Source: Pseudomonadota bacterium
GTDB taxonomy: Bacteria > Desulfobacterota > Syntrophorhabdia > Syntrophorhabdales > Syntrophorhabdaceae
Direction of reading: 5' to 3'
Assembly (NCBI GenBank): GCA_026388255.1
Contig: JAPLKC010000042.1
Location: 1-64,000 of the forward strand
Length of the DNA: 64,000 nt
Below the pieces are notes generated by a model. It saw only the letters and a program-made list of their open reading frames with translations. It made no database searches and had not been told where the DNA came from. Both the position numbers and the translations under genes were made by a program. Positions 1 through 64,000 of the stretch are shown piece after piece; position 1 is the stretch's first letter; every line of letters starts with the position of its first letter.

Positions 1-353
1 GTTGAGATGAGTTATTGTATCATATGAAGGCATAAAATGCCAGTTTATTGTATACTATTGTGGACATTGTAGCAAAATAGTTGGACTACCCTCGCAAAGG
101 TTAAGGGGATTTGGGCAACAGGCCGTTTATTCTTGACATTGAAGCCTTTTGTGAACCTCTGATGCTATGTTCCACCATAACACAGATTTCATTCTGCCGC
201 CCCCGGAGCTTTACGCCTTTGCCCCGCAGAGAAGCGTTGCCCTTGCGTGAGACATTATGGGGCCAGGACTTGCGCAACCCGGCATCGTAATCTATGAGGC
301 AAGGATTCTTGACGAGATCGATCAAAGGCAGCGCTTCGGGCTCAACAGGTCTA
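1..353. other. Window-edge stretch without a recognised gene
   Basis: No recognisable protein or RNA gene was found here. On the minus strand a frame is open from about 352 down to a stop at 101 (TTG at 325 would give 74 residues). It is basic, has no clear ribosome-binding site, and resembles no family I know. It starts immediately beyond the stop of the Nudix gene in a different frame, so it may be a remnant joined there by rearrangement. Positions 1-100 are AT-rich and show nothing. Confidence 0.3.
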
Positions 354-905
354 TTATGATTTCAGGATGTTCCTGAACTGGAGGAGTATCCTGCACGTAG
401 CGCCCCATATCCGGTCACCATTGTAATGAAATGAAGGAACCTGCTCGACCCTGCCTTCATATTCGGCTTGTTCCATAACAGGATCGGTTTCCATCAAAAA
501 CTTGAGAGGCAAATATATAAGGTATGCTACTTCCTGTGGATTTGTCTTGAATGTATATGGATATGGCATAATACCCACATAAGGTGATATCACAAAACCT
601 GTAAAAGTTATCATATCATCTAACTTTCCGATCACCCTGACATCCTTTTTTCTGAGGCCTATCTCTTCAAAGCATTCCCGCAGGGCAGTATTAAGCTTGC
701 TGCTGTCTTCGTCTTCACACATACCACCGGGGAACGATACTTCACCCTTATGCGCTTTTACCATTTCAGTCCTTTTTGTGAGGACAATAAATGTCTCCCC
801 GTCCTTTTCAAATATCGGTATCATAACGCCTGCGCATATATCCTGAGGGCTTTCCAATATCTTTCCAATATAACTATTCAGTTTTTCTTTAATAAGAGAG
901 ATCAT
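354..905 (-). CDS. CoA-type Nudix hydrolase (NudL/YeaB family)
   Basis: A 183-residue Nudix pyrophosphohydrolase, probably cleaving coenzyme A or a related nucleoside diphosphate derivative to 3',5'-ADP-type products and 4'-phosphopantetheine. The UPF0035/CoA signature is visible as LTKRTEMVKAHKGEVSFPGG (about residues 42-61), running straight into the Nudix box with conserved GG, TALRE and the metal-binding EE of FEEIGL. Length fits the family (about 180-220). The ATG at 905 lies behind a purine-rich AATAGGGT. It is a monocistronic-looking gene downstream of the MFS gene on the same strand. Substrate is inferred from the family signature; another Nudix specificity cannot be excluded. Confidence 0.85.
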   Translation of the reverse strand: MISLIKEKLNSYIGKILESPQDICAGVMIPIFEKDGETFIVLTKRTEMVKAHKGEVSFPGGMCEDEDSSKLNTALRECFEEIGLRKKDVRVIGKLDDMITFTGFVISPYVGIMPYPYTFKTNPQEVAYLIYLPLKFLMETDPVMEQAEYEGRVEQVPSFHYNGDRIWGATCRILLQFRNILKS

Positions 906-1032
906 ACCCTATTTAACAATGATTTTTTTATGAAATCAATGTAAAATCAACAAGATCGTCCGGGTGCCCAGGTTGTCCTCAATACTTGCCCTAATTCCAT
1001 TTCCAAAGTGTCGGCTTGGATGAAACTTGTTA

Positions 1033-2340
1033 TTATTTCTTTTTGAGTGTTTCCTTGGAAAACATGATGCTGATAAGGGACAGAAGACTTGTAATAAAAA
1101 AGATCCATAGCATAAGTTTATAGGCGGACGGTTGGTACATGCCTTGAATTTTACCTGCCTTATCAAGCACATAACCCATAAGAGGCTGGAACATGATCCC
1201 TCCGATGAATGGGAATATATTCATGGTTCCCATGGAAGTGCCCGCAATTTCAGGCGGGAAAAGTTCTTTTGTGGCAACAATTGCTATAGTGCCGACTGAA
1301 CTTATCGTAATGCCCATAACAAAAAAGACTATATATAGCCCTAATATGGATAGATTATTGTAGAAGATAAGCATGAAAAGCCAGCATATCGAATTAAGAA
1401 TTGAAGTGCTGACCAGCACCTTCTTTCTGCTCATGAGCGTCTTATCAGAAAAATGCCCCAGGACAGGGCTCAAAAATATCATGGCAAAGGCAATCATTGA
1501 GAGAATATTTCCCGTGGTCTGCTTGGAAAGCTTATAAACATCAATAAGATAGGGGCCTGCCCACAGACCGAAAAAGCCGAAAAGAGCGCCTCCCCGGAAT
1601 ATAAACCAGATTGCGATAGCCCAGAAATGTTTTTCCCTTAAAATCAGTCTTAAGTCATCCATTACTTTTTTGTTTGTCTTGTCCGAATAGGCTATCGGCT
1701 CGGTAAGTATGCCGGGTAAGCCTTTTTTTTCTGGCGTATCGGCGACAAACAGGCTTGTAAGGATGACAGGTATCAAAGAACATATCCCTATTGTTATAAA
1801 CGATTCCCGCCACCCGAAGCCTTGCAGAAGAAAGGCAAGGGGTGTTGTTGCTGTGAGCCATCCTACACCGCCTACTGCCATGAGGACGCCCGAGACTCTT
1901 GCGAATTCAGTTGCCCTGAACCAGTTGGCGAGCAACCTCATAGACGATATGAAGATCGCCGAGACGCCGAGCCCGACAAATATCCTCGCAATAATTGCGA
2001 ACCTGAAGTTCGGCGAAAACCCGAATAAAACAGCGCCAAGGGCAGCGATGAGGCTGAACAGGGTTATAACTTTTTTCGGCCCCCAGGCGTCGGCAAGTAT
2101 ACCGACAGGTATCTGCATGATACAGTAAGAATAGAAATATGCTGAGGCGAGCACACCGAGCTGTGCCCCCGATATGTCAAATGTCCTGATCAGTTCCGGG
2201 GCTGCAACAGCCGGTGAAACCCTGTGGAAATAGACAAGCAGGTATTGTATGGCAAGGATCCAGAATATGATCCATCTGTATCTCAATGTTTTGTTCAAGT
2301 ATTTGTCAAGCATGCCGGGTTGTTGATGTAACTTCCGCAT
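1033..2340 (-). CDS. MFS transporter
   Basis: A 435-residue major facilitator superfamily permease with about twelve hydrophobic segments and a central cytoplasmic loop near residues 205-225. The early part carries the MFS motif-A-like loop GILADAWGPKK between TM2 and TM3 (about residues 78-88). The YFHRVSPAVAAPEL segment after TM1 is seen in the sugar-phosphate/organic-anion permease branch, but the substrate cannot be read from sequence. The start lies 8 bases beyond the plsY stop, so the two probably share a transcript. An alternative ATG at 2313 would remove nine residues and is nearly as plausible, because no strong ribosome-binding site precedes either. Confidence 0.8.
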   Translation of the reverse strand: MRKLHQQPGMLDKYLNKTLRYRWIIFWILAIQYLLVYFHRVSPAVAAPELIRTFDISGAQLGVLASAYFYSYCIMQIPVGILADAWGPKKVITLFSLIAALGAVLFGFSPNFRFAIIARIFVGLGVSAIFISSMRLLANWFRATEFARVSGVLMAVGGVGWLTATTPLAFLLQGFGWRESFITIGICSLIPVILTSLFVADTPEKKGLPGILTEPIAYSDKTNKKVMDDLRLILREKHFWAIAIWFIFRGGALFGFFGLWAGPYLIDVYKLSKQTTGNILSMIAFAMIFLSPVLGHFSDKTLMSRKKVLVSTSILNSICWLFMLIFYNNLSILGLYIVFFVMGITISSVGTIAIVATKELFPPEIAGTSMGTMNIFPFIGGIMFQPLMGYVLDKAGKIQGMYQPSAYKLMLWIFFITSLLSLISIMFSKETLKKK

Positions 2341-2348
2341 ATGAATGA

Positions 2349-2939
2349 TCAGCCTGAACGGCCGAATCTGTTTTCCTTGCCCGCGATAAGCCTTTTGATA
2401 TTATCCTTGTGCTTTATGAATATTAATATGCCTACAACCAGAGAAAGATAGGTATATTCCATTGGCGCCTTCAATATTAACAGAGCAAAAGGCATGACGG
2501 CTGTCCCGATGAGCGACCCCAGTGATACAAAACGCCATTTTAAAAACGTCAGTATAAAAATAATAAAACTTATCAATATTGCATACGGGCTTATTGCGAT
2601 ATAGACACCGAGAGCAGTGGCAACACCTTTGCCTCCTTTGAATTTCAGATAAACCGGAAAGAGGTGTCCAAGGAAAGTGGCCAATCCGATTGCAGCGATT
2701 ACAGGAGAGGGTAATCCGGAATTAATAGCTATTAAGGTCGGGATAAGTCCTTTCAGGGCATCCCCTATGAGCGTGAGCAGACCAAAGGCTTTACCTGCCG
2801 CCCTCATGACATTCGTAGCGCCTATGTTGCCGCTCCCGGTCTTTCTCGGGTCAATCCCCTTTATTTTCGAAAGGATTACGCCAACAGGTATGGCGCCGAT
2901 AAGGTATGCAAGTACAATATAAAGGATATATATGGTCAT
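2349..2939 (-). CDS. plsY: Glycerol-3-phosphate acyltransferase PlsY
   Basis: A 196-residue integral membrane acyltransferase that transfers the acyl group of acyl-phosphate to glycerol-3-phosphate, the first step of phospholipid synthesis together with PlsX. All three family motifs are visible on the cytoplasmic loops: GSGNIGATNVMRAAGK (about residues 36-51), GDALKG (about 59-64) and the phosphate-binding FKGGKGVAT (about 99-107). About five to seven hydrophobic segments and the length are typical. The MFS gene follows after 8 bases on the same strand. plsX is not in this window. Confidence 0.95.
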   Translation of the reverse strand: MTIYILYIVLAYLIGAIPVGVILSKIKGIDPRKTGSGNIGATNVMRAAGKAFGLLTLIGDALKGLIPTLIAINSGLPSPVIAAIGLATFLGHLFPVYLKFKGGKGVATALGVYIAISPYAILISFIIFILTFLKWRFVSLGSLIGTAVMPFALLILKAPMEYTYLSLVVGILIFIKHKDNIKRLIAGKENRFGRSG

Positions 2940-3032
2940 TGTTTAATAAGGATATTAATAAAAAACATCCTATGTTGTCAATAAGGCTGTGTCCGGAGTT
3001 TCCTGACAACAGATAATCAAGTGCACCACAAT

Positions 3033-3349
3033 ATGATTTACGGGAAAAGCATCACCTTTCTTCCATTTGAGAATAAGATACTGATCTCTCTCATAATCCT
3101 TGTCCCCATAGGCTTTTACAGTAAATTCTATTCAGGTCCAGCTTCTCAGTGGGTAAATGATTTGTAATGCGGTGTATTCTACGAGATGTTCTGGTATCTG
3201 GTATTTCTCTTTGTTTTCCCAAAGGCAAAACCATATCGGGGAACACTTTTGCCTGGTCAGATTTTCCTTACTATTTTATTGGAAGTGGAATCGGATGGCA
3301 TGTAATGGTGATGTTGAAGATAGATAGGAATGATATGTTTGATACGTAA
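3033..3349 (+). pseudogene. DUF2809 membrane protein, broken
   Basis: Remains of a DUF2809-family gene, a small uncharacterised membrane protein usually around 120-130 residues. From ATG 3033 (or GTG 3021) one frame reads through KFYSGPASQWVNDL, a family hallmark, then meets a TAA at 3165. The same frame continues with CGVFYEMFWYLVFLFVFPKAKP, also family-like, to about 3230. The family C-terminus (GNTFAWSDFPYYFIGSGIGW) then appears in a different frame up to 3349. So there is one nonsense codon, one frameshift, and a shortfall of roughly 25-30 codons between the two conserved parts. The match to DUF2809 is from memory of the family. Confidence 0.7.
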
Positions 3350-3504
3350 AGGTTGTTGTTGAGACTCAAAACAATAACTTTCTAATATCAAAAATCCGGC
3401 AGAGTCATGAAAAACTTGATCATTTCATCAATACCTGATGGTGAACATGGAATAATCTTGCATTTTCAAAAATAATTATACATACTTGTTCTGATGTTAC
3501 AAAT

Positions 3505-3521
3505 GGTTTCACGGAGAAACC
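3505..3521. repeat. Hairpin in the cold-shock gene leader
   Basis: GGTTTC and GAAACC (perfect six-base arms) around a five-base loop, ending about 22 bases before the cold-shock start codon. It lies in the 5' leader of a gene class whose leaders are known to fold and control translation by temperature. That this hairpin does so is inference. Confidence 0.4.
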
Positions 3522-3543
3522 CAATACATAAGGAGTATTAAAG

Positions 3544-3750
3544 ATGCCAGAAGGAAAAGTTAAATGGTTTAATGATGCAAAGGGATTTGGTTTTATCGAG
3601 CAGGAAGGTGGCAAGGATCTATTCGTACATCATTCCGCGATTCAGGGAGAAGGTTTTAAATCGCTGGCCGAGGGTGATCTTGTCAGTTTTGATATCGTCC
3701 AGGGCCCCAAGGGTCCTGCTGCTGAGAATGTTCGCAAGCTGAAGAACTGA
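3544..3750 (+). CDS. Cold-shock domain protein (CspA family)
   Basis: A 68-residue single cold-shock domain that binds single-stranded RNA or DNA and acts as an RNA chaperone. Starts with the canonical [15 protein letters not shown], which contains RNP1 (KGFGFI), followed by RNP2 as LFVHHS. The acidic-glycine linker and the GPAAENV end are typical. An AAGGAG ribosome-binding site precedes the ATG at good spacing. The gene stands alone, with a leader of more than 150 bases between it and the DUF2809 remnant. Bacteria usually carry several paralogues, so a specific Csp letter is not assigned. Confidence 0.95.
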
Positions 3751-3851
3751 TTATAGGGGTTTTAATATTTTAGGCCTGCAAGGAAGACCAGGATAAATTA
3801 ACCCGGTGTCCCTGAAAGTGGCCAAGATCAACGGCATGGGGTAATAGCAAC

Positions 3852-4034
3852 TCAGCGTTTAATATAAGCATTCAGCCCTATGGTAACAGGCTTACCATCC
3901 ACTTCAGCAGTGGTAACGGTATTCCCATGCGTACTTGCTACTACAAGGGTTTTGCCGGATGATGACGGTGTTGGCTTTTCCAGGTCAATTTCGATGAAGA
4001 GTTTGTTATCTTTGATTTCAACTTTCATAGCCAT
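3852..4034 (-). CDS. Small conserved hypothetical protein
   Basis: A 60-residue protein without a signal peptide, membrane segment or cysteine. It begins MAMKVEIKDNKLFIEIDLEK, predicted as two beta strands, followed by a proline-serine linker and KTLVVASTHGN. A GGAG ribosome-binding site lies 8 bases before the ATG, which supports real translation. I recall similar short proteins in other anaerobic proteobacteria, but no function is known to me. It may pair convergently with the cold-shock gene, whose stop is 100 bases away. Confidence 0.6.
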   Translation of the reverse strand: MAMKVEIKDNKLFIEIDLEKPTPSSSGKTLVVASTHGNTVTTAEVDGKPVTIGLNAYIKR

Positions 4035-4114
4035 GGTTGATTCTCCTATTCGGTTATTGAGTAGTATTACCTTACCTGCCTATCCGGAACGTGTCAATAA
4101 AAATAAGACACCCC

Positions 4115-4366
4115 ATGAATAATTACGTCTACATTCTGGAATGCTCCGATAAAACCCTATACACAGGTACCACCAATAATATAGAAAAGAGAATCCAGGA
4201 GCATAACAATACCAGGGCAGGCGCAAAGTATACACGGGGCCGTAGGCCCGTAAGGTTGGTCTATGTAGAAGCATGTTCCACTCCTTCTATTGCCTTAAAG
4301 CGAGAAGCAGAGATAAAGAAATTATCCAGAGCAGAGAAATTGCTGCTCATAAGAAACTTCCGGTAA
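4115..4366 (+). CDS. GIY-YIG nuclease-fold protein (UPF0213/YhbQ-like)
   Basis: An 83-residue minimal GIY-YIG domain. The fold motifs are YVYILECSDKTLYTGTTNNI (residues 3-22) with the paired tyrosines, a conserved arginine in EKRIQEHN, and the closing GAKYTRGRRPVRLVY. The basic C-terminal helix (REAEIKKLSRAEKLLLI) is usual in the stand-alone YhbQ family. These proteins are proposed DNA-repair endonucleases, but no activity is firmly assigned. ATG 4115 is chosen because it begins the domain directly. An in-frame GTG at 4091 would add eight residues not found in the family. Confidence 0.85.
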   Translation: MNNYVYILECSDKTLYTGTTNNIEKRIQEHNNTRAGAKYTRGRRPVRLVYVEACSTPSIALKREAEIKKLSRAEKLLLIRNFR

Positions 4367-4421
4367 CCGCATTTTCTATATCTGTCTCGCTTGCTTTCAA
4401 TTTTCATGCGATTTTCATTAA

Positions 4422-4449
4422 GAAAAAGAAAGCGGACCCGAAGGCCCGC
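4422..4449 (-). terminator. Rho-independent terminator with UUCG loop
   Basis: Read on the minus strand: GCGGGCC, loop TTCG, GGTCCGC (one G-U pair), then TTTCTTTTT. It lies 28 bases beyond the stop of the small zinc-ribbon gene and 56 bases from the convergent GIY-YIG stop, so it ends the minus-strand transcript. Confidence 0.8.
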
Positions 4450-4476
4450 CTGGTCTTCATTTATTTCTTTGCCGGT

Positions 4477-4722
4477 TTATCTTTTTATCAGACATCCACA
4501 GGAAACAAGCCTCTTGCCACATTTCGGACATCTCTCCATATAACAGTCTTTATGATGGATTGCTCCGGGGACAACATTACAGACTGAACATCTTTCTTTT
4601 TCATCTTCAGGATATACTTCCCGCGGCCATGAACTATTATCTTCGAAATCAACATAGCTGTTAAAGCAGGTTGTTGTTTTCTGGTCTTCGATATCTTTGC
4701 TACAGTATTTGCATAAGCTCAT
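4477..4722 (-). CDS. Small zinc-ribbon protein
   Basis: An 81-residue cysteine-rich protein. It has an N-terminal CKYC, then CSVC with a histidine-rich HHKDC, then CPKCGKRLVSCGC near the end: several CxxC knuckles able to hold one or two zinc ions. No DNA-binding or enzymatic domain is recognisable. A ribosome-binding site AAAGGA precedes the ATG, and a strong terminator follows the gene, so it appears to be an independent transcription unit. Function unknown. Confidence 0.65.
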   Translation of the reverse strand: MSLCKYCSKDIEDQKTTTCFNSYVDFEDNSSWPREVYPEDEKERCSVCNVVPGAIHHKDCYMERCPKCGKRLVSCGCLIKR

Positions 4723-4829
4723 AGAAATTGTCCTTTGAGATATTTTATCGGCAAGATTTGTTTACCTTACAGTAATAGTTTCAAAATAGCAAGACAGTTG
4801 ATTTTATAAACTTGCCTCATGAAATCTCA

Positions 4830-5732
4830 CTATAGCGTTAGTTCATACCAAAAGACAGTCGGGTATCCTTGCGGATCACTCTTAAAAAGTTGCCTGACTA
4901 CTTCCGGCTTTCCATGCCTGCACCTCCATTCGTACGCTGTTGCTCGTCCTGTCGCATAAGCCGGGATGTTATCCGCTGTGGGACTTGTCTTGCAATAGTC
5001 TACCATCCCGGGGGTCGGCGCCTGTGACATGTCGGCTTTCTCCAGACAAGGGATATTGGCTCCAAATTGGCAAACCCATACCTTATGATTCATGCACCTC
5101 CACACTATGTTCTGTTGGAACTCTATTGGTGCATCAGCGGACACGATCCCTTGCCGGATTATGCCTTGAATAATAGAATTCGGGATCTTGGCGCCATTGT
5201 ATCGCTTATCTGGCGTGTCAATGGTCCCTACTGCTGCACAGTATGCAAAGGGGTTATTATATGTTGATTGCCCCGCCTCGATGTTGGAATTGCATTTTCC
5301 AGTATAATAATTCCACACATCGCAGATTTTTCCATTTTTGAATGTACAGGTTTCCTGCTCTTTGTCTGTGTTACTGTTACCCTTGACCTTATAATTTCCT
5401 CCTGTGATAGCGCAGTACTGAGCTGCAGGGGTGACATAGCCGGTGATTTTGATACCTCCGACCGGACACTCGCCGCGGAACATAGCCCACTCCTCGCATT
5501 GCCTGTTATCTTGGAATATGCACACGCCATATTCGCCGCCATCGTTGTGTTTCTTAATTACCAGTGTGCCGCCTTGCCTGATACAGTTTTCAGAAGCAGG
5601 ATTGGCGATCTGTCCTGCCGGCTTCTGCGCAGGCGCAGGCTGTGGTTCTGTGGTGAAAGCGTAACTAACCATTGTTACAACAAGACAAAGAGCTAACACC
5701 AATTTAAAAACTCGATATATTGTGTGAAACAT
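4830..5732 (-). CDS. Secreted cysteine-rich protein with two DUF333 domains
   Basis: A 300-residue exported protein. The first 26 residues form a signal peptide (hydrophobic run LVLALCLVVTMVSYAF). Two tandem DUF333 units follow: NPASENCIRQGG...CEEWAMFRGEC (about residues 44-90) and TPAAQYCAITGG...CDVWNYYTGKC (about 102-148), each with four cysteines likely paired in disulfides in the periplasm. The last half (residues 160-300) is another cysteine-containing module starting NPFAYCAAVG, with WRC repeated twice, which often accompanies DUF333. DUF333 was once linked to haemolysins; no enzymatic role is established. It stands alone, with 720 gene-free bases upstream. Confidence 0.75.
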   Translation of the reverse strand: MFHTIYRVFKLVLALCLVVTMVSYAFTTEPQPAPAQKPAGQIANPASENCIRQGGTLVIKKHNDGGEYGVCIFQDNRQCEEWAMFRGECPVGGIKITGYVTPAAQYCAITGGNYKVKGNSNTDKEQETCTFKNGKICDVWNYYTGKCNSNIEAGQSTYNNPFAYCAAVGTIDTPDKRYNGAKIPNSIIQGIIRQGIVSADAPIEFQQNIVWRCMNHKVWVCQFGANIPCLEKADMSQAPTPGMVDYCKTSPTADNIPAYATGRATAYEWRCRHGKPEVVRQLFKSDPQGYPTVFWYELTL

Positions 5733-6456
5733 AGCAAACCTCCTTACCCGCTTTTCGTATAAATCATTGTTTCATTTTTATATTGTGTGCAAATATGTCA
5801 ACAAAATTTTATAGTTTCCTTCATTGCCGCTTCAAAGATGGCATAAATTGCTTATTTGTGAAAAACTCAATTACAGCTATACGTAACAAAACCTGTTTTC
5901 CTCTCACTCACGGCACCTTCTTCTTGTAAATATAGCATATGATCATCCACCACATTCAGTCTTATTTGGAGTAACCATTTATTCCCACCTCCTGCCCGAC
6001 TCCGCTGCATGCCCACCTCATACCAATTCGCCTTCAATCATATAACTTCGTTACCTTGTCGTCACTCTCCTCGACGTACCGGAAAGCACGCCTGCTTCCG
6101 GGTACCCGCTCGCGGGTGTTCCTCGTTGCCCGGGTACCCTCTGGGTGCTATCTATAAATCCGAATTGGTATCAATTGCGTTACAGTAGTCCCGCTGCACT
6201 TTCAAGGTTCGACACCCTACAATATCGCTGGGTCGTGATGAGGCGGCCATGCCCCGGAAGGTCCTGGATGGTGGAGAGGTATCGGTGTTTAAGAGCTGGG
6301 TGGCCATGGTGTGGTGTACGTATACTATGACACGACACCCTGAGTTGGTGAACGGAAGAGATATTTTCCAGTATAATAAATGAAGGGTTACTTTGTTTTC
6401 CCTTTTGTCGTTACTTTTCAAGCACAAACTGGTATAAAAATAAAAAGGTCAAAACG
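5733..6456. other. 724-bp intergenic region
   Basis: No gene can be supported here. Positions 5733-5900 are very AT-rich and probably hold the promoter of the DUF333 gene. Positions 6020-6171 form an element bounded by inverted repeats (listed separately). Weak open frames near 6145-6427 on both strands lack ribosome-binding sites and family resemblance and look like chance frames in GC-richer DNA, possibly remnants of imported sequence. Confidence 0.5.
6020..6171. repeat. MITE-like element with terminal inverted repeats
   Basis: ATACCAATTCG at 6020-6030 and its exact complement CGAATTGGTAT at 6161-6171 enclose a GC-richer core in an otherwise AT-rich gap. Inside, CCGGGTACCC occurs twice (6098-6107 and 6130-6139). 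Size and structure fit a small non-coding mobile element. No target-site duplication is visible directly outside the ends, so mobility is inference. Confidence 0.4.
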
Positions 6457-6906
6457 ATGGCAATGGATGAATTTGATAAAAAAATATTGAATATGATGCA
6501 GGAGGAATTTCCTGTGGCCCAAAGACCCTTTGCCGAAGTGGGGAAGCCCCTTGGCCTGGAAGAGAAAGAGGTGATCGAAAGGGTCAGAAGGTTGAAAAAC
6601 GATGGCTATATAAGAAGGATAGGCCCTATCCTTGAACGAAAGAAACTCAAGTACGTTAGCACTCTTTGCGGGGTTCACGTGGATGAAGGCAAGCTAATGG
6701 ACTTTGTAGATGAGATCAATAAACACAGCGGCGTTACCCACAACTACGAGAGGGACGGCGATTTGAATATCTGGTTTACCATTGCTGCAAAAACAAGCGA
6801 TGAAATTGAAGGTTTCCTTTCAGACATGGAGAATAAGTACGCAATCAAAATTTACCGGTTCCCTGAAAAAAAGGTATTCAAGATAAAAACCTATTTCCCG
6901 GTGTGA
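6457..6906 (+). CDS. AhbA/AhbB-like siroheme decarboxylase subunit (Lrp/AsnC fold)
   Basis: A 149-residue protein with an Lrp/AsnC-type winged helix (residues 1-60) and an RAM-like C-terminal domain. It matches the siroheme-decarboxylase branch rather than amino-acid regulators: FPVAQRPFAEVGKPLGL, IRRIGPI, and GVTHNYERDGDLNIWFT (about residues 91-107), the substrate-pocket signature of AhbA, AhbB and NirDLGH. AhbA and AhbB act together to convert siroheme to 12,18-didecarboxysiroheme in the alternative haem pathway of anaerobes. Only one subunit-like gene is here, and no other haem gene is close. It could still be a regulator. polA follows 96 bases later. Confidence 0.75.
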   Translation: MAMDEFDKKILNMMQEEFPVAQRPFAEVGKPLGLEEKEVIERVRRLKNDGYIRRIGPILERKKLKYVSTLCGVHVDEGKLMDFVDEINKHSGVTHNYERDGDLNIWFTIAAKTSDEIEGFLSDMENKYAIKIYRFPEKKVFKIKTYFPV

Positions 6907-7002
6907 ACCATTGTAATGCACGATGTGCGCATACCAGGCGCCGCAGGTTAAAACCGGTGACTACCGGCGGCTGTTAAAATAAGTTTTATAAGGTTGCTAA
7001 TT

Positions 7003-9597
7003 ATGAATGAAGTATTAAAAAACTCTGAAATCCAAAATCCAAGAAGGGTCTTCCTGGTTGACGGCCATTCTTACCTGTACAGGGCCTTCCATGCCACGCC
7101 GTATATGTCCAACTCGAAAGGCATACCAACCAATACTACATATGCCTTTATCAGTATGCTGAAGAAACTCCTGAACGAAGAAAAACCGGACACCCTGATT
7201 GTAGTATTCGACTCAAAGGCCCCGTCCTTCCGCGAAGAAATCTCGAAGGCATATAAAGCGCAGAGACCTCCCATGCCGGACAACCTTTCTGTCCAGATTC
7301 CATATGTAAAGATGGTCATGGAGGCTATGGGCATACCGGTACTTGAACAGGAGGGGTTTGAGGCCGACGATATTATCGGCACCATAACAGAAAAGTTCAG
7401 GGAAGAAAATGCACAGATATATATTGTTACAGGCGATAAAGATATGATGCAGCTCGTATCGGACAGGGTCTTTATCCGTGATACGATGAAAAACCTGTTA
7501 ATAGGGGAGCAGGAAGTAATAGAAAAATTCGGCGTTAAACCCGCCCTTATGACAGACTTTCTGGCATTATGCGGCGACGCCTCGGACAACATACCGGGCG
7601 TACCCGGTGTCGGTGAAAAGACGGCGAAAGAACTCATAGACAGCATAGGGTCAATCGACGAGATTTATGAGCGCCTTGAAGAAGTGAAAAAGGCATCGGT
7701 AAAAGAGAAACTTATTGCCGGCAAAGACCTGGCCTATATGAGCAAGGAGCTTGCAACGATCAGGCTGGATGTCCCTATAGGCAAGGAGGTTGAGCATCTG
7801 GTTCAAAAGGAAGAGGACTCCAATGCCTTAAGGAGAATTTACCGGGAGCTTGAGTTTACTTCGCTCTATAAGGAGATTGAGGCAAAGAACACAAAGAAAA
7901 AGGCATCGCAGGAAATAGAACTTTCCTCCTTAAAAAGAAAACGCGTGGCAATTGTTACAAGTTTTCAGGGTAAAAACCCCTATGACATACATTTGGACGG
8001 ATTTGCTGCATTTGACAATGAAGGAGTGTACTTCTCCCGGAATGAGGATGAGCTGGTTGACATCATAGGCAGTGCAGAAGAGATCGTAGTCCACAATATC
8101 AAACCGATTTTACTCTTTTCATTAAATAAAACCGAAGTTTTAAATCCTTTCACCGTTCACCTTTTACCTTTTACCTTTCACCGCTTTTTCGACACCATGC
8201 TCGCATCATATCTGCTCAACCCGCTGAGAAAAGACTATGGGATCGGCGCCATAGTAGAGGAGTATCTCGATGCAGATATATCTCCCGGTGATGCAAGACA
8301 TACCCTTACAGAAACCGTTCAATATCTCTTTGAGCTGAAAGACATACTGACTGAGAAAATGGAAGGGCTGGGCCTGGCAACCCTCTTTCGTACTGTAGAA
8401 ATACCCCTTGTAGAAGTTCTTGCCAGTATGGAATATGCCGGAGTAAAAGTCGACCGCAGGATGCTTGCCGAACTTTCAAGGGATTTTGACAAAAGGCTTA
8501 CCGGCATTATGAAGGAGATTTACAGCCTTTCAGGCGAGCCTTTCAACATTAACTCTCCACAGCAGCTTTCCCGCATCCTTTTTGAAAAGTTACAACTTCT
8601 GCCCGGTAAAAAAACAAAGACAGGCTATTCAACGGATATAGAGGTCCTTGAGAAACTCTCTTTGGTTCACCCGCTGCCAAAGGAGATTCTCGAATACAGG
8701 ACCCTTACCAAACTGAAGGGCACATATGTCGATGTCCTGCCCACCCTTATGAACCCTCATACAGGGAGGATCCACGCCTCTTTTAACCAGATGGTCGTTG
8801 CCACAGGGAGATTAAGCAGCAGCGATCCGAACCTCCAGAACATCCCCATACGGGGCGAAGAAGGAAGGAAAATACGTGAGGCTTTTGTACCCGAAGAAGG
8901 TTTTGTACTCCTTTCCTCGGATTATTCGCAGATAGAGCTGCGGATTCTTGCCCATATCTCGCAGGATGAGCTTTTGATTGATGCCTTTTTGAAGGATGAA
9001 GATATCCATACAAATGTAGCACGGGAGGTTTTCGGGGTACAGGCAGACGAGGTGACACAGGAGATGCGGAGGGCTGCAAAGGTGATAAATTTCGGGATAG
9101 TTTACGGCATGAGCGGCTACGGACTTTCGAAAGAGCTTGGCGTACCGCAAAGAGATGCCCAAAATTATATAGACGAGTACTTTGTAAGATATAAGGGCGT
9201 AAAAGCCTATATCGAGTCAGTGCTGGAAGAGACAAGATCAAGAGGTTTTGTAAGGACACTCCTTGGAAGGGTTCGTTATATACCGGAGATCAATAATCGT
9301 GATGCAACAATACGGCAGCTTGGCGAAAGGGCTGCCATGAATACGCCGATCCAGGGCACGGCAGCGGATATCATCAAAATGGCAATGGTGAATATTCACA
9401 GAAGGATCAAAGAAAACAACCTTGCCTCAAGGCTCATTATGCAGATTCACGATGAGCTTGTCTTTGAAGTGAAGCAGGATGAGCTTGCTGATATGGAGAA
9501 GATCGTAAGACATGAGATGGAGCATGTAATCAACCTTGCCGTACCCCTGAAGGTATCTCTCGGCAAGGGCAGGAACTGGACGGAAGCCCACGATTAG
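7003..9597 (+). CDS. polA: DNA polymerase I
   Basis: An 864-residue polymerase for Okazaki-fragment processing and repair. Domains: 5' nuclease (residues 8-290; FLVDGHSYLYRAFHA, EADDIIG, GDASDNIPGVPGVGEKTA), a degenerate 3'-5' exonuclease domain (about 300-450) that lacks the DxE metal ligands, and an intact family A polymerase (450-864) with motif A SSDYSQIELRILA, motif B RRAAKVINFGIVYG and motif C QIHDEL. So it should polymerise and remove primers but not proofread. ATG 7003 is chosen because AAGG lies about 9 bases ahead; an upstream TTG at 6994 is less likely. About 13 residues near 382-395 are encoded by a seven-base repeat array inserted in frame. Confidence 0.97.
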   Translation: MNEVLKNSEIQNPRRVFLVDGHSYLYRAFHATPYMSNSKGIPTNTTYAFISMLKKLLNEEKPDTLIVVFDSKAPSFREEISKAYKAQRPPMPDNLSVQIPYVKMVMEAMGIPVLEQEGFEADDIIGTITEKFREENAQIYIVTGDKDMMQLVSDRVFIRDTMKNLLIGEQEVIEKFGVKPALMTDFLALCGDASDNIPGVPGVGEKTAKELIDSIGSIDEIYERLEEVKKASVKEKLIAGKDLAYMSKELATIRLDVPIGKEVEHLVQKEEDSNALRRIYRELEFTSLYKEIEAKNTKKKASQEIELSSLKRKRVAIVTSFQGKNPYDIHLDGFAAFDNEGVYFSRNEDELVDIIGSAEEIVVHNIKPILLFSLNKTEVLNPFTVHLLPFTFHRFFDTMLASYLLNPLRKDYGIGAIVEEYLDADISPGDARHTLTETVQYLFELKDILTEKMEGLGLATLFRTVEIPLVEVLASMEYAGVKVDRRMLAELSRDFDKRLTGIMKEIYSLSGEPFNINSPQQLSRILFEKLQLLPGKKTKTGYSTDIEVLEKLSLVHPLPKEILEYRTLTKLKGTYVDVLPTLMNPHTGRIHASFNQMVVATGRLSSSDPNLQNIPIRGEEGRKIREAFVPEEGFVLLSSDYSQIELRILAHISQDELLIDAFLKDEDIHTNVAREVFGVQADEVTQEMRRAAKVINFGIVYGMSGYGLSKELGVPQRDAQNYIDEYFVRYKGVKAYIESVLEETRSRGFVRTLLGRVRYIPEINNRDATIRQLGERAAMNTPIQGTAADIIKMAMVNIHRRIKENNLASRLIMQIHDELVFEVKQDELADMEKIVRHEMEHVINLAVPLKVSLGKGRNWTEAHD
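8149..8183. repeat. Five seven-base units inside polA
   Basis: TTCACCG, TTCACCT, TTTACCT, TTTACCT, TTCACCG in direct succession, 35 bases in all. They encode FTVHLLPFTFHR in the vestigial exonuclease domain. The flanks (HNIKPILLF before, FDTMLASYLLNP after) are conserved in the family, so the array looks inserted between them. Confidence 0.75.
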
Positions 9598-9621
9598 CCT
9601 TATGCTACTCCTTGAAGCGCT

Positions 9622-10509
9622 CTATGTTGCTTTTCCACGGCTCGTTTTCCTTTTAGGTATCCCCGACTCGCATGGGACTTTTGTCTGGCAGAGGCCGCAG
9701 ACATTGATTTCAAGATCGAAGTGTGTCTTTGCATATTCGGTGCAAATTCCGTCACAGTAGGTTCTGCATTTCTTCTTATCATGACCTTTTTCCGTAATAG
9801 CCCCTACCGGGCATCGGGTCATGCAAAGTCCACAGGCACCTCCCGTCAGAAAAAGGCAGTATTCCGTATGTTTTTTGTAAGGTATCTTTGTAGGGGGGAT
9901 GGTAATTTGCGCCACAATTGAGCCGCATCTCATTGCCTTGCCTACAGGCGTGATTAGTCCGTCACAGAGTCCAAAGGTACCAAGTCCCGCGGCATATGCA
10001 GCATGTCTTTCAGACCAGGTCGAGGCATAGCCGTATTTCTCGGATAGCTGTTCCGACCAGTGGGACGGGACGCATGGCGCCATAGCCTTGCAGCCGACTT
10101 CTCCCAATATCTTTATCAGATGATTCTGAAGCTTCATGTTTACGGGAACGCCGAACTTTTTTCCTCTTGCCCACCGCTCAGAAGGGTAGGTCTTTTCTCT
10201 CCTGTTATCCATCTTTGTCTGTTTTATGTGAGGCAATATCCAGCTTATGACAGTCAACTCCTCAGGTTGCGCACCAGCGTCGGGATAGACTTTTTCGAAT
10301 ACCTCCTTTGGAGTTAAGTAAAAGGGGCCGATATCTGCTTTCAATTCCTCAAAGATCGGGTCATCTCCGCTGGCATATCCTACGATGGGCTTGTCAAAAG
10401 CCCTGTCGTTGGAACTATTTCCAAGGGTATTTTCAGGGGATTGAATAAAGTCTTCGATTATCCTCCGTATCCATGCTCCTTTGTCGATATGTTGCAGATT
10501 ATCGTTCAT
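9622..10509 (-). CDS. QueG-like 4Fe-4S protein
   Basis: A 295-residue iron-sulfur protein related to epoxyqueuosine reductase and to the reductive-dehalogenase fold. The central part has WSERHAAYAAGLGTFGLCDG (about residues 169-188) and AMRCGSIVAQ, typical of the corrinoid-binding half. The C-terminus has CGLCMTRCPVGAI, then CRTYC and CGLCQTKVPC, enough cysteines for two 4Fe-4S clusters. It is shorter than QueG and lacks its HEAT-repeat tail, so it is probably one of the many uncharacterised relatives rather than the tRNA enzyme. The first 25 codons and upstream DNA are duplicated 1 kb away at 11442-11560. Confidence 0.7.
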   Translation of the reverse strand: MNDNLQHIDKGAWIRRIIEDFIQSPENTLGNSSNDRAFDKPIVGYASGDDPIFEELKADIGPFYLTPKEVFEKVYPDAGAQPEELTVISWILPHIKQTKMDNRREKTYPSERWARGKKFGVPVNMKLQNHLIKILGEVGCKAMAPCVPSHWSEQLSEKYGYASTWSERHAAYAAGLGTFGLCDGLITPVGKAMRCGSIVAQITIPPTKIPYKKHTEYCLFLTGGACGLCMTRCPVGAITEKGHDKKKCRTYCDGICTEYAKTHFDLEINVCGLCQTKVPCESGIPKRKTSRGKAT

Positions 10510-10548
10510 TAGACTACCCTCTTATGAAATATTATTTTTCTACCTGAT
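10436..10548. repeat. Duplicated segment, copy 1 (5' end of QueG-like gene)
   Basis: This copy covers the first 25 codons of the QueG-like gene plus about 40 bases upstream. It matches 11442-11560 at roughly nine bases in ten by eye, in the same orientation. The first toxin-antitoxin pair lies between the copies. Confidence 0.8.
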
Positions 10549-10645
10549 AACTATTTTTCGATACTCAATAGTACTCTAACGAAATACTCATTCAGTTACT
10601 CTGCTATGAATCTTACTCTCTGGTTAATGATAGTAACTCCTTCCC

Positions 10646-10680
10646 AACCCATAGAAATCTCCTTGAAGTGTCTATGGGTT
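10646..10680. repeat. Hairpin beyond the ParE-type toxin gene
   Basis: AACCCATAGA and TCTATGGGTT are perfect ten-base arms around a 15-base loop. It lies 37 bases past the toxin stop. There is no T-run on either side, so it may be a protective 3' hairpin or a REP-like repeat rather than a classic terminator. Confidence 0.5.
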
Positions 10681-10716
10681 AATACAAAAGTGTTACCTGT
10701 GTCCCCGTTCGGTCAT

Positions 10717-11022
10717 TCATAACTCTTTCTTTTTGAGTCGCAACTTCCATGTTTCCGGTTCTCTGCTTAAGTGCATAACCGCAACGATGAGCAGGGTCTC
10801 TTTTCTAACTTGATAGATGACCCCATAAGGAAACCTATTGGTCCTGCAACGGCGAGCACGACTTGACAGTTTAAACCATGCGTCCGGGTACTGAGCTATT
10901 CGTTCAAGCGTCCTCTTGATTTCCGCAGCAAACTCATAACCGAGACCTTCGCTCTGTGAATTGAAATAAGATATAGCTTCAGTCAGTTCATATTTGGCAG
11001 GTGGGAGAAAAGCAATTTCCAT
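10717..11022 (-). CDS. ParE/RelE-superfamily toxin
   Basis: A 101-residue type II toxin. It shows the ParE-like pattern: LPPAKYELTEAISYFNSQS at the start, EFAAEIKRTLERIAQYPDAW in the middle helix, and the strand RTNRFPYGVIYQVRKETLLI followed by VMHLSREPETW. ParE relatives poison DNA gyrase and RelE relatives cut mRNA on the ribosome. The sequence is closer to the ParE branch but does not prove the target. The ATG lies 2 bases after the antitoxin stop codon, so the two are translationally coupled. Confidence 0.85.
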   Translation of the reverse strand: MEIAFLPPAKYELTEAISYFNSQSEGLGYEFAAEIKRTLERIAQYPDAWFKLSSRARRCRTNRFPYGVIYQVRKETLLIVAVMHLSREPETWKLRLKKKEL

Positions 11023-11024
11023 GA

Positions 11025-11252
11025 TTATTTGCTTTTCTCGATTTCGGCGAATACGTTTTTTGCCGGAATTGCGGTCATTTCATTGCGCTCGAATGCATCT
11101 ATTCGGTCTTCTGCTTCTTGAGCCCATAATGTATCAATGAATTTTCTCGATTGAAACTCAAAACTGGAAAGAAGGTTCTCAACCAACTCGGCCCTTTCCA
11201 TTGGCGGCAATTCAAGCGCCTCGGCAAGAATGCTCTCAGCATGTTTTGGCAT
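11025..11252 (-). CDS. Antitoxin, addiction-module component family
   Basis: A 75-residue antitoxin of the TIGR02574/PF09720 addiction-module family, recognised by ILAEALELPPMERAELVENL at the N-terminus and the acidic tail with WAQEAEDRIDAFERNE. It would neutralise the ParE-type toxin encoded directly downstream and probably autoregulate the operon. A short palindrome, ATGTTAATAACAT, lies 18 bases upstream of its start as a possible operator. Confidence 0.85.
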   Translation of the reverse strand: MPKHAESILAEALELPPMERAELVENLLSSFEFQSRKFIDTLWAQEAEDRIDAFERNEMTAIPAKNVFAEIEKSK

Positions 11253-11269
11253 ATATCATAACCTCCCAA

Positions 11270-11282
11270 ATGTTAATAACAT
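11270..11282. promoter_or_regulatory. Possible antitoxin operator
   Basis: ATGTTAATAACAT is a small palindrome 18 bases upstream of the antitoxin start. Autorepression by the antitoxin or its complex is usual for this class, so this is the natural candidate site. No other evidence supports it. Confidence 0.3.
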
Positions 11283-11441
11283 GATAATAATTTAACATAA
11301 TCATTAAAAATTCTCTAATGTTTCACATGATTTTTCTTTGGCATAACACACCCATCAACGAGAGGCCGGCTTTATGGCCGATTGGCTGCATGGCATTGTA
11401 ACCTTTTTTATGTCTTTTAGCTTCATCGTCTCTGTTTCCTG

Positions 11442-11560
11442 GGGGATTGAATAAAATCTTCGATTACCCTCCGTATCCATGCTCCTTTCTCGATATGTTG
11501 CAGATTATCGTTCATTTTACCACCACCCCCTTTTTATGAAATATTATTTTTCCACCCGAG
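11442..11560. repeat. Duplicated segment, copy 2
   Basis: Near copy of 10436-10548. It retains the start codon and first 25 codons of the QueG-like gene on the minus strand, but the reading frame then runs into unrelated DNA, so it is a truncated non-functional copy. Confidence 0.8.
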
Positions 11561-11617
11561 AGATAGGCTCTTTTCCTGCCGATTGGCTCAAGCGACTGGT
11601 TTTACCATGTGCTCTTA

Positions 11618-11881
11618 TTATTCATAGTGTGTCCACATCCGAATAATCTTTACAGTTTTCTGATCATCAAGAATCTGATAGACCAGCCGATGCTGTATGT
11701 TAATTCTCCGGGAATATGCACCGGAGAGATCGCCCACCAGTTTCTCGAAAGGAGGTGGATTCTGGTAAGGGTCTTTACTAAGGGTATCAAGTAACTTCAA
11801 AGCCGCAAGCTTAAAACCCGACTGAGCTATTTTTTTTGCGTCTTTCTGAGCCTGTTTGGTAAAGACCAGTTGCCAACTCAC
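11618..11881 (-). CDS. YoeB/Txe-family mRNA interferase toxin
   Basis: An 87-residue ribosome-dependent endoribonuclease toxin. Family motifs are clear: WQLVFTKQAQKDAKK at the start, PPPFEKLVGDLSGAYSRRIN in the middle, and QHRLVYQI with the terminal RMWTHYE, containing the residues known as catalytic in YoeB (Glu, Arg, His, Tyr). GTG 11881 is chosen as start because the family begins exactly there and it overlaps the antitoxin stop as GTGA. A longer upstream start would add seven residues outside the family. Confidence 0.92.
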   Translation of the reverse strand: MSWQLVFTKQAQKDAKKIAQSGFKLAALKLLDTLSKDPYQNPPPFEKLVGDLSGAYSRRINIQHRLVYQILDDQKTVKIIRMWTHYE

Positions 11882-12120
11882 CAGCCCGGCTCCTCGGCGC
11901 ACTTTTCAACGGGAGTTTTAAGACCTTTCTTGATGGATTCACGCATGCCGGGAATAGAAGTGAGGTAAAGAGTCTCTTCTATTGCCCGCCAGTCTTCCTC
12001 CGAGATCAGAACAGCGGAGCTGCGCTTCCCCACAATTTGAACCGGTTCGTGGGTTTCTTTTACTTCGTCGACCAGGTTATATAACCGTCTTCTTGCTTCT
12101 GATGCCGATAATATTGTCAT
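11878..12120 (-). CDS. Phd/YefM-family antitoxin
   Basis: An 80-residue antitoxin. It has the Phd/YefM N-terminal DNA-binding half (LSASEARRRLYNLVDEVKET, then VLISEEDWRAIEETLYL) and a C-terminal toxin-wrapping tail. It pairs with the YoeB-type toxin downstream through a four-base overlap. A CGTAC/GTACG inverted repeat at 12139-12156, just upstream, may be the site for autorepression. Confidence 0.92.
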   Translation of the reverse strand: MTILSASEARRRLYNLVDEVKETHEPVQIVGKRSSAVLISEEDWRAIEETLYLTSIPGMRESIKKGLKTPVEKCAEEPGW

Positions 12121-12138
12121 TTCTCGTCGCCTCCTTAT

Positions 12139-12156
12139 CGTACTACATATGGTACG
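12139..12156. promoter_or_regulatory. Possible YefM-type operator
   Basis: CGTAC and GTACG around TACATATG, 19 bases upstream of the Phd/YefM antitoxin start. YefM-YoeB complexes are known to repress their own promoter at palindromes of this kind. The assignment is positional inference. Confidence 0.4.
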
Positions 12157-12191
12157 TCAGCATCGAGTAAATGTCAAGTCACTTGAGGGCG

Positions 12192-12222
12192 AACAATTTA
12201 ATATACGAAGTTCCTCTTTCTT
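12192..12222. repeat. 31-bp direct repeat, left copy
   Basis: Begins AACAATTTAATATACGAAGT and matches 15601-15631 at 30 of 31 positions in the same orientation. The pair encloses the helicase gene almost exactly. Confidence 0.85.
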
Positions 12223-12305
12223 CCAATCAATAGATTTCTCGAAGCTCTGCTGTCGGGAGTTTCATTTACCCCTCTTTCGAAGAAGTTTTTCTATGGATGG
12301 GGTAA

Positions 12306-12326
12306 TTTCTCTCACAGTGAGAGAAA
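12306..12326. repeat. Perfect palindrome 1
   Basis: TTTCTCTCAC and GTGAGAGAAA, ten-base arms around a single A. It lies inside the left direct repeat, beyond the helicase 3' end. Confidence 0.7.
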
Positions 12327-12380
12327 AAAGACTACGCGTCCTAAAGCAAGTCCAGTATTAGGTTTGCAGAGATTTCCTGT

Positions 12381-12403
12381 TTTACACCAACTGTTGGTGT
12401 AAA
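12381..12403. repeat. Perfect palindrome 2
   Basis: TTTACACCAAC and GTTGGTGTAAA, eleven-base arms around a single T, about 155 bases past the helicase stop. It could be a protein-binding site or a transcript end; no T-run follows. Confidence 0.7.
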
Positions 12404-12557
12404 TGTTTAGGATACAGTATCCGTAATCGCCCGACACGGTCAATCATTGACTCCCCGTCTTCAATGATACCCCTGTTTCCAGAGTTATTTAATGTTTTAA
12501 GATATCCCCCTCGCCACCCAAGCCAGAACAAACTTTGTTTGCCTTGGTGGTAGATCT

Positions 12558-15522
12558 TCACAGGGCCCTGGTATACCGACATCTTGGGTAATTTGAACAA
12601 CCGAAAAATTTTCTCCCATATTTACTACGAACTACAAGGTATCCTCCGCATTCCGTTGGACATGGTTCTTTCGTTTGTTTTCCAGTGGGGTTCTCTTCAT
12701 CCAATTCTAAGTTTCTGATAATTTCTTCAACAGTTGAAGGGCCCTCAAACCGTCTCATGTGTTCTTCCGTATCTTTGTGGCTGAGTATGTTCAGGCTGCC
12801 TTCCCAAGCTATGGTGTCATCAATAATCGCTATTTTTTGGTGCATGCTGCGCCGCTCAACGACATTGACACCAATACTGCGTAGTTGGTCGATTACAATA
12901 TCCGCCTGGTTTGCCATCTCACCAGTCTGCTGATTTCTTGGCCGCGTATAAACCCGGATATCTATACCCCTCCCTTTCATAGCCTTGAAGAAATTCATAA
13001 AGGTGCTGCTGCGCCTTACTGTAAGGAAAGGGCTGAGGATCATGAGTCGCTGTTGGATAGTCCGCATGTCCTGAAAGAATTTGGCCCAAAAGTTTCTTTC
13101 TGTATACATGTGACCATAGACAGGGTCAGGGTTTCCGCCGGTTGACAGGAGGGCATCAGCCCACCTTTCAAAATCATTTGTGAAGTAGCTGTCCACAAGG
13201 TTTTCCGATGCGATTTGTTGTGCATTACCATAGAAGTGCTGGATCATCCTTGATAGGAAAGAATCTGCGTGCAAATCCGAAAGCAGGTGCTTCGTGTGCG
13301 CAACCAAATAGAACCGGTACTTGGCCCGCGTGACTGCGACATTCAACAACCACTTTGCATCAGAATCGGGCTTCTTGTCGTCAAGCATGGGTGCAACCCG
13401 GGTGCCCGACCCCTCAACAGTATCAAAGATGATTATCGATTCTTCCCCGCCTTGAAAGCGATGAACAGTACTTGTACGTATGCTGTCCAGTATTTCCCAA
13501 TCCTTTGCTATCTTGTTTATCAAGCGCGCTTGGGCCGCATATGGGGTTATTATCCCAATCTTGCCGTCAGCAGCGTTAGGGATAATCATTCTGGCAAGCG
13601 TACAGCAGAGCAAGGCATTATATAGGTTGAACCGTCCGCCCGTGGAAAGCCGACTGCACCACGGGTTCATTGCCCCTGTCTCTATCAGCACAAGTGGTGA
13701 TTTTGAAACACCGTCATCCAGGCTTCGATTGCTTGTACTCGGATCATCCTTCAGCATGTTTTGATAGAAAAACCTATTTGGAATTGCGGAAATCTCCGGA
13801 GCCATCCTGTACTGTGTGTCGAGAAACGTAACCCGGTTATCCCGGATAGCCTCTTTCACCTGGTCAATACCCAGAACATCAAAGAGACTTCGCCCCAGCC
13901 ACTTTTGGGCCATATCTTCTTCTGCAATGCAGATAGGTGGAAGTTGGAGAAAATCTCCGACAATAGTGATGTATCCACGACATCGGCTGGCCGCCCAGTA
14001 TAGTTGCGGTAATGGTGCCATACTGGCTTCATCAAGGATGAGCACGTCGAAGGGTGTATCCGGAAATTGTTTTGCCGTAAATGTCTTTGTCAAAGTGGTA
14101 GCAATAAGCCTTGCTTCGGAAAGAATCCTTTTCTGGATTTCATCCAGTTGCTGATTTATTTCCGCGAGCCTTGCCAGGATCACATCTTTTCTCAATGTCA
14201 TTTCTTTCTTCTTGTTTTCCATTTCCGCAAAGGAGACCCTCGCCCGAGCCAAGAGATTGTCGGCTGCTGCTTTCGCCCTTTCAACCTCCTTCTCTTTTAT
14301 AATCTGCAAATCCTTGAGCATGTGGATGCGGTCGGTTATCTCTTTTGCAAGCCTTTTCTTGGAGTCAATAGCTATACTCGTTTGATCAATCTCTCGCTGA
14401 ATTCTATGAGGATCGAGACCTTTGAAGAATCTCTTTATCGAGCCCGATGATTGAGCCTCAGTCAATCTTTCCCTGTTTTTTGTCTGCGTTTCTTCCAATC
14501 GCCCAAGTTCATTGTTGGTAACAGAAAGCTTGCCCGATAGTCCGGATAGTTCAGATATAAGGGCAGCCAGTTCAGAAGATAGGGTTCTGACAGTCTGAAC
14601 CACCTGAAGTAGGGTGTCATATTGATCGAGAATGCCCTCAAGCCGAATCTTTTCTTCCTCCAAATCACGCTTTTCCTTCGATAATGACTCGCCGAGTTTT
14701 TCTGCAATCTTGTCCAGCAACACCAAAGGAAATTTCTCAGTCAGTTTCTCCAAGTGGCTGGGTTGTGGGATGCCAAGCCTAACGAGCTTGCCCTCATTGT
14801 AAAAGGGCGTAGCCCTTAACTGTTCGGCAACGTCCTCCAATGCCTCATCAACAGCAGCATTGGCGTGTGAAACAAGAAGAACGCGCCGTCCAGCATTAAG
14901 ATGGGCTTCTATGGCTTGCGCTACGGTCGTGGTTTTGCCTGTTCCCGGTGGACCCCAAATAACAGCCAGGTGGTCTTGCAGAAAGTGAATACTGTGGCCT
15001 TATTTCGTGCTTGCACCTGCCGCAGATTGGAGTCTGTGACGATACATAATTTGTCAGTCTATTTTTGGTTCCACAGTTTCCGCATGATACCATATTTTCA
15101 AAGCCCGGTATTGTAGCGGATATGCCGCTCAGGAGAGCTTCGCTGACAGCAGGGGCGGTGCCATTCTGCAATTCGGTAAACTTCTTTTTGAGTAAATCGA
15201 GCAGGTACCACAGATTGGTTTGAAGCTTGGCCTCTGAAACATATTGCCCACAAAACCGTTCAATCCCAATTTCTACTTCCAACCCCTGCGTCAGCAGAAC
15301 CTGTGCGGGGTATCGGTTGCCGCGGATTTCTATTTCAGCAGGAGAATCATCCAGGACAGCCAAAAAGTTTTCGAGATTGAAGACATACACAAAAAGGCCC
15401 GAGACCTCACGAAGGAAGCGGCCGTTAAATACTTTGACGATGCTTCCCCCCTTGCCTCTCTTGATAGCGGCAATTTCTTGGTCAAGGGCTGTGATAAACT
15501 CTTTGATAATGGTAGAGGGCAT
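12558..15522 (-). pseudogene. SF1 helicase with PLD nuclease and zinc ribbon, frameshifted (type II Mokosh-like)
   Basis: About 988 codons in two frames. The first part (15522 down to about 15000) has a beta-rich N-terminal domain and a zinc-knuckle pair CGNCG and CGRC. The frame then shifts by one base somewhere between about 14999 and 14955. The second part carries all UPF1-type SF1 motifs: Walker A GPPGTGKTTT, a coiled coil, DEAS (VLILDEASMAPLPQL), GDFLQLPPI, QYRMAPEIS, HRFQGGEES, and NVAVTRAK. It is followed by a PLD nuclease with HQKIAIID and GSLNIL and a C-terminal topoisomerase-type zinc ribbon (C-GG-GCSNYPRCRYT). A helicase-PLD fusion is the design of the single-protein (type II) Mokosh anti-phage system. 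Sequencing error could explain the frameshift. 31-bp direct repeats flank it. Confidence 0.7.
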
Positions 15523-15600
15523 ATTTACGTTTTTATCATCTATCCAGAAGTATGCTCAAAAGGAAAAAATACCATGATGTCATATTTCATATAGTCGCAC

Positions 15601-15631
15601 AACAATTTAATATACGAAGTTCCCCTTTCTT
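15601..15631. repeat. 31-bp direct repeat, right copy
   Basis: Matches 12192-12222 with one mismatch. It lies 78 bases upstream of the helicase start, so the repeat pair brackets the gene with its promoter. Confidence 0.85.
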
Positions 15632-15722
15632 TTAAGAATACATGGGTCTCCCGTAAAAATGCAACAATTAAATCAACTATTTATCTCATTATTTGTTGCA
15701 GAACATTCGTTATTTAGGACGG

Positions 15723-17174
15723 TTATGACGCAGGAAGGTTTTGGGCCGGGCCGTTCCGGTTATCCTTCTTTTTTCCTGAAAGCAACGGAAGGATAGCCGC
15801 TATGAGGCATAGAGCACCGGCGGCGATGAGACTGTAGAAGAAGCCTGAGGATAATTTATCCGGGGGCAATAAGGCCAGATTATTGCCTGCAACAGCACCA
15901 TGGTCAAGAATAGCCCGTGAAAAAACCATCTCAAACATACATACGCCCACTGCCATGCCGAGGCGCATCATCATGCGAAGAATGCCGGCAACCATGCCTT
16001 CTTTGCCTTTCGGCGCAGAGTCCATGACAGAGGTATTGTTTGCTGTGCCGAATGTTGCCATGGCAAAGCCGTTACAAGCAAAAAAGATGCAAACCGGAAT
16101 AAGGCTTGAAGCTGTAAAAAAAGCAGAAAAGCCGAAGATGGCAAAGGCAGCAAAAAACATTGCTACAGAACATAATATCCTCGGTTTTACTATGTTCAGC
16201 AATTTGCCGACAACAGGCCCGGTAACCATGTATACAAGAGAATAGAGTATAAAAACCATCCCCGTTTTCTGTGGAGACAGGCCCTGGAAAGCCTGTAAAT
16301 AAAAAGGCATGAGGAAGTTGTTGCCTGCCAGAAATGCATAGGCCAGCGCGCATGAGACATTTTCCGCAACAAATGTGCGATTTCTGAAGAGAGTAATATC
16401 CACAAGAGGGCTGAGATGCCTTCTTTCCCATTTTATAAAAAGGAAAATGCTCATGATCGATATTGCCAGACAGGTAAGAATGACAGGGGATGTCCAGCCC
16501 TTCACGCCAATTGAGCTTAAGGCATAGAAAAAGTTGATTGTAGCAACGAAAGAAAAAAAGGCGCCAAAGGTATCAAAACCTTCCGAAGGCTTTCCGGATT
16601 CCCGTACGTTATCTCCGGGCAACATCTTGTTTGCAATGTAGATTGCGAGGGCGCCAATGGGTATGTTGATTAAGAATGCCCAGCGCCACGAACAATATCC
16701 GGTGATTATACCGCCCAGCGGCGCCCCGAGAATCATGCCGATGGCTGCTGTTGTTGAAAGGATGCCAAAGGCATAACCCCGTTTATTTTCAGGAAGATAT
16801 TTGGTAACCATTGCCGGCGGCATGGAATAGAGTACCGATGCCCCCAATCCCTGGAGGGCACGGCTTAAAACCAGAACAAATAATGAAGATGCAAGACCGC
16901 AGGCAAGAGACCCTATTGAAAACATCAAAAAACCGAACAAAAACACCCGCTTCGTTCCAAACTTGTCGCCAAGTTTACCGAAAAGAAGCAGAAAAGAGGT
17001 AATAGTAAGCTGATAAGAAAGGAGCACCCAGGACACATCGCCGGTTGTTGCCTGAAAATCATTGGCAATGGCGACCAATGCGACATTTACAATATAATAA
17101 TCAAGATTGCCTATAAAAGTGGCAAAGGCAATGCTGTAAAGGATTAGCCTTTGTTTCTTCGGATCATCTGCCAT
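15723..17174 (-). CDS. DHA2-family MFS drug exporter
   Basis: A 483-residue proton-coupled efflux pump of the EmrB/QacA (DHA2) family with about fourteen membrane segments. Signs are the LDYYIVNVALVAIANDF start of TM1 (motif D), the motif-A loop GKLGDKFGTKRVF after TM2, RALQGLGAS (motif B) in TM4 and the motif-C-like stretch GMILGAPLGG in TM5. ATG 17174 is preferred over a TTG at 17195 because GAGAGGG sits at the right spacing. It diverges from the opine-dehydrogenase-like gene. No EmrA-type partner is next to it. Substrate unknown. Confidence 0.87.
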   Translation of the reverse strand: MADDPKKQRLILYSIAFATFIGNLDYYIVNVALVAIANDFQATTGDVSWVLLSYQLTITSFLLLFGKLGDKFGTKRVFLFGFLMFSIGSLACGLASSLFVLVLSRALQGLGASVLYSMPPAMVTKYLPENKRGYAFGILSTTAAIGMILGAPLGGIITGYCSWRWAFLINIPIGALAIYIANKMLPGDNVRESGKPSEGFDTFGAFFSFVATINFFYALSSIGVKGWTSPVILTCLAISIMSIFLFIKWERRHLSPLVDITLFRNRTFVAENVSCALAYAFLAGNNFLMPFYLQAFQGLSPQKTGMVFILYSLVYMVTGPVVGKLLNIVKPRILCSVAMFFAAFAIFGFSAFFTASSLIPVCIFFACNGFAMATFGTANNTSVMDSAPKGKEGMVAGILRMMMRLGMAVGVCMFEMVFSRAILDHGAVAGNNLALLPPDKLSSGFFYSLIAAGALCLIAAILPLLSGKKKDNRNGPAQNLPAS

Positions 17175-17450
17175 TTTCGCTGCCCTCTCAAACAATCAAT
17201 GCGCAAAAAATTAATGCGATAGATTTCTGCCGATCATACCGTACAAGATAAAGACTATCTTTTCATAACTTATTACAAATACATCCCTGAAGCCTATCGA
17301 TACGACCGAAATACAGGAGCGCAATATTTTTTAAATATATATTGACATCTATGTTAAAGCAATATTATTTATCAGGTAATTACATTGCATCAATCAATTA
17401 TAAAGGATGTCAGGAAACATAAAATAAACCGAGGAAGAGAGCGGAAAACC

Positions 17451-18557
17451 ATGAAAATTACTATTTTTGGAGCAGGACACGGGGGCCAGGCAATAGCAGG
17501 GGATCTGACATTGGCAGGGCATGAAATATGTTTGGCTGCGGTGGAGGAGCATTCTGCGAATCTGAAGCTTTTACAGGCCATCGGGGGTATTGTTGTAGAA
17601 GGCATGACATCTACCGGCGTTCCGACAGGATTTGCCAAACCGGCCATGCTTACCACCGACTGTGTTGAAGCCATCAAAGGGGCTCAGGTTATTATGATCG
17701 TGGTCCCGGCCTTTGCTCAGGAGCCTTATATGCGGCTTATTACGGAACATGGCGAAAAAGGACAGATCGTTGTTTTCAATCCCGGCAAGTTCGGCACCCT
17801 GGCGCTTGCGCAAATGCTGCGTCAGGCCCGCAGAACAGACGATTTCCTCATTGGCGAGACAAGCTCTCTTATCTTTGCTGCCAGGACAAGGGGTTTAGGA
17901 CATGTAGACATCAAAGGAATAAAAAAGGAACTTCCTTTCTCGGCACTTCCGTCAGAACGTACTGCCGAAGCCTTGATGACCCTCATGGATATATACCCGC
18001 AGATGTCTCCCTCGCTAAGCGTTTTTCAGACGAGCATTGACGCCCCGGGCATTATCCTGCATCCGATCAGCACAATATTTAATATGAGCCGTATCGAACA
18101 GATGGGGCCGTATCGCAGTTCTCATTATGATATAACTCCTTCCATTGCACGCATCATGGAGGCAGTAGATGAGGAACGCATGTCAGTTGCCCGGCAAATC
18201 TGCTATGAGACCTTTTCCTTTAAGGATACCATGTCAATGCTTTACAGAGTCAAAGGGGAAAAGGCCTATGATGTAATGTATCAGATCAGCGCCCACAACG
18301 TGCTTATGGCTCCCGAGAATCTTCAGGTCAGGTATATTACAGAGGATGTGCCCTTCGGACTGGTAACGGTTGCAAGCATCGGAAAACTCCTTGGTATGCC
18401 TACCCCGAAGATAGATGCAATCGTAAATATTGCCTGCATGGCAAACGGGGTTGATTATTGGAAAGAAGGACGCACTGCCGATAAGCTCGGGTTGACAGGA
18501 ATGTCGATCAAAGAACTGGTTGACTATGCCATACATGGTACCCATTCCTTAAGCTAA
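17451..18557 (+). CDS. Opine/octopine dehydrogenase-family NAD(P) oxidoreductase
   Basis: A 368-residue two-domain dehydrogenase. The Rossmann motif IFGAGHGGQAIAGDLTLAGH lies at residues 4-23, and the C-terminal NAD/NADP octopine/nopaline dehydrogenase domain includes LHPISTIFNMSRIE and the HYDITPSIARIMEAVDEER helix. The family reductively joins an amino acid and a keto acid, or runs the reverse; some members act on other branched substrates, so the substrate is open. ATG 17451 begins the Rossmann strand and has AGGAAGAG upstream. The promoter region 17175-17450 is shared with the divergent exporter, which could move a related compound. Confidence 0.8.
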   Translation: MKITIFGAGHGGQAIAGDLTLAGHEICLAAVEEHSANLKLLQAIGGIVVEGMTSTGVPTGFAKPAMLTTDCVEAIKGAQVIMIVVPAFAQEPYMRLITEHGEKGQIVVFNPGKFGTLALAQMLRQARRTDDFLIGETSSLIFAARTRGLGHVDIKGIKKELPFSALPSERTAEALMTLMDIYPQMSPSLSVFQTSIDAPGIILHPISTIFNMSRIEQMGPYRSSHYDITPSIARIMEAVDEERMSVARQICYETFSFKDTMSMLYRVKGEKAYDVMYQISAHNVLMAPENLQVRYITEDVPFGLVTVASIGKLLGMPTPKIDAIVNIACMANGVDYWKEGRTADKLGLTGMSIKELVDYAIHGTHSLS

Positions 18558-19489
18558 ACCACTGTCTTTGCTGTTGTTGTAAGGGGCGTCCCACCTTCGC
18601 TGTCGCTACGGCGGACAGGCGTTAGCCTCTGTAATAGTATTGATTCAAGTTCGGCACATGAGATAAAAACAAAAACAGAGAAATAGACCCAGAAGAGAAA
18701 AATGATAGACACACCGTAGGCGCCGAAAAAAGCAGTAAATTTACCGAGATGCAGAATATAATATTTGAAAAAAGATTTCCCGAGATGCCAGAATAATGTT
18801 CCTATTGCGCCTGCAAGGATAACAATTCTCTTTGATTTCCTGACAGGGGTGAGAAAATAATATAGAAAATAAAACATGGCAAAGGTAAGCATCATGTCCA
18901 GAACCGAAAATATAAAAGCCACGGGCGCTTTTGAAAGAAAGACAGGGAGTACTCCCACAACCTTTGTACGGATAACGACGCTGAAAATGAAACTGAAAAA
19001 AAGCATTGCTTGGATAATGGAGAAGATAAAGGCAAAAAACAGCTCCTTTTCTTTTGCCCGTAAAAAACGTTCAGGATGTTTGCCGAATATTAATCGAAAG
19101 GAAGGCCTTATAACGGAAAAAAGCTTTGTTGTAAAGAAAAACAGGAAAATGAGTCCCAGGGGTCCTGAAAGCTTTTTTGTGACTGAGATTACGTTCAATT
19201 CTTTAATCACCTTTTTGACAATGATCGTATTGTATGGATCGGGCAGGATATTTCTGAGAAATTTTTCCACATGTATCCCGGGATTGCTTATATCAATTAC
19301 ATGACCAAGGATATAAATTGAAAGGAGCGTAAAGGGGATAAATGTGAGAAGGATGTAGAAAGAAATGGATGAGACAATGATATTTGCGTTGTCCCTCTGG
19401 TATTTCTTGAAAAGTTCTACAACAATATTCCATACAAGAAACAGATTTTGTTTTGTGAATTGCCCGAATTTTGTAAGGCTCATATCCAC
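18554..19489 (-). CDS. YihY/BrkB-family membrane protein
   Basis: A 311-residue inner-membrane protein of the YihY (UPF0761) family with about six membrane segments. Typical features are the ISFYILLTFIPFTLLSIYIL first segment and the FFGAYGVSIIFLFWVYFSVF last ones. Despite the old RNase BN name, family members are now considered membrane proteins of unknown role. The last 24 residues (RLTPVRRSDSEGGTP...) are basic, low-complexity and encoded by GC-rich repeat-like DNA at 18575-18625, probably a 3' addition. The stop overlaps the convergent opine-dehydrogenase-like gene by four bases. Confidence 0.85.
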   Translation of the reverse strand: MDMSLTKFGQFTKQNLFLVWNIVVELFKKYQRDNANIIVSSISFYILLTFIPFTLLSIYILGHVIDISNPGIHVEKFLRNILPDPYNTIIVKKVIKELNVISVTKKLSGPLGLIFLFFFTTKLFSVIRPSFRLIFGKHPERFLRAKEKELFFAFIFSIIQAMLFFSFIFSVVIRTKVVGVLPVFLSKAPVAFIFSVLDMMLTFAMFYFLYYFLTPVRKSKRIVILAGAIGTLFWHLGKSFFKYYILHLGKFTAFFGAYGVSIIFLFWVYFSVFVFISCAELESILLQRLTPVRRSDSEGGTPLTTTAKTVV

Positions 19490-19495
19490 ATTATT

Positions 19496-19738
19496 TTAGT
19501 TGAGTATGTGGAAGCTTGCCTGAATTCTCTGCTTACATATCGGGCAGATCGGTTCTATCAGGGTGAATGTTTTTCCAAAAATATCAATATCCCTGAAAAA
19601 GACCCCGGGCGCATCATAAAGCGTTTTTTCATTATAGGCCTTACCGCAATAACAAACAGGGGTTTCCTGACGAATCGTCCTTCCGTGGAAGACCTCGTTT
19701 GCGTGAACATTAATTAAATGTCTTTCTTCGCCAGTCAT
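19496..19738 (-). CDS. Small cysteine-containing hypothetical protein
   Basis: An 80-residue protein with CYC near residue 29 and CPICKQR near residue 65, suggesting a zinc site. The last 15 residues form a predicted helix. It lies between the ABC permease gene and the YihY gene on the same strand, 6 bases before the latter, which supports co-transcription. No strong ribosome-binding site is visible. Function unknown. Confidence 0.5.
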   Translation of the reverse strand: MTGEERHLINVHANEVFHGRTIRQETPVCYCGKAYNEKTLYDAPGVFFRDIDIFGKTFTLIEPICPICKQRIQASFHILN

Positions 19739-19783
19739 GTAATAAATATAATGCTTGCCCGGAGATTTTGCAATTGTTCTTTT

Positions 19784-20758
19784 TTATCCTATACGTATCC
19801 TCGGATCTGCAACTGCATACATGATGTCGGCAATGAGGTTGCCCAGCAAAGTCAGGAATGCGCCTATCACAAGAATCCCCATAATCGTAGGATAGTCCCT
19901 TGACATAACACTCATATAGAACAACTGTCCCATACCGGGGATAGAAAAGATGCTCTCAAAAATAACGCTGCCTCCGATCAGCCCCGGAACCGAGAGCCCC
20001 AGAATAGTTATGACAGGCAAAAGGGCATTTCTGAGTGCATGCTTTCTGAGGACCATGCTTTCCGGAAGCCCCTTGGCATATGCGGTTACAATATATTCCT
20101 GCCTCAACACTTCAAGGAGGCTGTTTTTCATATATCGCGAAATGCCGGCAAGTCCGCCGAAGGCAGATATGCATATAGGCAGGGCTAAGTGTTTTGTCAG
20201 ATCAAAAACTTTACCGATAGGCGAGAATTCTTCATAATTGAAGGATTTCAGGCCTGATATGGGCAGCCAGTCGAGGTACACGCCAAAAAATATCATTAAA
20301 AGGAGGGCAATCCAGAAAGTAGGGGCAGCATATCCTGCAAACACGAAGGCGGTTAAACCCTTGTCAAGGATGCTGTCCTTGTAGCGTGCACAGTAGATGC
20401 CGATAGGGATGCCGATAAGAAAGATTAATGACATAGATAGGAGGTTTATCGAGATTGTGACAGGTATCCTCTCTTTAATCTTGTCTATTACCGGTCTGCG
20501 GTCCTGCGAAAACGATATGCCGAAATCCAGCTTTACAAATCTCTTTACCCACATATAATACTGAATGTGCAGCGGTTTATCCAACCCGTAAAGGGTTCTG
20601 ATCCTTTCCCTCACCTCTTTTGTAACCTTCGGGTTCATTTCCCCGCCCATTACGTCCGGTTCGCCGGGTGTAAGGTGTATAATAACAAATGAAATCAGGG
20701 TAATCCCGAATATCATTGGTATCATAAAGAAGCATCTCTTAAGGAGATAGCGCAGCAT
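19784..20758 (-). CDS. Peptide/nickel-type ABC permease (DppB family)
   Basis: A 324-residue inner-membrane permease with six hydrophobic segments. The N-terminus ([20 protein letters not shown], then IIHLTPGEP) is the DppB/OppB hallmark. The cytoplasmic EAA-type loop is [20 protein letters not shown] (about residues 220-239) and contacts the ATPase. The gene overlaps the upstream binding-protein gene by 20 bases. The usual DppC-type second permease and the two ATPases are not downstream here. Confidence 0.92.
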
Positions 20759-22373
20759 TTATCTTGTGCCTCCTCTGTCCCTCCGGTACATACCATTTCT
20801 CAAAGTTGTGCATCAGGCCTGCCGGCGCCGGTTCAATACCCTTGAACCTCCTGTGAACAGCAACATTTGCATAGGGGATGAAAAGAAATGTATAGGGCTG
20901 CTCCTCAGCAAGTATCTCTTGAATACGGAAATAATACTTTTTCCTCTCCTCCTTGTTAAGAGTATGCCGCGCCTTCACAAGAAGCTCATCCACCTCTTTA
21001 TTTTCAAAAGATATAAAATTCAGCTCTTTTTTTCCTTGTTTTGATGAATGCCAGATATCGAATATATCGGGGTCCCGGGGAATGGTCCAACCGAGTATCA
21101 CTGCTTCAAAATTTTTTTTGTCTATAAATTCGTTGATAAAGCTCGCCCACTCGATAACACGTATCCTAACCTTAATACCGATCTCGGAAAGCCTTTTCTG
21201 TATCAGTTCGGCGCACTGTATCCTCACCGTATTCCCCTGATTGACAAGGACAATAAATTCAAAGGTCGCCCCGTCTTTTTCAAGTATGCCGTCGGACCCT
21301 TTCTTAAAGCCTGCCTCATGCAGGAGGGCAAGGGCCTTTTCTGTATTATACTCATATTTTCTTACATTTCCGTTATAGGACCACATATCCGGTTTAAAAG
21401 GCCCTGTTGACTCGACGCCCTGACCGAGGAGCACGCCGTCAATGATCTCCTGTTTGTTAATAGCATAGCTTATTGCCTGCCTTACCCCTTTATCTTTAAA
21501 AAATTTGTGTTTCAGGTTGTAGCCAAGGTAAACATAACTGAAGGAAAGATATTTGAATTTATTAAATTCCCTTTTAAACTTCGGATAGTCCGTCTGCCTG
21601 ACAGATTGCAGTGGGGTCAAACCCATCATATCTATGCCGTATTGCTTAAGTTCAAGAAACATAGTGGCGCTGTCAGGGATAATCCTCATAATGTATCTGT
21701 CTATGTAAGGCCTGCCTTCAAAATAATTGTTGTTGGCAGATAAGAGCACCCTGTCCCCGGCTATCCATTCTTTAAATATATACCGGCCTGTACCCACAGG
21801 CTTTCTCGTAAGCGGGGACGCTGTGATATCGCTGCTTTCCAGAAGGTGTGCCGGCAGTACAGATGTTCCCCAGCTCATCAGGGCAGGGGCAAAAGGCTTG
21901 CTGTATGTGGCCCTGAAGGTGTAATCATCGATAACCTTTGCCTCTCTGACGAGCTTAAAATCACCTGAATAGGCTGTGGGTGTCTTCGGGTCAATAATTA
22001 CCCTGTATGTGTACATAACGTCATGGGCGGTAAAAGGCTTGCCGTCATGCCACTTTACATCTTTTTTTAAGTGGAATGTAATGGAAAGATTATCTTTAGA
22101 AATATCCCAGGATTTGGCAAGATCGCCGATGATATTAAGGTTTTTATCATATTTAACAAGTCCGTTATAGATATAAGATGAGACCTCATGGGATGCGCTG
22201 TCTGATGATAAGATCGGGATCAGGTTGGAGGGCTCACCGATAGAGCCGGTGATAATCGTATCGCCGTATCCCGGTTTTCCGGGGTCATTAAATAAGGCGT
22301 CATCTTTTTTTTGCGAGCATGAAAGAAACAAAAAAATACACAGGATCAGGATTATATTCTTTTTGACGGACAT
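20739..22373 (-). CDS. ABC substrate-binding lipoprotein, family 5 (peptide type)
   Basis: A 544-residue solute-binding protein. A lipoprotein signal ([15 protein letters not shown], lipobox LFLSC) puts the mature protein on the membrane facing the periplasm. Family 5 features include [34 protein letters not shown] and the hinge region [20 protein letters not shown], each seen as continuous conserved blocks. Ligands of this family are oligopeptides, nickel chelates or sugars; the ligand cannot be read here. It overlaps the DppB-type gene and is divergent from the NagA-like gene. Confidence 0.9.
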
Positions 22374-22467
22374 TTTGGCTTGAGTTTATTTTAACAGAGG
22401 GGAATCTCAAAGTAAAGAAGGCTGGACATAAATTCATTTTCAGGTAAAATCTATAGTGATACCATTT

Positions 22468-23415
22468 ATGAAAATTATTGATATTCATACGCACGGAATA
22501 GGCGGTTACGATACAAAGACGACCATTGTGGAGCATATTCTAAAGATTGCAGAAATCCATGGCAGTCATGGTGTTTCAAAAATCCTGCCCGCAATTTATC
22601 CTGCTTCAATAGAGGAAATGCGCGCGCATACGATGACAGTAAAAAAGGCAATGGCTTTTCAAGATTCAAGGCCCGAAGTCCAGAGCACAAAGTTGGATAA
22701 TTCAACATTCAACATTCAACATTCAACATTCGGAGCGGATTCATATGAAGAAGCGAAGATAAATGGGGTTCACCTTGAAGGGCCTTTTCTCAACCCATCA
22801 CAATGCGGTACCCTGAATCCGTTATTGTTTTTAGATCCCACCCCGGATAACCTGAAAAGGCTTACAGAAGGATTTGAGGATATTATAAAAATTATTACCA
22901 TAGCGCCTGAATTGAATGGATCAACTAAGCTCATCAAGGCAATAGCCGACATGGGGATTATAGTCAGCATGGGACACTCCAATGCAACATATGAGGAAGC
23001 CCAAGCCGGTTTTCATGCAGGGGCAAGGGGTATTACGCATATCTTTAATGCAATGCGCGGTTTTCACCATAGAGAAACGGGCATTGCAGGTTTTGGACTT
23101 ACAAACCCCCATGTTTATATCGAGGTGATTGCAGACCCTTACCATCTCCACCAGGATACGATAAAACTGATTTTTACAGTAAAAAACCCTGAAAAGATTA
23201 TTATTATCTCAGATTCTGTAAAGGATACACTCAAAACTCAAAACTCAAAATTCGACAATGAATTCCAGAGTATAACAGATACCCACGGAAAGCTCAGGGG
23301 TGGCTCGACGACTATTATTGAGTCTGCAAGAAGACTTGTTGACATGAGTTACGAAGAAAACATTATCTCAAATTGTATCTCAAGAAACCCTGAGATGTAT
23401 CTCAATGGACGATGA
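22468..23415 (+). CDS. N-acetylglucosamine-6-phosphate deacetylase-like amidohydrolase
   Basis: A 315-residue metal-dependent amidohydrolase of the NagA family, expected to deacetylate GlcNAc-6-phosphate for amino-sugar or cell-wall recycling. Visible motifs: HTHG at the N-terminus, HLEGPF in the middle, GHSNAT (metal histidine), GITHIFNAMRGFHHRE, and ISDS with the catalytic aspartate. It is shorter than the usual 380 residues because the N-terminal beta-sandwich strands before HTHG are missing. ATG 22468 is preferred over GTG 22456. Two seven-base repeat arrays sit inside the gene, encoding NSTFNIQHST and KTQNSK. No sugar kinase or NagB gene is near. Confidence 0.8.
   Translation: MKIIDIHTHGIGGYDTKTTIVEHILKIAEIHGSHGVSKILPAIYPASIEEMRAHTMTVKKAMAFQDSRPEVQSTKLDNSTFNIQHSTFGADSYEEAKINGVHLEGPFLNPSQCGTLNPLLFLDPTPDNLKRLTEGFEDIIKIITIAPELNGSTKLIKAIADMGIIVSMGHSNATYEEAQAGFHAGARGITHIFNAMRGFHHRETGIAGFGLTNPHVYIEVIADPYHLHQDTIKLIFTVKNPEKIIIISDSVKDTLKTQNSKFDNEFQSITDTHGKLRGGSTTIIESARRLVDMSYEENIISNCISRNPEMYLNGR
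22700..22731. repeat. ATTCAAC x4 array inside the nagA-like gene
   Basis: Four exact copies of ATTCAAC followed by ATTC. It encodes a poorly conserved insert between the TIM-barrel start and the HLEGPF motif. Because the unit is seven bases, gain or loss of one unit would shift the frame. Confidence 0.9.
23230..23250. repeat. CTCAAAA x3 array inside the nagA-like gene
   Basis: Three exact copies of CTCAAAA just after the ISDS motif. It encodes TLKTQNSK and has the same seven-base period as the array 500 bases upstream, with a different unit. Confidence 0.85.
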
Positions 23416-23440
23416 ACAAGCGCTTATTCTTCGTCCATTG
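23403..23440. terminator. Bidirectional hairpin between nagA-like and cheW
   Basis: CAATGGACGATGAA and TTCTTCGTCCATTG are 14-base arms with one mismatch around a ten-base loop. It covers the nagA-like stop codon and ends 5 bases before the convergent cheW stop, so it can end transcription from both sides. T-runs are weak. Confidence 0.6.
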
Positions 23441-23444
23441 GTTC

Positions 23445-23951
23445 TTATTCATTTTCTGCTATCTTTATATCCATATCCTGGGTAACAGCATTCAGTTCTT
23501 CTGCATTAAAGACCTTGTCAGTGTCAAGGATAATGATGAAACGGTCATCCCTCTTTCCCATGCCTTTAATGAATTCGTTCTTTAATCGGATACCTAACCG
23601 GGGCGCAGGCTCTATCTGATCCGGATTTAATTCGAATACCTCCTGGACTGAGTCCACGAGGGAGCCGACGATGGCAGTTTCGTTCTCAAACAAAACTTCT
23701 ACAACGATGATACAGGTATTGACCTTTTTCTCTGTCTGAGTCATGCCAAATTTTAATCTCATATCTAATACGGGTACCACGCTCCCCCTCAGATTTATGA
23801 CACCCCTCATATATTCCGGGGTCCCGGGCACTTTTGTAACAGTGCTGAATTCCAGTATCTCCCTCACATGGGAGACATCTATTCCAAAGATTTCCTCTCC
23901 AAGCTGGAAAGTCAAGTATTGTCTTGTATCAATAATTGATAAAACGCTCAT
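23445..23951 (-). CDS. cheW: Chemotaxis coupling protein CheW
   Basis: A 168-residue CheW adaptor linking receptors to CheA. Family features are QYLTFQLGEEIFGIDVSHVREIL at the start (two segments), the central VINLRGSVVPVLDMRLKFGM, and a DRFIIILDTDKVF end. The length is typical of CheW with a short acidic tail. It is the last gene of the minus-strand chemotaxis run and lies 91 bases after the receptor gene. Confidence 0.95.
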   Translation of the reverse strand: MSVLSIIDTRQYLTFQLGEEIFGIDVSHVREILEFSTVTKVPGTPEYMRGVINLRGSVVPVLDMRLKFGMTQTEKKVNTCIIVVEVLFENETAIVGSLVDSVQEVFELNPDQIEPAPRLGIRLKNEFIKGMGKRDDRFIIILDTDKVFNAEELNAVTQDMDIKIAENE

Positions 23952-24042
23952 AAGTCAACCTCCTTTTTATAGACACGGGCCAGTTATCGGAATTCAGGGA
24001 CCTTGCCGGCGCCTGACCACAGAACCCTGGCCCTTGCCATTA

Positions 24043-25773
24043 TCAGAACCTCTCAAATTCCTCGTCAAGCTTATCATGGACATTGTCGAGGTCAAGGGCG
24101 ACGCCGGATGGTTTGCCGTTGCCATTACTGTTTCTATTTTTTGCCATATGTACGGACCCATGATTGCTCAGGGCCGGTGCTTTATGTTGTTTTTTAATTG
24201 TTCTTATTCCTCCGCCCCCCTTCTCTTCTGCTACGAGTCTTGCTGCAGTTCTCTTCAAGCCGGTTTCTTCTACCCTGAAGAAGGCTATGGTGTCCTGTAA
24301 TTGCTCTGCCTGGCTTGAAAGTTCCTCTGATGTGGATGCCATCTCTTCAGTAACAGAGGCATTCTGTTGTATTACCTGATCGAGCTGCTGGATTGCCTTA
24401 TTTATCTGTTCCGACCCGATGGTCTGTTCATTGCTTGCAGCATTGATCTCGCTGACAAGTTCTGCTGTCTTTTGTATGTCAGGGACGATTTTCCCGAGCA
24501 TGATACCGGCCTTTTCTGCAACCGCAACGCTTGATGTAGAGAGTTTGCTTATTTCTCCTGCTGCTGTCTGACTTCTCTCTGCAAGCTTCCTCACCTCAGT
24601 TGCAACTACCGCAAACCCTTTCCCGTGTTCACCTGCCCTGGCAGCTTCTATTGCTGCGTTGAGGGCCAGGAGGTTTGTCTGCCTGGCGATCTCTTCGATG
24701 ATGTTGATCTTTGTGGCGATCTCCTTCATGGCAGAAACAGTCTCTGTAACAGCATTACCGCCATCCTTTGCATCCTGGGCTGCTTTTACGGCTATTTTTT
24801 CCGTCTGCTGGGCATTATCTGCATTCTGTCTGATATTGGATGCCATCTCCTCCATGGAGGAAGAAATCTCTTCTGCAGAGGCTGCCTGTTCTGAAGCGCC
24901 CTGTGACATTTGCTGGGAAGATGAACTCATCTGCTGACTCGCTGTCGCTACGTTTTCGGCAGAGTTTTTAACGTCGGCAACTATCAACTTTAATTTTTCA
25001 ACCATATTTTTCATTCCGTTTAACAACTGACCGGCTTCATCTGTTGAATCGGCTTCAACAATAATAGTCAGGTCTCCCTCGGCAAGTCCGTTTACGACTG
25101 TAACGGCCTTGTTTAACGCACGGGTGATAATCCTCGAAACAAAGAAGGCGATGCATAGTATGAGCGCTGCAATAATAATGGTGGCAATGATGATCTGCAT
25201 GCGCATCTTTGTGATTTCAGCGTTCACATCGTCCACATAGATGCCGCTGCCGATGACCCATCCCCACTGGTTGAAGAGTTTCACATAAGAAAGCTTTGGC
25301 GAAGGTTTGGTTTCATTGGGTTTTGGCCACATGTAATCAACAAACCCCTCACCTTTATCTTTCGCGACTTTGGCAAATTCTACAAATATGAATTTCCCGT
25401 TGGGATCTTTATCTCCTGACAGATCCTTGCCGTCCATTTCCGGTTTCATGGGATGCATTATCATGTTTGGACGAAGGTCGTTAATCCAGAAATATTCGTT
25501 TCCGTGGTAACGGAGGACTTTCACGGCTAAAAGAGCCCTTTTCTGGGCTTCATCAGTTTTCAGCTCTCCTGACTTGATCTTTGCCTCGTATGAGGCAATC
25601 GTAGCATAAGCCACATCCACCACGTTTTTCGTGGCATTCTTCTTCTCGTCCATCAGTTTTCTCTCCACGAGGGGCAGTAGATAAAACATGATGCCAGATA
25701 TTATTACCGCAATGGTAAATACCGAAATCCCCATCATTTTTGTTGAAATTTTCCAATTTTTAAACTTTTTCAT
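24043..25773 (-). CDS. Methyl-accepting chemotaxis protein with single Cache domain
   Basis: A 576-residue receptor. It has TM1 at residues 14-33, a periplasmic Cache_2-type sensor (about 35-185) with [19 protein letters not shown] and the later [15 protein letters not shown]2 at about 192-214, a HAMP domain, and a long coiled-coil signalling domain with the conserved hairpin tip [20 protein letters not shown]. Cache_2 sensors commonly bind small organic acids. It ends with a short linker and a FERF tail rather than a CheR-tethering pentapeptide. The gene lies between cheA and cheW. Confidence 0.95.
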
Positions 25774-25845
25774 GACTACCTCCTTTTATAGGACACATGG
25801 TTCCACGCTGTATAGCTTCTCTTCAGATAAAGAGTTAAAACAATA

Positions 25846-27966
25846 TCAACCAAAAATAGCCTCCGCCATCTCAATGTTCTTTGCAATTTTCGGTACATCC
25901 AATATTAATGCAACTGTTCCATCGCCCAGAATTGTGGCGCCGGAGATACCTTCCACATTTCTATAGAACTTCCCCATATTCTTAATTACCGTCTGGTGTT
26001 CCCCAATGACATGGTCCACTACAAAGCCCACCCTTTCACCGTTTCTCCCGGTTACAACAATCTGCTCTATGGGAGGTCTTTTTCCCCGGATATTAAACTC
26101 GTTTCTCAGCCTGATGTAGGGAATCAGTTCACCGCGTATGCGGGCAATATTCTTTCCATGGGACTTTCTTACATCTTCGTCGGTTAATTCCACGCATTCT
26201 TCCACAATGGAAAGAGGAATTACAAAATGCCTTCTGTCAATAGCAATGAGGAGGCCTTCAATTATTGCAAGGGTAAGCGGGAGAGTAATGGTAACGGTGG
26301 TCCCCTCGTCCTTCACGCTTGTGATGCTGATTAAACCACGTAATGAATCTATGGCCTTTTGCACCACATCCATGCCTACACCCCTGCCGGATACATTTGT
26401 TACATCTTTGGCAGTGGAGAACCCCGGGTGGAAGATAAAACCAAAGAGATCTTTTTCATTAATCTCAGCGTTATGGGCAACAAGTCCTTTTTCGACAGCT
26501 TTGGCGAGAATTGCTTCCTTGTCGAGACCTTTCCCGTTGTCTTGAATCCGGACAATCACGTTTCCCCCGGAGTGGGCAGCAGACAGGAGTATGGTGCCTG
26601 TTCTAGGCTTGCCCTGCGATACCCGCACATCAGGAGGTTCTATACCATGGTCAATACAGTTCCTGATGAGATGGACAAGGGGATCGTTAAGCTTTTCGAT
26701 AACAGTCTTATCAAGCTCTGTCTCTGCACCTTCTGTTGTCAATTCTATCTCTTTGCCCAGTTCGCCGGATAAGTCTCTTACCAATCTCTTAAATCTACCG
26801 AAGGTGGTCCCTATGGGCAACATACGTATATTCAGGGTATTGTCCCGCAATTCCGCGGTTAACCTCTCAACTTCTTCTGCAATAGCGTTAAGTTCCGGAT
26901 TATGAAGAAAGGAAGTTGTTTGAGTTAAACGTGCCTGTACAGTCACAAGTTCTCCCACAAGATTGACGAGTATATCCAGTTTATCTGCAGGGACTTTGAT
27001 ATTTAATTGTGTCTCTTCTTTCGCTTTTGCTTTGTCTCTTATCTTCTGGATATGTTCCTGTTCGATAAGGGCAGATTCTACCTTATCAGAGTCCACTAAA
27101 CCTCTTTCAACGAGTATCTCTCCCAGGTACTTCTTCTCGGTGAGCGCTTTCTGCAGATCTTCTTTTTTTATATCCCCTTTTTCAACGAGTATCTCACCGA
27201 TTTTTTTATAGTCTTCCTCTATGTCAAACGTTTTCCCGGAATCGATGGCATTTATTGTCAATTCACAGGAGTCTTCTATAAAAATAAATACGTCCCTGAC
27301 TGCATCTATTCCCTTATTAGTCGTAAGAATTATATCCCAGTATGCATAGCAGCATTCGGGGTTCATCTCGTCCAGAGAAGGTATGTCATCCACCTGTGCA
27401 ATAACCTTACATTCTCCCAGAGAACGAATCTCACCAAGAAGGAGTAATGGATTTGTGCCTGTCAGGAATATGTCCGATGAGGGTTTAAAACGAATCCTGT
27501 AGGAAATATCCCCATCGGAAGTATAAGATGACGAAGCCCGCTCAGAAGAAGATGATACAGGGGGGGCTGTAAACAGCGCTTTTTCTGAGGCTAACTTTTT
27601 AAATGCAGCAACTATCTCTGATGAAGTCAGCCCAATGCGGGCTTTGTCAGGGGGGGTCTCGTCGAGCATGGATTTAATCCGGTCTTTTGCCATAAGGGTG
27701 AGGTCGATCAGTTCCTTTGTAACCGGAATTTTTCCGTTTCTCACTTTGTCATAGACCGTTTCTATTTCATGAGTAAATCCTGCAATATCATCAAACCCGA
27801 ACATGGCGCCCGACCCCTTGATGGTGTGCATGGCACGAAATGTCTTTCCAATGAGTTCTGTGTCATCGGGGGTTTCTTCAAGCTCCAGAAGAGCTGTTTC
27901 GAGTTCTAACAACTGCTCGTTTGCCTCTTCCTTATATGTTTCCTTGTATGTATTTGTAATCGTCAT
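25846..27966 (-). CDS. cheA: Chemotaxis histidine kinase CheA
   Basis: A 706-residue kinase. The Hpt domain carries the phospho-accepting His47 (MHTIKGSGAMFGF). A response-regulator-binding P2-like domain follows at about 155-240. Next is an unusual segment with two GEILVEKG/GEILVERG repeats (about 250-300), resembling the MshEN/GspE N-terminal motif. Then come the P3 dimerisation helices, the HATPase (NCIDHGIE, DNGKGLDKE, GRGVGMDVV) and the CheW-like P5 domain. Start overlaps cheY by four bases. CheB, CheR and CheD/C are absent from the window. Confidence 0.95.
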   Translation of the reverse strand: MTITNTYKETYKEEANEQLLELETALLELEETPDDTELIGKTFRAMHTIKGSGAMFGFDDIAGFTHEIETVYDKVRNGKIPVTKELIDLTLMAKDRIKSMLDETPPDKARIGLTSSEIVAAFKKLASEKALFTAPPVSSSSERASSSYTSDGDISYRIRFKPSSDIFLTGTNPLLLLGEIRSLGECKVIAQVDDIPSLDEMNPECCYAYWDIILTTNKGIDAVRDVFIFIEDSCELTINAIDSGKTFDIEEDYKKIGEILVEKGDIKKEDLQKALTEKKYLGEILVERGLVDSDKVESALIEQEHIQKIRDKAKAKEETQLNIKVPADKLDILVNLVGELVTVQARLTQTTSFLHNPELNAIAEEVERLTAELRDNTLNIRMLPIGTTFGRFKRLVRDLSGELGKEIELTTEGAETELDKTVIEKLNDPLVHLIRNCIDHGIEPPDVRVSQGKPRTGTILLSAAHSGGNVIVRIQDNGKGLDKEAILAKAVEKGLVAHNAEINEKDLFGFIFHPGFSTAKDVTNVSGRGVGMDVVQKAIDSLRGLISITSVKDEGTTVTITLPLTLAIIEGLLIAIDRRHFVIPLSIVEECVELTDEDVRKSHGKNIARIRGELIPYIRLRNEFNIRGKRPPIEQIVVTGRNGERVGFVVDHVIGEHQTVIKNMGKFYRNVEGISGATILGDGTVALILDVPKIAKNIEMAEAIFG

Positions 27967-28337
27967 CCCAATACCTTCTTTACCACAGCAACTAATTGTT
28001 CCGGCTTAAAGGGTTTGATTATCCAACCCGTAGCGCCTGCTTGTTTGCCTTCCAGTTTTATTGATTCCTGAGATTCGGTGGTGAGCATAATAATAGGGAT
28101 AAACCTGAAAGACGGGTTGCTCCGTGCACCTTTTATCAACCCGATACCGTTAAGATTAGGCATATTAAGGTCGGTGATGATCATGTGAATGGCCTTGCCG
28201 TTCAGTTTAGATAAAGCATCGGCGCCGTCAACCGCCTCTATGATTTCATATCCTTCCTTTTTCAGCGTAAAATTTACCATCTGTCTTATGCTTGCCGAGT
28301 CGTCTACGGTCATGATTGTCTTAGGCATTTTTCTCAC
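27963..28337 (-). CDS. cheY: Chemotaxis response regulator CheY
   Basis: A 124-residue single receiver domain. The acidic pocket is VDD at residues 11-13, the phosphorylation site is Asp56 in ITDLNMPNLNG, and the switch residues are the Thr of LTTES and the Lys of IIKPF. As a stand-alone receiver next to cheA it is expected to carry phosphate to the flagellar switch or another output. It overlaps the STAS gene upstream by 17 bases and cheA downstream by 4. Confidence 0.95.
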   Translation of the reverse strand: MRKMPKTIMTVDDSASIRQMVNFTLKKEGYEIIEAVDGADALSKLNGKAIHMIITDLNMPNLNGIGLIKGARSNPSFRFIPIIMLTTESQESIKLEGKQAGATGWIIKPFKPEQLVAVVKKVLG

Positions 28338-28671
28338 CCGTCAATAAGCACCTGCCATGCATATCTGACAGACAACCCTTCTGTCTCAGAAATCCGGAAT
28401 TTCTTAACGCATCTTTGAAAATAATAGATGGATTGTCATCTATTATTATAGACCTGTTGGAATTTATTGCCTTCTTGTGTGCCGAACACACAATTTGAAG
28501 ACATGAAATGTCAGCGCCTGTAATACCTGTAAGATTTAAAACAAGATTGTCCGCGTTTTTCATCGCATCGATCAGGGTTATTTTAAATAATTCCGCATTG
28601 GAGACCGTCAAATCCCCGGATAATGCAAGAACTTTGCTTTTTTCATTGTCTTCTATCCTGCTCTCAAACAT
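28321..28671 (-). CDS. STAS-domain protein
   Basis: A 116-residue STAS protein (anti-sigma-factor-antagonist fold). Typical features are the VLALSGDLTVSNAELFKITL start and the LVLNLTGITGADISCLQIV strand-helix, where the phosphorylatable serine of the class is a possible Asp/Ser. It heads the chemotaxis run, as STAS proteins often do in Frz- or Wsp-like clusters. No sigma factor or kinase partner of the SpoIIAB type is in the window. Confidence 0.85.
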   Translation of the reverse strand: MFESRIEDNEKSKVLALSGDLTVSNAELFKITLIDAMKNADNLVLNLTGITGADISCLQIVCSAHKKAINSNRSIIIDDNPSIIFKDALRNSGFLRQKGCLSDMHGRCLLTGEKNA

Positions 28672-28804
28672 TGCAATATGCCTTCCTTCTTATAAATATC
28701 TTTGAATCTATTTAATTTTTCGGTTGGTTGGTTTGAAAACAAAATAGGAATAACACTGAATTTATTGTAGGATATATCTGAATTTTATGTAGGATTTATC
28801 CTAC

Positions 28805-29437
28805 TTATTCTGTAATGCTATTTTTAATAACATAGCGAATAAGTTCGGAATTATTTTTGAGGTTCATTTTCTTCAGAATGCGGGTTCTGTATGTACTGAT
28901 GGTTTTTATGCTAAGAAAAAGCTCTGAAGCAATCTCTTTCATCGACTTTCCTGAACCGATCATGCACATTACCTTATACTCCCGTTCTGACAACATTTCA
29001 TGGGGGAGTTTTTCCTTCGGATACTCGATATCAAGCGCCAATTTTTCAGCTAATGAGAGGGTAATATATTTTCTTCCCTGGGATACCCGTCTTATTGCCG
29101 TAATCAACTCATCCGGGGCACTTTCCTTCGTAAGATAGCCTGATGCGCCTGCCTTAAGGACCCGCAATGCATAGTGTTCTTCAGGATGAATGCTCAATAT
29201 GAGAATGTTAACCCCCGGTTTTTTCTCTTTTAGCTCTTTTAAAACATCTAAACCGGTCTTTATGGGCATGGAAACATCCAGAATAATTACATCAAAATCA
29301 TTTTTTAATGCCTTATTCAAGGCCTCCTGGCCATCGCTTGCCGTATCGGAAACTTCCATATCCGGGACTTCCGCAACTATCTGTTTCAGTCCTTCCCTGA
29401 CTATAGTATGGTCATCGGCAATGAGAATTTTGATCAT
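28805..29437 (-). CDS. NarL/FixJ-family response regulator
   Basis: A 210-residue regulator with a receiver domain (ADD at 7-9, phosphorylation site Asp54 in ILDVSMPIKTG, Lys in YLTKESAP) and a LuxR-type helix-turn-helix (LSEREYKVMCMIGSGKSMKE and then LFLSIKTISTYRTRILKKM). It is encoded directly after the PAS kinase with a four-base overlap and is its evident partner. Targets are unknown. The 130 bases between it and the STAS gene are AT-rich and may hold the chemotaxis promoter. Confidence 0.95.
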   Translation of the reverse strand: MIKILIADDHTIVREGLKQIVAEVPDMEVSDTASDGQEALNKALKNDFDVIILDVSMPIKTGLDVLKELKEKKPGVNILILSIHPEEHYALRVLKAGASGYLTKESAPDELITAIRRVSQGRKYITLSLAEKLALDIEYPKEKLPHEMLSEREYKVMCMIGSGKSMKEIASELFLSIKTISTYRTRILKKMNLKNNSELIRYVIKNSITE

Positions 29438-31878
29438 TGCTCCTCCATTTCTGGGGCTTGCGTCGCCCCCTCCACCGGCAAAGCCGTCGGAGCCTCCCCC
29501 TCTCGCTCGCTATGCGAGCTACTTAACCCTTTGACGCCTTGTGTGCTGACTTGCGCCTGTCCCCGTGAGGGGGTTGCCCCCTCCCCCGGCATCAAGCCGC
29601 GACCCGCTAAAGCTGGTACCCCGGCCTCCCCCTCTTGCTCACTATGCGAGCTAAAGGGTACCTTCACCTTCACTGTAGTTCCCTTTCCTCTGATGCCGTT
29701 TATTGTGAACTCGCCGCCGAGAATAACCGCCCTTTCTTTCATGCCGAGAATCCCGAAAGAATTCATATCTGTTTTTTCCTTATCTGAGATGCCTTTTCCG
29801 TTATCTTTTATCTCCAGAACTATATCGTCACCTTCTCTTTCCAGGCGTATATTCAATTTTGTTGCCGATGCGTGGCGCGCAACATTCGTCAACGATTCCT
29901 GGACAATGCGATAGATTTGGGTGGAACGCTCTCCATCCAGGTCTATGCCGCCCCCTATTGTTATTTTAGTATCAATATCGGTCTGTATTTTAAATTTATT
30001 TACAGCCCATTCCAAGGCAGGCACAAGCCCGAAGTCATCCAGGATTACAGGTCTTAACTCGGCTGAAACCTTTTGCACACTTTTAATTGCCTGCTTTATA
30101 AGGACGGACATGGCGTCTGCCTCCTCGAAAAGCAATGTATTTGCAGTTGTCGAGGATAGTTGTTTTTTTATCAAGGAAATGTCCATGTTTAAAGTTGTTA
30201 GTATCTGTCCAAGTTCATCATGCAATTCCCTTGCCACATCCTTTCTTTCTTTTTCCCTTGCTTTATTGATGTGGGTTGAAAGTATGCGGAGCTGCTCGTA
30301 GGATCTTTTCAGTTCTTCTTCGGCTTTCTTCCGATCCGTAATATCATTCACAATCGCAATTCTACATAGTTTACCTGAGAATTCCAATGTGTGCCCTGAA
30401 ATTTCAGCATCAATAAGAGTTCCGTCTTTTTTGACATGTTTCCACGGCCCCTTTGTTTTACCAAGCTTAGGCTTTTTTAATTGTGACAGGACAGATGAAA
30501 AATCTCCGGAAGGATGCAGTTCCGTAATCTTCATATTGGTAAATTCTTCATAGGAGTATCCATAATGGATAATCGCAGCCTCATTGACATCAATAATTTC
30601 AAGGGTATTTAAATCAAAGACAAAAGCAGGTAAAGGATTATGATCAAACATCCGCCGGTATCGTATTTCGCTTCTTTTCAGGGCTGCTTCTATGTTTTTA
30701 CGATCTGTAATATCCTTCCACACATCATAAATTAAATCTTTACCGCCGATAGTAATTGCCGTGAGGGAAACATCCGACCAGAATTCCTCGCCGTTTATCT
30801 TTTTGTGTACCCATTCAAAGCGGCTGCTCCCTTCTCTCATGGTTCGGGCGATAATATCCCTGGCCTTCACAAAGGATTTTTCTCCGTCAGGCTGGACCTC
30901 AGGGGATGTCTGCCCAGGGTGGAGCCCTATGAGTTCCTCTTTACTGGAGCAACCCATAATCCTGACAGCCGCTTCATTGCAATCTACGTATTTATAACCA
31001 TGAAGTAAAACAACCGGGTCCAGTGATTTCTCAAAAAGCAGATGGAATTTATTCTCACTTTCTTTTAACAACTCTTCTGCGAGTTTTCTTTTGGTAATAT
31101 CTTCCTTAGTCCCCTCATAGTAAAGTATACTGCCGGCAGAATCACGGACAGCATGGGCATTGATGGATATCCAGAATTTGCTCTTGTCATTCCTGTATAC
31201 CTGGGCTTCAAGCCTTTCAACAACGCCATATTTTGTGAGGAGATGTTTTAATCTTTCCCTGTCCTCTGGATTTACATAGATTTGATACCCTATATCAACG
31301 ATGTTTTCTATCATCTCCTTAGCAGATGAAAAACCGAACATCCTTGCGAAAGAGCGGTTGACGCTAACGTATTTGCCTTCCGGGGTTGTCTGGAAGATGC
31401 CTTCAATGGCATTATCGAAGATATTTCGGTATTTCTCTTCGCTCTTACGGAGGGCTTCCTTTGCCCGTTTACTTTCTTTAATGTCTTTAATCAGGACAAC
31501 AAGATAATCAATGGAATTGTCATCTTTTTTTACAGAATTAACTGAAATTGCAGTGTCGATAATAACGCCGTTTTTTCTGACAAAACGTTTCTCCAGTATA
31601 TAACCAGCGATTTCCCCTGAATATATCCGTCTGTAATATTCATTTAATTCCTGTTCCAAATCTTCCTTCGGTGTAACGTCGGCCCAGGTGATTTTGAGGA
31701 GTTCTTCCCGCGAATACCCTATCATTTCGCAGAGACGGTCATTTGCTTCGATCCATTGCATATCAGGTGAAACAATGGCCATACCGATTAACGGAAGGTT
31801 AAATAAGGCATGAAAACGGTTTTCGCATTTGCGTAAATCGTCGATAAGTTGTTCTTTGGTTTTTTCTTCATCCACCAT
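29434..31878 (-). CDS. PAS-rich sensor histidine kinase (NarX/HisKA_3 type)
   Basis: An 814-residue cytoplasmic kinase with four PAS/PAC units (about residues 15-135, 140-265, 270-395, 397-525), no membrane segment, then HisKA_3 dimerisation with the phospho-accepting histidine near 550 (ARELHDELGQ) and an HATPase domain (DNGKGISDKE, GILGMKERA). The catalytic domain ends at about residue 735. The last 75 residues are a low-complexity tail made of two copies of SHSEREGEA-type sequence encoded by 28-bp repeats. It is divergent from the sigma-54 promoter of the envelope-stress operon. Confidence 0.93.
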   Translation of the reverse strand: MVDEEKTKEQLIDDLRKCENRFHALFNLPLIGMAIVSPDMQWIEANDRLCEMIGYSREELLKITWADVTPKEDLEQELNEYYRRIYSGEIAGYILEKRFVRKNGVIIDTAISVNSVKKDDNSIDYLVVLIKDIKESKRAKEALRKSEEKYRNIFDNAIEGIFQTTPEGKYVSVNRSFARMFGFSSAKEMIENIVDIGYQIYVNPEDRERLKHLLTKYGVVERLEAQVYRNDKSKFWISINAHAVRDSAGSILYYEGTKEDITKRKLAEELLKESENKFHLLFEKSLDPVVLLHGYKYVDCNEAAVRIMGCSSKEELIGLHPGQTSPEVQPDGEKSFVKARDIIARTMREGSSRFEWVHKKINGEEFWSDVSLTAITIGGKDLIYDVWKDITDRKNIEAALKRSEIRYRRMFDHNPLPAFVFDLNTLEIIDVNEAAIIHYGYSYEEFTNMKITELHPSGDFSSVLSQLKKPKLGKTKGPWKHVKKDGTLIDAEISGHTLEFSGKLCRIAIVNDITDRKKAEEELKRSYEQLRILSTHINKAREKERKDVARELHDELGQILTTLNMDISLIKKQLSSTTANTLLFEEADAMSVLIKQAIKSVQKVSAELRPVILDDFGLVPALEWAVNKFKIQTDIDTKITIGGGIDLDGERSTQIYRIVQESLTNVARHASATKLNIRLEREGDDIVLEIKDNGKGISDKEKTDMNSFGILGMKERAVILGGEFTINGIRGKGTTVKVKVPFSSHSEQEGEAGVPALAGRGLMPGEGATPSRGQAQVSTQGVKGLSSSHSEREGEAPTALPVEGATQAPEMEEQ
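29493..29520. repeat. 28-bp GC-rich repeat, copy 1
   Basis: CCTCCCCCTCTCGCTCGCTA followed by TGCGAGCT; it contains the perfect hairpin GCTCGC-TAT-GCGAGC. It lies in the C-terminal tail of the histidine kinase. Confidence 0.8.
29625..29652. repeat. 28-bp GC-rich repeat, copy 2
   Basis: Matches 29493-29520 at 26 of 28 positions in the same orientation. Together they make the kinase tail encode the peptide SHSEREGEA or SHSEQEGEA twice. Confidence 0.8.
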
Positions 31879-31944
31879 GGATTAAACTCCTGTTTACCCC
31901 ATGAATTTGATTTTCTTTAAATATTATATCTTTTCTTTTCGAGT

Positions 31945-31963
31945 TTGTCACATGATCTGACAA
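31945..31963. promoter_or_regulatory. Inverted repeat upstream of sigma-54 promoter, distal
   Basis: TTGTCA and TGACAA around seven bases. It shares the TGTC/GACA core with the proximal sites at 31982-32019 and is a weaker candidate for binding by the same regulator. Confidence 0.35.
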
Positions 31964-31981
31964 CATTTTAGATTGGCAAAA

Positions 31982-32019
31982 TCGACATAATTGTCGAACT
32001 TATCTGCCGTGTTCGACAA
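31982..32019. promoter_or_regulatory. Candidate enhancer sites for the NtrC-type regulator
   Basis: TTGTCGAAC (31991-31999) and GTTCGACAA (32011-32019) form a perfect inverted repeat with an 11-base spacer. The first half also belongs to TCGACATAATTGTCGA (31982-31997), itself a palindrome. The sites lie about 110-145 bases upstream of the expected start of the sigma-54 transcript, where enhancer-binding proteins normally bind. That the regulator encoded at 35183 binds here is inference. Confidence 0.6.
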
Positions 32020-32100
32020 TCCATACCTTAAAAAACTGATCATTTGTCGTTCATTAAAAATATATAATAATAATTACAGCTAATTACAATATTCCAAGTT

Positions 32101-32120
32101 TTGGCATGGCTATTGCTTTT
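32101..32120 (+). promoter_or_regulatory. Sigma-54 promoter
   Basis: TTGGCATGGCTATTGCTTTT has TGGCA at -24 and TTGCT at -12 with exactly the consensus spacing. The start would fall near 32127, giving a leader of about 34 bases that includes the AGGAGG ribosome-binding site of the first gene. The operon ends with a GAFTGA-containing sigma-54 activator, which fits autoregulation. Confidence 0.85.
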
Positions 32121-32160
32121 ATAAAGACATGTATAGAATAATATTTTACAGGAGGTTTTA

Positions 32161-32667
32161 ATGAAAAGATGGCATGTAGGAATTATGGTAGTGCTCTTTC
32201 TGGCGCTTACCACAACAGTATTCGCCTTTGGAGGCAAAGGAGGATACGGGTTTAGCCGGTGTGGCGGTCAGGGTGCAGGATTCGGAGGTCCCATGGGTAT
32301 GGCAGCAAATTTGAATCTTTCAAAAGAACAGTCGGAAAAGATGTGGCAGACTAAAGAAAAGTTTCATAACGACACACAGAAATTACGGTTTGAACTTTTT
32401 CAAAAGCGTATTGAACTGAAAGATCTCTATGCTGACCCAAAGGCAGATGAAGCAACTCTCCTTGCGAAGCAAAAGGAACTCAACACTCTCCGGCAGAGCA
32501 TGCAGGACAAAATGACCCAGATGAGGCTTGAGCAGAGAAAGATTCTGACGCCTGATCAAATTAAAAAGTTAAGCGAGACCTCATTCGGCCCCGGATTTGG
32601 CAGAAAAGGCGCAGGACACGGAGGAGCATGCGGACAGGGCGCAGGATTTGGTCCTGGTAGAAGTTAA
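32161..32667 (+). CDS. Spy/CpxP/ZraP-like periplasmic protein 1
   Basis: A 168-residue exported protein. It has a signal peptide (VVLFLALTTTVFAF, cleaved about residue 22), a glycine-rich GGKGGYGFSRCGGQGAGFGG stretch, and a helical core with LTXXQ-like turns: LNLSKEQSEKMW and ILTPDQIKKLSE. The Spy/CpxP/ZraP class binds misfolded periplasmic proteins or zinc. The glycine-rich tail (GFGRKGAGHGGACGQGAGFG) is unusual and carries His and Cys that could hold metal. First gene behind the sigma-54 promoter, with an AGGAGG site 9 bases before the ATG. Confidence 0.85.
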   Translation: MKRWHVGIMVVLFLALTTTVFAFGGKGGYGFSRCGGQGAGFGGPMGMAANLNLSKEQSEKMWQTKEKFHNDTQKLRFELFQKRIELKDLYADPKADEATLLAKQKELNTLRQSMQDKMTQMRLEQRKILTPDQIKKLSETSFGPGFGRKGAGHGGACGQGAGFGPGRS

Positions 32668-32687
32668 AAACAGGCAAATAGGAATTA

Positions 32688-32768
32688 ACGCTGAGTACGT
32701 TGAGTAAGTTGAGTAAGGCATACCCCCCCAACAACCACCCCCAGCCTCTCAACTTACTTGACTACTCG
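32688..32768. repeat. Hairpin-forming repeat between Spy-like 1 and the lipoprotein gene
   Basis: GTTGAGTAA is repeated in tandem at about 32699-32716 and its complement occurs at 32746-32760 (CTCAACTTACTTGACT). The transcript can fold into a stem with a C-rich loop. It may set the relative dose of the genes on either side. Confidence 0.6.
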
Positions 32769-32789
32769 GCTAATAAGGAGGTAATAAAT

Positions 32790-33170
32790 ATGAAGAAGCA
32801 TATGCTGGTTATTTTAATTCTTTTAACAGGACTTTTAACCTTTTCTTGCGCATCCAACGGTTATAATACCCAGAAAGGCGCAGCAATCGGCGCAGGACTC
32901 GGGGCAATAGCAGGCCAGATCATAGGCAACAACACCGCAGGAACGCTCATCGGCGCTGCCGGAGGAGCCCTTGCTGGCGTAATCGCAGGTAATGCGATAG
33001 ATCAGAATGATACGAATCAGCAGATAGCTGCTGCGCAAAGGCAGAGTTCGACCTATGCATCTTCTGCAGGTGTTGAAAATCCTCCGGGGCAGTGGGTAGA
33101 AGTTCCCGGGCAGTGGGTTGGCGGAAAATGGATTCCTACCCATAGAGCATGGGTGCCGATAAATCCATGA
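32790..33170 (+). CDS. Glycine-zipper outer-membrane lipoprotein
   Basis: A 126-residue lipoprotein. The signal ILILLTGLLTFSC gives lipidation at Cys17. Next come two glycine-zipper helices, GAAIGAGLGAIAGQIIGNN and GTLIGAAGGALAGVIAGN, typical of outer-membrane-inserted stress proteins (SlyB/OmpA-like zippers). The C-terminus repeats PGQWVEVPGQWVGG. ATG 32790 is chosen because a perfect AAGGAGG precedes it. It sits between the two Spy-like genes, and its stop overlaps the next start as ATGA. Confidence 0.85.
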   Translation: MKKHMLVILILLTGLLTFSCASNGYNTQKGAAIGAGLGAIAGQIIGNNTAGTLIGAAGGALAGVIAGNAIDQNDTNQQIAAAQRQSSTYASSAGVENPPGQWVEVPGQWVGGKWIPTHRAWVPINP

Positions 33171-33586
33171 AATGCTTATGTGCCTTACTCCTGCTCTCTA
33201 TTCTTATTGTATCCCCTCTTTATGCCCAGCATTCATATTTCGACTTCGAGAGGGGACTCAAACTATCGGATGCCCAAAGAAACGGTATAGAAGATATAAA
33301 GAGAAAATATATGGATGAATGGCGCGCATCAGGAAGGGAAGTTATGAAAAAAAGGTTGGAACTGAGGGATTTGTACAAGAATCCTTCACTTAATAGAGAC
33401 AGGATTGAGAAGCTTCAGAATGAGATTCTGGAAATAGAAATCTCACGGGAAAATCTGTACAATCAATACAGAGGAGAAATTTCACGCATATTAAACGAGG
33501 AGCAACGCGAAAAATATAACAACTTCTGCGATTCCGAAAGAAAAAGATCCATGCGCCCCTTGGGATTGAGAGGATATGGGAGATAA
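33167..33586 (+). CDS. Spy/CpxP-like periplasmic protein 2
   Basis: A 139-residue exported protein with a signal peptide (CALLLLSILIVSPLYAQ) and a helical Spy/CpxP core: GLKLSDAQRNGIEDIKRKYM and ISRILNEEQREKYNNFC. It lacks the glycine-rich ends of the first Spy-like protein. ATG 33167 is chosen because it starts the signal peptide and overlaps the preceding stop. Its end overlaps the kinase gene by 11 bases, so all five genes are tightly coupled. Confidence 0.8.
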   Translation: MKCLCALLLLSILIVSPLYAQHSYFDFERGLKLSDAQRNGIEDIKRKYMDEWRASGREVMKKRLELRDLYKNPSLNRDRIEKLQNEILEIEISRENLYNQYRGEISRILNEEQREKYNNFCDSERKRSMRPLGLRGYGR

Positions 33587-35159
33587 AAGGACCTTCTTCT
33601 TTCCCTCTCTGTTGTTTGCGACGCTCTTTTTCCTCATTGCAATAACAGGATATTTTCAGATCAGAATTATAAAGAAAAATATCGAGGTGCTGCTTAAAAA
33701 CGAAGGGGAAATTATTTTTAGTCACCTCAAAAGGGAAATCGATATAAACCTTGAATATATAACTCTTCTTGAGAAATCTCCATCCATCATTACGCCTAAT
33801 TTTCTGAATACCATGGTTTATGACGAGGCAATCATAGATGATCTCTACAATCTTTTCAGCAATATAGAGGTTATGGATGCAGAAAAGATACCAATCTCGA
33901 ATCTCATAGTAATAGACAGTGGCGGTAAAACAGTTGTGAAAAAGGGATCGGTAAAAATAACACAGTCTTATATAAGGACGTTCCAGTCAGGGGAAAAGAA
34001 AACCTTTGTCAAAACACCGAGCGGCAATGATAAATTTCTTACAATGGGCATTAAGACAAAAGGCAATGCCGTGTTCTTCAGTCTTGATGAAGCTGAGCTT
34101 GATGCACTCAGAAAAAAGCTTACCGTAAAAGAGATTGTAGAAGCAGAGGAAAAGAGATTCAATATTGCAGGCATCAATATATATGATGCAAAGGGAGTAC
34201 CATATATATCTTCCGACGGAAATAATAAAGAGTCTTATGTTGTGTCTAAGCAACTGGACTCACAATACCTTTCAAAATTCACTGTTGAGATACTTGTATC
34301 AAAAGGACTTGCCCGGGATATCTTAAAAAGAACTACCATGAATTTCCTGTTTATCCTTGTGCTTTTGGCAATATCGGGCGCAATGAGTACATACGCGATA
34401 TTCCTTCTGGAAAGGAGGCATGAAAAAAGAGTGCGCGAGTTTGAGAAAGAATTGGAGATGAAAGAAAGGCTTGTGTCGCTCGGAAAGCTTGCCTCAGGTA
34501 TGGCGCACGAGATACGAAACCCGTTGAATGCCGTGAGCATGTCGATACAGAGGTTAAAGAGGGAGTTTTTGCCGATAGAAGAGAAAAAAGATGAATATTA
34601 TCAATTTATTGATATTGTGAGAAGTGAGCTGTCAAGGATTGACAGGATCGTTGAGGAGTTCCTTCTCTCAACCAAATCCCATGCACCATTTTTTCATGAA
34701 AACCTTTATAATATCATTGAGGAGGTAGTTGTCATTCTCAGGGAAAAGGCTGCTTCAAAAGGCATTGATATAATTATCAATAAAGCTGGCTGTGATATCG
34801 TGATTCAATCACAAAAAGAAAGGCTCAAGCAGGCTTTATATAACATTATTTTAAACGGAATCGAGGCTATAGATAACAGTGGATCCATTGATATAACAAC
34901 GGTCGTCAAGGATGGAAATGTCGATATCAGCGTAAGAGACACAGGCCAGGGCATTAAGGGAACAGAACTTCTCAGGATATTTGAATATTATTACACTACA
35001 AAGGATAAGGGCATTGGATTAGGGTTGCCTATCTCGTATACAATAATCAAAGATCATGGAGGCGGCATAAGGGCCTTCAGCGATGCAGGGAAGGGCACGA
35101 CATTTTTAATAAGCTTACCAATGAACCAACCGCCAGAAGGGCAGAAAATAAGAGAATGA
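33576..35159 (+). CDS. Membrane sensor histidine kinase of the envelope-stress operon
   Basis: A 527-residue kinase. It has TM1 at residues 9-27, a periplasmic sensor of about 220 residues without a recognised fold, TM2 at about 252-272, a HisKA domain (GKLASGMAHEIRNPLNAVSM, phospho-His near 310) and an HATPase with NGIEAI, DTGQGI and KGIGLGLPIS. Its layout matches kinases that feed NtrC-type regulators, such as ZraS or AtoS. Downstream and 23 bases away is the partner regulator. The signal is probably periplasmic damage or metal, judging from its operon partners. Confidence 0.92.
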   Translation: MGDKRTFFFPSLLFATLFFLIAITGYFQIRIIKKNIEVLLKNEGEIIFSHLKREIDINLEYITLLEKSPSIITPNFLNTMVYDEAIIDDLYNLFSNIEVMDAEKIPISNLIVIDSGGKTVVKKGSVKITQSYIRTFQSGEKKTFVKTPSGNDKFLTMGIKTKGNAVFFSLDEAELDALRKKLTVKEIVEAEEKRFNIAGINIYDAKGVPYISSDGNNKESYVVSKQLDSQYLSKFTVEILVSKGLARDILKRTTMNFLFILVLLAISGAMSTYAIFLLERRHEKRVREFEKELEMKERLVSLGKLASGMAHEIRNPLNAVSMSIQRLKREFLPIEEKKDEYYQFIDIVRSELSRIDRIVEEFLLSTKSHAPFFHENLYNIIEEVVVILREKAASKGIDIIINKAGCDIVIQSQKERLKQALYNIILNGIEAIDNSGSIDITTVVKDGNVDISVRDTGQGIKGTELLRIFEYYYTTKDKGIGLGLPISYTIIKDHGGGIRAFSDAGKGTTFLISLPMNQPPEGQKIRE

Positions 35160-35182
35160 GAAGGCGAGAAAAGGGGTAAAGT

Positions 35183-36529
35183 ATGGAACGGGCAAGTATA
35201 TTAATTGTTGAGGATGAAGACGCACAGAGATCACTCCTTGGGGGTCTTTTAACAAAAGAAGGATATTCCGTAAAGGAAGCCGGTGATGGCAAAACAGCAA
35301 TCGAGAGATTTAAGGAAGAAGTTCTTGATATCGCCCTTCTCGATTATAAACTGCCCGATACGGATGGTCTCTCCCTCATCAAGGAGTTCAAAGAGATAAA
35401 CCCTGAAGTGGAAATCATTATGATTACGGCCTTCGGAAGCATAGAAAACGCGGTCAGCGCGCTGAAAGCAGGTGCTACCGAATATTTAACAAAGCCCATA
35501 GACCTTGACGACCTGCTTTTCAAGTTGAAAAAAATAGAGGAAAAGAGGCACTTGGTGCGGGAGAATATGGTGCTCAAGGAAACTCTGAGAGACAGACTTA
35601 AAGCAGAAGACCTCATCTATTCCGGCGAAAAGATGCACAACGTTGTAAGCCTTATCGTAAGGATCGCAAAGACGGATTCTACCTGTCTGATACGGGGTGA
35701 GAGCGGTGTGGGAAAAGAGGTTGTTGTAAACCTCGTCCACGGTTTGAGCGAGAGAAAAAACCAGCCCCTTGTGAAGGTCAACTGTGCGGCCATACCTGAA
35801 ACCCTGCTTGAGAGCGAGCTCTTTGGATACGAAAAAGGTGCATTTACAGGGGCATATCAGAGAAAAGCAGGCAAGTTCGAATTGGCGGATAAAGGGACAA
35901 TCTTTCTCGATGAGATAGGCGATATCCCGCTTCTGCTCCAGTCAAAACTATTAAGGGTAATACAGGAAAGGGAAGTTGAACGGCTTGGCGGGCTGCATCC
36001 GGTAAAGGTGGATGTAAGGATAATAACGGCAACCAATAAAAACCTTGAAGAAGAGGTAAAAAAAGGGGCATTCAGGGAAGACCTTTTCTACAGGTTGAAT
36101 GTAGTTACCATTGATATACCTCCCTTGAGGGAGAGGAAGGAAGACATACCGCTGCTCCTTGACTTTTTCCTGAAAAAATATAATGACAGGCATAAGAAAA
36201 GCATTAAGGGATTTACAAAAGAATCAAGGGATGCATTGATAAAATATGATTATCCCGGCAATGTAAGGGAACTTGAAAATATAGTCGAACGGGCAATAGT
36301 GCTCACAAGAGGTGAATATATATCCAAGGAGGACTTGCCGTCTCTGGCAGAAGGCGAACATTCTGTTACGGAAGGGACTATTAAAGATGTTGTTGGGGCA
36401 ACGGAAAAGAGGATGGTAATGGAAGCCCTCATGAAAGCCGACTGGGTTCAGACAAGGGCTGCATCTATTATCGGGATAAGCGAACGCATGCTAAGGTACA
36501 AGATCAAGAAATATAATATTACAAGGTAA
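35183..36529 (+). CDS. NtrC-family sigma-54 response regulator
   Basis: A 448-residue activator: a receiver domain with Asp54 (LLDYKLPDTDG), an AAA+ domain with Walker A GESGVGKE, the sigma-54 contact loop GAFTGA, Walker B GTIFLDEIGDI and the arginine-finger region FREDLFYRLNV, and a C-terminal Fis-type helix-turn-helix (ASIIGISERMLRYKIKKYNI). It would hydrolyse ATP to open sigma-54 promoters. The candidate target is the operon's own promoter at 32101. It resembles ZraR. Confidence 0.95.
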   Translation: MERASILIVEDEDAQRSLLGGLLTKEGYSVKEAGDGKTAIERFKEEVLDIALLDYKLPDTDGLSLIKEFKEINPEVEIIMITAFGSIENAVSALKAGATEYLTKPIDLDDLLFKLKKIEEKRHLVRENMVLKETLRDRLKAEDLIYSGEKMHNVVSLIVRIAKTDSTCLIRGESGVGKEVVVNLVHGLSERKNQPLVKVNCAAIPETLLESELFGYEKGAFTGAYQRKAGKFELADKGTIFLDEIGDIPLLLQSKLLRVIQEREVERLGGLHPVKVDVRIITATNKNLEEEVKKGAFREDLFYRLNVVTIDIPPLRERKEDIPLLLDFFLKKYNDRHKKSIKGFTKESRDALIKYDYPGNVRELENIVERAIVLTRGEYISKEDLPSLAEGEHSVTEGTIKDVVGATEKRMVMEALMKADWVQTRAASIIGISERMLRYKIKKYNITR

Positions 36530-36619
36530 TATGCGCCAGGTACATCATTCATCCCCGCATGCTTGCCTGTAGAAATATTAATACGCACTCTTCTTGTGAA
36601 AAGATGATATACTTCGCCC

Positions 36620-37276
36620 ATGAAAAAAGTATTCTCCTTTGACCTTGACGGGACTCTCGTCAACGCCGGATTCGGCGATATGGTGTGGAATCACGGTATA
36701 CCCGAAGCTTATGCAAAAAAATATTCCATGCCCTTTGATGATGCACGGATGCTCATTACGAAAGAATATGCATCTGTCGGTGATTCAAGCATTCTCTGGT
36801 ATCAAATAGACTACTGGCTGAAGAAGTTTAACCTCCAGGTTACAGCCGGTGAACTACTGAAAAAGTATGAGACATTTATTGAGCTTATTCCCGGTGCAAA
36901 AGAGGTTATCGAAAGATTAAAGGAAACATATACGCTTGTTATAGCCTCTAATGCGGCCCGAATATTTGTTGAGAAAGAGCTTGAATATACAGACCTTGCC
37001 CGATACTTCAGTCATAGCATTTCAGCAACGACAGATTATAATATGGTGAAAAAAGAGACGGCATTTTATGAAATGGTATGCAGCATACTTAATGTATTGC
37101 CTGAAGAGGTTATACATGTGGGAGACCATGAAATATTTGATTTTAAAGTTCCATCAGACATGGGGATAGAGGCATATTACTTCAGGAATTCCGGGTCTGG
37201 AAACATGGACAAGGGGCCAAGGGAAAACAACGGAAGGGTTATACAAAACCTTCTGGAGCTTCTGGATAAAATATGA
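36620..37276 (+). CDS. HAD-family phosphatase
   Basis: A 218-residue haloacid-dehalogenase-fold hydrolase. Motif I FDLDGTLV carries the nucleophilic Asp at residue 8, motif II is VIASNAA, motif III is the Lys near KKETAFYEMV, and motif IV is HVGDHEIFDF. The helical cap between motifs I and II (residues 20-90) is the C1 type. Phosphate-ester substrate unknown. It overlaps the next gene by four bases. Confidence 0.85.
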   Translation: MKKVFSFDLDGTLVNAGFGDMVWNHGIPEAYAKKYSMPFDDARMLITKEYASVGDSSILWYQIDYWLKKFNLQVTAGELLKKYETFIELIPGAKEVIERLKETYTLVIASNAARIFVEKELEYTDLARYFSHSISATTDYNMVKKETAFYEMVCSILNVLPEEVIHVGDHEIFDFKVPSDMGIEAYYFRNSGSGNMDKGPRENNGRVIQNLLELLDKI

Positions 37277-37557
37277 AAACATGTTTTAAATGCAAGGCTC
37301 TTGTGTCCACGGAAAAGGTATCCTTCAGGGAAGAATGTCTTCAATGCAGGTCAGACCTTCACGTATGCCTGAACTGCATATTCTACGATGAAGGCAAGGC
37401 CAACAAATGCAGGGAGCCCCAGGCAGATTATGTAAAAGAAAGAGACAGGGCGAATTATTGTGAATATTTCAGATTTAAGGATGATCAGGCAAACAAATCA
37501 GGCAAGGAAGAGGCCGAAAGGTTGTGGGAAAATGCATTTAAGAAACCGAAAAGTTGA
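37273..37557 (+). CDS. Small cysteine-rich conserved protein
   Basis: A 94-residue protein with CFKC, CLQC, CLNC and later CREP and YCEYF, eight cysteines likely holding two zinc ions. I recall similar proteins in other deltaproteobacteria, but no function is known to me. Translationally coupled to the HAD gene (ATGA overlap), so it may act with that phosphatase. It faces the methyltransferase gene convergently. Confidence 0.7.
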   Translation: MKTCFKCKALVSTEKVSFREECLQCRSDLHVCLNCIFYDEGKANKCREPQADYVKERDRANYCEYFRFKDDQANKSGKEEAERLWENAFKKPKS

Positions 37558-37586
37558 AACTTTTTATATTTTAAGATCTTTTTTGT

Positions 37587-38285
37587 TTATTGAGTTTTCA
37601 AGTGTTGACTGTCAGGAACCCTTAACACCGCAAAAATCATTTTTTCGACCTTATCAATTTTAATTTCAATTTCGTGAGAATATAGAGAAAGGAATTTTCT
37701 TAAACCTCGTTCGCTGTAATGTCTTAAATGTGTCCTGTCATTCCAGGCTTTTTTGTTCGGGACTGCCACTAAAATATATGATCCGGGATTTAAAAGCTTG
37801 ATAACCCTTTCCATCATTTTTTCCGGATTAATTACATGCTCAAGGGTATGAGAAATGATTGCCGAGGAAAATTTCTTATTGAAATCCATCTGTTCGATAT
37901 TACCGACTAAAAAATCAAACCTTCCCTTACATTCGGGGAAGCCCTCTGCAAGTTTATGTGCCAGATGTATTGCGTAAGGAGATATATCGATAGCTGTAAT
38001 TATGTAATCTTTCTCGGCGATAATGATGTCTATCTCGCCGCTGCCGCAACCTACATCGAGAATCTCGCTTTTCAAAAAACGACCGTCCAATAAAAAGTTT
38101 ACAAGACCGCTGCCCCTCCAGAATTCAACGGTCAGGGCAGCAGGGAGAACCTTTTCCCTGTATTCGTAAGACTGGTCATTAACCCGAATAAAATCCTCTA
38201 TGGATATGTCTTTTTTTACATAAATCCGTGGATCGTCGTCTATTCTTCTCTTTTTTCCCGTAAATAACTTCAGAATATTCACCAT
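37587..38285 (-). CDS. Class I SAM-dependent methyltransferase
   Basis: A 232-residue methyltransferase (Methyltransf_11/25 type). Motif I is ILDVGCGSGEIDI, motif II the acidic end of AIDISPYA, and motif IV/V the stretch IISHTLEHVINPEKM and LLNPGSYILVAVPN. The substrate is not evident; relatives act in glycan or quinone pathways. Close to the uxs/ugd genes, it could modify a surface sugar, but it is 94 bases downstream of the preceding gene and may be independent. Confidence 0.85.
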   Translation of the reverse strand: MVNILKLFTGKKRRIDDDPRIYVKKDISIEDFIRVNDQSYEYREKVLPAALTVEFWRGSGLVNFLLDGRFLKSEILDVGCGSGEIDIIIAEKDYIITAIDISPYAIHLAHKLAEGFPECKGRFDFLVGNIEQMDFNKKFSSAIISHTLEHVINPEKMMERVIKLLNPGSYILVAVPNKKAWNDRTHLRHYSERGLRKFLSLYSHEIEIKIDKVEKMIFAVLRVPDSQHLKTQ

Positions 38286-38379
38286 TTACATTTTATTCTT
38301 CTTAATAATACTTCAGACAAGTGTCTCTAAAAAGTCAACGGCCTCTGCGTTATCGTTTAATGTCTGAACCCACTTGCTG

Positions 38380-38619
38380 CTAATTACCAGCCGGTCTTGT
38401 AAATATTATTCTGTAGCACTCCCTGTCTACTTCAAAACAGGCTGTACAACCGCTTGCTTCGCAGCTTTCGGTGTCTATCTCTTCTTTTGAAGGCAATGGC
38501 TCAAGATGTACCTCAAACCCTATTTCGTCATACACCCCAACCATTTCTGATAATCTTGGTTCACATGCAACAAATCTTTTTTCCCAACCGGCTGCTGCAA
38601 GCTCTTCCTCTCTCTTCAT
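38380..38619 (-). CDS. Small hypothetical protein
   Basis: A 79-residue protein with a helical start (KREEELAAAGWEKRFVACEP) and a cysteine cluster CEASGCTACF near residue 53, which could bind metal or form disulfides. It starts 4 bases beyond the uxs stop on the same strand, suggesting co-transcription. I do not recognise the family. Confidence 0.6.
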   Translation of the reverse strand: MKREEELAAAGWEKRFVACEPRLSEMVGVYDEIGFEVHLEPLPSKEEIDTESCEASGCTACFEVDRECYRIIFTRPAGN

Positions 38620-38623
38620 AATG

Positions 38624-39634
38624 TTACTCTTTTATTTTAGCTATAAAAAAATCAATTGTCTTAGACAATCCCTTTTCCAGCGATATCCTCGGGTGCCATT
38701 TAAGATATTTCTTTGCCTTTGAGATATCCGGGCATCTTCTCCTCGGGTCATCTTCCGGTAATTTTTCAAATATTATATCGGATTTAGAGCCGGACATTTC
38801 AATTATTTTCTTGGCTATGGACAGTATTGTAACTTCTTGAGGATTGCCGAGATTTACAGGACCGGGAAATCCGGAAAGGTATGATTTTGTGTAATCCCTT
38901 CCCCGCTCATGCTCCCCGGTTTCATAGTCCATCATGCGAATCATACCTTCAATCATGTCGTCTATATAGCAGAAAGACCTTGTCTGGGCGCCGTTTCCGT
39001 AAACCGTGATCGGATTGTTGCCAAGGGCCTCGATAATAAAATTACTTATCACACGGCCGTCATCCGGCCTCATCCGCGGCCCGTAAGTATTGAAAATTCG
39101 TATAACCTTAATGTCCACCTTATTTTGCCTTAGATAATCGAAAAAAAGCGTCTCTGCCACACGTTTTCCTTCATCGTAGCAACTTCTTCTGCCGACAGGG
39201 TTAACATTCCCCCAGTATTCTTCCTTCTGCGGATGAATTTCGGGGTCGCCGTATATCTCACTTGTAGATGCCTGTAGAACCCTTGCCCTTACCCTCTTTG
39301 CAAGGCCGAGCACGTTAAGAGCGCCGAGTACATTCACTTTTGTTGTTTTGACAGGATTATACTGGTAATGGATGGGGCTTGCGGGGCAGGCAAGATTGAA
39401 TATCCATTCTACCTCAAGATGCACAGGCTGGGTTATGTCATGTCTGATGAACTCAAACCGGGGATGACCAAAAAGGTGTGAAATATTTTCTTTGGCGCCG
39501 GTAAAATAATTGTCGAGGCATAAGACTTCATGCCCGTCTTTAATAAGCCTGTCGCACAGATGAGAACCTATAAAACCGGCTCCGCCGGTGACAAGCACTT
39601 TTTTAGGGGAATTATATGTGCAATAATTATACAT
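38624..39634 (-). CDS. uxs: UDP-glucuronate decarboxylase (UDP-xylose synthase)
   Basis: A 336-residue short-chain dehydrogenase that turns UDP-glucuronate into UDP-xylose with bound NAD. The Rossmann motif is [18 protein letters not shown] (residues 14-31), the catalytic region STSEIYGDP and the YxxxK pair in [10 protein letters not shown], and the UXS-specific [16 protein letters not shown] at about residue 83. It follows the UDP-glucose dehydrogenase gene, which supplies its substrate. UDP-xylose is used for lipopolysaccharide or capsule. Confidence 0.95.
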
Positions 39635-39643
39635 TTTAATTCC

Positions 39644-39678
39644 TTCAGCCTTTAACCTTCAACCTTTTACTTTCCTTG
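39644..39678. repeat. Seven-base periodic array between ugd and uxs
   Basis: TTCAGCC, TTTAACC, TTCAACC, TTTTACT and TTCCTTG in succession. It fills the whole gap between the two genes and includes the ugd stop codon. The consensus resembles the array inside polA. Confidence 0.7.
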
Positions 39679-41004
39679 TACTTCAGGCCTTCCTATGCAT
39701 ACATAATTAAAGCCCATCTTTGCCATTACTTTCGGATTGTACTGGTTTCTGCCGTCAAATACAACATGGGCTTTCATGAGAGATTTCATCCTTTCAAAAT
39801 CCGGCTCTCTGAAGGAAAGCCATTCTGTGACAAGGATCAAGGCATCCGCACCTTCAAGTGCTTCGTATTGATTTTTTACAAAACTGATATCCGGATTTCC
39901 TTCAAAATACTTTGAGGCAACCTCCATTGCCTTGGGGTCGAAAAGTTTGCAGAATGCCCCCTCTTTTGTAAGGGTATCTATTATATAAATAGAAGGGGCT
40001 TCCCTCATATCATCCGTATTTGGCTTAAATGCAAGCCCCCATACGGCAAACCTTTTCCCCTTAATACTGCCGCTGTAAAATGCCCTGATTTTATCTGTAA
40101 AGGAAATCCTTTGGCGCTCGTTGACATCCATTACTTCCTTCAGTATGGAGGGTTCATATCCGTAATTCTGTGATGTTTTTATAAGTGCCCTCACATCTTT
40201 CGGAAAACAGGAACCGCCAAATCCCACGCCAGGGAACAAGAATTTTGGGCCTATACGGGAGTCGCTGCCCATGCCTCTCATGACCATCATTACATCGGCG
40301 CCGAGCTTTTCACAGATTTCTGCAATCTGATTCATAAAAGATATTCTCGCTGCGAGCATCGAGTTGGCAGCGTACTTTGTCATCTCACTCGACTTTACAT
40401 CCATGACGAGAAATGGGGCTCCGGTTCGCGTGAAAGGCGCGTAGAGTTCCCGCAAGATCTCCTCCACCCTGCCGTGCTCCACACCGGCAACCACCCTTTC
40501 CGGCTTCATGCAATCATCTACTGCCACGCCTTCTTTTAAGAACTCAGGGTTTGAGGCGATATCAAAGGGCACATCGACCCCACGTTGCTTCAACTCTTTT
40601 GTTATCGCATCCTTCACCTTTTCGCATGTCCCTACAGGGACTGTCGATTTCACTACAACTATTCTGTATTTCTCGATTATCTTCCCTATACTGGCTGCAA
40701 CATCCATTACATACTGGAGGTCGGCAGAGCCATCCTCATCCTGAGGAGTATTAACACAGATAAACATGATCAAGCCATGATCGACTGCCTTTTTTATATC
40801 TGTTGTAAAACTCAGTCTTCCTTCTTTTATGTTGTTTTTTACAATTTCTTCAAGCTGGGGCTCATAAATAGGTATTATACCCTGATTTAGCTTATCTATC
40901 TTTTCACCGTCAATATCGATACATATAACATCGTTGCCTGTTTCTGCAAAACAAGCGCCTGATACAAGACCGACATATCCTACGCCAATAACAGAAATGT
41001 GCAT
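39667..41004 (-). CDS. ugd: UDP-glucose 6-dehydrogenase
   Basis: A 445-residue NAD-dependent enzyme oxidising UDP-glucose to UDP-glucuronate. It has the N-terminal Rossmann motif IGVGYVGLVSGACFAETG, the active-site stretch GVGFGGSCFPKDVRAL with the catalytic Cys (about residue 260), and the C-terminal UDP-binding domain beginning VWGLAFKPNTDDMREAPS. ATG 41004 is chosen because AGGAGG precedes it; an upstream frame of 28 residues is not in the family. It heads the short uxs operon. Confidence 0.97.
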   Translation of the reverse strand: MHISVIGVGYVGLVSGACFAETGNDVICIDIDGEKIDKLNQGIIPIYEPQLEEIVKNNIKEGRLSFTTDIKKAVDHGLIMFICVNTPQDEDGSADLQYVMDVAASIGKIIEKYRIVVVKSTVPVGTCEKVKDAITKELKQRGVDVPFDIASNPEFLKEGVAVDDCMKPERVVAGVEHGRVEEILRELYAPFTRTGAPFLVMDVKSSEMTKYAANSMLAARISFMNQIAEICEKLGADVMMVMRGMGSDSRIGPKFLFPGVGFGGSCFPKDVRALIKTSQNYGYEPSILKEVMDVNERQRISFTDKIRAFYSGSIKGKRFAVWGLAFKPNTDDMREAPSIYIIDTLTKEGAFCKLFDPKAMEVASKYFEGNPDISFVKNQYEALEGADALILVTEWLSFREPDFERMKSLMKAHVVFDGRNQYNPKVMAKMGFNYVCIGRPEVQGK

Positions 41005-41207
41005 TAAACCTCCTGTTTTTTTCTTTATTTTTACCCTGCAACATCCCTTAAAGTCAACAGGAAAAGCAGAAGATAGGATTTGAAGCAACAGGCTTTAATA
41101 CCCCCTTCCAGCTTCTATCTTCCGCATTTTATTTGCATTGCCATTCGTAGTATGTTAAAAAATATATATGGAAGTGGGCTTGACTCGCTTTTTTAATTTT
41201 TGGGACA

Positions 41208-41672
41208 ATGGTATCCGAAAGGGAAACAATAGAAAAGATCGAACGTATTTTAACGCCTATCCTCGAAGAGGACTGCTTAGAACTTATTGATATTGAGTTT
41301 AGACCGTCAGGGAAAAGATGGCTGCTGAGAATATACATTGAAAAAGATGGCGGAGTAACAATTTCAGACTGCGCAAAAGTCAATCGGGAGTTCGGTAGAA
41401 CCCTTGAAATAGAAGATATTATCGAGCATCCGTACACGCTCGAAGTTTCCTCACCAGGACTTACGCGACCGCTAAAAAATATTAATGATTTTAAGAGATA
41501 TGTTGGAAAACAATGCAGAATAATAACCTCGAAACCGTTACAGGAGAGAAACGAGTTTTCCGGTGAAATTATCCATGTAACTGAAGACGAAGTAGAGCTC
41601 AAGGGAAAAATTGATGTATTTACAATCCCAATATGTGATATAAAAAAGGCACATTTGGATTTCGGGATTTAA
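41208..41672 (+). CDS. rimP: Ribosome maturation factor RimP
   Basis: A 154-residue protein needed for 30S subunit assembly. Typical parts are LELIDIEFRPSGKRWLLRIY in the N-terminal domain, GGVTISDCAKVNREF, and YTLEVSSPGLTRPL at the domain border, followed by an SH3-like C-terminal domain. It starts the conserved rimP-nusA-infB operon. Its upstream region (41005-41207) contains GAAGATA-type repeats at 41060-41115 and a hairpin-like GGGCTTGACTCGC before the start. Confidence 0.93.
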   Translation: MVSERETIEKIERILTPILEEDCLELIDIEFRPSGKRWLLRIYIEKDGGVTISDCAKVNREFGRTLEIEDIIEHPYTLEVSSPGLTRPLKNINDFKRYVGKQCRIITSKPLQERNEFSGEIIHVTEDEVELKGKIDVFTIPICDIKKAHLDFGI

Positions 41673-41681
41673 GGAGTAACT

Positions 41682-42944
41682 ATGTATTTTGATTTAAATT
41701 ATGTCATTGAACAGGTGGGAAAAGAGAAGGGCATATCAAAAGATACTCTCATAGAAACCCTCGAAGAGGCGATACTCTCAGCGTCAAAGAAAAAATTCGG
41801 CAACCACCTTGATCTGGAAGCACGATACAATGAAGAGCTTGGAGAAATAGAAGTCTTCCAGTTTAAAACAGTAGTCGAGGAAATCAATGACCCGGATTCA
41901 GAGATACCCCTTGAAGAGGCAAAAATACATGATCCGGATTGCCTGACAGGTGACAGCATAGGAATAAAAATGAACACATCTTCCCTCGGAAGGATTGCAG
42001 CACAAACAGCGAAACAGGTAATTCTGCAAAAAGTAAGAAATGCAGAGAGTGATGTGATCTATAACGAATATAAAAATAAGAAAGGTGAAATAGTAACAGG
42101 CGTGGTCCAGAGGGTAGAGAAAAACCTTTATATTATTAATTTGGGAAAAACAGAAGCCATTCTCCCGGTGAAAGAAACTATTCCTGGTGAAAATTACCGG
42201 CAAAGAGATAGGGTTAAAGCCTGCATTATCGACACAGAAAAGGATCAAAAGGGCTGCAAAATCCTCATGTCGAGAACCCACCCTGATTTTCTTAAGAAGC
42301 TCTTTGAACTGGAAGTGCCGGAGATTCAGGAAGGCATTATAAAAATTATAAGTGCTGCAAGGGAACCCGGAGAAAGGGCAAAAATATCCGTATACAGCGA
42401 AAATTCCGATGTTGACCCGATAGGAGCCTGTGTTGGCGTAAAAGGTTCAAGAGTTCAGGCAGTTGTTCAGGAACTGAGGGGCGAAAAAATAGATATAATA
42501 CCATGGACAAAAGATATCGCAAAATTTGTGTGCAATACCCTTGCGCCTGCGCGCGTGTCGAAGGTATATATCAATGAGGAAGAACACTCAATGGAGGTTA
42601 TTGTCAACGATGACCAGCTTTCCCTTGCGATAGGGAAAAAAGGCCAGAATGTCAGACTTGCATCAAAACTCACAGGGTGGAAAATAGATATCAGCAGCGA
42701 GTCTGAGGTAGAAAAAACATCTCAGAGGATAATAGACGAGCTCATGGGGGATTTGGAGGTCAGTGAAATCCTTGCACGGATTTTGCACGATGAGTACTTA
42801 AGAGACATGCGGGATATAGCCAAGCTGACGCCGGAAGAATTAAACAAAATAACAAGCATTTCTGTTGAGGATTGTACGCGGATTATTGATAAAGCAAAAT
42901 CAATAATGAATATTGCGGGGACTAAAGGTAAAGAGAACGTTTAA
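41682..42944 (+). CDS. nusA: Transcription factor NusA
   Basis: A 420-residue elongation/termination factor: N-terminal RNA-polymerase-binding domain (1-125), S1 domain (about 130-200; GEIVTGVVQRVEKNLYIINL), KH1 and KH2 (DPIGACVGVKGSRVQAVVQE, then LAIGKKGQNVRLASKLTGW), and one C-terminal helix-hairpin unit (LTPEELNKITSISVEDCTRI). It has no acidic tandem repeats as in enterobacteria. Starts 9 bases after rimP. Confidence 0.97.
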   Translation: MYFDLNYVIEQVGKEKGISKDTLIETLEEAILSASKKKFGNHLDLEARYNEELGEIEVFQFKTVVEEINDPDSEIPLEEAKIHDPDCLTGDSIGIKMNTSSLGRIAAQTAKQVILQKVRNAESDVIYNEYKNKKGEIVTGVVQRVEKNLYIINLGKTEAILPVKETIPGENYRQRDRVKACIIDTEKDQKGCKILMSRTHPDFLKKLFELEVPEIQEGIIKIISAAREPGERAKISVYSENSDVDPIGACVGVKGSRVQAVVQELRGEKIDIIPWTKDIAKFVCNTLAPARVSKVYINEEEHSMEVIVNDDQLSLAIGKKGQNVRLASKLTGWKIDISSESEVEKTSQRIIDELMGDLEVSEILARILHDEYLRDMRDIAKLTPEELNKITSISVEDCTRIIDKAKSIMNIAGTKGKENV

Positions 42945-42955
42945 AGATAAATAAA

Positions 42956-43003
42956 GTTCACGGTTTACAGCAAGATTTTTTGTTATTACTGTGAACCCTG
43001 AAC
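42956..43003. repeat. Inverted seven-base units between nusA and infB
   Basis: GTTCACGGTTTACAG (42956-42970) and CTGTGAACCCTGAAC (42989-43003) are complementary apart from two mismatches, and each is two seven-base units. The hairpin occupies the nusA-infB gap; the infB start follows 26 bases later. Confidence 0.7.
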
Positions 43004-43029
43004 GATCAAGTAAGGACTTAGGTAATTAT

Positions 43030-45615
43030 ATGGCGAAGATAAAATTAACAACCCTTACCGATAAGATGAGCGATGATGAAATCCTTGCTAAGCTGAAAAA
43101 CATCGGGGTTAAATTTAACGAGAAAGATAAAGAAGAAGTGCTTCAGGAAAGGAAAGACGATAAAACACCAGTTTCAGGCGAAACGGTTATAGAAAAGAGA
43201 ATCGCATCCTCAATCATCAGGAGAAGAGTTCAACCACCTCCCCCTCTGCCGAAAGAAGCAGCGGTATCTAAAGAAACAATAAAATCTCCGGAGAAAGAAA
43301 CCGCGGCGAATAAAATAATTAAAGAAAAGAGAGAAAAAGCGCGGGTTATTTCTGAAAAGCCAATATTAATGCCACAGGAACCGTTGGAAACTGAAGGGGT
43401 AGCCTTAAAGAAAAAACCATTACCACTATCTGAAGTTCTTATGGTAGAGGTCAAAAAAGAAGAGATTGCAGAGGAGCCCCAGGAAGAAAAGCTAAAGGGC
43501 GATACAGAGGTCATTGCCGAAGAAAAAAAGAAAGAGATTACAAAGGTACTGGAAGAAGCATATAAGCATGACCTTGAAAAGGACGTCACCCTTGGTGACA
43601 AGGAAAAAGAAGAAGAGGAACGGAAAAAGAAAAAATCAGAAAGACTTCTGAAAAAACTTGAAGAACAGGAACTTGAAGAACAGAAACTAAAAAAGAAAAG
43701 TCCCCTTAAGAGAAAGGTGATCATAAAAGAAGAAGACCTGTATGCATTCAGAAGACGGAAAGGAAAGCCTGCGACCTTCAGAAAAGACAGGCAGGAAAGG
43801 GGAACCGAAAGGAAGACGGAAGAGGAAAAACGGCTTGAGATAAAGCCGGCAAAAAAGACTATAAAAATCGGGGATGGAATTCAGGTTGATATACTGGCAA
43901 AAAAACTGGGCGTAAAAGCCCAGGAAGTCATTACAAGGCTGCTATCCCTTGGGGTGATGGCGACGATCAATCAGACTGTGGATTTTGATACTGCATATCT
44001 TATAACAACAGAATTAGGTTTTGAGACGGAAAGGTCCCTTTCAATAGAAGATGAGTTTATAGCAAAAGAAGAAGATGAGAAGGGAAGCGTTGAAAACTTG
44101 AAACCCAGGCCGCCGGTGGTGACTATAATGGGTCATGTCGATCACGGTAAAACCCTACTTCTCGATACAATACGCCACACAAAGGTAGCTGAAGGAGAAG
44201 CAGGCGGCATTACCCAGCATATCGGGGCATATGTTGCTGATGTAAATGGAAAAGAAATTGCTTTTATAGACACCCCGGGGCATGAAGCTTTTACAGCCAT
44301 GAGGGCTCGGGGCGCCAGAGTTACGGATATAGTGATTCTTGTTGTAGCTGCTGATGATGGTGTAATGCCACAGACAATTGAGGCAATGAATCATGCAAAA
44401 GCTGCGAATGTTCCAATAATTGTTGCAATCAACAAAATAGACAAACAGAATGCAAATCCGGATAAAGTGATAAAAGACCTTGCCGAGTTTGGCCTCTTAC
44501 CTGAAGAATGGGGAGGTACAACATTATTCTCAAAGATATCTGCAAAAAAGAAGGAAGGCATACAGGAACTTCTTGAATTGATTGTTCTTCAGGCAGAGAT
44601 GCTCGAATTGAAGGCGAACCCGGATAAAGCAGCAAAAGGCATCATCATCGAGTCAGAACTTGATAAAGGCCATGGCCCTGTTGGAACGGTTATTATCCAG
44701 GAAGGAACCCTGAAAATCCAGGATCCTTTTATTGCAGGAAGCATGTTCGGAAGGGTGCGGGCTATGTTTGACGATAAGGGACGCAGGATACAGAAGGCGC
44801 CTCCTTCCACCCCTGTCCTGGTAGTAGGTTTTCAAGATGTTCCTCATGCCGGTGACAGGTTCATTGTTACCACAGAGGAGGGATATGCAAGGGAACTTTC
44901 AAAATTCAGACAGGAGAAGTTGAAAGAACAGGGGGCGTTGAAGAACTCAAGAACAACTCTGGAAGAGCTTTATACTAAAATGGGTGAATCTGAAAAAACG
45001 GTTTTGAATTTAATAGTCAAAGGTGATGTAAGGGGAACGATAGATGCAATTATTGAAACATTGGATAAAATGTCCAACAAACTTGTGGAGATTCAAATCA
45101 TACACAGTGGCGTTGGTGCGATTACAGAAACGGATATAAACCTTGCCATGGCTTCAGGGGCAATTGTTATAGGATTTAATACAAAACCGGTAGGAAAGGC
45201 TCAATCACTTGCAGAGCATGAGAAAATAGAGATACGGACATACTCCATCATATATGATATGATTGACGACCTGAAAAAGGCTATGGAAGGTATGCTGGCG
45301 CCGAAAATCGTAGAAACAATCATCGGAAAAGCAGAAGTAAGAAAGGTATTCAGTGTTTCAAAGCTTGGTATAATAGCCGGTTGCTATATGGTTGAGGGAA
45401 AGGCGACCAGAAATGCTTTTGTGAAGGTATTGAGAAACAATAGTACCCTGTTCACAGGTAAGCTGGCATCCCTTAAAAGATTCAAAGACGATGCAAAAGA
45501 GGTTTTGACAGGGTATGAATGTGGGATTTCAGTAGAAAATTTCAACGACGTTCAGGAAGGAGATACCCTTGTTCTTTTCATAGAGGAGAAGGAAAAACAG
45601 ACTCTTGATGGTTAA
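43030..45615 (+). CDS. infB: Translation initiation factor IF-2
   Basis: An 861-residue GTPase that places initiator tRNA on the 30S subunit. A very charged, lysine/glutamate-rich N-terminal region (about 80-260) precedes the IF2_N helix domain and the G domain with G1 GHVDHGKT, G3 DTPGHE, G4 NKID and G5 SAK. ATG 43030 is used because the IF2_N-like start MAKIKLTTL is reached there; a GTG at 42991 falls within the hairpin. No ylxR gene sits between nusA and infB. Confidence 0.97.
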
Positions 45616-45620
45616 AAAAA

Positions 45621-45920
45621 ATGGTAGTCGGTGTTTCAAGCATAGAGATCTTTTTACCGGAAAATCATTCATTAAAAGACAAAAGGCATGCGGTAAAAAG
45701 GATAGTGGAAAAAACAAGGGCAAGGTTTAACATATCTATTATGGAAATAGAGCAGACAAACCTTTGGCAAAGGGTAAAGATAGGATTTTCAATAGTCGGA
45801 GTAAAAAAAGACCATGTAAACCAGGCTATCGATAATGTTTATGCATATATAGAGTCTTTATATATCGGCAAAATAATAGACACACGGACTGAAATAATAG
45901 TAATAGGCAATGAGATATAG
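45621..45920 (+). CDS. DUF503 (YlxP-like) protein
   Basis: A 99-residue DUF503 protein, commonly found between infB and rbfA. Signs are VGVSSIEIFLPENHSLKDKR at the start and the WQRVKIGFSIVGVKKDHVNQ stretch. In Bacillus relatives it is a ribosome-associated protein; no enzyme activity is known. It overlaps rbfA by 11 bases. Confidence 0.9.
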   Translation: MVVGVSSIEIFLPENHSLKDKRHAVKRIVEKTRARFNISIMEIEQTNLWQRVKIGFSIVGVKKDHVNQAIDNVYAYIESLYIGKIIDTRTEIIVIGNEI

Positions 45921-46260
45921 ACGGCTTAAACTTCAGGACCTCCTTCGCGAGGAAATTTCTTTGATGATCCAGAGAGACATAAAAGATCCGGGATTAGGCT
46001 TTATAACCATTCTCGATGTGAACATAACTGAAGACCTCAGATATGCAAAGGTACTGTGCTCAATATACGGAAGCGATGAGGAAAAAAAGAAAACAATACA
46101 AGCGCTGAAAAGAGCCAAGGGGTATATGAAAGTCCTCCTGGGAGAGAGATTGAAACTGCGGTATACACCGGATATCAGCTTTGTTATTGATGATTCCTAT
46201 GAGAAGATTGCCAGGATAGAAGAAATCATAAAAAAGGAAGCTCATGATCGAGGAAATTAG
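45910..46260 (+). CDS. rbfA: Ribosome-binding factor A
   Basis: A 116-residue KH-fold protein for 30S maturation and cold adaptation. Hallmarks are RRLKLQDLLREEISLMIQRD, DPGLGFITILDVNITEDLRY and RYTPDISFVIDDSYE near the C-terminus. It overlaps the DUF503 gene upstream and nrnA downstream (17 bases). Confidence 0.95.
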   Translation: MRYRRLKLQDLLREEISLMIQRDIKDPGLGFITILDVNITEDLRYAKVLCSIYGSDEEKKKTIQALKRAKGYMKVLLGERLKLRYTPDISFVIDDSYEKIARIEEIIKKEAHDRGN

Positions 46261-47197
46261 GCAACTTATAGATAAAGGGAATAAATTCCTCATAACCACC
46301 CACATGGATCCTGATGGCGATGCCCTGGGCTCGTCATTCTCAATGTATTATGCCTTGGAAGCGCTTGGTAAAAAAGCAACTGTTTTTTTAAAAGATCCGG
46401 TACCCTACATGTATAGGTTCTTACCAAAACCGCTGCAGATGACCCATGAGTTTCCCGTTGATCAATATGATGCAATTTTTGTCCTTGATTGTGGAAACCT
46501 TTACAGGGTAGGAGACGGGTTTGAAAGGTTGAAAGGTATGGGCGCTTTCATAAATATTGACCACCACAGAACAAGCGAGGCCTTCGGCGTTGTTAACCTG
46601 ATAGATGAGCACGCTTCATCCACGGCTGAAATACTCTACGGGCTCTTTCGCGCACTAAAGATACCGATAACGTTTGATATGGCAATAAACATCTATACTG
46701 CAATCTTTACCGATACAGGTTCTTTCAGATATGACAATACGGGTTCCAGCGCATTCCTCATCTGCGAGGAAATGACAAGGCTTGGCGTAAAGCCTGCTTA
46801 TGTGTCCCAAATGGTTCACGAAAATCACCCGAAAGAAAGATTTTGGCTGCTTGGTCTGGTCTTTTCGACAATGGAAACATACTATCAGGACAAGGTGGCA
46901 ATTGCATGCGTAACAGAGGAGATGTTTAAAAAAACTAACACTGATAAGGATTATTCCGATGGTTTTGTAGAATATTTTAGGGAAATCAGGGGTGTTGAAG
47001 CGGCAATCCTCATAAGGGAGATTAATAAACAAAGATACAAGATCAGTATGAGGTCAAAAGGGTTTGTAGATGTTGCTGCCATCTGTGGATTCTTCGGCGG
47101 CGGTGGCCATAAAAATGCAGCAGGTTGCACAATGGATGGAACACTTGAAGAAGTAAAAAATAAACTTAATGAATGTTTCCTTAAGGAATTTATATGA
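46244..47197 (+). CDS. nrnA: DHH phosphoesterase NrnA (nanoRNase/pAp phosphatase)
   Basis: A 317-residue bifunctional enzyme that degrades nanoRNAs and 3'-phosphoadenosine-5'-phosphate. The DHH motifs are THMDPDGDALGSS, VLDCGN, DHHRTSEAFG and the DHHA1 signature FGGGGHKNAAG, with metal-binding Asp and His throughout. Length is typical. It overlaps rbfA and truB, in line with co-translation. Confidence 0.93.
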   Translation: MIEEIRQLIDKGNKFLITTHMDPDGDALGSSFSMYYALEALGKKATVFLKDPVPYMYRFLPKPLQMTHEFPVDQYDAIFVLDCGNLYRVGDGFERLKGMGAFINIDHHRTSEAFGVVNLIDEHASSTAEILYGLFRALKIPITFDMAINIYTAIFTDTGSFRYDNTGSSAFLICEEMTRLGVKPAYVSQMVHENHPKERFWLLGLVFSTMETYYQDKVAIACVTEEMFKKTNTDKDYSDGFVEYFREIRGVEAAILIREINKQRYKISMRSKGFVDVAAICGFFGGGGHKNAAGCTMDGTLEEVKNKLNECFLKEFI

Positions 47198-48078
47198 ATG
47201 GTTTTTTAATTGTCAATAAAGGTGCGGGCATGTCTTCATACGATGTCATTAGAAGATTGAAAAAACTGAGCCCTTTCCAAAAAATCGGATATATCGGGAC
47301 GCTTGACAGAAACGCTACAGGAGTTTTGCCTGTTGCAATTAACGAAGGGGTAAAGCTGATACCTTTTTTTGAAAATGAAATTAAAGCCTACAGGGCAAAA
47401 ATACTTCTGGGGGTCACAACAGACACCTTTGATATTGAAGGCAGGGTGCTTACAACTGTAACCCCTGATAAATTTGAGAAAGAAACTATAGAAGCCCTGC
47501 TGGGCCGGTTTAAGGGTAAAATTACACAGCAGGTCCCTATTTACTCTTCCAAGAAAATCCATAGAAAACCCATGTATAAACTGGCGCGCAAAGGGATAGC
47601 CATAGATCCACACCAAAAAGAAGTTGAGATCTTCAGCATAGAACTCCTTGATTATTCACATCCCCATATAGATATAGAAGTTGTATGCTCCAAGGGGACA
47701 TATATAAGGGCGCTTGCAAACGATCTTGGGGGCATGCTTGGCTGTGGCGCAACCCTGTTTTCTTTAAAAAGGACCCAACATGGCGAATTTACCCAGGAGA
47801 TGAGCACAGATATAGAGACTTTCAATAGTAAGGATGATATATTAAACTCTTTAATATCACTGGAAAATGTTTTAAAATCTTTTAATGGGATTTTGGTGTT
47901 GGAGGCCATAGAAAGGTTCATGAAAAACGGGATGCCCATTCCACTACTCGGCAATTCCAGGGGATGGAAGGATGGCGAAACAACGAAACTACTCAATAAT
48001 AAAGGTACCCTCATAGGAATCGGTATGACAGATCTGGCTTCGAAGACGATAAAAATCAAAAGGTTGATAAACAATTAA
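47194..48078 (+). CDS. truB: tRNA pseudouridine-55 synthase TruB
   Basis: A 294-residue pseudouridine synthase for U55 in the T-loop. The catalytic Asp38 lies in [12 protein letters not shown]. The usual sequence is GTLDPxATGVLP, and the usual GHTG before it is GYIG, so the loop deviates at three places while retaining the aspartate. Other motifs are [16 protein letters not shown] and [15 protein letters not shown] short PUA-like C-terminus is present. Overlaps nrnA by four bases. Confidence 0.93.
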
Positions 48079-48089
48079 GGAGGCGTTAC

Positions 48090-48359
48090 ATGGCACTAAG
48101 AACTGTAGAAAAAAAGACGATTATAGAAGGATTTAAAATCCATGAAAAAGACACCGGTTCTCCTGAAGTTCAAATTGCGCTTCTCACGGAAAGGATTAAA
48201 TCCCTGACCGAACACTTTAAGAAGTTTTCTAAAGATCATAATTCACGGAGAGGACTACTTATCATTGTTGGAAGTAGAAGGAAGCTGCTCAGTTATCTGA
48301 AACAGAAAAACATGGACAGATACAAAAAGGTCATCGAGAGACTTGGACTAAGAAAATAA
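48090..48359 (+). CDS. rpsO: 30S ribosomal protein S15
   Basis: An 89-residue ribosomal protein that binds 16S rRNA. Family signature: [19 protein letters not shown] and [19 protein letters not shown], then [21 protein letters not shown] site precedes the ATG. The classic rpsO-pnp order follows, where S15 often autoregulates through its leader; the leader here is short. Confidence 0.97.
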
Positions 48360-48381
48360 AATAAAAAAAGGAAGATATTAC

Positions 48382-50475
48382 ATGGAAGAACACATTACAA
48401 TTGATTATGCAGGCAGACCACTGACAATAAGCACAGGCGGTGTTGCAAAACAGGCAGATGGCAGCGTATTGGTTCAATACGGCGACACTGTAATGCTCGT
48501 TACAGCAGTTGCAGATAAAAGGCCTATTGACAGGGATTTTCTCCCCCTCACGGTAAATTACCAGGAGATGTCTTATGCTGCCGGAAGGATTCCCGGTGGT
48601 TTCTTGAGAAGAGAAGGGAGAACAACGGATAAAACAACACTTACATCCCGCCTTATAGACAGGGCGCTACGGCCGTTATTCCCAAAAAGTTTCAGGAATG
48701 AGACACAGATAATAGCCAACGTACTTTCGGTTGACCAGGAAAACGATCCTGTAATACTCGGTATCATCGGCGCTTCCTGCGCCCTTACTATTTCACAGAT
48801 ACCATTTGCCGGCCCCATAGCCGGCGTAAAAATAGGTAGAAAAGATGGATCCTTTATCATAAATCCTTCTAATGCTGATCTGGAAGAAAGCGATATTGAT
48901 ATAATAGTAGCGGGTACAAAAGAAGCGATACTTATGGTTGAAGGTGCAGCAGAATTTGCACCCAGCAGCGACCTGATTGAGGCAATTCATTTCGGTCACC
49001 AAAGCCTGTTACCGTTGATAGAATGTCAGGAAAAGTTAAGGGAGTTATGCGGGAAGGAAAAGTGGGTTGTTCGGGAAATGGAAATTCCCTATGGACTGAA
49101 AGATGAAATAAAAGGAAAAATCGAGCAAGACCTGCTGGAAGCCTTTGCTATAAGGAGTAAGCTTGATAGATACGGCAGGCAGGATGAGATACGTGATAAA
49201 CTGGTAAAAGAGTATGAGGGTACGGAAGCAAGTATCCTGAACAAGATATTTGAAGACATAACAAGGGATATCCTGCGGCAGCAACTCCTTGCAACCAGGA
49301 AAAGAATAGACGGGAGATCGCCTGACGAAGTAAGGAATATTACCTGCAAAACCGGTGTGCTTCCAAGGACACATGGCTCAGCCATTTTCACAAGGGGAGA
49401 GACCCAGGCGCTTGCAATAACGACCCTTGGAACCTCTAGTGACGAACAGAAAGTTGAATCCCTCCAGGAAGGGGAATTATACAAAACCTTCATGCTGCAC
49501 TATAACTTCCCGCCCTTTTCAGTGGGCGAAGTAGGCATGCTCAGGGCGCCGTCGAGACGTGAGATAGGCCACGGCAACCTTGCCTTAAGGGCCCTTACTC
49601 CAATGCTGCCCACGAAAGATGATTTTCCTTACACGATAAGGATAGTATCGGAAATCCTCGAATCTAACGGTTCATCATCTATGGCAACCGTCTGCGCCGG
49701 GTGTTTGTCGCTTATGGACGCAGGGGCGCCGATAAAAGAACCTGTAGCAGGTATTGCAATGGGTCTTGTAAAAGAAGGCGAAGTGGAAATAGTCCTCACC
49801 GATATACTGGGCGATGAAGACCATCTTGGTGATATGGATTTCAAGGTCGCAGGGTCAAAAAGAGGCATTACCGCCATCCAGATGGACATAAAGATAAAAG
49901 GGATAACCAAAGAAATTATGTCAAAGGCGGTCACCCAGGCCCAGGAAGGTATAGAAAAGATACTCGGCATAATGGCCGAAACATTGCCGGGCCCAAGGGA
50001 ATCGCTATCCCCGTACGCACCGAGGATGTTTACCATCAGAATAAATACCGACAAGATACGGGATGTTATAGGTCCCGGCGGAAAAATGATAAGGAGTATC
50101 GTAGAGCAGACAGGCGTGAAAATAGATATAGAAGATTCAGGCATTGTTACGATTGCATCGCCCGATGAAGATTCTGCAGCCAAGGCAATAGAAATAATCA
50201 GAAAACTGACCAAAGAAGTTGAAATAGGCGAGACATACTTCGGTAAGGTTGTAAAGGTCTTAGATGCAGGTGTTATTGTCGAATTAGCGCCCGGAGTGGA
50301 TGGTTTTGTCCATATCAGCCAGCTTGCCGACGGCTACATAAAAAAGACATCGGATGTTGTCAGAGAGGGCGACGAGTTTATGGTGAAAGTCATAGCTGTT
50401 GAACCTAACGGCAGAATCAAGCTGTCACGGAAGGCATTACTGAATGAAGAGAAGGGCTGGCAAAAGGATGCATGA
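48382..50475 (+). CDS. pnp: Polyribonucleotide nucleotidyltransferase
   Basis: A 697-residue phosphorolytic 3'-5' exoribonuclease and core of the RNA degradosome. Two RNase PH-like domains (residues 10-220 and 310-540; GGFLRREGRTTDKTTLTSRL, and DILGDEDHLGDMDFKVAGSK in the active half), a KH domain with IGPGGKMIRSI and a C-terminal S1 domain (YFGKVVKVLDAGVIVELAPG). Follows rpsO by 22 bases. Confidence 0.98.
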   Translation: MEEHITIDYAGRPLTISTGGVAKQADGSVLVQYGDTVMLVTAVADKRPIDRDFLPLTVNYQEMSYAAGRIPGGFLRREGRTTDKTTLTSRLIDRALRPLFPKSFRNETQIIANVLSVDQENDPVILGIIGASCALTISQIPFAGPIAGVKIGRKDGSFIINPSNADLEESDIDIIVAGTKEAILMVEGAAEFAPSSDLIEAIHFGHQSLLPLIECQEKLRELCGKEKWVVREMEIPYGLKDEIKGKIEQDLLEAFAIRSKLDRYGRQDEIRDKLVKEYEGTEASILNKIFEDITRDILRQQLLATRKRIDGRSPDEVRNITCKTGVLPRTHGSAIFTRGETQALAITTLGTSSDEQKVESLQEGELYKTFMLHYNFPPFSVGEVGMLRAPSRREIGHGNLALRALTPMLPTKDDFPYTIRIVSEILESNGSSSMATVCAGCLSLMDAGAPIKEPVAGIAMGLVKEGEVEIVLTDILGDEDHLGDMDFKVAGSKRGITAIQMDIKIKGITKEIMSKAVTQAQEGIEKILGIMAETLPGPRESLSPYAPRMFTIRINTDKIRDVIGPGGKMIRSIVEQTGVKIDIEDSGIVTIASPDEDSAAKAIEIIRKLTKEVEIGETYFGKVVKVLDAGVIVELAPGVDGFVHISQLADGYIKKTSDVVREGDEFMVKVIAVEPNGRIKLSRKALLNEEKGWQKDA

Positions 50476-50490
50476 TAGCTTCCCAATAGA

Positions 50491-50603
50491 ATTCAGGAGT
50501 CAGAATTAAGAATCTTGAATAAAAGATTCAGAATTCTTTCTGATTCCTGACCGCCAATCCTTGAATCCTGGATTCTATCTGATGTATTCTGAATCCTATG
50601 TCA
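50491..50603. repeat. Sixteen seven-base units between pnp and the M16 gene
   Basis: ATTCAGG, AGTCAGA, ATTAAGA, ATCTTGA, ATAAAAG, ATTCAGA, ATTCTTT, one C, then TGATTCC, TGACCGC, CAATCCT, TGAATCC, TGGATTC, TATCTGA, TGTATTC, TGAATCC, TATGTCA. The second half is roughly the reverse complement of the first, so the RNA can fold into a long imperfect hairpin. It fills the whole gap. Confidence 0.85.
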
Positions 50604-50624
50604 TATATAAGGACAATAAAATAA

Positions 50625-51893
50625 ATGTATAGAAAAACATCCTTACCAAACGGTATCACCATAGTAACCGAGTCTATTCCATATTTTCCAACCGTATCCA
50701 TGGGGCTATGGCTAAAAACAGGGGGAAGGCACGAAAATGAGTTAAACAACGGTATTTCCCATTTTATAGAGCACATGCTTTTTAAAGGGACGTCAAAACG
50801 CACTGCCTTTGATATAGCAAAGGATATGGATGCTGTCGGAGGAACAATAAATGCATTCACCGGAAAAGAATATACCTGCTTCTATGCACGGACGCTGAGA
50901 AAAGATATGGACCTTGCCTTTGATGTATTATCCGATATGCATAAACATTCGCTTTTTAAAGATGACGACATCGAAAAAGAAAAATATGTAATCATGCAGG
51001 AAGTAAAGATGATCGAGGATAACCCGGAAGAATATATATACGATATGTTCAATGCATCTTACTTTAAGGGACATCCTCTCGGATTGCCGATCCTCGGCAA
51101 AGAGGTGAACATAGAGCACTTTACAAGGGATGCGCTCGTAGAACATCTTGCAACTTATTATTCACCGGACAACCTGATTATAACCGCAACCGGTAGAATT
51201 AACCATGATATGTTTGTGGAAAAAGTAGGAAAGTTTTTTTGTGATGTAAAAAAACAGGACATTCAGAAGACGCCTATAATTGAACCGGTCCCCTATAAAA
51301 ATATGAATATTTACGAAAGGGACCTTGAACATATGTATCTCTGCATCGGAACAAAAGGTGTAAGCCAGGTTGACAAGCGGAGATATGCTCTTTATGTGCT
51401 GAACGCTATTATGGGTGGAAGCATGAGCTCGCATCTTTTCCAGGAGGTGAGAGAGAAAAGGGGACTTGTCTATAACATTTATTCTTACGTTAATTGCTAC
51501 CATGATACTGGCACATTCGGCATATCCACCTCAACGTCACAGGAGTCAATGAAAGAAGTGATAACCCTTGTAAAAGAAGAAATAGAAAGGATACGGGACA
51601 ACGGTATCACTGAAAGCGAGCTTGCCTTCTCAAAGGAACACATCAAAGGGAATCTCTTTATATCGCTGGAAAGCTCTGAAGCAAGAATGGGGAGACTCGC
51701 AAAAAACGAGATTTATTTCGGTGAATACATACCCCTGAAGGAGACTATCCGGGAGATAGACAGTATTAAAAAATCCGAGGTAGACAGTATAGGAAGGGAA
51801 ATTTTTGAGGATCCACAAAATATACCCCTTACAATACTTGGCAGAATAAAAAAAGCAGATGAAAACAATGTTAAAGCGATATGGAAGAACTGA
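50625..51893 (+). CDS. M16-family zinc peptidase
   Basis: A 422-residue peptidase of the pitrilysin/processing-peptidase family. The inverted zinc motif [11 protein letters not shown] (His-x-x-Glu-His) is at about residues 46-56, with the distal glutamate in the [19 protein letters not shown] stretch. The C-terminal domain has the [20 protein letters not shown] block. Such genes sit between pnp and dut in many bacteria; the substrate is unknown. Its start is 22 bases past the seven-base array and its end overlaps dut. Confidence 0.93.
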
Positions 51894-52381
51894 AAGTTTT
51901 AATCACAGCTAAAGAAGGCGCCATGCTTCCGGAATATGCCACAGATGCTTCGTCCGGTATGGACCTGCTGGCTTTTATAGATGAGTCTATAGCTTTAAAG
52001 CCATTTGAGAGGATACTTGTCCCAACGGGTGTATATATAAGTATCCCCGAAGGGTACGAAGCAGAGATCAGGCCGCGAAGCGGTCTTGCACACAAATTCG
52101 GCATTACAATCCTTAACACACCGGGCACCATAGACAGTGATTACAGGGGCGAGATAAAGATCTTGCTGATAAATCTCAGCAAAGAATCTTTTACTATCCA
52201 AAAAGGGGACAGGATTGCCCAGATGGTCTTTAAGCATGTCATTAAGGCAAGTTGGGTAGCAGTTGAAAAGCTGCCCGAGACACCAAGGGGAGAAGGGGGA
52301 TTCGGCTCTACAGGTATCAATTTTACTGAAAATTTACAAATTACATTTGCCTACCCGGATACCGGAAGTTCACAAAAGTGA
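51881..52381 (+). CDS. dut: dUTP diphosphatase
   Basis: A 166-residue trimeric dUTPase that keeps uracil out of DNA. The five motifs are visible: [27 protein letters not shown] (with the catalytic Asp), [10 protein letters not shown], and [10 protein letters not shown]. About 20 extra residues after the last motif ([19 protein letters not shown]) are unusual and may come from read-through into repeat-like DNA next to the xer gene. Overlaps the M16 gene by 13 bases. Confidence 0.95.
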
Positions 52382-52395
52382 ATTATACCTGTTCA

Positions 52396-52441
52396 GAGAC
52401 CAGGGTCAAATCTTTATCTATTGACAATATGTCATGACCCC
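52396..52441. repeat. GGGTCAAATCTTTA element, intergenic copy
   Basis: From GAGACCAGGGTCAAATCTTT to ATGACCCC, with the same middle (TCTATTGACAATATGTCA) as the copy inside the xer gene at 52615-52673, differing mainly by a missing right arm. It lies between dut and xer. Confidence 0.8.
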
Positions 52442-52455
52442 ATTAAAGAGTTATT

Positions 52456-53403
52456 ATGAACCTATATGCCTTCCTTGACAGCTATATAAGTTACTTAACA
52501 GCCGAGAGAGGCGCATCGCTTCATACTATAGACGCATATAACAGGGATATTATGGGGTTCATCAAATACCTCGAGCAAGGAACTGATGAGACCAAATCTT
52601 TATCAGAGACAGAAGAGACCGGGGTCAAATCTTTATCTATTGAAAATATGTCAAAGAGTAAAGATTTGACCCCTTGTACATTAACCCCTGATATCGTTGA
52701 GGCATACATGGGCAATCTAAGAGACAGAGGGAAAAAAGCGAGAAGTATCGTAAGGGCGGTTTCAGCTCTCAGAGGTTTTTTTAATTTTCTTCTGGCTGAT
52801 GGCAACATTGCACATAATCCCCTTGAAGAATTAGAGACTCCGAAATTTAGAATGCCCATTCCCGACGTGCTAAGCGAAGAGGAAATGCTTACTCTACTCC
52901 AGATGCCGAGCGAATCAAGGACATCTGTTCGGGACCGGACAATGATTGAGCTGCTATATGCTACAGGCTTACGGGTATCAGAGCTTATCCAATTGAAAAA
53001 GAGCGATATCAACCTTGAAGGCGGTTTCCTTATTGCCTCCGGGAAAAGGTCAAAAGAAAGGGTTGTGCCGCTCGGTGAGTTTTCCAGACAGGCGATAAAG
53101 CAGTACATTGAAAAAGAAAAACCGAAAGGCATATTCCTCTTTCCAAACAAACAGGGTGAAAAGCTTACAAGGCAGACAGTATGGAAGTTTATCAGAAAAT
53201 ATGGCAACAAAATGGAAAAAACCCATATTTCTCCTCACACCATACGGCATACCTTTGCAACGCATCTTCTTGAAGGCGGAGCAGATTTACGCTCTGTGCA
53301 GATATTGCTCGGACACGAAGATATCTCAACGACCCAGATTTATACCCATGTTGACAGAAAAAGGTTGAAGGAAGTTCATAAAAAATACCACCCGAGGGGA
53401 TAA
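52456..53403 (+). CDS. Tyrosine recombinase of the XerC/XerD type
   Basis: A 315-residue recombinase for chromosome-dimer resolution. The catalytic set is Arg in ATGLRVSELI, Lys in SGKRSKERVVPL, His-x-x-Arg in SPHTIRHTFATHLLEGG, His in LLGHEDISTTQIY and the nucleophilic Tyr in IYTHVD. The N-terminal SAM-like core-binding half is split by about 38 residues (38-75) encoded by a repeat element, which the family does not have. The reading frame stays open, so a longer but probably functional protein is made, unless the insert blocks DNA clamping. Confidence 0.93.
   Translation: MNLYAFLDSYISYLTAERGASLHTIDAYNRDIMGFIKYLEQGTDETKSLSETEETGVKSLSIENMSKSKDLTPCTLTPDIVEAYMGNLRDRGKKARSIVRAVSALRGFFNFLLADGNIAHNPLEELETPKFRMPIPDVLSEEEMLTLLQMPSESRTSVRDRTMIELLYATGLRVSELIQLKKSDINLEGGFLIASGKRSKERVVPLGEFSRQAIKQYIEKEKPKGIFLFPNKQGEKLTRQTVWKFIRKYGNKMEKTHISPHTIRHTFATHLLEGGADLRSVQILLGHEDISTTQIYTHVDRKRLKEVHKKYHPRG
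52615..52673. repeat. GGGGTCAAATCTTTA element inside the xer gene
   Basis: GGGGTCAAATCTTTA at 52621-52635 and its exact complement TAAAGATTTGACCCC at 52659-52673, a 15-base perfect inverted repeat around 23 bases. The preceding 52588-52615 contains a fragment (GAGACCAAATCTTTATCAGA) of the same element, so the insert is a nested or partial tandem copy. Confidence 0.9.
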
Positions 53404-56036
53404 TGAAGATCATCACATCCCATAATAACGCTGATTTCGATTCTCTCTCCTCAATGGTTGCTGCAAAAAAATTGTATCCTGATGCGATCTTTGCATTCCC
53501 CGGTTCACAGGAAAAAACACTGAGGGAATTTCTCATCCACTCTACCTTGTACCTATTTGATATTGCCAGAATGAAGGATATCGACTACAGCACCATAGAC
53601 ACCCTCATCCTTGTTGACACAAGGCAGAAAAACAGAATTGGAGAATTTGCGCATGTTATTGATTTAAAAAAAGCAAAGATTCATATTTATGACCACCACC
53701 CTGCCTCTGATGATGATATAAAGGGTGACGTAGAATATATAAAAAACATAGGCGCAACCGTATCAATGCTCGTGTCCATGATTAAAGAACAGGACATTGA
53801 CATATCCCCTGAGGAAGCAACAGTTATGATGCTCGGCATATATGAAGAGACAGGCAGTTTTCAGTTTCCGTCCACTACGGTGGAAGATTTTTCCGCAGCG
53901 TCATTTCTTCTGTCAAAAGGCGCCAATGTGAATATTGTGTCGGATATGCTCGTCAAGGAGCTTACACCGGAACAGGTCTTCCTACTCAATGATTTGATAA
54001 GTAACGCATCTGTCTTAAACATCAACGGTGTTGATATCGTGATAACAGAAGTTAGCACGGAAGATTATGTTGGAGACCTTGCTGTTATTGTTCATAAATT
54101 TCGTGATATGGAAAATATAAACGTGATCTTTGCTATTTTCAGGATGGAAGACAGGGTATATATTATCGGCAGGAGCAGGATAGCTGAAGTAGATGTTGGA
54201 CACATCCTTTCCCTGTTTGGCGGCGGCGGTCATAAAGAAGCTGCCTCTTCAACAGTGAAGGATATGACGATAATTGAGGCCAGAGAAAGGCTCATACAAC
54301 TCCTTAAACACAACATAAAATCCCTCTGGATGGCAAAGGACATTATGTTTTTCCCTGTTAAGTCCATAGATGCCGAATGTCCCATCAGTGAAGCAAACAA
54401 CATTATGGTAAAGTACAACATAAATGCCCTCCCTGTTTTATCGAATGAAAAAGTTGTAGGCGTTATCACCCGTCAGATTGTGGAAAAAGCGGCCTTCCAT
54501 AAACTTGAAAATATACCGGTAAAGGAATATATGTCCACAGAGACTTCAACCGTTAAACCGGATGACTCCCTAGAAAAGGTAAAAGAGATCATCATCGGCA
54601 ATGGCCAGCGGTTTCTCCCCGTAACAAAAGAGGAAGGACTTGTAGGCGCAATCACCAGAACAGACCTTTTAAGGATTCTTGAGGATGAGATATCAAAGAC
54701 CGTCCTCGGAAAGCTCGAAATCCATGATATGTATGAAAAAAAGAAGAACGTAAAGAAACTTATGGATGAAAGGCTTGACAAGAAAGCGCTGAATAAGCTT
54801 GCGGATATTGGGGGTTTGGCAGACAGAATGGGATATCACGCCTACTTAGTCGGCGGCTTTGTAAGAGACCTTTTGCTCAGAAACGAAAACTTCGATATTG
54901 ATATTGTAATAGAGGGCGACGGGATACTCTTTGCAGAAGAGATGTCGCGGGCATTCAGCGTAAAGGTCCGGCAGCATAAGGAATTTGCCACTGCAAAGAT
55001 TACCTACAAGGACGGTTTCAAAATAGATATTGCGACAGCAAGACTGGAATACTATAAGGCCCCGGCAGCGCTCCCTACCGTGGAACACAGCTCATTAAAG
55101 CTTGACCTTCACAGAAGGGACTTTACAATAAACACGCTTGCAATATCCCTTAACAAAAATTCCTTCGGGCAATTGCTTGACTTTTTTGGGGCGCAAAGAG
55201 ACATAAAAGAAAAAACAATCAGGGTTCTGCATAGCCTGAGTTTTGTTGAAGACCCGACTCGGGTGTTCAGGGCTATCAGGTTTGAGATCAGATTTGGTTT
55301 TCATATCGGGAAACACACCATGAACCTGATAAAAAATGCTGTAAAGATGAATTTCCTTTCAAAAATACGCGGTAAAAGGGTATGGACCGAACTCACCCTC
55401 ATTCTGCTGGAAGATGAACCGGAAAAGATATTAAAAAGACTACAGGATATTGACCTCTTGAGATTCATATACCCCGGCCTTACCTTCGGGAAAGATAAGG
55501 AAAAACTTTTTAGTCAGATGCACGCGGTGTTTAAATGGTACGAGCTGCTTTACAGGGGCATACAGTGCGACAGGATACAGTACTTTCTTTTGGGGCTTAT
55601 TGATCAGATGAAAGATGATGAGGTCATTGAATTCTGTAAAATAACAGAAATGTCGGAAGCATTAAAAAGAAAAACACTTGATAACTGGAAAAAGATAAAA
55701 GATACAATACTAAAATTTGCATTTGATTTTAAAACAATGAAAAAGAGCGAAGTTTGCAAGCAATTGGAACCGCTTTCGCAGGAAGCGAAGCTGCTTATTA
55801 TGGCAAAAACCAGGTCCGAAGCGATCAAGAAAACTATCTCAAATTATATTACCTACATAGACACTTTCACCCCTGTCCTCACAGGGGAAGATCTCAAAAA
55901 AATGGGAATAAAAGAAGGACCTGTTTATAAAGAAATTCTGGATGCACTGAAAGAAGCAAAAATAGATATGGGTTTGAAAACAAAAGAGGATGAGATAAAC
56001 TTTCTAAAAGAGTACACTGAAAAGAAAGCTTTATGA
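53403..56036 (+). CDS. DHH-CBS-poly(A)polymerase fusion (A-adding tRNA nucleotidyltransferase type)
   Basis: An 877-residue three-part protein. Residues 1-310: a DHH phosphoesterase with NNADFDSLS, DTRQKN, YDHHPASDDD and FGGGGHKEAAS. Residues 315-440: a pair of CBS domains (AKDIMFFPVKSIDAE..., KEYMSTETSTVKPD...). Residues 475-877: a class II nucleotidyltransferase with LVGGFVRDLLLRNENFDIDI, RRDFTINTLA and DPTRVFRAIRFE, followed by RNA-binding helices. In deltaproteobacteria such fusions work as A-adding tRNA enzymes; a separate CC-adding enzyme would be expected elsewhere. Start overlaps the xer stop (TAATG). Confidence 0.9.
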   Translation: MKIITSHNNADFDSLSSMVAAKKLYPDAIFAFPGSQEKTLREFLIHSTLYLFDIARMKDIDYSTIDTLILVDTRQKNRIGEFAHVIDLKKAKIHIYDHHPASDDDIKGDVEYIKNIGATVSMLVSMIKEQDIDISPEEATVMMLGIYEETGSFQFPSTTVEDFSAASFLLSKGANVNIVSDMLVKELTPEQVFLLNDLISNASVLNINGVDIVITEVSTEDYVGDLAVIVHKFRDMENINVIFAIFRMEDRVYIIGRSRIAEVDVGHILSLFGGGGHKEAASSTVKDMTIIEARERLIQLLKHNIKSLWMAKDIMFFPVKSIDAECPISEANNIMVKYNINALPVLSNEKVVGVITRQIVEKAAFHKLENIPVKEYMSTETSTVKPDDSLEKVKEIIIGNGQRFLPVTKEEGLVGAITRTDLLRILEDEISKTVLGKLEIHDMYEKKKNVKKLMDERLDKKALNKLADIGGLADRMGYHAYLVGGFVRDLLLRNENFDIDIVIEGDGILFAEEMSRAFSVKVRQHKEFATAKITYKDGFKIDIATARLEYYKAPAALPTVEHSSLKLDLHRRDFTINTLAISLNKNSFGQLLDFFGAQRDIKEKTIRVLHSLSFVEDPTRVFRAIRFEIRFGFHIGKHTMNLIKNAVKMNFLSKIRGKRVWTELTLILLEDEPEKILKRLQDIDLLRFIYPGLTFGKDKEKLFSQMHAVFKWYELLYRGIQCDRIQYFLLGLIDQMKDDEVIEFCKITEMSEALKRKTLDNWKKIKDTILKFAFDFKTMKKSEVCKQLEPLSQEAKLLIMAKTRSEAIKKTISNYITYIDTFTPVLTGEDLKKMGIKEGPVYKEILDALKEAKIDMGLKTKEDEINFLKEYTEKKAL

Positions 56037-56117
56037 CACCAAATTTTAATGTGCGAAGTGAAAATTTTTGGAACTAAGCATCTTAATATACAAAATCCAA
56101 AACGAGAGCAAGGGAAA

Positions 56118-56807
56118 ATGGATCTTTTAGTACCAGCACTTGAAGTAAAAATGGAATGCTATGAAGGGCCTCTCGCCGTTATGATTACCCTCATAAAAAA
56201 GAACAAGGTAAGCATCTGGGATATACCGCTTGCAACGATTACGGACAGGTTTTTAAAATACGTGGAGCTTGTTAGCAACATGAGCTTGAAGATAGCTGAA
56301 GATTTTATAGAGATGGCTTCTCTTCTGATATTTATTAAATCAAAGATGCTCCTTCCGGCAATTACCGTGCAGGACGAAGATGACCCGAGGGAAGAGCTTA
56401 TTGATAGGATTATCGAATACGAGAAAGTCCGGGGTATGGTTGAGAAAATAGACAACCTTTCCATGCTCGACAGGGATACCTTCGGTAGAGGAATAAAAAC
56501 AGTTGACGGGCAGATGGAGTATGATCTGCTTGAGCTTTGCAATATATTCCTCGAAGTATTAAAAAACAATGAAGAACAGTTTATCGTAATCAGGGAAATA
56601 AAGCCGACACTTGAAGAAAAATTACAGATGCTTAAAACCATTCTTGACTCATCAGGCCTTTTTGTATGGTCTATAAACGACCCGGTTGAGCAGGCCGATA
56701 AAGTTGCTACCATGCTCGGGATGCTTGAACTCACGAAGATAAAAATGGCAACCATTTCTCAGCGAAAACCTTTCGGGAAGATAGTGCTTAAGAGAAGGGA
56801 AAACTAA
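56118..56807 (+). CDS. scpA: Segregation and condensation protein A
   Basis: A 229-residue kleisin that bridges SMC heads in bacterial condensin. Signs are the ALEVKMECYEGPLAVMITLI start, the KKNKVSIWDIPLATITDRFL helix and the C-terminal winged helix (ATMLGMLELTKIKMATISQR). ATG 56118 is used because AAGGGA precedes it; an upstream start at 56049 would add 23 residues outside the family. ScpB does not follow as usual; sppA does. Confidence 0.92.
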   Translation: MDLLVPALEVKMECYEGPLAVMITLIKKNKVSIWDIPLATITDRFLKYVELVSNMSLKIAEDFIEMASLLIFIKSKMLLPAITVQDEDDPREELIDRIIEYEKVRGMVEKIDNLSMLDRDTFGRGIKTVDGQMEYDLLELCNIFLEVLKNNEEQFIVIREIKPTLEEKLQMLKTILDSSGLFVWSINDPVEQADKVATMLGMLELTKIKMATISQRKPFGKIVLKRREN

Positions 56808-56828
56808 ATACTAAAGAGAGGTTAAAAT

Positions 56829-57686
56829 ATGCCGAGCAGAAAAGCACGGATAATTCTTCTGGTAGTTTTGATATTTATTGCAGTAGTCGTTTTTGGCTCT
56901 ATGGCAATAGGCATTAGCGACGGAATGTTCAGGGATAAGATCGGCGTTGTGGAAATAAGCGGTGTTATTACCGAATCAAAAGACGCTATGGAAGACATAG
57001 TCAGGTTTAAAGAAGACGACAGCATAAAAGGGGTGATCATCAGGATAAATTCCCCCGGAGGCTCTGTTGGCCCCAGCCAGGAGATATACAGTGAAGTCAT
57101 AAAGTTGAAGGCAAAAAAGAAGGTCTATGCATCTATGGGTTCCGTATGTGCCTCGGGTGGATACTATATTGCCGTTGCAGGGGAAAAAATCTATGCCATG
57201 CCTGCTACAATAACCGGCAGCATAGGCGTCATTATGGAGCATATGATCATAGAAGACCTTTTTAAGAAGATCGGTTTACAGCCAAATACCATAAAGTCAG
57301 GCGCATTCAAGGATGCAGGCACTCCATTCAGGAAGATGAAAGACGAAGAAAAGATATATTTTCAGGGTATATTGGACGGTATCCACGAGCAATTTATAAA
57401 GGTTGTAGCTCAGGAGAGAAAACTGCCCATAGATACTGTAAAGAAGCTTTCCGACGGAAGAATTTTTATCGGGACACAGGCAAAAGATTTAAAGCTTGTC
57501 GATAAGATAGGCACTTTTTATGATACGGTAGATGACATGAAAAAGGCTTTGAATATGAAGGATAAACCTGTCCTCGTATACGGCAAGAAGCCGTTCTCGC
57601 TCGTAAAATGGCTTGTATCGTCCATGACTAAAGTTGTAATATCCGAATATTTTTCCGGAATGTTCAAATACAGCGTAAGCCCTTAA
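56829..57686 (+). CDS. sppA: Signal peptide peptidase SppA (S49)
   Basis: A 285-residue membrane-anchored serine peptidase that digests cleaved signal peptides in the inner membrane. One N-terminal anchor (IILLVVLIFIAVVVFGSMAI), the nucleophilic Ser in GSVCASGGYYIA (about residue 116) and the catalytic Lys in NTIKSGAFKDAGTPF. It is the short, single-domain form. Last gene of the long co-directional block. Confidence 0.93.
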   Translation: MPSRKARIILLVVLIFIAVVVFGSMAIGISDGMFRDKIGVVEISGVITESKDAMEDIVRFKEDDSIKGVIIRINSPGGSVGPSQEIYSEVIKLKAKKKVYASMGSVCASGGYYIAVAGEKIYAMPATITGSIGVIMEHMIIEDLFKKIGLQPNTIKSGAFKDAGTPFRKMKDEEKIYFQGILDGIHEQFIKVVAQERKLPIDTVKKLSDGRIFIGTQAKDLKLVDKIGTFYDTVDDMKKALNMKDKPVLVYGKKPFSLVKWLVSSMTKVVISEYFSGMFKYSVSP

Positions 57687-57702
57687 AAGCCGGAACACTA
57701 TT

Positions 57703-58128
57703 TTGTTCTCTGCCGTGACTGAAGAAACTCTGTCGCGGAGAGGAACAAAGAATAATAGTTACGGATTATGTTCCTCTTTAGAGCCTATATATTTTCGTGT
57801 ATACTGTGATATGATTTGGGCTATTATGACAAAAGGGATGGTTTGTAGATGCAAGGATAGGACAATCAACATTATTGAGGGAACTTGCACGATAGTGCAA
57901 CGGCATGGTGATGATAGTCATACGGATGTGACCCGTCGAGAAGAAGCAGAAGCAAAGGTGAGAGAAAGCGAGTCGAGGTTCCGCTCATTCTTCGAGGAAT
58001 CTGCTGAAGCAATAATCCTCCTGGACAGGGACACAATCATAGACTGCAACCATATTGTCTTAGCCCGAGAGGCCGCTGATCGGAAACAAATGGATGAAGG
58101 GGGAAGAGTGGGTCGATTTCTTCGATGA
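57703..58128 (+). pseudogene. Remnant of a PAS-domain sensor gene
   Basis: The first 90 codons resemble nothing known. From about 57931 the sequence reads TRREEAEAKVRESESRFRSF, the linker between a PAC and the next PAS domain, then FEESAEAIILLDRDTIIDCN, a PAS start that stops conforming and ends in a stop after 23 more codons. So a PAC tail and a PAS head survive without the rest. It abuts the start of the next kinase, so it looks like a decayed copy or a fragment left by recombination. Confidence 0.5.
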
Positions 58129-60930
58129 ATGTCCACTATGATAGAACACAACGAAACACATAACGATGCGGATAAAGCTAAAGATGCAGAAGCCCGGGTA
58201 AACCTCAGCTTCTTCAGATCTATGCGTGGCAAGATACTCGGGTTGTTTCTCGCGTTCGCAATACTTCCGTCGCTGTTCGCTGTGGGCTTTTCTTATCAAC
58301 AAATCAGCCACGCTTTAGAAGATCGTATTAAGAACGAGCTGAAGCGCACTGCTCGACTTCAGGCTGCCCACCTCGATGCCATGTTCGACGAATGCATCAA
58401 GGACATGCGTGTAGTTGCAGCAACGGACGAGGTGCGCTCAATGGCGCCGCAAGGCATCCATCGGGCAACCGCGAGCTTCAATCAGCTTTGGAAACGATAT
58501 ACGGGCATCACGATATACAGAGCCGACGGGTATGCCGTCGCGGAAAGCATAAGGACGCCTGAAGAGACCCGCAAGGCACATCAGAATATCGCAGACCGTG
58601 AATACTTTCAGAAAGCGGTATGCGGTGAAGAAACCATTTCTGATACTGTCATGGCAAAGTCAGGTGAAGGACTCGTCACAACGATAGCCGTCCCTATTTA
58701 CAGAAAGGGCATCATCGGTGTTGCGGCGGCCGACATTACCGTAGATGCAATAGCCCTCTCTCTATATGAGTCACGGTTCGGGTGGACAGGCAATGTGTAC
58801 CTGGTGGACCGGGAGGGCAACTTTATCTGGCCATCCCGGTTCTCGGAAGAATCGCTGCAGAAGGAATTCATCAATAAACAGACGCAATTAGAGCTGCGAG
58901 TCGATATGTTCGGGACGCAGAAAGCTCTGGCAGGAAATCCGGAGGCAAGCATTTATTATAATTATCGCGGCAGAGAGGTGCTAGGCTCATATATCCACAT
59001 TCCGCGCACCGGTTGGGGACTTTTCATTGAGCAGGAAACCGAAGAGGCCCTTGCCTCGGTGCGAAGGTTGCGGAATATTTCAATTCTGGTTGGACTCATG
59101 TTTGCCGGATTGGCCACAGGTATAGCGGTTTTTATTTCGGGCGGCATGATCAAAAACACGGTGAGACTGACACGTGCCGCAAGCGAGCTCAGGAAAGGCA
59201 ACCTTGCGGTTCGCGCAGACGTTACCAGCACTGATGAGTTAGGCCAACTGGCGGAGAACTTCAACAGTATGGCAGACCGCATAACTACGCTCGTGTCGAA
59301 ACTGGAGCAACAGATTGTGAAACAGACAGCGGCAAACGAAGCACTTCACCGTGAGATTGCCGAACGAAAGCAGGCAGAGGAATTGCTGAGAAAAAGTGAA
59401 GTCCGCTACCGCAGCCTCTTTGATGGAGTGCCTGTCGCCCTGTACCGTTCGACGCCAGCCGGTCAGTCCCTTGACGTGAATACCGCCATGGTCGAAATGT
59501 TCGGTTCCCCCGACCGGGAAACTATGCTGGCATTGAATGTTACCGAGCTCTATGCAGACCCTGAAGACCGTGTATGGTGGAAGGCGCTCATGGAACAGGA
59601 AGGTCTTGCGTGTGATTTTGAGTTCCAGGCGCGGCGTCTTGACGGCCGGTTGCTCTGGGTCAAGAAAACCAGCCGGGTTGTAAAGGATGACCAGGGTCAG
59701 GCAGTGTATTATGAAGGGAGTCTGGAGGACATTACGGAGCGGAAGCGGGCAGAGGAGGCGGTTCGGCAGGAAAGAGAGAGGTTTCAGATTGTCTCGGAGA
59801 ACGCCCCGCTGGGCATGGCCATGATTGGGAAGGACGGTGCGTTCAAATATATCAACCCAAGGTTCAAAGAACTCTTCGGCTACGACCTGGAAGATATCCC
59901 CGACGGGAGAACATGGTTCAGAAAGGCATTCCCCGATCATGAGTACAGACACAACGTCATTGCAGTCTGGCTAAACCAGTTTCAGGACGCTCAAGGGAAG
60001 AAGCCCCGGGAGGCTCCAAGCGTCTTCAACACTACCTGTAAGGACGGCACCACGAAGGTCATAAGCTATCTCGGTGTGACACTCGAAACCGGCGAACATA
60101 TCATGACCTGCGAGGACATCACAGAGCGTGTAAGGGCAGAAGAGGTCTTGAAGAAACACCACGAACAACTCCTCAGGGAGATTGAGACCCGGAAGAACTT
60201 TGAGCGGGAACTGGAGAAGTCGAGAGGACAGCTCCGCCGCCTGTCGGAACACCTCCAGCAGGCAAGGGAAGCCGAGAGGACCCGCATCGCCAGAGAGTTC
60301 CATGATGAACTGGGTCAGTCTCTCTCTGCCTTGAAAATTGACCTTACGTGCCTCGGCAATGGTATGCCAGAAGATTACGCATCGCTGCGGGAGCAAACAA
60401 AGACTATGGAGGTACGGATAGACGACGCCATCAATACCGTGAGGACTATCTGCTCCCGGCTCCGCCCCCCTATGCTCGACCACTTCGGACTGCCTGCCAC
60501 ATTGCAATGGTACTTACAGGACTTTGAAAAGCGGACAGGCATTACATGCAGCGCTGAGATAGACCAGAACATCTCCGTGAAGGACAAAGACCTTGCCCTC
60601 GTGGTCTTCCGCATTGTCCAGGAAGCCATGACAAATATTCTTCGCCACGCAGCGGCCAGAAATGTGACAGTGACTCTCAACAAGAAAGGGCCCGGCCTTG
60701 CGCTGAAAGTCGAGGATGACGGTAAGGGTATCTCGGAAGAGGAGGTATCGAACCCCAGATCTTTGGGTATCATAGGAATCCAGGAGCGGATCCGTTTCTG
60801 GGACGGACGAGTGCAATTTCAGGGCAGACCCGGAAGAGGCACCACCATGATCATATGGATACCTATTGGTCGTCACAAGCGAAATGCCTCTGCGAAGGGC
60901 TTTGAAACTCGAGAGGAGGGTACGCTATGA
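58129..60930 (+). CDS. Cache-HAMP-PAS sensor histidine kinase
   Basis: A 933-residue membrane kinase: TM1 at about 32-53, a periplasmic double Cache sensor (about 55-315; GWTGNVYLVDREGNFIWPSR), TM2 at about 317-340, HAMP, two PAS/PAC units (about 420-540 and 545-665), HisKA_3 with the phospho-His near 724 (REFHDELGQ) and an HATPase (VEDDGKGISE, IIGIQERI). dCache sensors often bind organic acids or amino acids. Base composition is visibly GC-richer than its neighbours. It overlaps its regulator by four bases. Confidence 0.93.
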   Translation: MSTMIEHNETHNDADKAKDAEARVNLSFFRSMRGKILGLFLAFAILPSLFAVGFSYQQISHALEDRIKNELKRTARLQAAHLDAMFDECIKDMRVVAATDEVRSMAPQGIHRATASFNQLWKRYTGITIYRADGYAVAESIRTPEETRKAHQNIADREYFQKAVCGEETISDTVMAKSGEGLVTTIAVPIYRKGIIGVAAADITVDAIALSLYESRFGWTGNVYLVDREGNFIWPSRFSEESLQKEFINKQTQLELRVDMFGTQKALAGNPEASIYYNYRGREVLGSYIHIPRTGWGLFIEQETEEALASVRRLRNISILVGLMFAGLATGIAVFISGGMIKNTVRLTRAASELRKGNLAVRADVTSTDELGQLAENFNSMADRITTLVSKLEQQIVKQTAANEALHREIAERKQAEELLRKSEVRYRSLFDGVPVALYRSTPAGQSLDVNTAMVEMFGSPDRETMLALNVTELYADPEDRVWWKALMEQEGLACDFEFQARRLDGRLLWVKKTSRVVKDDQGQAVYYEGSLEDITERKRAEEAVRQERERFQIVSENAPLGMAMIGKDGAFKYINPRFKELFGYDLEDIPDGRTWFRKAFPDHEYRHNVIAVWLNQFQDAQGKKPREAPSVFNTTCKDGTTKVISYLGVTLETGEHIMTCEDITERVRAEEVLKKHHEQLLREIETRKNFERELEKSRGQLRRLSEHLQQAREAERTRIAREFHDELGQSLSALKIDLTCLGNGMPEDYASLREQTKTMEVRIDDAINTVRTICSRLRPPMLDHFGLPATLQWYLQDFEKRTGITCSAEIDQNISVKDKDLALVVFRIVQEAMTNILRHAAARNVTVTLNKKGPGLALKVEDDGKGISEEEVSNPRSLGIIGIQERIRFWDGRVQFQGRPGRGTTMIIWIPIGRHKRNASAKGFETREEGTL

Positions 60931-61559
60931 TAAAAGTTTTCATTGTTGACGATCACATCATCTTTCGTGAGGGCTTGAAAAAGGTCATTGCCACTGACCC
61001 CGATATGGAGGTGGCAGGCGAAGCGGGCGACGGCAGGGAAGCTCTGCATAAGATTACCGGGAACACCTACGATGTGGTCTTGCTCGATATCGGACTGCCC
61101 GGCATGGACGGACTCGATGTGTTGCGAACTGCAAGAAAGAAGAAACCCGCTCTCCCCATACTTCTCCTCAGCATCTTTCCCGAGGAGCAATACGCGGTAT
61201 GGGCTCTCAAGGAAGGGGCATCAGGATATCTCACCAAAGAGAGCGTCCCCAGCGAGCTGATACGAGCCATTCGGAGGGTGGCTCAGGGAGGAAAGTATGT
61301 GAGCGCCTTCCTCGGTGAAAGACTTGCAGATACCCTTATGGGAAAGGGCGGCGGTGAGCCTCATGAATTACTTTCCTCTAGGGAATACCAGGTTTTCCAT
61401 ATGTTAGTAGCAGGAAAATCGGTCAAGAAGATTGCCCAGGAACTCTGTGTTGCCCCTACCACTGTCAGCAGCCACCGTGCTCATATCCTTGAGAAGATGG
61501 GTATGAAGAACAATGCGGACCTGATTCGCTACGCCATGGAGCGCCATCTTATTCCCTGA
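60927..61559 (+). CDS. NarL/FixJ-family response regulator
   Basis: A 210-residue regulator with receiver Asp54 (LLDIGLPGMDG), Lys in YLTKESVP, and a LuxR-type helix-turn-helix (LSSREYQVFHMLVAGKSVKK, then LCVAPTTVSSHRAHI). It has the same length and domain borders as the regulator at 28805. Coupled to the kinase gene; the TRAP transporter genes start 370 bases downstream and are its natural candidate target. Confidence 0.95.
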   Translation: MIKVFIVDDHIIFREGLKKVIATDPDMEVAGEAGDGREALHKITGNTYDVVLLDIGLPGMDGLDVLRTARKKKPALPILLLSIFPEEQYAVWALKEGASGYLTKESVPSELIRAIRRVAQGGKYVSAFLGERLADTLMGKGGGEPHELLSSREYQVFHMLVAGKSVKKIAQELCVAPTTVSSHRAHILEKMGMKNNADLIRYAMERHLIP

Positions 61560-61929
61560 AGGGCCGGTTTTTTGAATGATTCTCCGCAACCCTGCGGGAC
61601 TCATCCCTTTATAGTATATCAACTACTCAAAAATCATCACCTCAACTATAGTAAATTAGCAACACCTACTATATCGGTGTTTCGATCATGATGATAGGAT
61701 ACAACAAAATTAGAGTCCCTGTATAAGCAAAAGAGTATCAGAGATGTTCCCTCTGTTGCAAAAAGAACCCTGTTTTACCCAGTAGAAAGCTACAGGGAAT
61801 TATCAAGCTAACATAGCAGCGGGAGCCTTCAGGGCCAGCCACCGTGCGGAACTTGATTGGTTCTCTTCTAAAGGAGAAGCGTCCATGATTTCGATTGATA
61901 AATTAATATAATACAAAAAAGGAGGAGAC
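61560..61929. other. 370-bp gap before the TRAP genes
   Basis: No gene. CCGCA-ACCC-TGCGG at 61584-61597 is a short hairpin just past the regulator stop. The rest is AT-rich with several imperfect inverted repeats, and must hold the TRAP operon promoter. No consensus sigma-54 or clear -35/-10 pair could be picked with confidence. Confidence 0.4.
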
Positions 61930-62403
61930 ATGTTCAGTATTCTTCAAAGGTTTAGCAAAGTTCTCAATATCATAGCCGGCACAGACCTTACCTTAATGAT
62001 GTTCCTGACCGTCGCCGATATTTTCATGAGAACCGGTGGCTATCCGATTTTAGGCACTTACGAAATAGTGGCTCTATCGCTGGCAATTGTGATCGGTTTT
62101 TCTATACCCCAGGTCTCGCTTGACCGGGGGCATGTATATATGGAAATTATTCTGGACAAGCTTTCAACAAAGAACAAGGCCATATTGAACACCTTTACCC
62201 GGATCCTCTGCATCTTTCTGTTCCTTATCATAGGTTATAACCTCTTTATTATCGGAAACGAATTCCATTCATCAGGTGAAGTTTCATCCACATTGAAAAT
62301 GCCCTTTTTCCCCATTGCCTATTGCGTTGGAGTTTGTGCTTTTGTTGAGTGCTTAGTCTTCGTTTTTGATATCGTAAAAATCTGGAGGGGTCAATATGAA
62401 TGA
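61930..62403 (+). CDS. dctQ: TRAP transporter small permease DctQ
   Basis: A 157-residue four-helix membrane subunit of a TRAP importer. Signs are TDLTLMMFLTVADIFMRTGG after the first helix and the VSLDRGHVYMEIILDKL stretch. It links the periplasmic binding protein to the large permease. AGGAGG precedes the ATG. It overlaps dctM by eight bases. Confidence 0.92.
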   Translation: MFSILQRFSKVLNIIAGTDLTLMMFLTVADIFMRTGGYPILGTYEIVALSLAIVIGFSIPQVSLDRGHVYMEIILDKLSTKNKAILNTFTRILCIFLFLIIGYNLFIIGNEFHSSGEVSSTLKMPFFPIAYCVGVCAFVECLVFVFDIVKIWRGQYE

Positions 62404-63697
62404 GATCACCATAGGCATTATAGCTCTTACCGTGCTGCTTCTTCTTTTTGCAACAGGCATCGAATTGGGCTTTGCGATGGCATTGATAGGCTTTGCAGGT
62501 TTTGCTTACTTAAACGGCATCCAGCCTGCCATGCAACTTGTGGGCAGAGACATTTATGACGTCATCACTAACTATGGTTACACGGTCTTCCCTCTCTTTA
62601 TCCTGATGGGTCAAATCGGTTTTAACGCAGGTATCGCGGTAAGATTGTATGACGCCGCACATAAGTTTGTCGGCCATATTCCAGGCGGCCTTGCTATGGC
62701 TACCGTCCTGGGTGCTACCGGTTTCAAAGCCATTTGCGGCTCCTCAGCAGCTACCTCGGCAACGTTCGCCAGTGTTGCAGTTCCTGAAATGGACAGGTAC
62801 GGTTACGACAGGAGGTTATCGACAGGTATCGTTGCGACAGTGGGAACACTGGGCTGTATCATACCACCCAGTGTTGTTCTTATCGTATTCGGGATTATCA
62901 CCGAACAATCCATAGGGAAGCTTTTCCTTGCAGGCATAATACCGGGATTAATCATAGCCTTCTTTTTCCTCGCTATCATTTATGCATGGGCAAAGATTGA
63001 TCCAAAGGTTGCTCCCATGTCGGAGCGGTCAACCTGGAAGGAAAGGATACGCTCTTTGCCGGAGGTTGCCTGGATACTCCTTGTTTTCTGCCTTGTCGTC
63101 GGCGGAATCATGGCAGGTTTTTTTACACCCACAGAAGCAGGGGCAATGGGTACATTTGCCGTGCTTGTTCTGGCAATAGCCAAGAGAAACATGAATTTCA
63201 AAGGATACGTTAAATCTGTCACAGACGCCCTTCGTACTGCCGGGATGATCCTTATGCTTATAACCGGCTCTGTGGTACTGGGCCATTTTATCGCTGTTAC
63301 GAATATTCCCCAGAATACAGCGGACTGGCTTGTGTCGCTGCCTTTGAACCGTTATCTTATCCTGATTCTGATCTGCTTCGTTTACGAGATAGGAGGTTCT
63401 TTCATTGACGACCTTGCGTTCATGATACTTGCCACACCTATCTTCTACCCGGCCATACTAAAGCTCGGTTTCGATCCTATCTGGTTCGGCATAGTGATCG
63501 GTGTTGTAGTTATGATCGGCGTGGTTATCCCACCGGTGGCTGTCTGTGTATTTGTTGTAAAAAACATAACCAAGGAGCCTATGGGACGTATATATAAAGG
63601 CGTAACCCCGTTCCTGCTCTCTCTTGTCGCTGTCTGGGGGCTTCTTTTTATTTTTCCTCAGCTCGCACTCTGGTTGCCATCGGTGTTTTATAAATAA
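62396..63697 (+). CDS. dctM: TRAP transporter large permease DctM
   Basis: A 433-residue ion-transporter-superfamily permease with about 12 hydrophobic segments. Family features are FPLFILMGQIGFNAGIAVRL, LGATGFKAICGSSAATSATF, VGTLGCIIPPSVVLIVFGII and the second-half GVVIPPVAVCVFVV. It uses a sodium or proton gradient to import C4-dicarboxylates or other organic acids delivered by the binding protein. Confidence 0.95.
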   Translation: MNEITIGIIALTVLLLLFATGIELGFAMALIGFAGFAYLNGIQPAMQLVGRDIYDVITNYGYTVFPLFILMGQIGFNAGIAVRLYDAAHKFVGHIPGGLAMATVLGATGFKAICGSSAATSATFASVAVPEMDRYGYDRRLSTGIVATVGTLGCIIPPSVVLIVFGIITEQSIGKLFLAGIIPGLIIAFFFLAIIYAWAKIDPKVAPMSERSTWKERIRSLPEVAWILLVFCLVVGGIMAGFFTPTEAGAMGTFAVLVLAIAKRNMNFKGYVKSVTDALRTAGMILMLITGSVVLGHFIAVTNIPQNTADWLVSLPLNRYLILILICFVYEIGGSFIDDLAFMILATPIFYPAILKLGFDPIWFGIVIGVVVMIGVVIPPVAVCVFVVKNITKEPMGRIYKGVTPFLLSLVAVWGLLFIFPQLALWLPSVFYK

Positions 63698-63821
63698 GCT
63701 TCGGCATAGGGGTAGATAAAATTATTATTTGCGCATAGCAATCTTGGATTTATGACTTTAATAAAGGCAGGCAATATGTCACAATCAAATAACACAACAA
63801 ACTCAAAAGGGAGGTAATGTT

Positions 63822-64000
63822 ATGGGAAAAAAGGTCGTATTATTTGTTTTTGTCGTTTCGCTTTTATTTTCAACGTATGCTTCTGCAGATGTAATTAAGC
63901 TTAAATTTGCGAATTATTTCCCGGTCTCGCACATGAATTCGGTAATAATGGGTAAATTCTGTGAAGAGCTTAACAAAAAGCTCACCGGCAAAGTAGAAAT
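63822..64000 (+). CDS. dctP: TRAP substrate-binding protein DctP, cut by window end
   Basis: First 59 residues only. A signal peptide (VVLFVFVVSLLFSTYASA) is followed by IKLKFANYFPVSHMNSVIMG and FCEELNKKLTGKV, the usual start of DctP-type proteins. An AGGGAGG site precedes the ATG. In this operon it comes after the permease genes, whereas in many TRAP operons the binding protein is first. The gene continues past position 64000. Confidence 0.88.
   Translation, partial: MGKKVVLFVFVVSLLFSTYASADVIKLKFANYFPVSHMNSVIMGKFCEELNKKLTGKVE

What the first reader, a model, noticed from the sequence alone, without database searches (positions are those of the whole stretch)
50491..50603. Sixteen-unit heptad hairpin between pnp and the M16 gene
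The array is 113 bases long, keeps register for seven units, skips one base at the turn, and continues as its own reverse complement for nine. It lies right after pnp, whose product trims RNA 3' ends and is stopped by hairpins, so it might set mRNA decay between the two genes.
Basis: partly seen in the sequence, partly recalled or inferred. Interest (0 to 1): 0.5.

Follow-up and report, generated by a model that had tools for sequence, protein, structure and literature searches.

The report
Seven-base-repeat hairpin between two genes
A stretch of degenerate seven-base repeats that turns back on itself sits between the pnp and M16 peptidase genes; it belongs to a family of similar repeats found between genes in many bacteria, and its central hairpin looks preserved by selection while the rest decays.

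Summary
The array is real: 51% of bases match seven bases on, and 0 of 5000 shuffles of the gap reach its lag-7 count. "Sixteen units" is generous: 14 of 16 match the unit at 5 of 7 or better, 9 at 6 or better, and only 50493-50550 forms a strong hairpin. pnp and the M16 gene adjoin in 30 of 30 loci examined (this genome and 29 relatives), 24 with gaps of -26 to 18 bases; only this genome and its one congener carry the array. So it arrived in the genus and is no general part of pnp control. Between the two species the stem region is 48/51 identical (paired bases alone 43/48), the distal heptads 31/53, fourfold sites 186/312. The unit KWCAGRA matches, in reverse complement, MTYCTGA, published as paired "class 3" sites of Geobacter metallireducens. 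Inverted KWCAGRA pairs occur in 34 of 395 genomes of the phylum (215 matches, control 0), mostly between genes. No T-run follows, so it is no intrinsic terminator. Best guess: a dispersed repeat whose hairpin was kept as an mRNA processing or stability element; that RNA role is inferred.

The parts
48382..50475 (+). pnp, polyribonucleotide nucleotidyltransferase; the array starts just after its stop codon
   Evidence: Pfam RNase_PH, RNase_PH_C, PNPase, KH_1 and S1 domains
50485..50533 (+). seven forward heptads (KWCAGRA register), scores 5,7,7,6,4,5,7 of 7
50493..50550 (+). core stem-loop (13+5+6 pairs, -26.7 kcal/mol), the conserved part
   Evidence: arm regions 50492-50515 and 50524-50550 48/51 identical in the sister species, paired bases alone 43/48
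50538..50600 (+). nine inverted heptads (TYCTGWM register), scores 6,7,2,5,6,6,5,7,5 of 7; only the first two lie in the core stem
   Evidence: distal part 50551-50603 is 31/53 identical in the sister species
50604..50624 (+). leader of the M16 gene with a ribosome-binding-site-like AAGGA
   Evidence: 50604-50627 is 22/24 identical in the sister species; the reading as a binding site is inference
50625..51893 (+). M16-family peptidase gene, co-directional
   Evidence: Pfam Peptidase_M16 and Peptidase_M16_C

Best explanation
It is one copy of a dispersed, degenerate heptanucleotide repeat (unit KWCAGRA, reverse complement TYCTGWM) arranged as two inverted tandem arms. Shown: it is absent from the same gene junction in 28 other relatives examined and present in this genome and its one congener, so it was most simply gained in this genus; its central stem is conserved between the two while the distal heptads diverge as fast as synonymous sites; similar elements in the phylum lie almost only between genes and show no sense-side T-run. 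Inferred: the element entered or grew in the pnp-M16 junction as a non-coding repeat, and its hairpin was then retained because the transcript uses it as an intercistronic processing or 3'-end-protecting stem-loop between the pnp and M16 parts of the message.
For: Periodicity and inversion. pnp-M16 adjacency in 30 of 30 loci (own and 29 relatives), 24 of 30 with gaps of -26 to 18 nt, array only in G000 and G001 (loci of 30 of the 39 genomes with a match were fetched). Stem region 48/51 against fourfold sites 186/312 (p = 2e-7) and against distal 31/53 (p = 2e-5); distal against fourfold p = 0.88; with only the bases paired in the G000 fold, 43/48 against fourfold p = 2e-5. A second hairpin in the same genome, 20-22 nt after a rubrerythrin gene, also kept in G001, with two A-to-G changes that stay paired in the sense RNA. 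Family: inverted pattern in 34 of 395 phylum genomes, 215 matches against 0 control; of 94 distinct elements from 90 loci 2 lie inside an ORF, 59 tandem, 18 convergent, 9 divergent, 6 at contig edges; convergent/divergent 18/9 against 11/18 in other gaps of the same loci, p = 0.04.
Against: Only two species and two loci support constraint on the stem, and I set the stem boundaries after both sequences had been seen, so the p-values flatter it. Across 59 tandem elements of the phylum the sense RNA is no more stable than the antisense (29 against 29), so the family as a whole shows no sign of RNA-level selection. The strict inverted-pair pattern matches neither the window array nor G001. The position analysis uses a crude ORF caller. 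No empty site with a target duplication was found, so insertion as a unit is not shown.
Confidence: 0.53

Rival explanations
1. A non-functional relic of a repeat that spreads or expands between genes; the hairpin is a by-product of inverted arms and does nothing at this site.
For: Distal heptads drift at the synonymous rate; no sense-strand bias in 59 elements; near-identical inner sequences at several places in G009 and in G017, and a shared inner sequence in G085, G120 and G148 at places whose flanks share no protein match, point to copying; in named genomes 26 of 59 mixed-unit arrays have an inverted partner within 170 bp, control 0.
Against: The stem is 48/51 identical while distal and synonymous sites are about 60%; both hairpins of this genome are kept in the congener.
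Confidence: 0.32
2. A DNA-level site: tandem heptads bound by a nucleoid or regulator protein, as proposed for the class 3 sites of Geobacter metallireducens (IHF/HU).
For: Same heptad consensus and opposite-strand pairing as described in PMC2700814; three heptads make 21 bp, about two helical turns (inference).
Against: The distal heptads are not conserved; elements tend to avoid divergent gaps, where promoters lie; no binding data in the passages I read.
Confidence: 0.12
3. An intrinsic terminator or attenuator that cuts M16 expression off from pnp.
For: Stable stem after a stop codon.
Against: At most 3 T in any 8 bases of the 16 after the stem; the terminator scan of 50300-50800 found one site, inside pnp, none here; over 59 tandem elements T-runs follow on the antisense side in 26 and on the sense side in 22.
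Confidence: 0.03

Closest known systems
Geobacter metallireducens class 3 predicted global regulator-binding sites (PMC2700814, legend of Additional file 9, Figure S5)
   Same: Tandem heptanucleotides with consensus MTYCTGA, which is the reverse complement of the unit here in shifted register (W for A); drawn as a sequence that loops and switches strand; multicopy
   Different: There 15 of 16 sites have five units and the set is called unique to that genome; here seven plus nine degenerate units, and the same unit recurs in many genomes. The 16 published sequences were not compared directly
TAACTGA direct repeats of marine Beggiatoaceae (PMC4679880, abstract and outline seen)
   Same: Intergenic heptamer arrays in many copies, patchy across phyla
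   Different: Other sequence (no TAACTGA in the array); 169 direct sets and one indirect in that genome; most lie just upstream of start codons
Heptanucleotide stem of the Nostoc tRNA-Leu intron P6b (PMC4476775, passages seen)
   Same: Degenerate seven-base units that form and lengthen an RNA stem
   Different: Inside a group I intron; motifs TDNGATT or NNTGAGT, which occur 1 and 0 times in the array on both strands together
REP / REPIN palindromes (PMC3733652, PMC3116915: search listing only)
   Same: Dispersed extragenic palindromes
   Different: No GTAG or CGTC beside the stem here; built from heptads; 0 of 188 flanks with CGTC and 6 with GTAG across the 94 elements

Membership tests
G. metallireducens class 3 sites | heptad consensus MTYCTGA | tested here: met
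   4 exact MTYCTGA in the 119 bases 50485-50603, of 51 in the 64 kb window, both strands; legend quoted
G. metallireducens class 3 sites | tandem units, paired on opposite strands | tested here: met
   seven forward then nine inverted units, uneven
G. metallireducens class 3 sites | alignment to the 16 published sites | not tested
   supplementary sequences and that genome were not read
G. metallireducens class 3 sites | bound by IHF/HU | not testable with these tools
   a proposal in the paper
REP / REPIN | GTAG or CGTC tag next to the palindrome (tags recalled; PMC3733652 listing) | tested here: not met
   none beside the window stem; 6 GTAG and 0 CGTC in 188 flanks
REP / REPIN | association with a RAYT-type Y1 transposase (recalled) | tested here: inconclusive
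Intrinsic terminator | T-run right after the stem | tested here: not met
   at most 3 T in 8; 22 sense against 26 antisense of 59
Nostoc P6b heptad stem | group I intron with TDNGATT or NNTGAGT units | tested here: not met
   1 and 0 motif matches; no Rfam family at gathering score in the window
TAACTGA repeats | TAACTGA direct repeats | tested here: not met
   0 matches

The most novel reading that the evidence does not exclude
KWCAGRA heptad hairpins are one bacterial element spread over many phyla: a seven-base unit that grows in inverted pairs between genes by a copying process not yet described, reaching about a hundred hairpin matches in a single genome, and from which cells now and then keep a stem as an mRNA element, as between pnp and the M16 gene here.
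Probability: 0.3. Interest if true: 0.65.

Novelty: new member of a known kind. Interest (0 to 1): 0.35.

Why it matters
The single array is modest: one more copy of an under-described heptad repeat. The wider pattern is more interesting: the same degenerate unit with an inverted partner turns up in records labelled Nostoc, Clostridiales, Pelotomaculum, Acidobacteria, Desulfovibrio, Lentisphaeria and others, and in what my paper searches returned (open-access library only, few papers opened) I saw no account of what makes it. The two species of this genus also give a small test case in which the kept part (the stem) and the decaying part (the outer heptads) of one element can be told apart.

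Tried and rejected
PNPase-specific control: rejected, since 28 of 29 relatives examined keep the gene pair without the array.

Intrinsic terminator: rejected.

Known RNA family: no match at gathering score in the whole window; with the lax threshold two minus-strand matches at E 0.2 and 0.39, far below their gathering scores, taken as chance.

RNA-level selection in the whole family: tested by comparing sense with antisense fold in 59 tandem elements; no difference, 29 against 29. This counts against extending the RNA reading beyond this genus.

Orthologous elements in another genus for a further constraint test: G122 and G150 share two loci and are about 96% identical where they align; at one locus the element is nearly identical along with its neighbourhood, at the other the element region aligns poorly, so neither separates stem from background.

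Link with a Y1 transposase: positive but not controlled for kinship; left open.

Literature: six motif strings searched in full text gave 5 papers, none on bacterial repeats by title; heptamer and heptanucleotide searches gave the papers named here. PMC2700814: passages and section 14. PMC4679880: abstract and outline. PMC4476775: passages. PMC3733652 and PMC3116915: search listing only. The STRR repeats of cyanobacteria are recalled, not read.

A lag scan of G000 stretches was swamped by withheld runs of N; no genome-wide count was drawn from it.

Mended on checking: the runner-up score first taken (68) overlapped the array; the non-overlapping one is 65. The background gaps (54 tandem, 12 convergent, 22 divergent) counted gaps of loci with two elements twice; counted once they are 43, 11 and 18, and p rises from 0.02 to 0.04.

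Full report
What is there. Between the stop codon of pnp (50475) and the start of the M16 peptidase gene (50625) lie 149 bases with a clear seven-base period. In 50486-50606, 58 of 114 positions match seven bases on, against 21-30% at lags that are not multiples of seven. For the whole gap, 0 of 5000 dinucleotide shuffles reach the lag-7 count of 64, nor that fraction at any lag from 4 to 21. The units follow KWCAGRA for seven steps and then its reverse complement TYCTGWM for nine; 14 of 16 units match at 5 of 7 or better and 9 of 16 at 6 or better. The combined score is 90 of 112; the next best non-overlapping place in the window scores 65 and the backwards control at most 70. Gene identities were checked with Pfam.

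Structure. The predicted RNA folds at -37.4 kcal/mol for 156 bases, z = -3.13, none of 200 shuffles as stable. The strong part is 50493-50550, -26.7 kcal/mol. Most of the inverted heptads lie outside it. The stem begins after 17 bases from the pnp stop and ends 74 bases before the M16 start, and no T-run follows.

History. The M16 protein was sought in 40 genomes, this one included; 39 matched and loci of the best 30 were fetched. In all 30 (own and 29 relatives) pnp lies directly upstream. The gap is -26 to 18 bases in 24 of 30 and over 50 in six; of those six only G000 and its one congener G001 have the heptad array. G009 carries a different palindromic insert in the same gap, so the junction tolerates inserts.

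Constraint. Between G000 and G001 the stem region (50492-50515 and 50524-50550) is 48/51 identical, the loop 5/8, the 5' flank 10/16, the distal heptads 31/53, the M16 leader 22/24, and fourfold sites of the two flanking genes 103/178 and 83/134, together 186/312. Stem against fourfold p = 2e-7, stem against distal p = 2e-5, distal against fourfold p = 0.88. I had seen both sequences before setting these boundaries; with only the bases paired in the G000 fold the count is 43/48, p = 2e-5 against fourfold sites. A second hairpin with a near-identical stem lies at C36:8633-8682, just after a rubrerythrin gene. It too is kept in G001, where two A-to-G changes in the stem stay paired as G-U in the sense RNA but not on the other strand: -25.8 against -15.8 kcal/mol; for G000 -24.5 against -22.2; at pnp -26.7 against -23.1 (G000) and -25.4 against -17.8 (G001). 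This is suggestive, from two loci and two species.

Family. Four KWCAGRA units with up to 2 mismatches occur in 88 of 395 genomes of the phylum, 2450 matches against 318 for the backwards control in 38 genomes. The control is not empty: it nearly equals the signal in G007 (87 against 91) and exceeds it in some genomes (G187, 63 against 0; G207, 26 against 21; G169, 17 against 1), so other heptads exist too. The stricter inverted pattern occurs in 34 of 395 genomes, 215 matches on one strand (overlapping starts counted) against 0 control, 103 of them in G333. Of these 120 stretches, 59 have mixed units and 61 uniform ones; an inverted partner lies within 170 bp in 26 and 9, control 0 and 0. The uniform ones may be plain slippage products. 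In viral contigs the pattern gave 23 stretches and the backwards control 2.

Position. From 90 fetched loci I took 94 distinct inverted elements, many from a few rich genomes (G333, G122, G150): 59 between tandem genes, 18 convergent, 9 divergent, 6 at contig edges, 2 inside an ORF. Other gaps of at least 80 bases in the same loci, counted once: 43 tandem, 11 convergent, 18 divergent; convergent against divergent p = 0.04. In tandem gaps 39 of 59 lie nearer the stop than the start, p = 0.02. T-runs follow on the sense side in 22 and on the antisense side in 26 of 59. Sense and antisense RNA are equally stable (29 against 29). So the family looks like an intergenic palindromic repeat without a shown RNA role, and the case for function rests on this genus.

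Known relatives. The Geobacter metallireducens genome paper describes class 3 sites, 15 of 16 made of five tandem heptanucleotides MTYCTGA, drawn as sequences that loop and switch strand, and suggests that IHF/HU proteins may recognise them (PMC2700814). The reverse complement of KWCAGRA, shifted by one base, is MTYCTGW. By that letter comparison the array is of the same kind; the published sequences were not aligned. REP elements differ by their tags. Inner sequences shared at different places in G009 and G017, and in G085, G120 and G148, indicate copying. A Y1 transposase is commoner in hairpin genomes (32 of 34 against 256 of 361), but kinship was not corrected and G001 has none.

Verdict.

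Noticed in passing
window 22700-22731 and 23229-23250: Two more heptad arrays (ATTCAAC x4.6 and ACTCAAA x3.1) lie inside one ORF with a weak, below-cut-off amidohydrolase match, 22456-23415, and encode NSTFNIQHSTF and KTQNSKF in loops of variable length; the first peptide is identical in the congener.
   Followed up: partly
window 8146-8182: CCTTTCA x5.3 lies inside polA (6994-9597) and encodes a linker whose length varies among relatives.
   Followed up: partly
window 8146, 22700, 23229, 39649, 50491: The heptads of these separate arrays share a YTCA core (TTCAGAA, TTCAACA, CTCAAAA, TTCACCT, TTCAACC). This was seen after the fact and not tested; it may hint at one process making them.
   Followed up: no
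G009, locus L032 1381-1500: A different insert with two palindromes (one of them GATTCCCACGGGC/GCCCGTGGGAATC) fills the same pnp-M16 gap in another genus.
   Followed up: no
G333, for example C115:5994-6047 (in L290): Several heptad hairpins there carry a second palindrome, TCCGCC...GGCGGA, in the loop, as if one repeat had nested in another.
   Followed up: no
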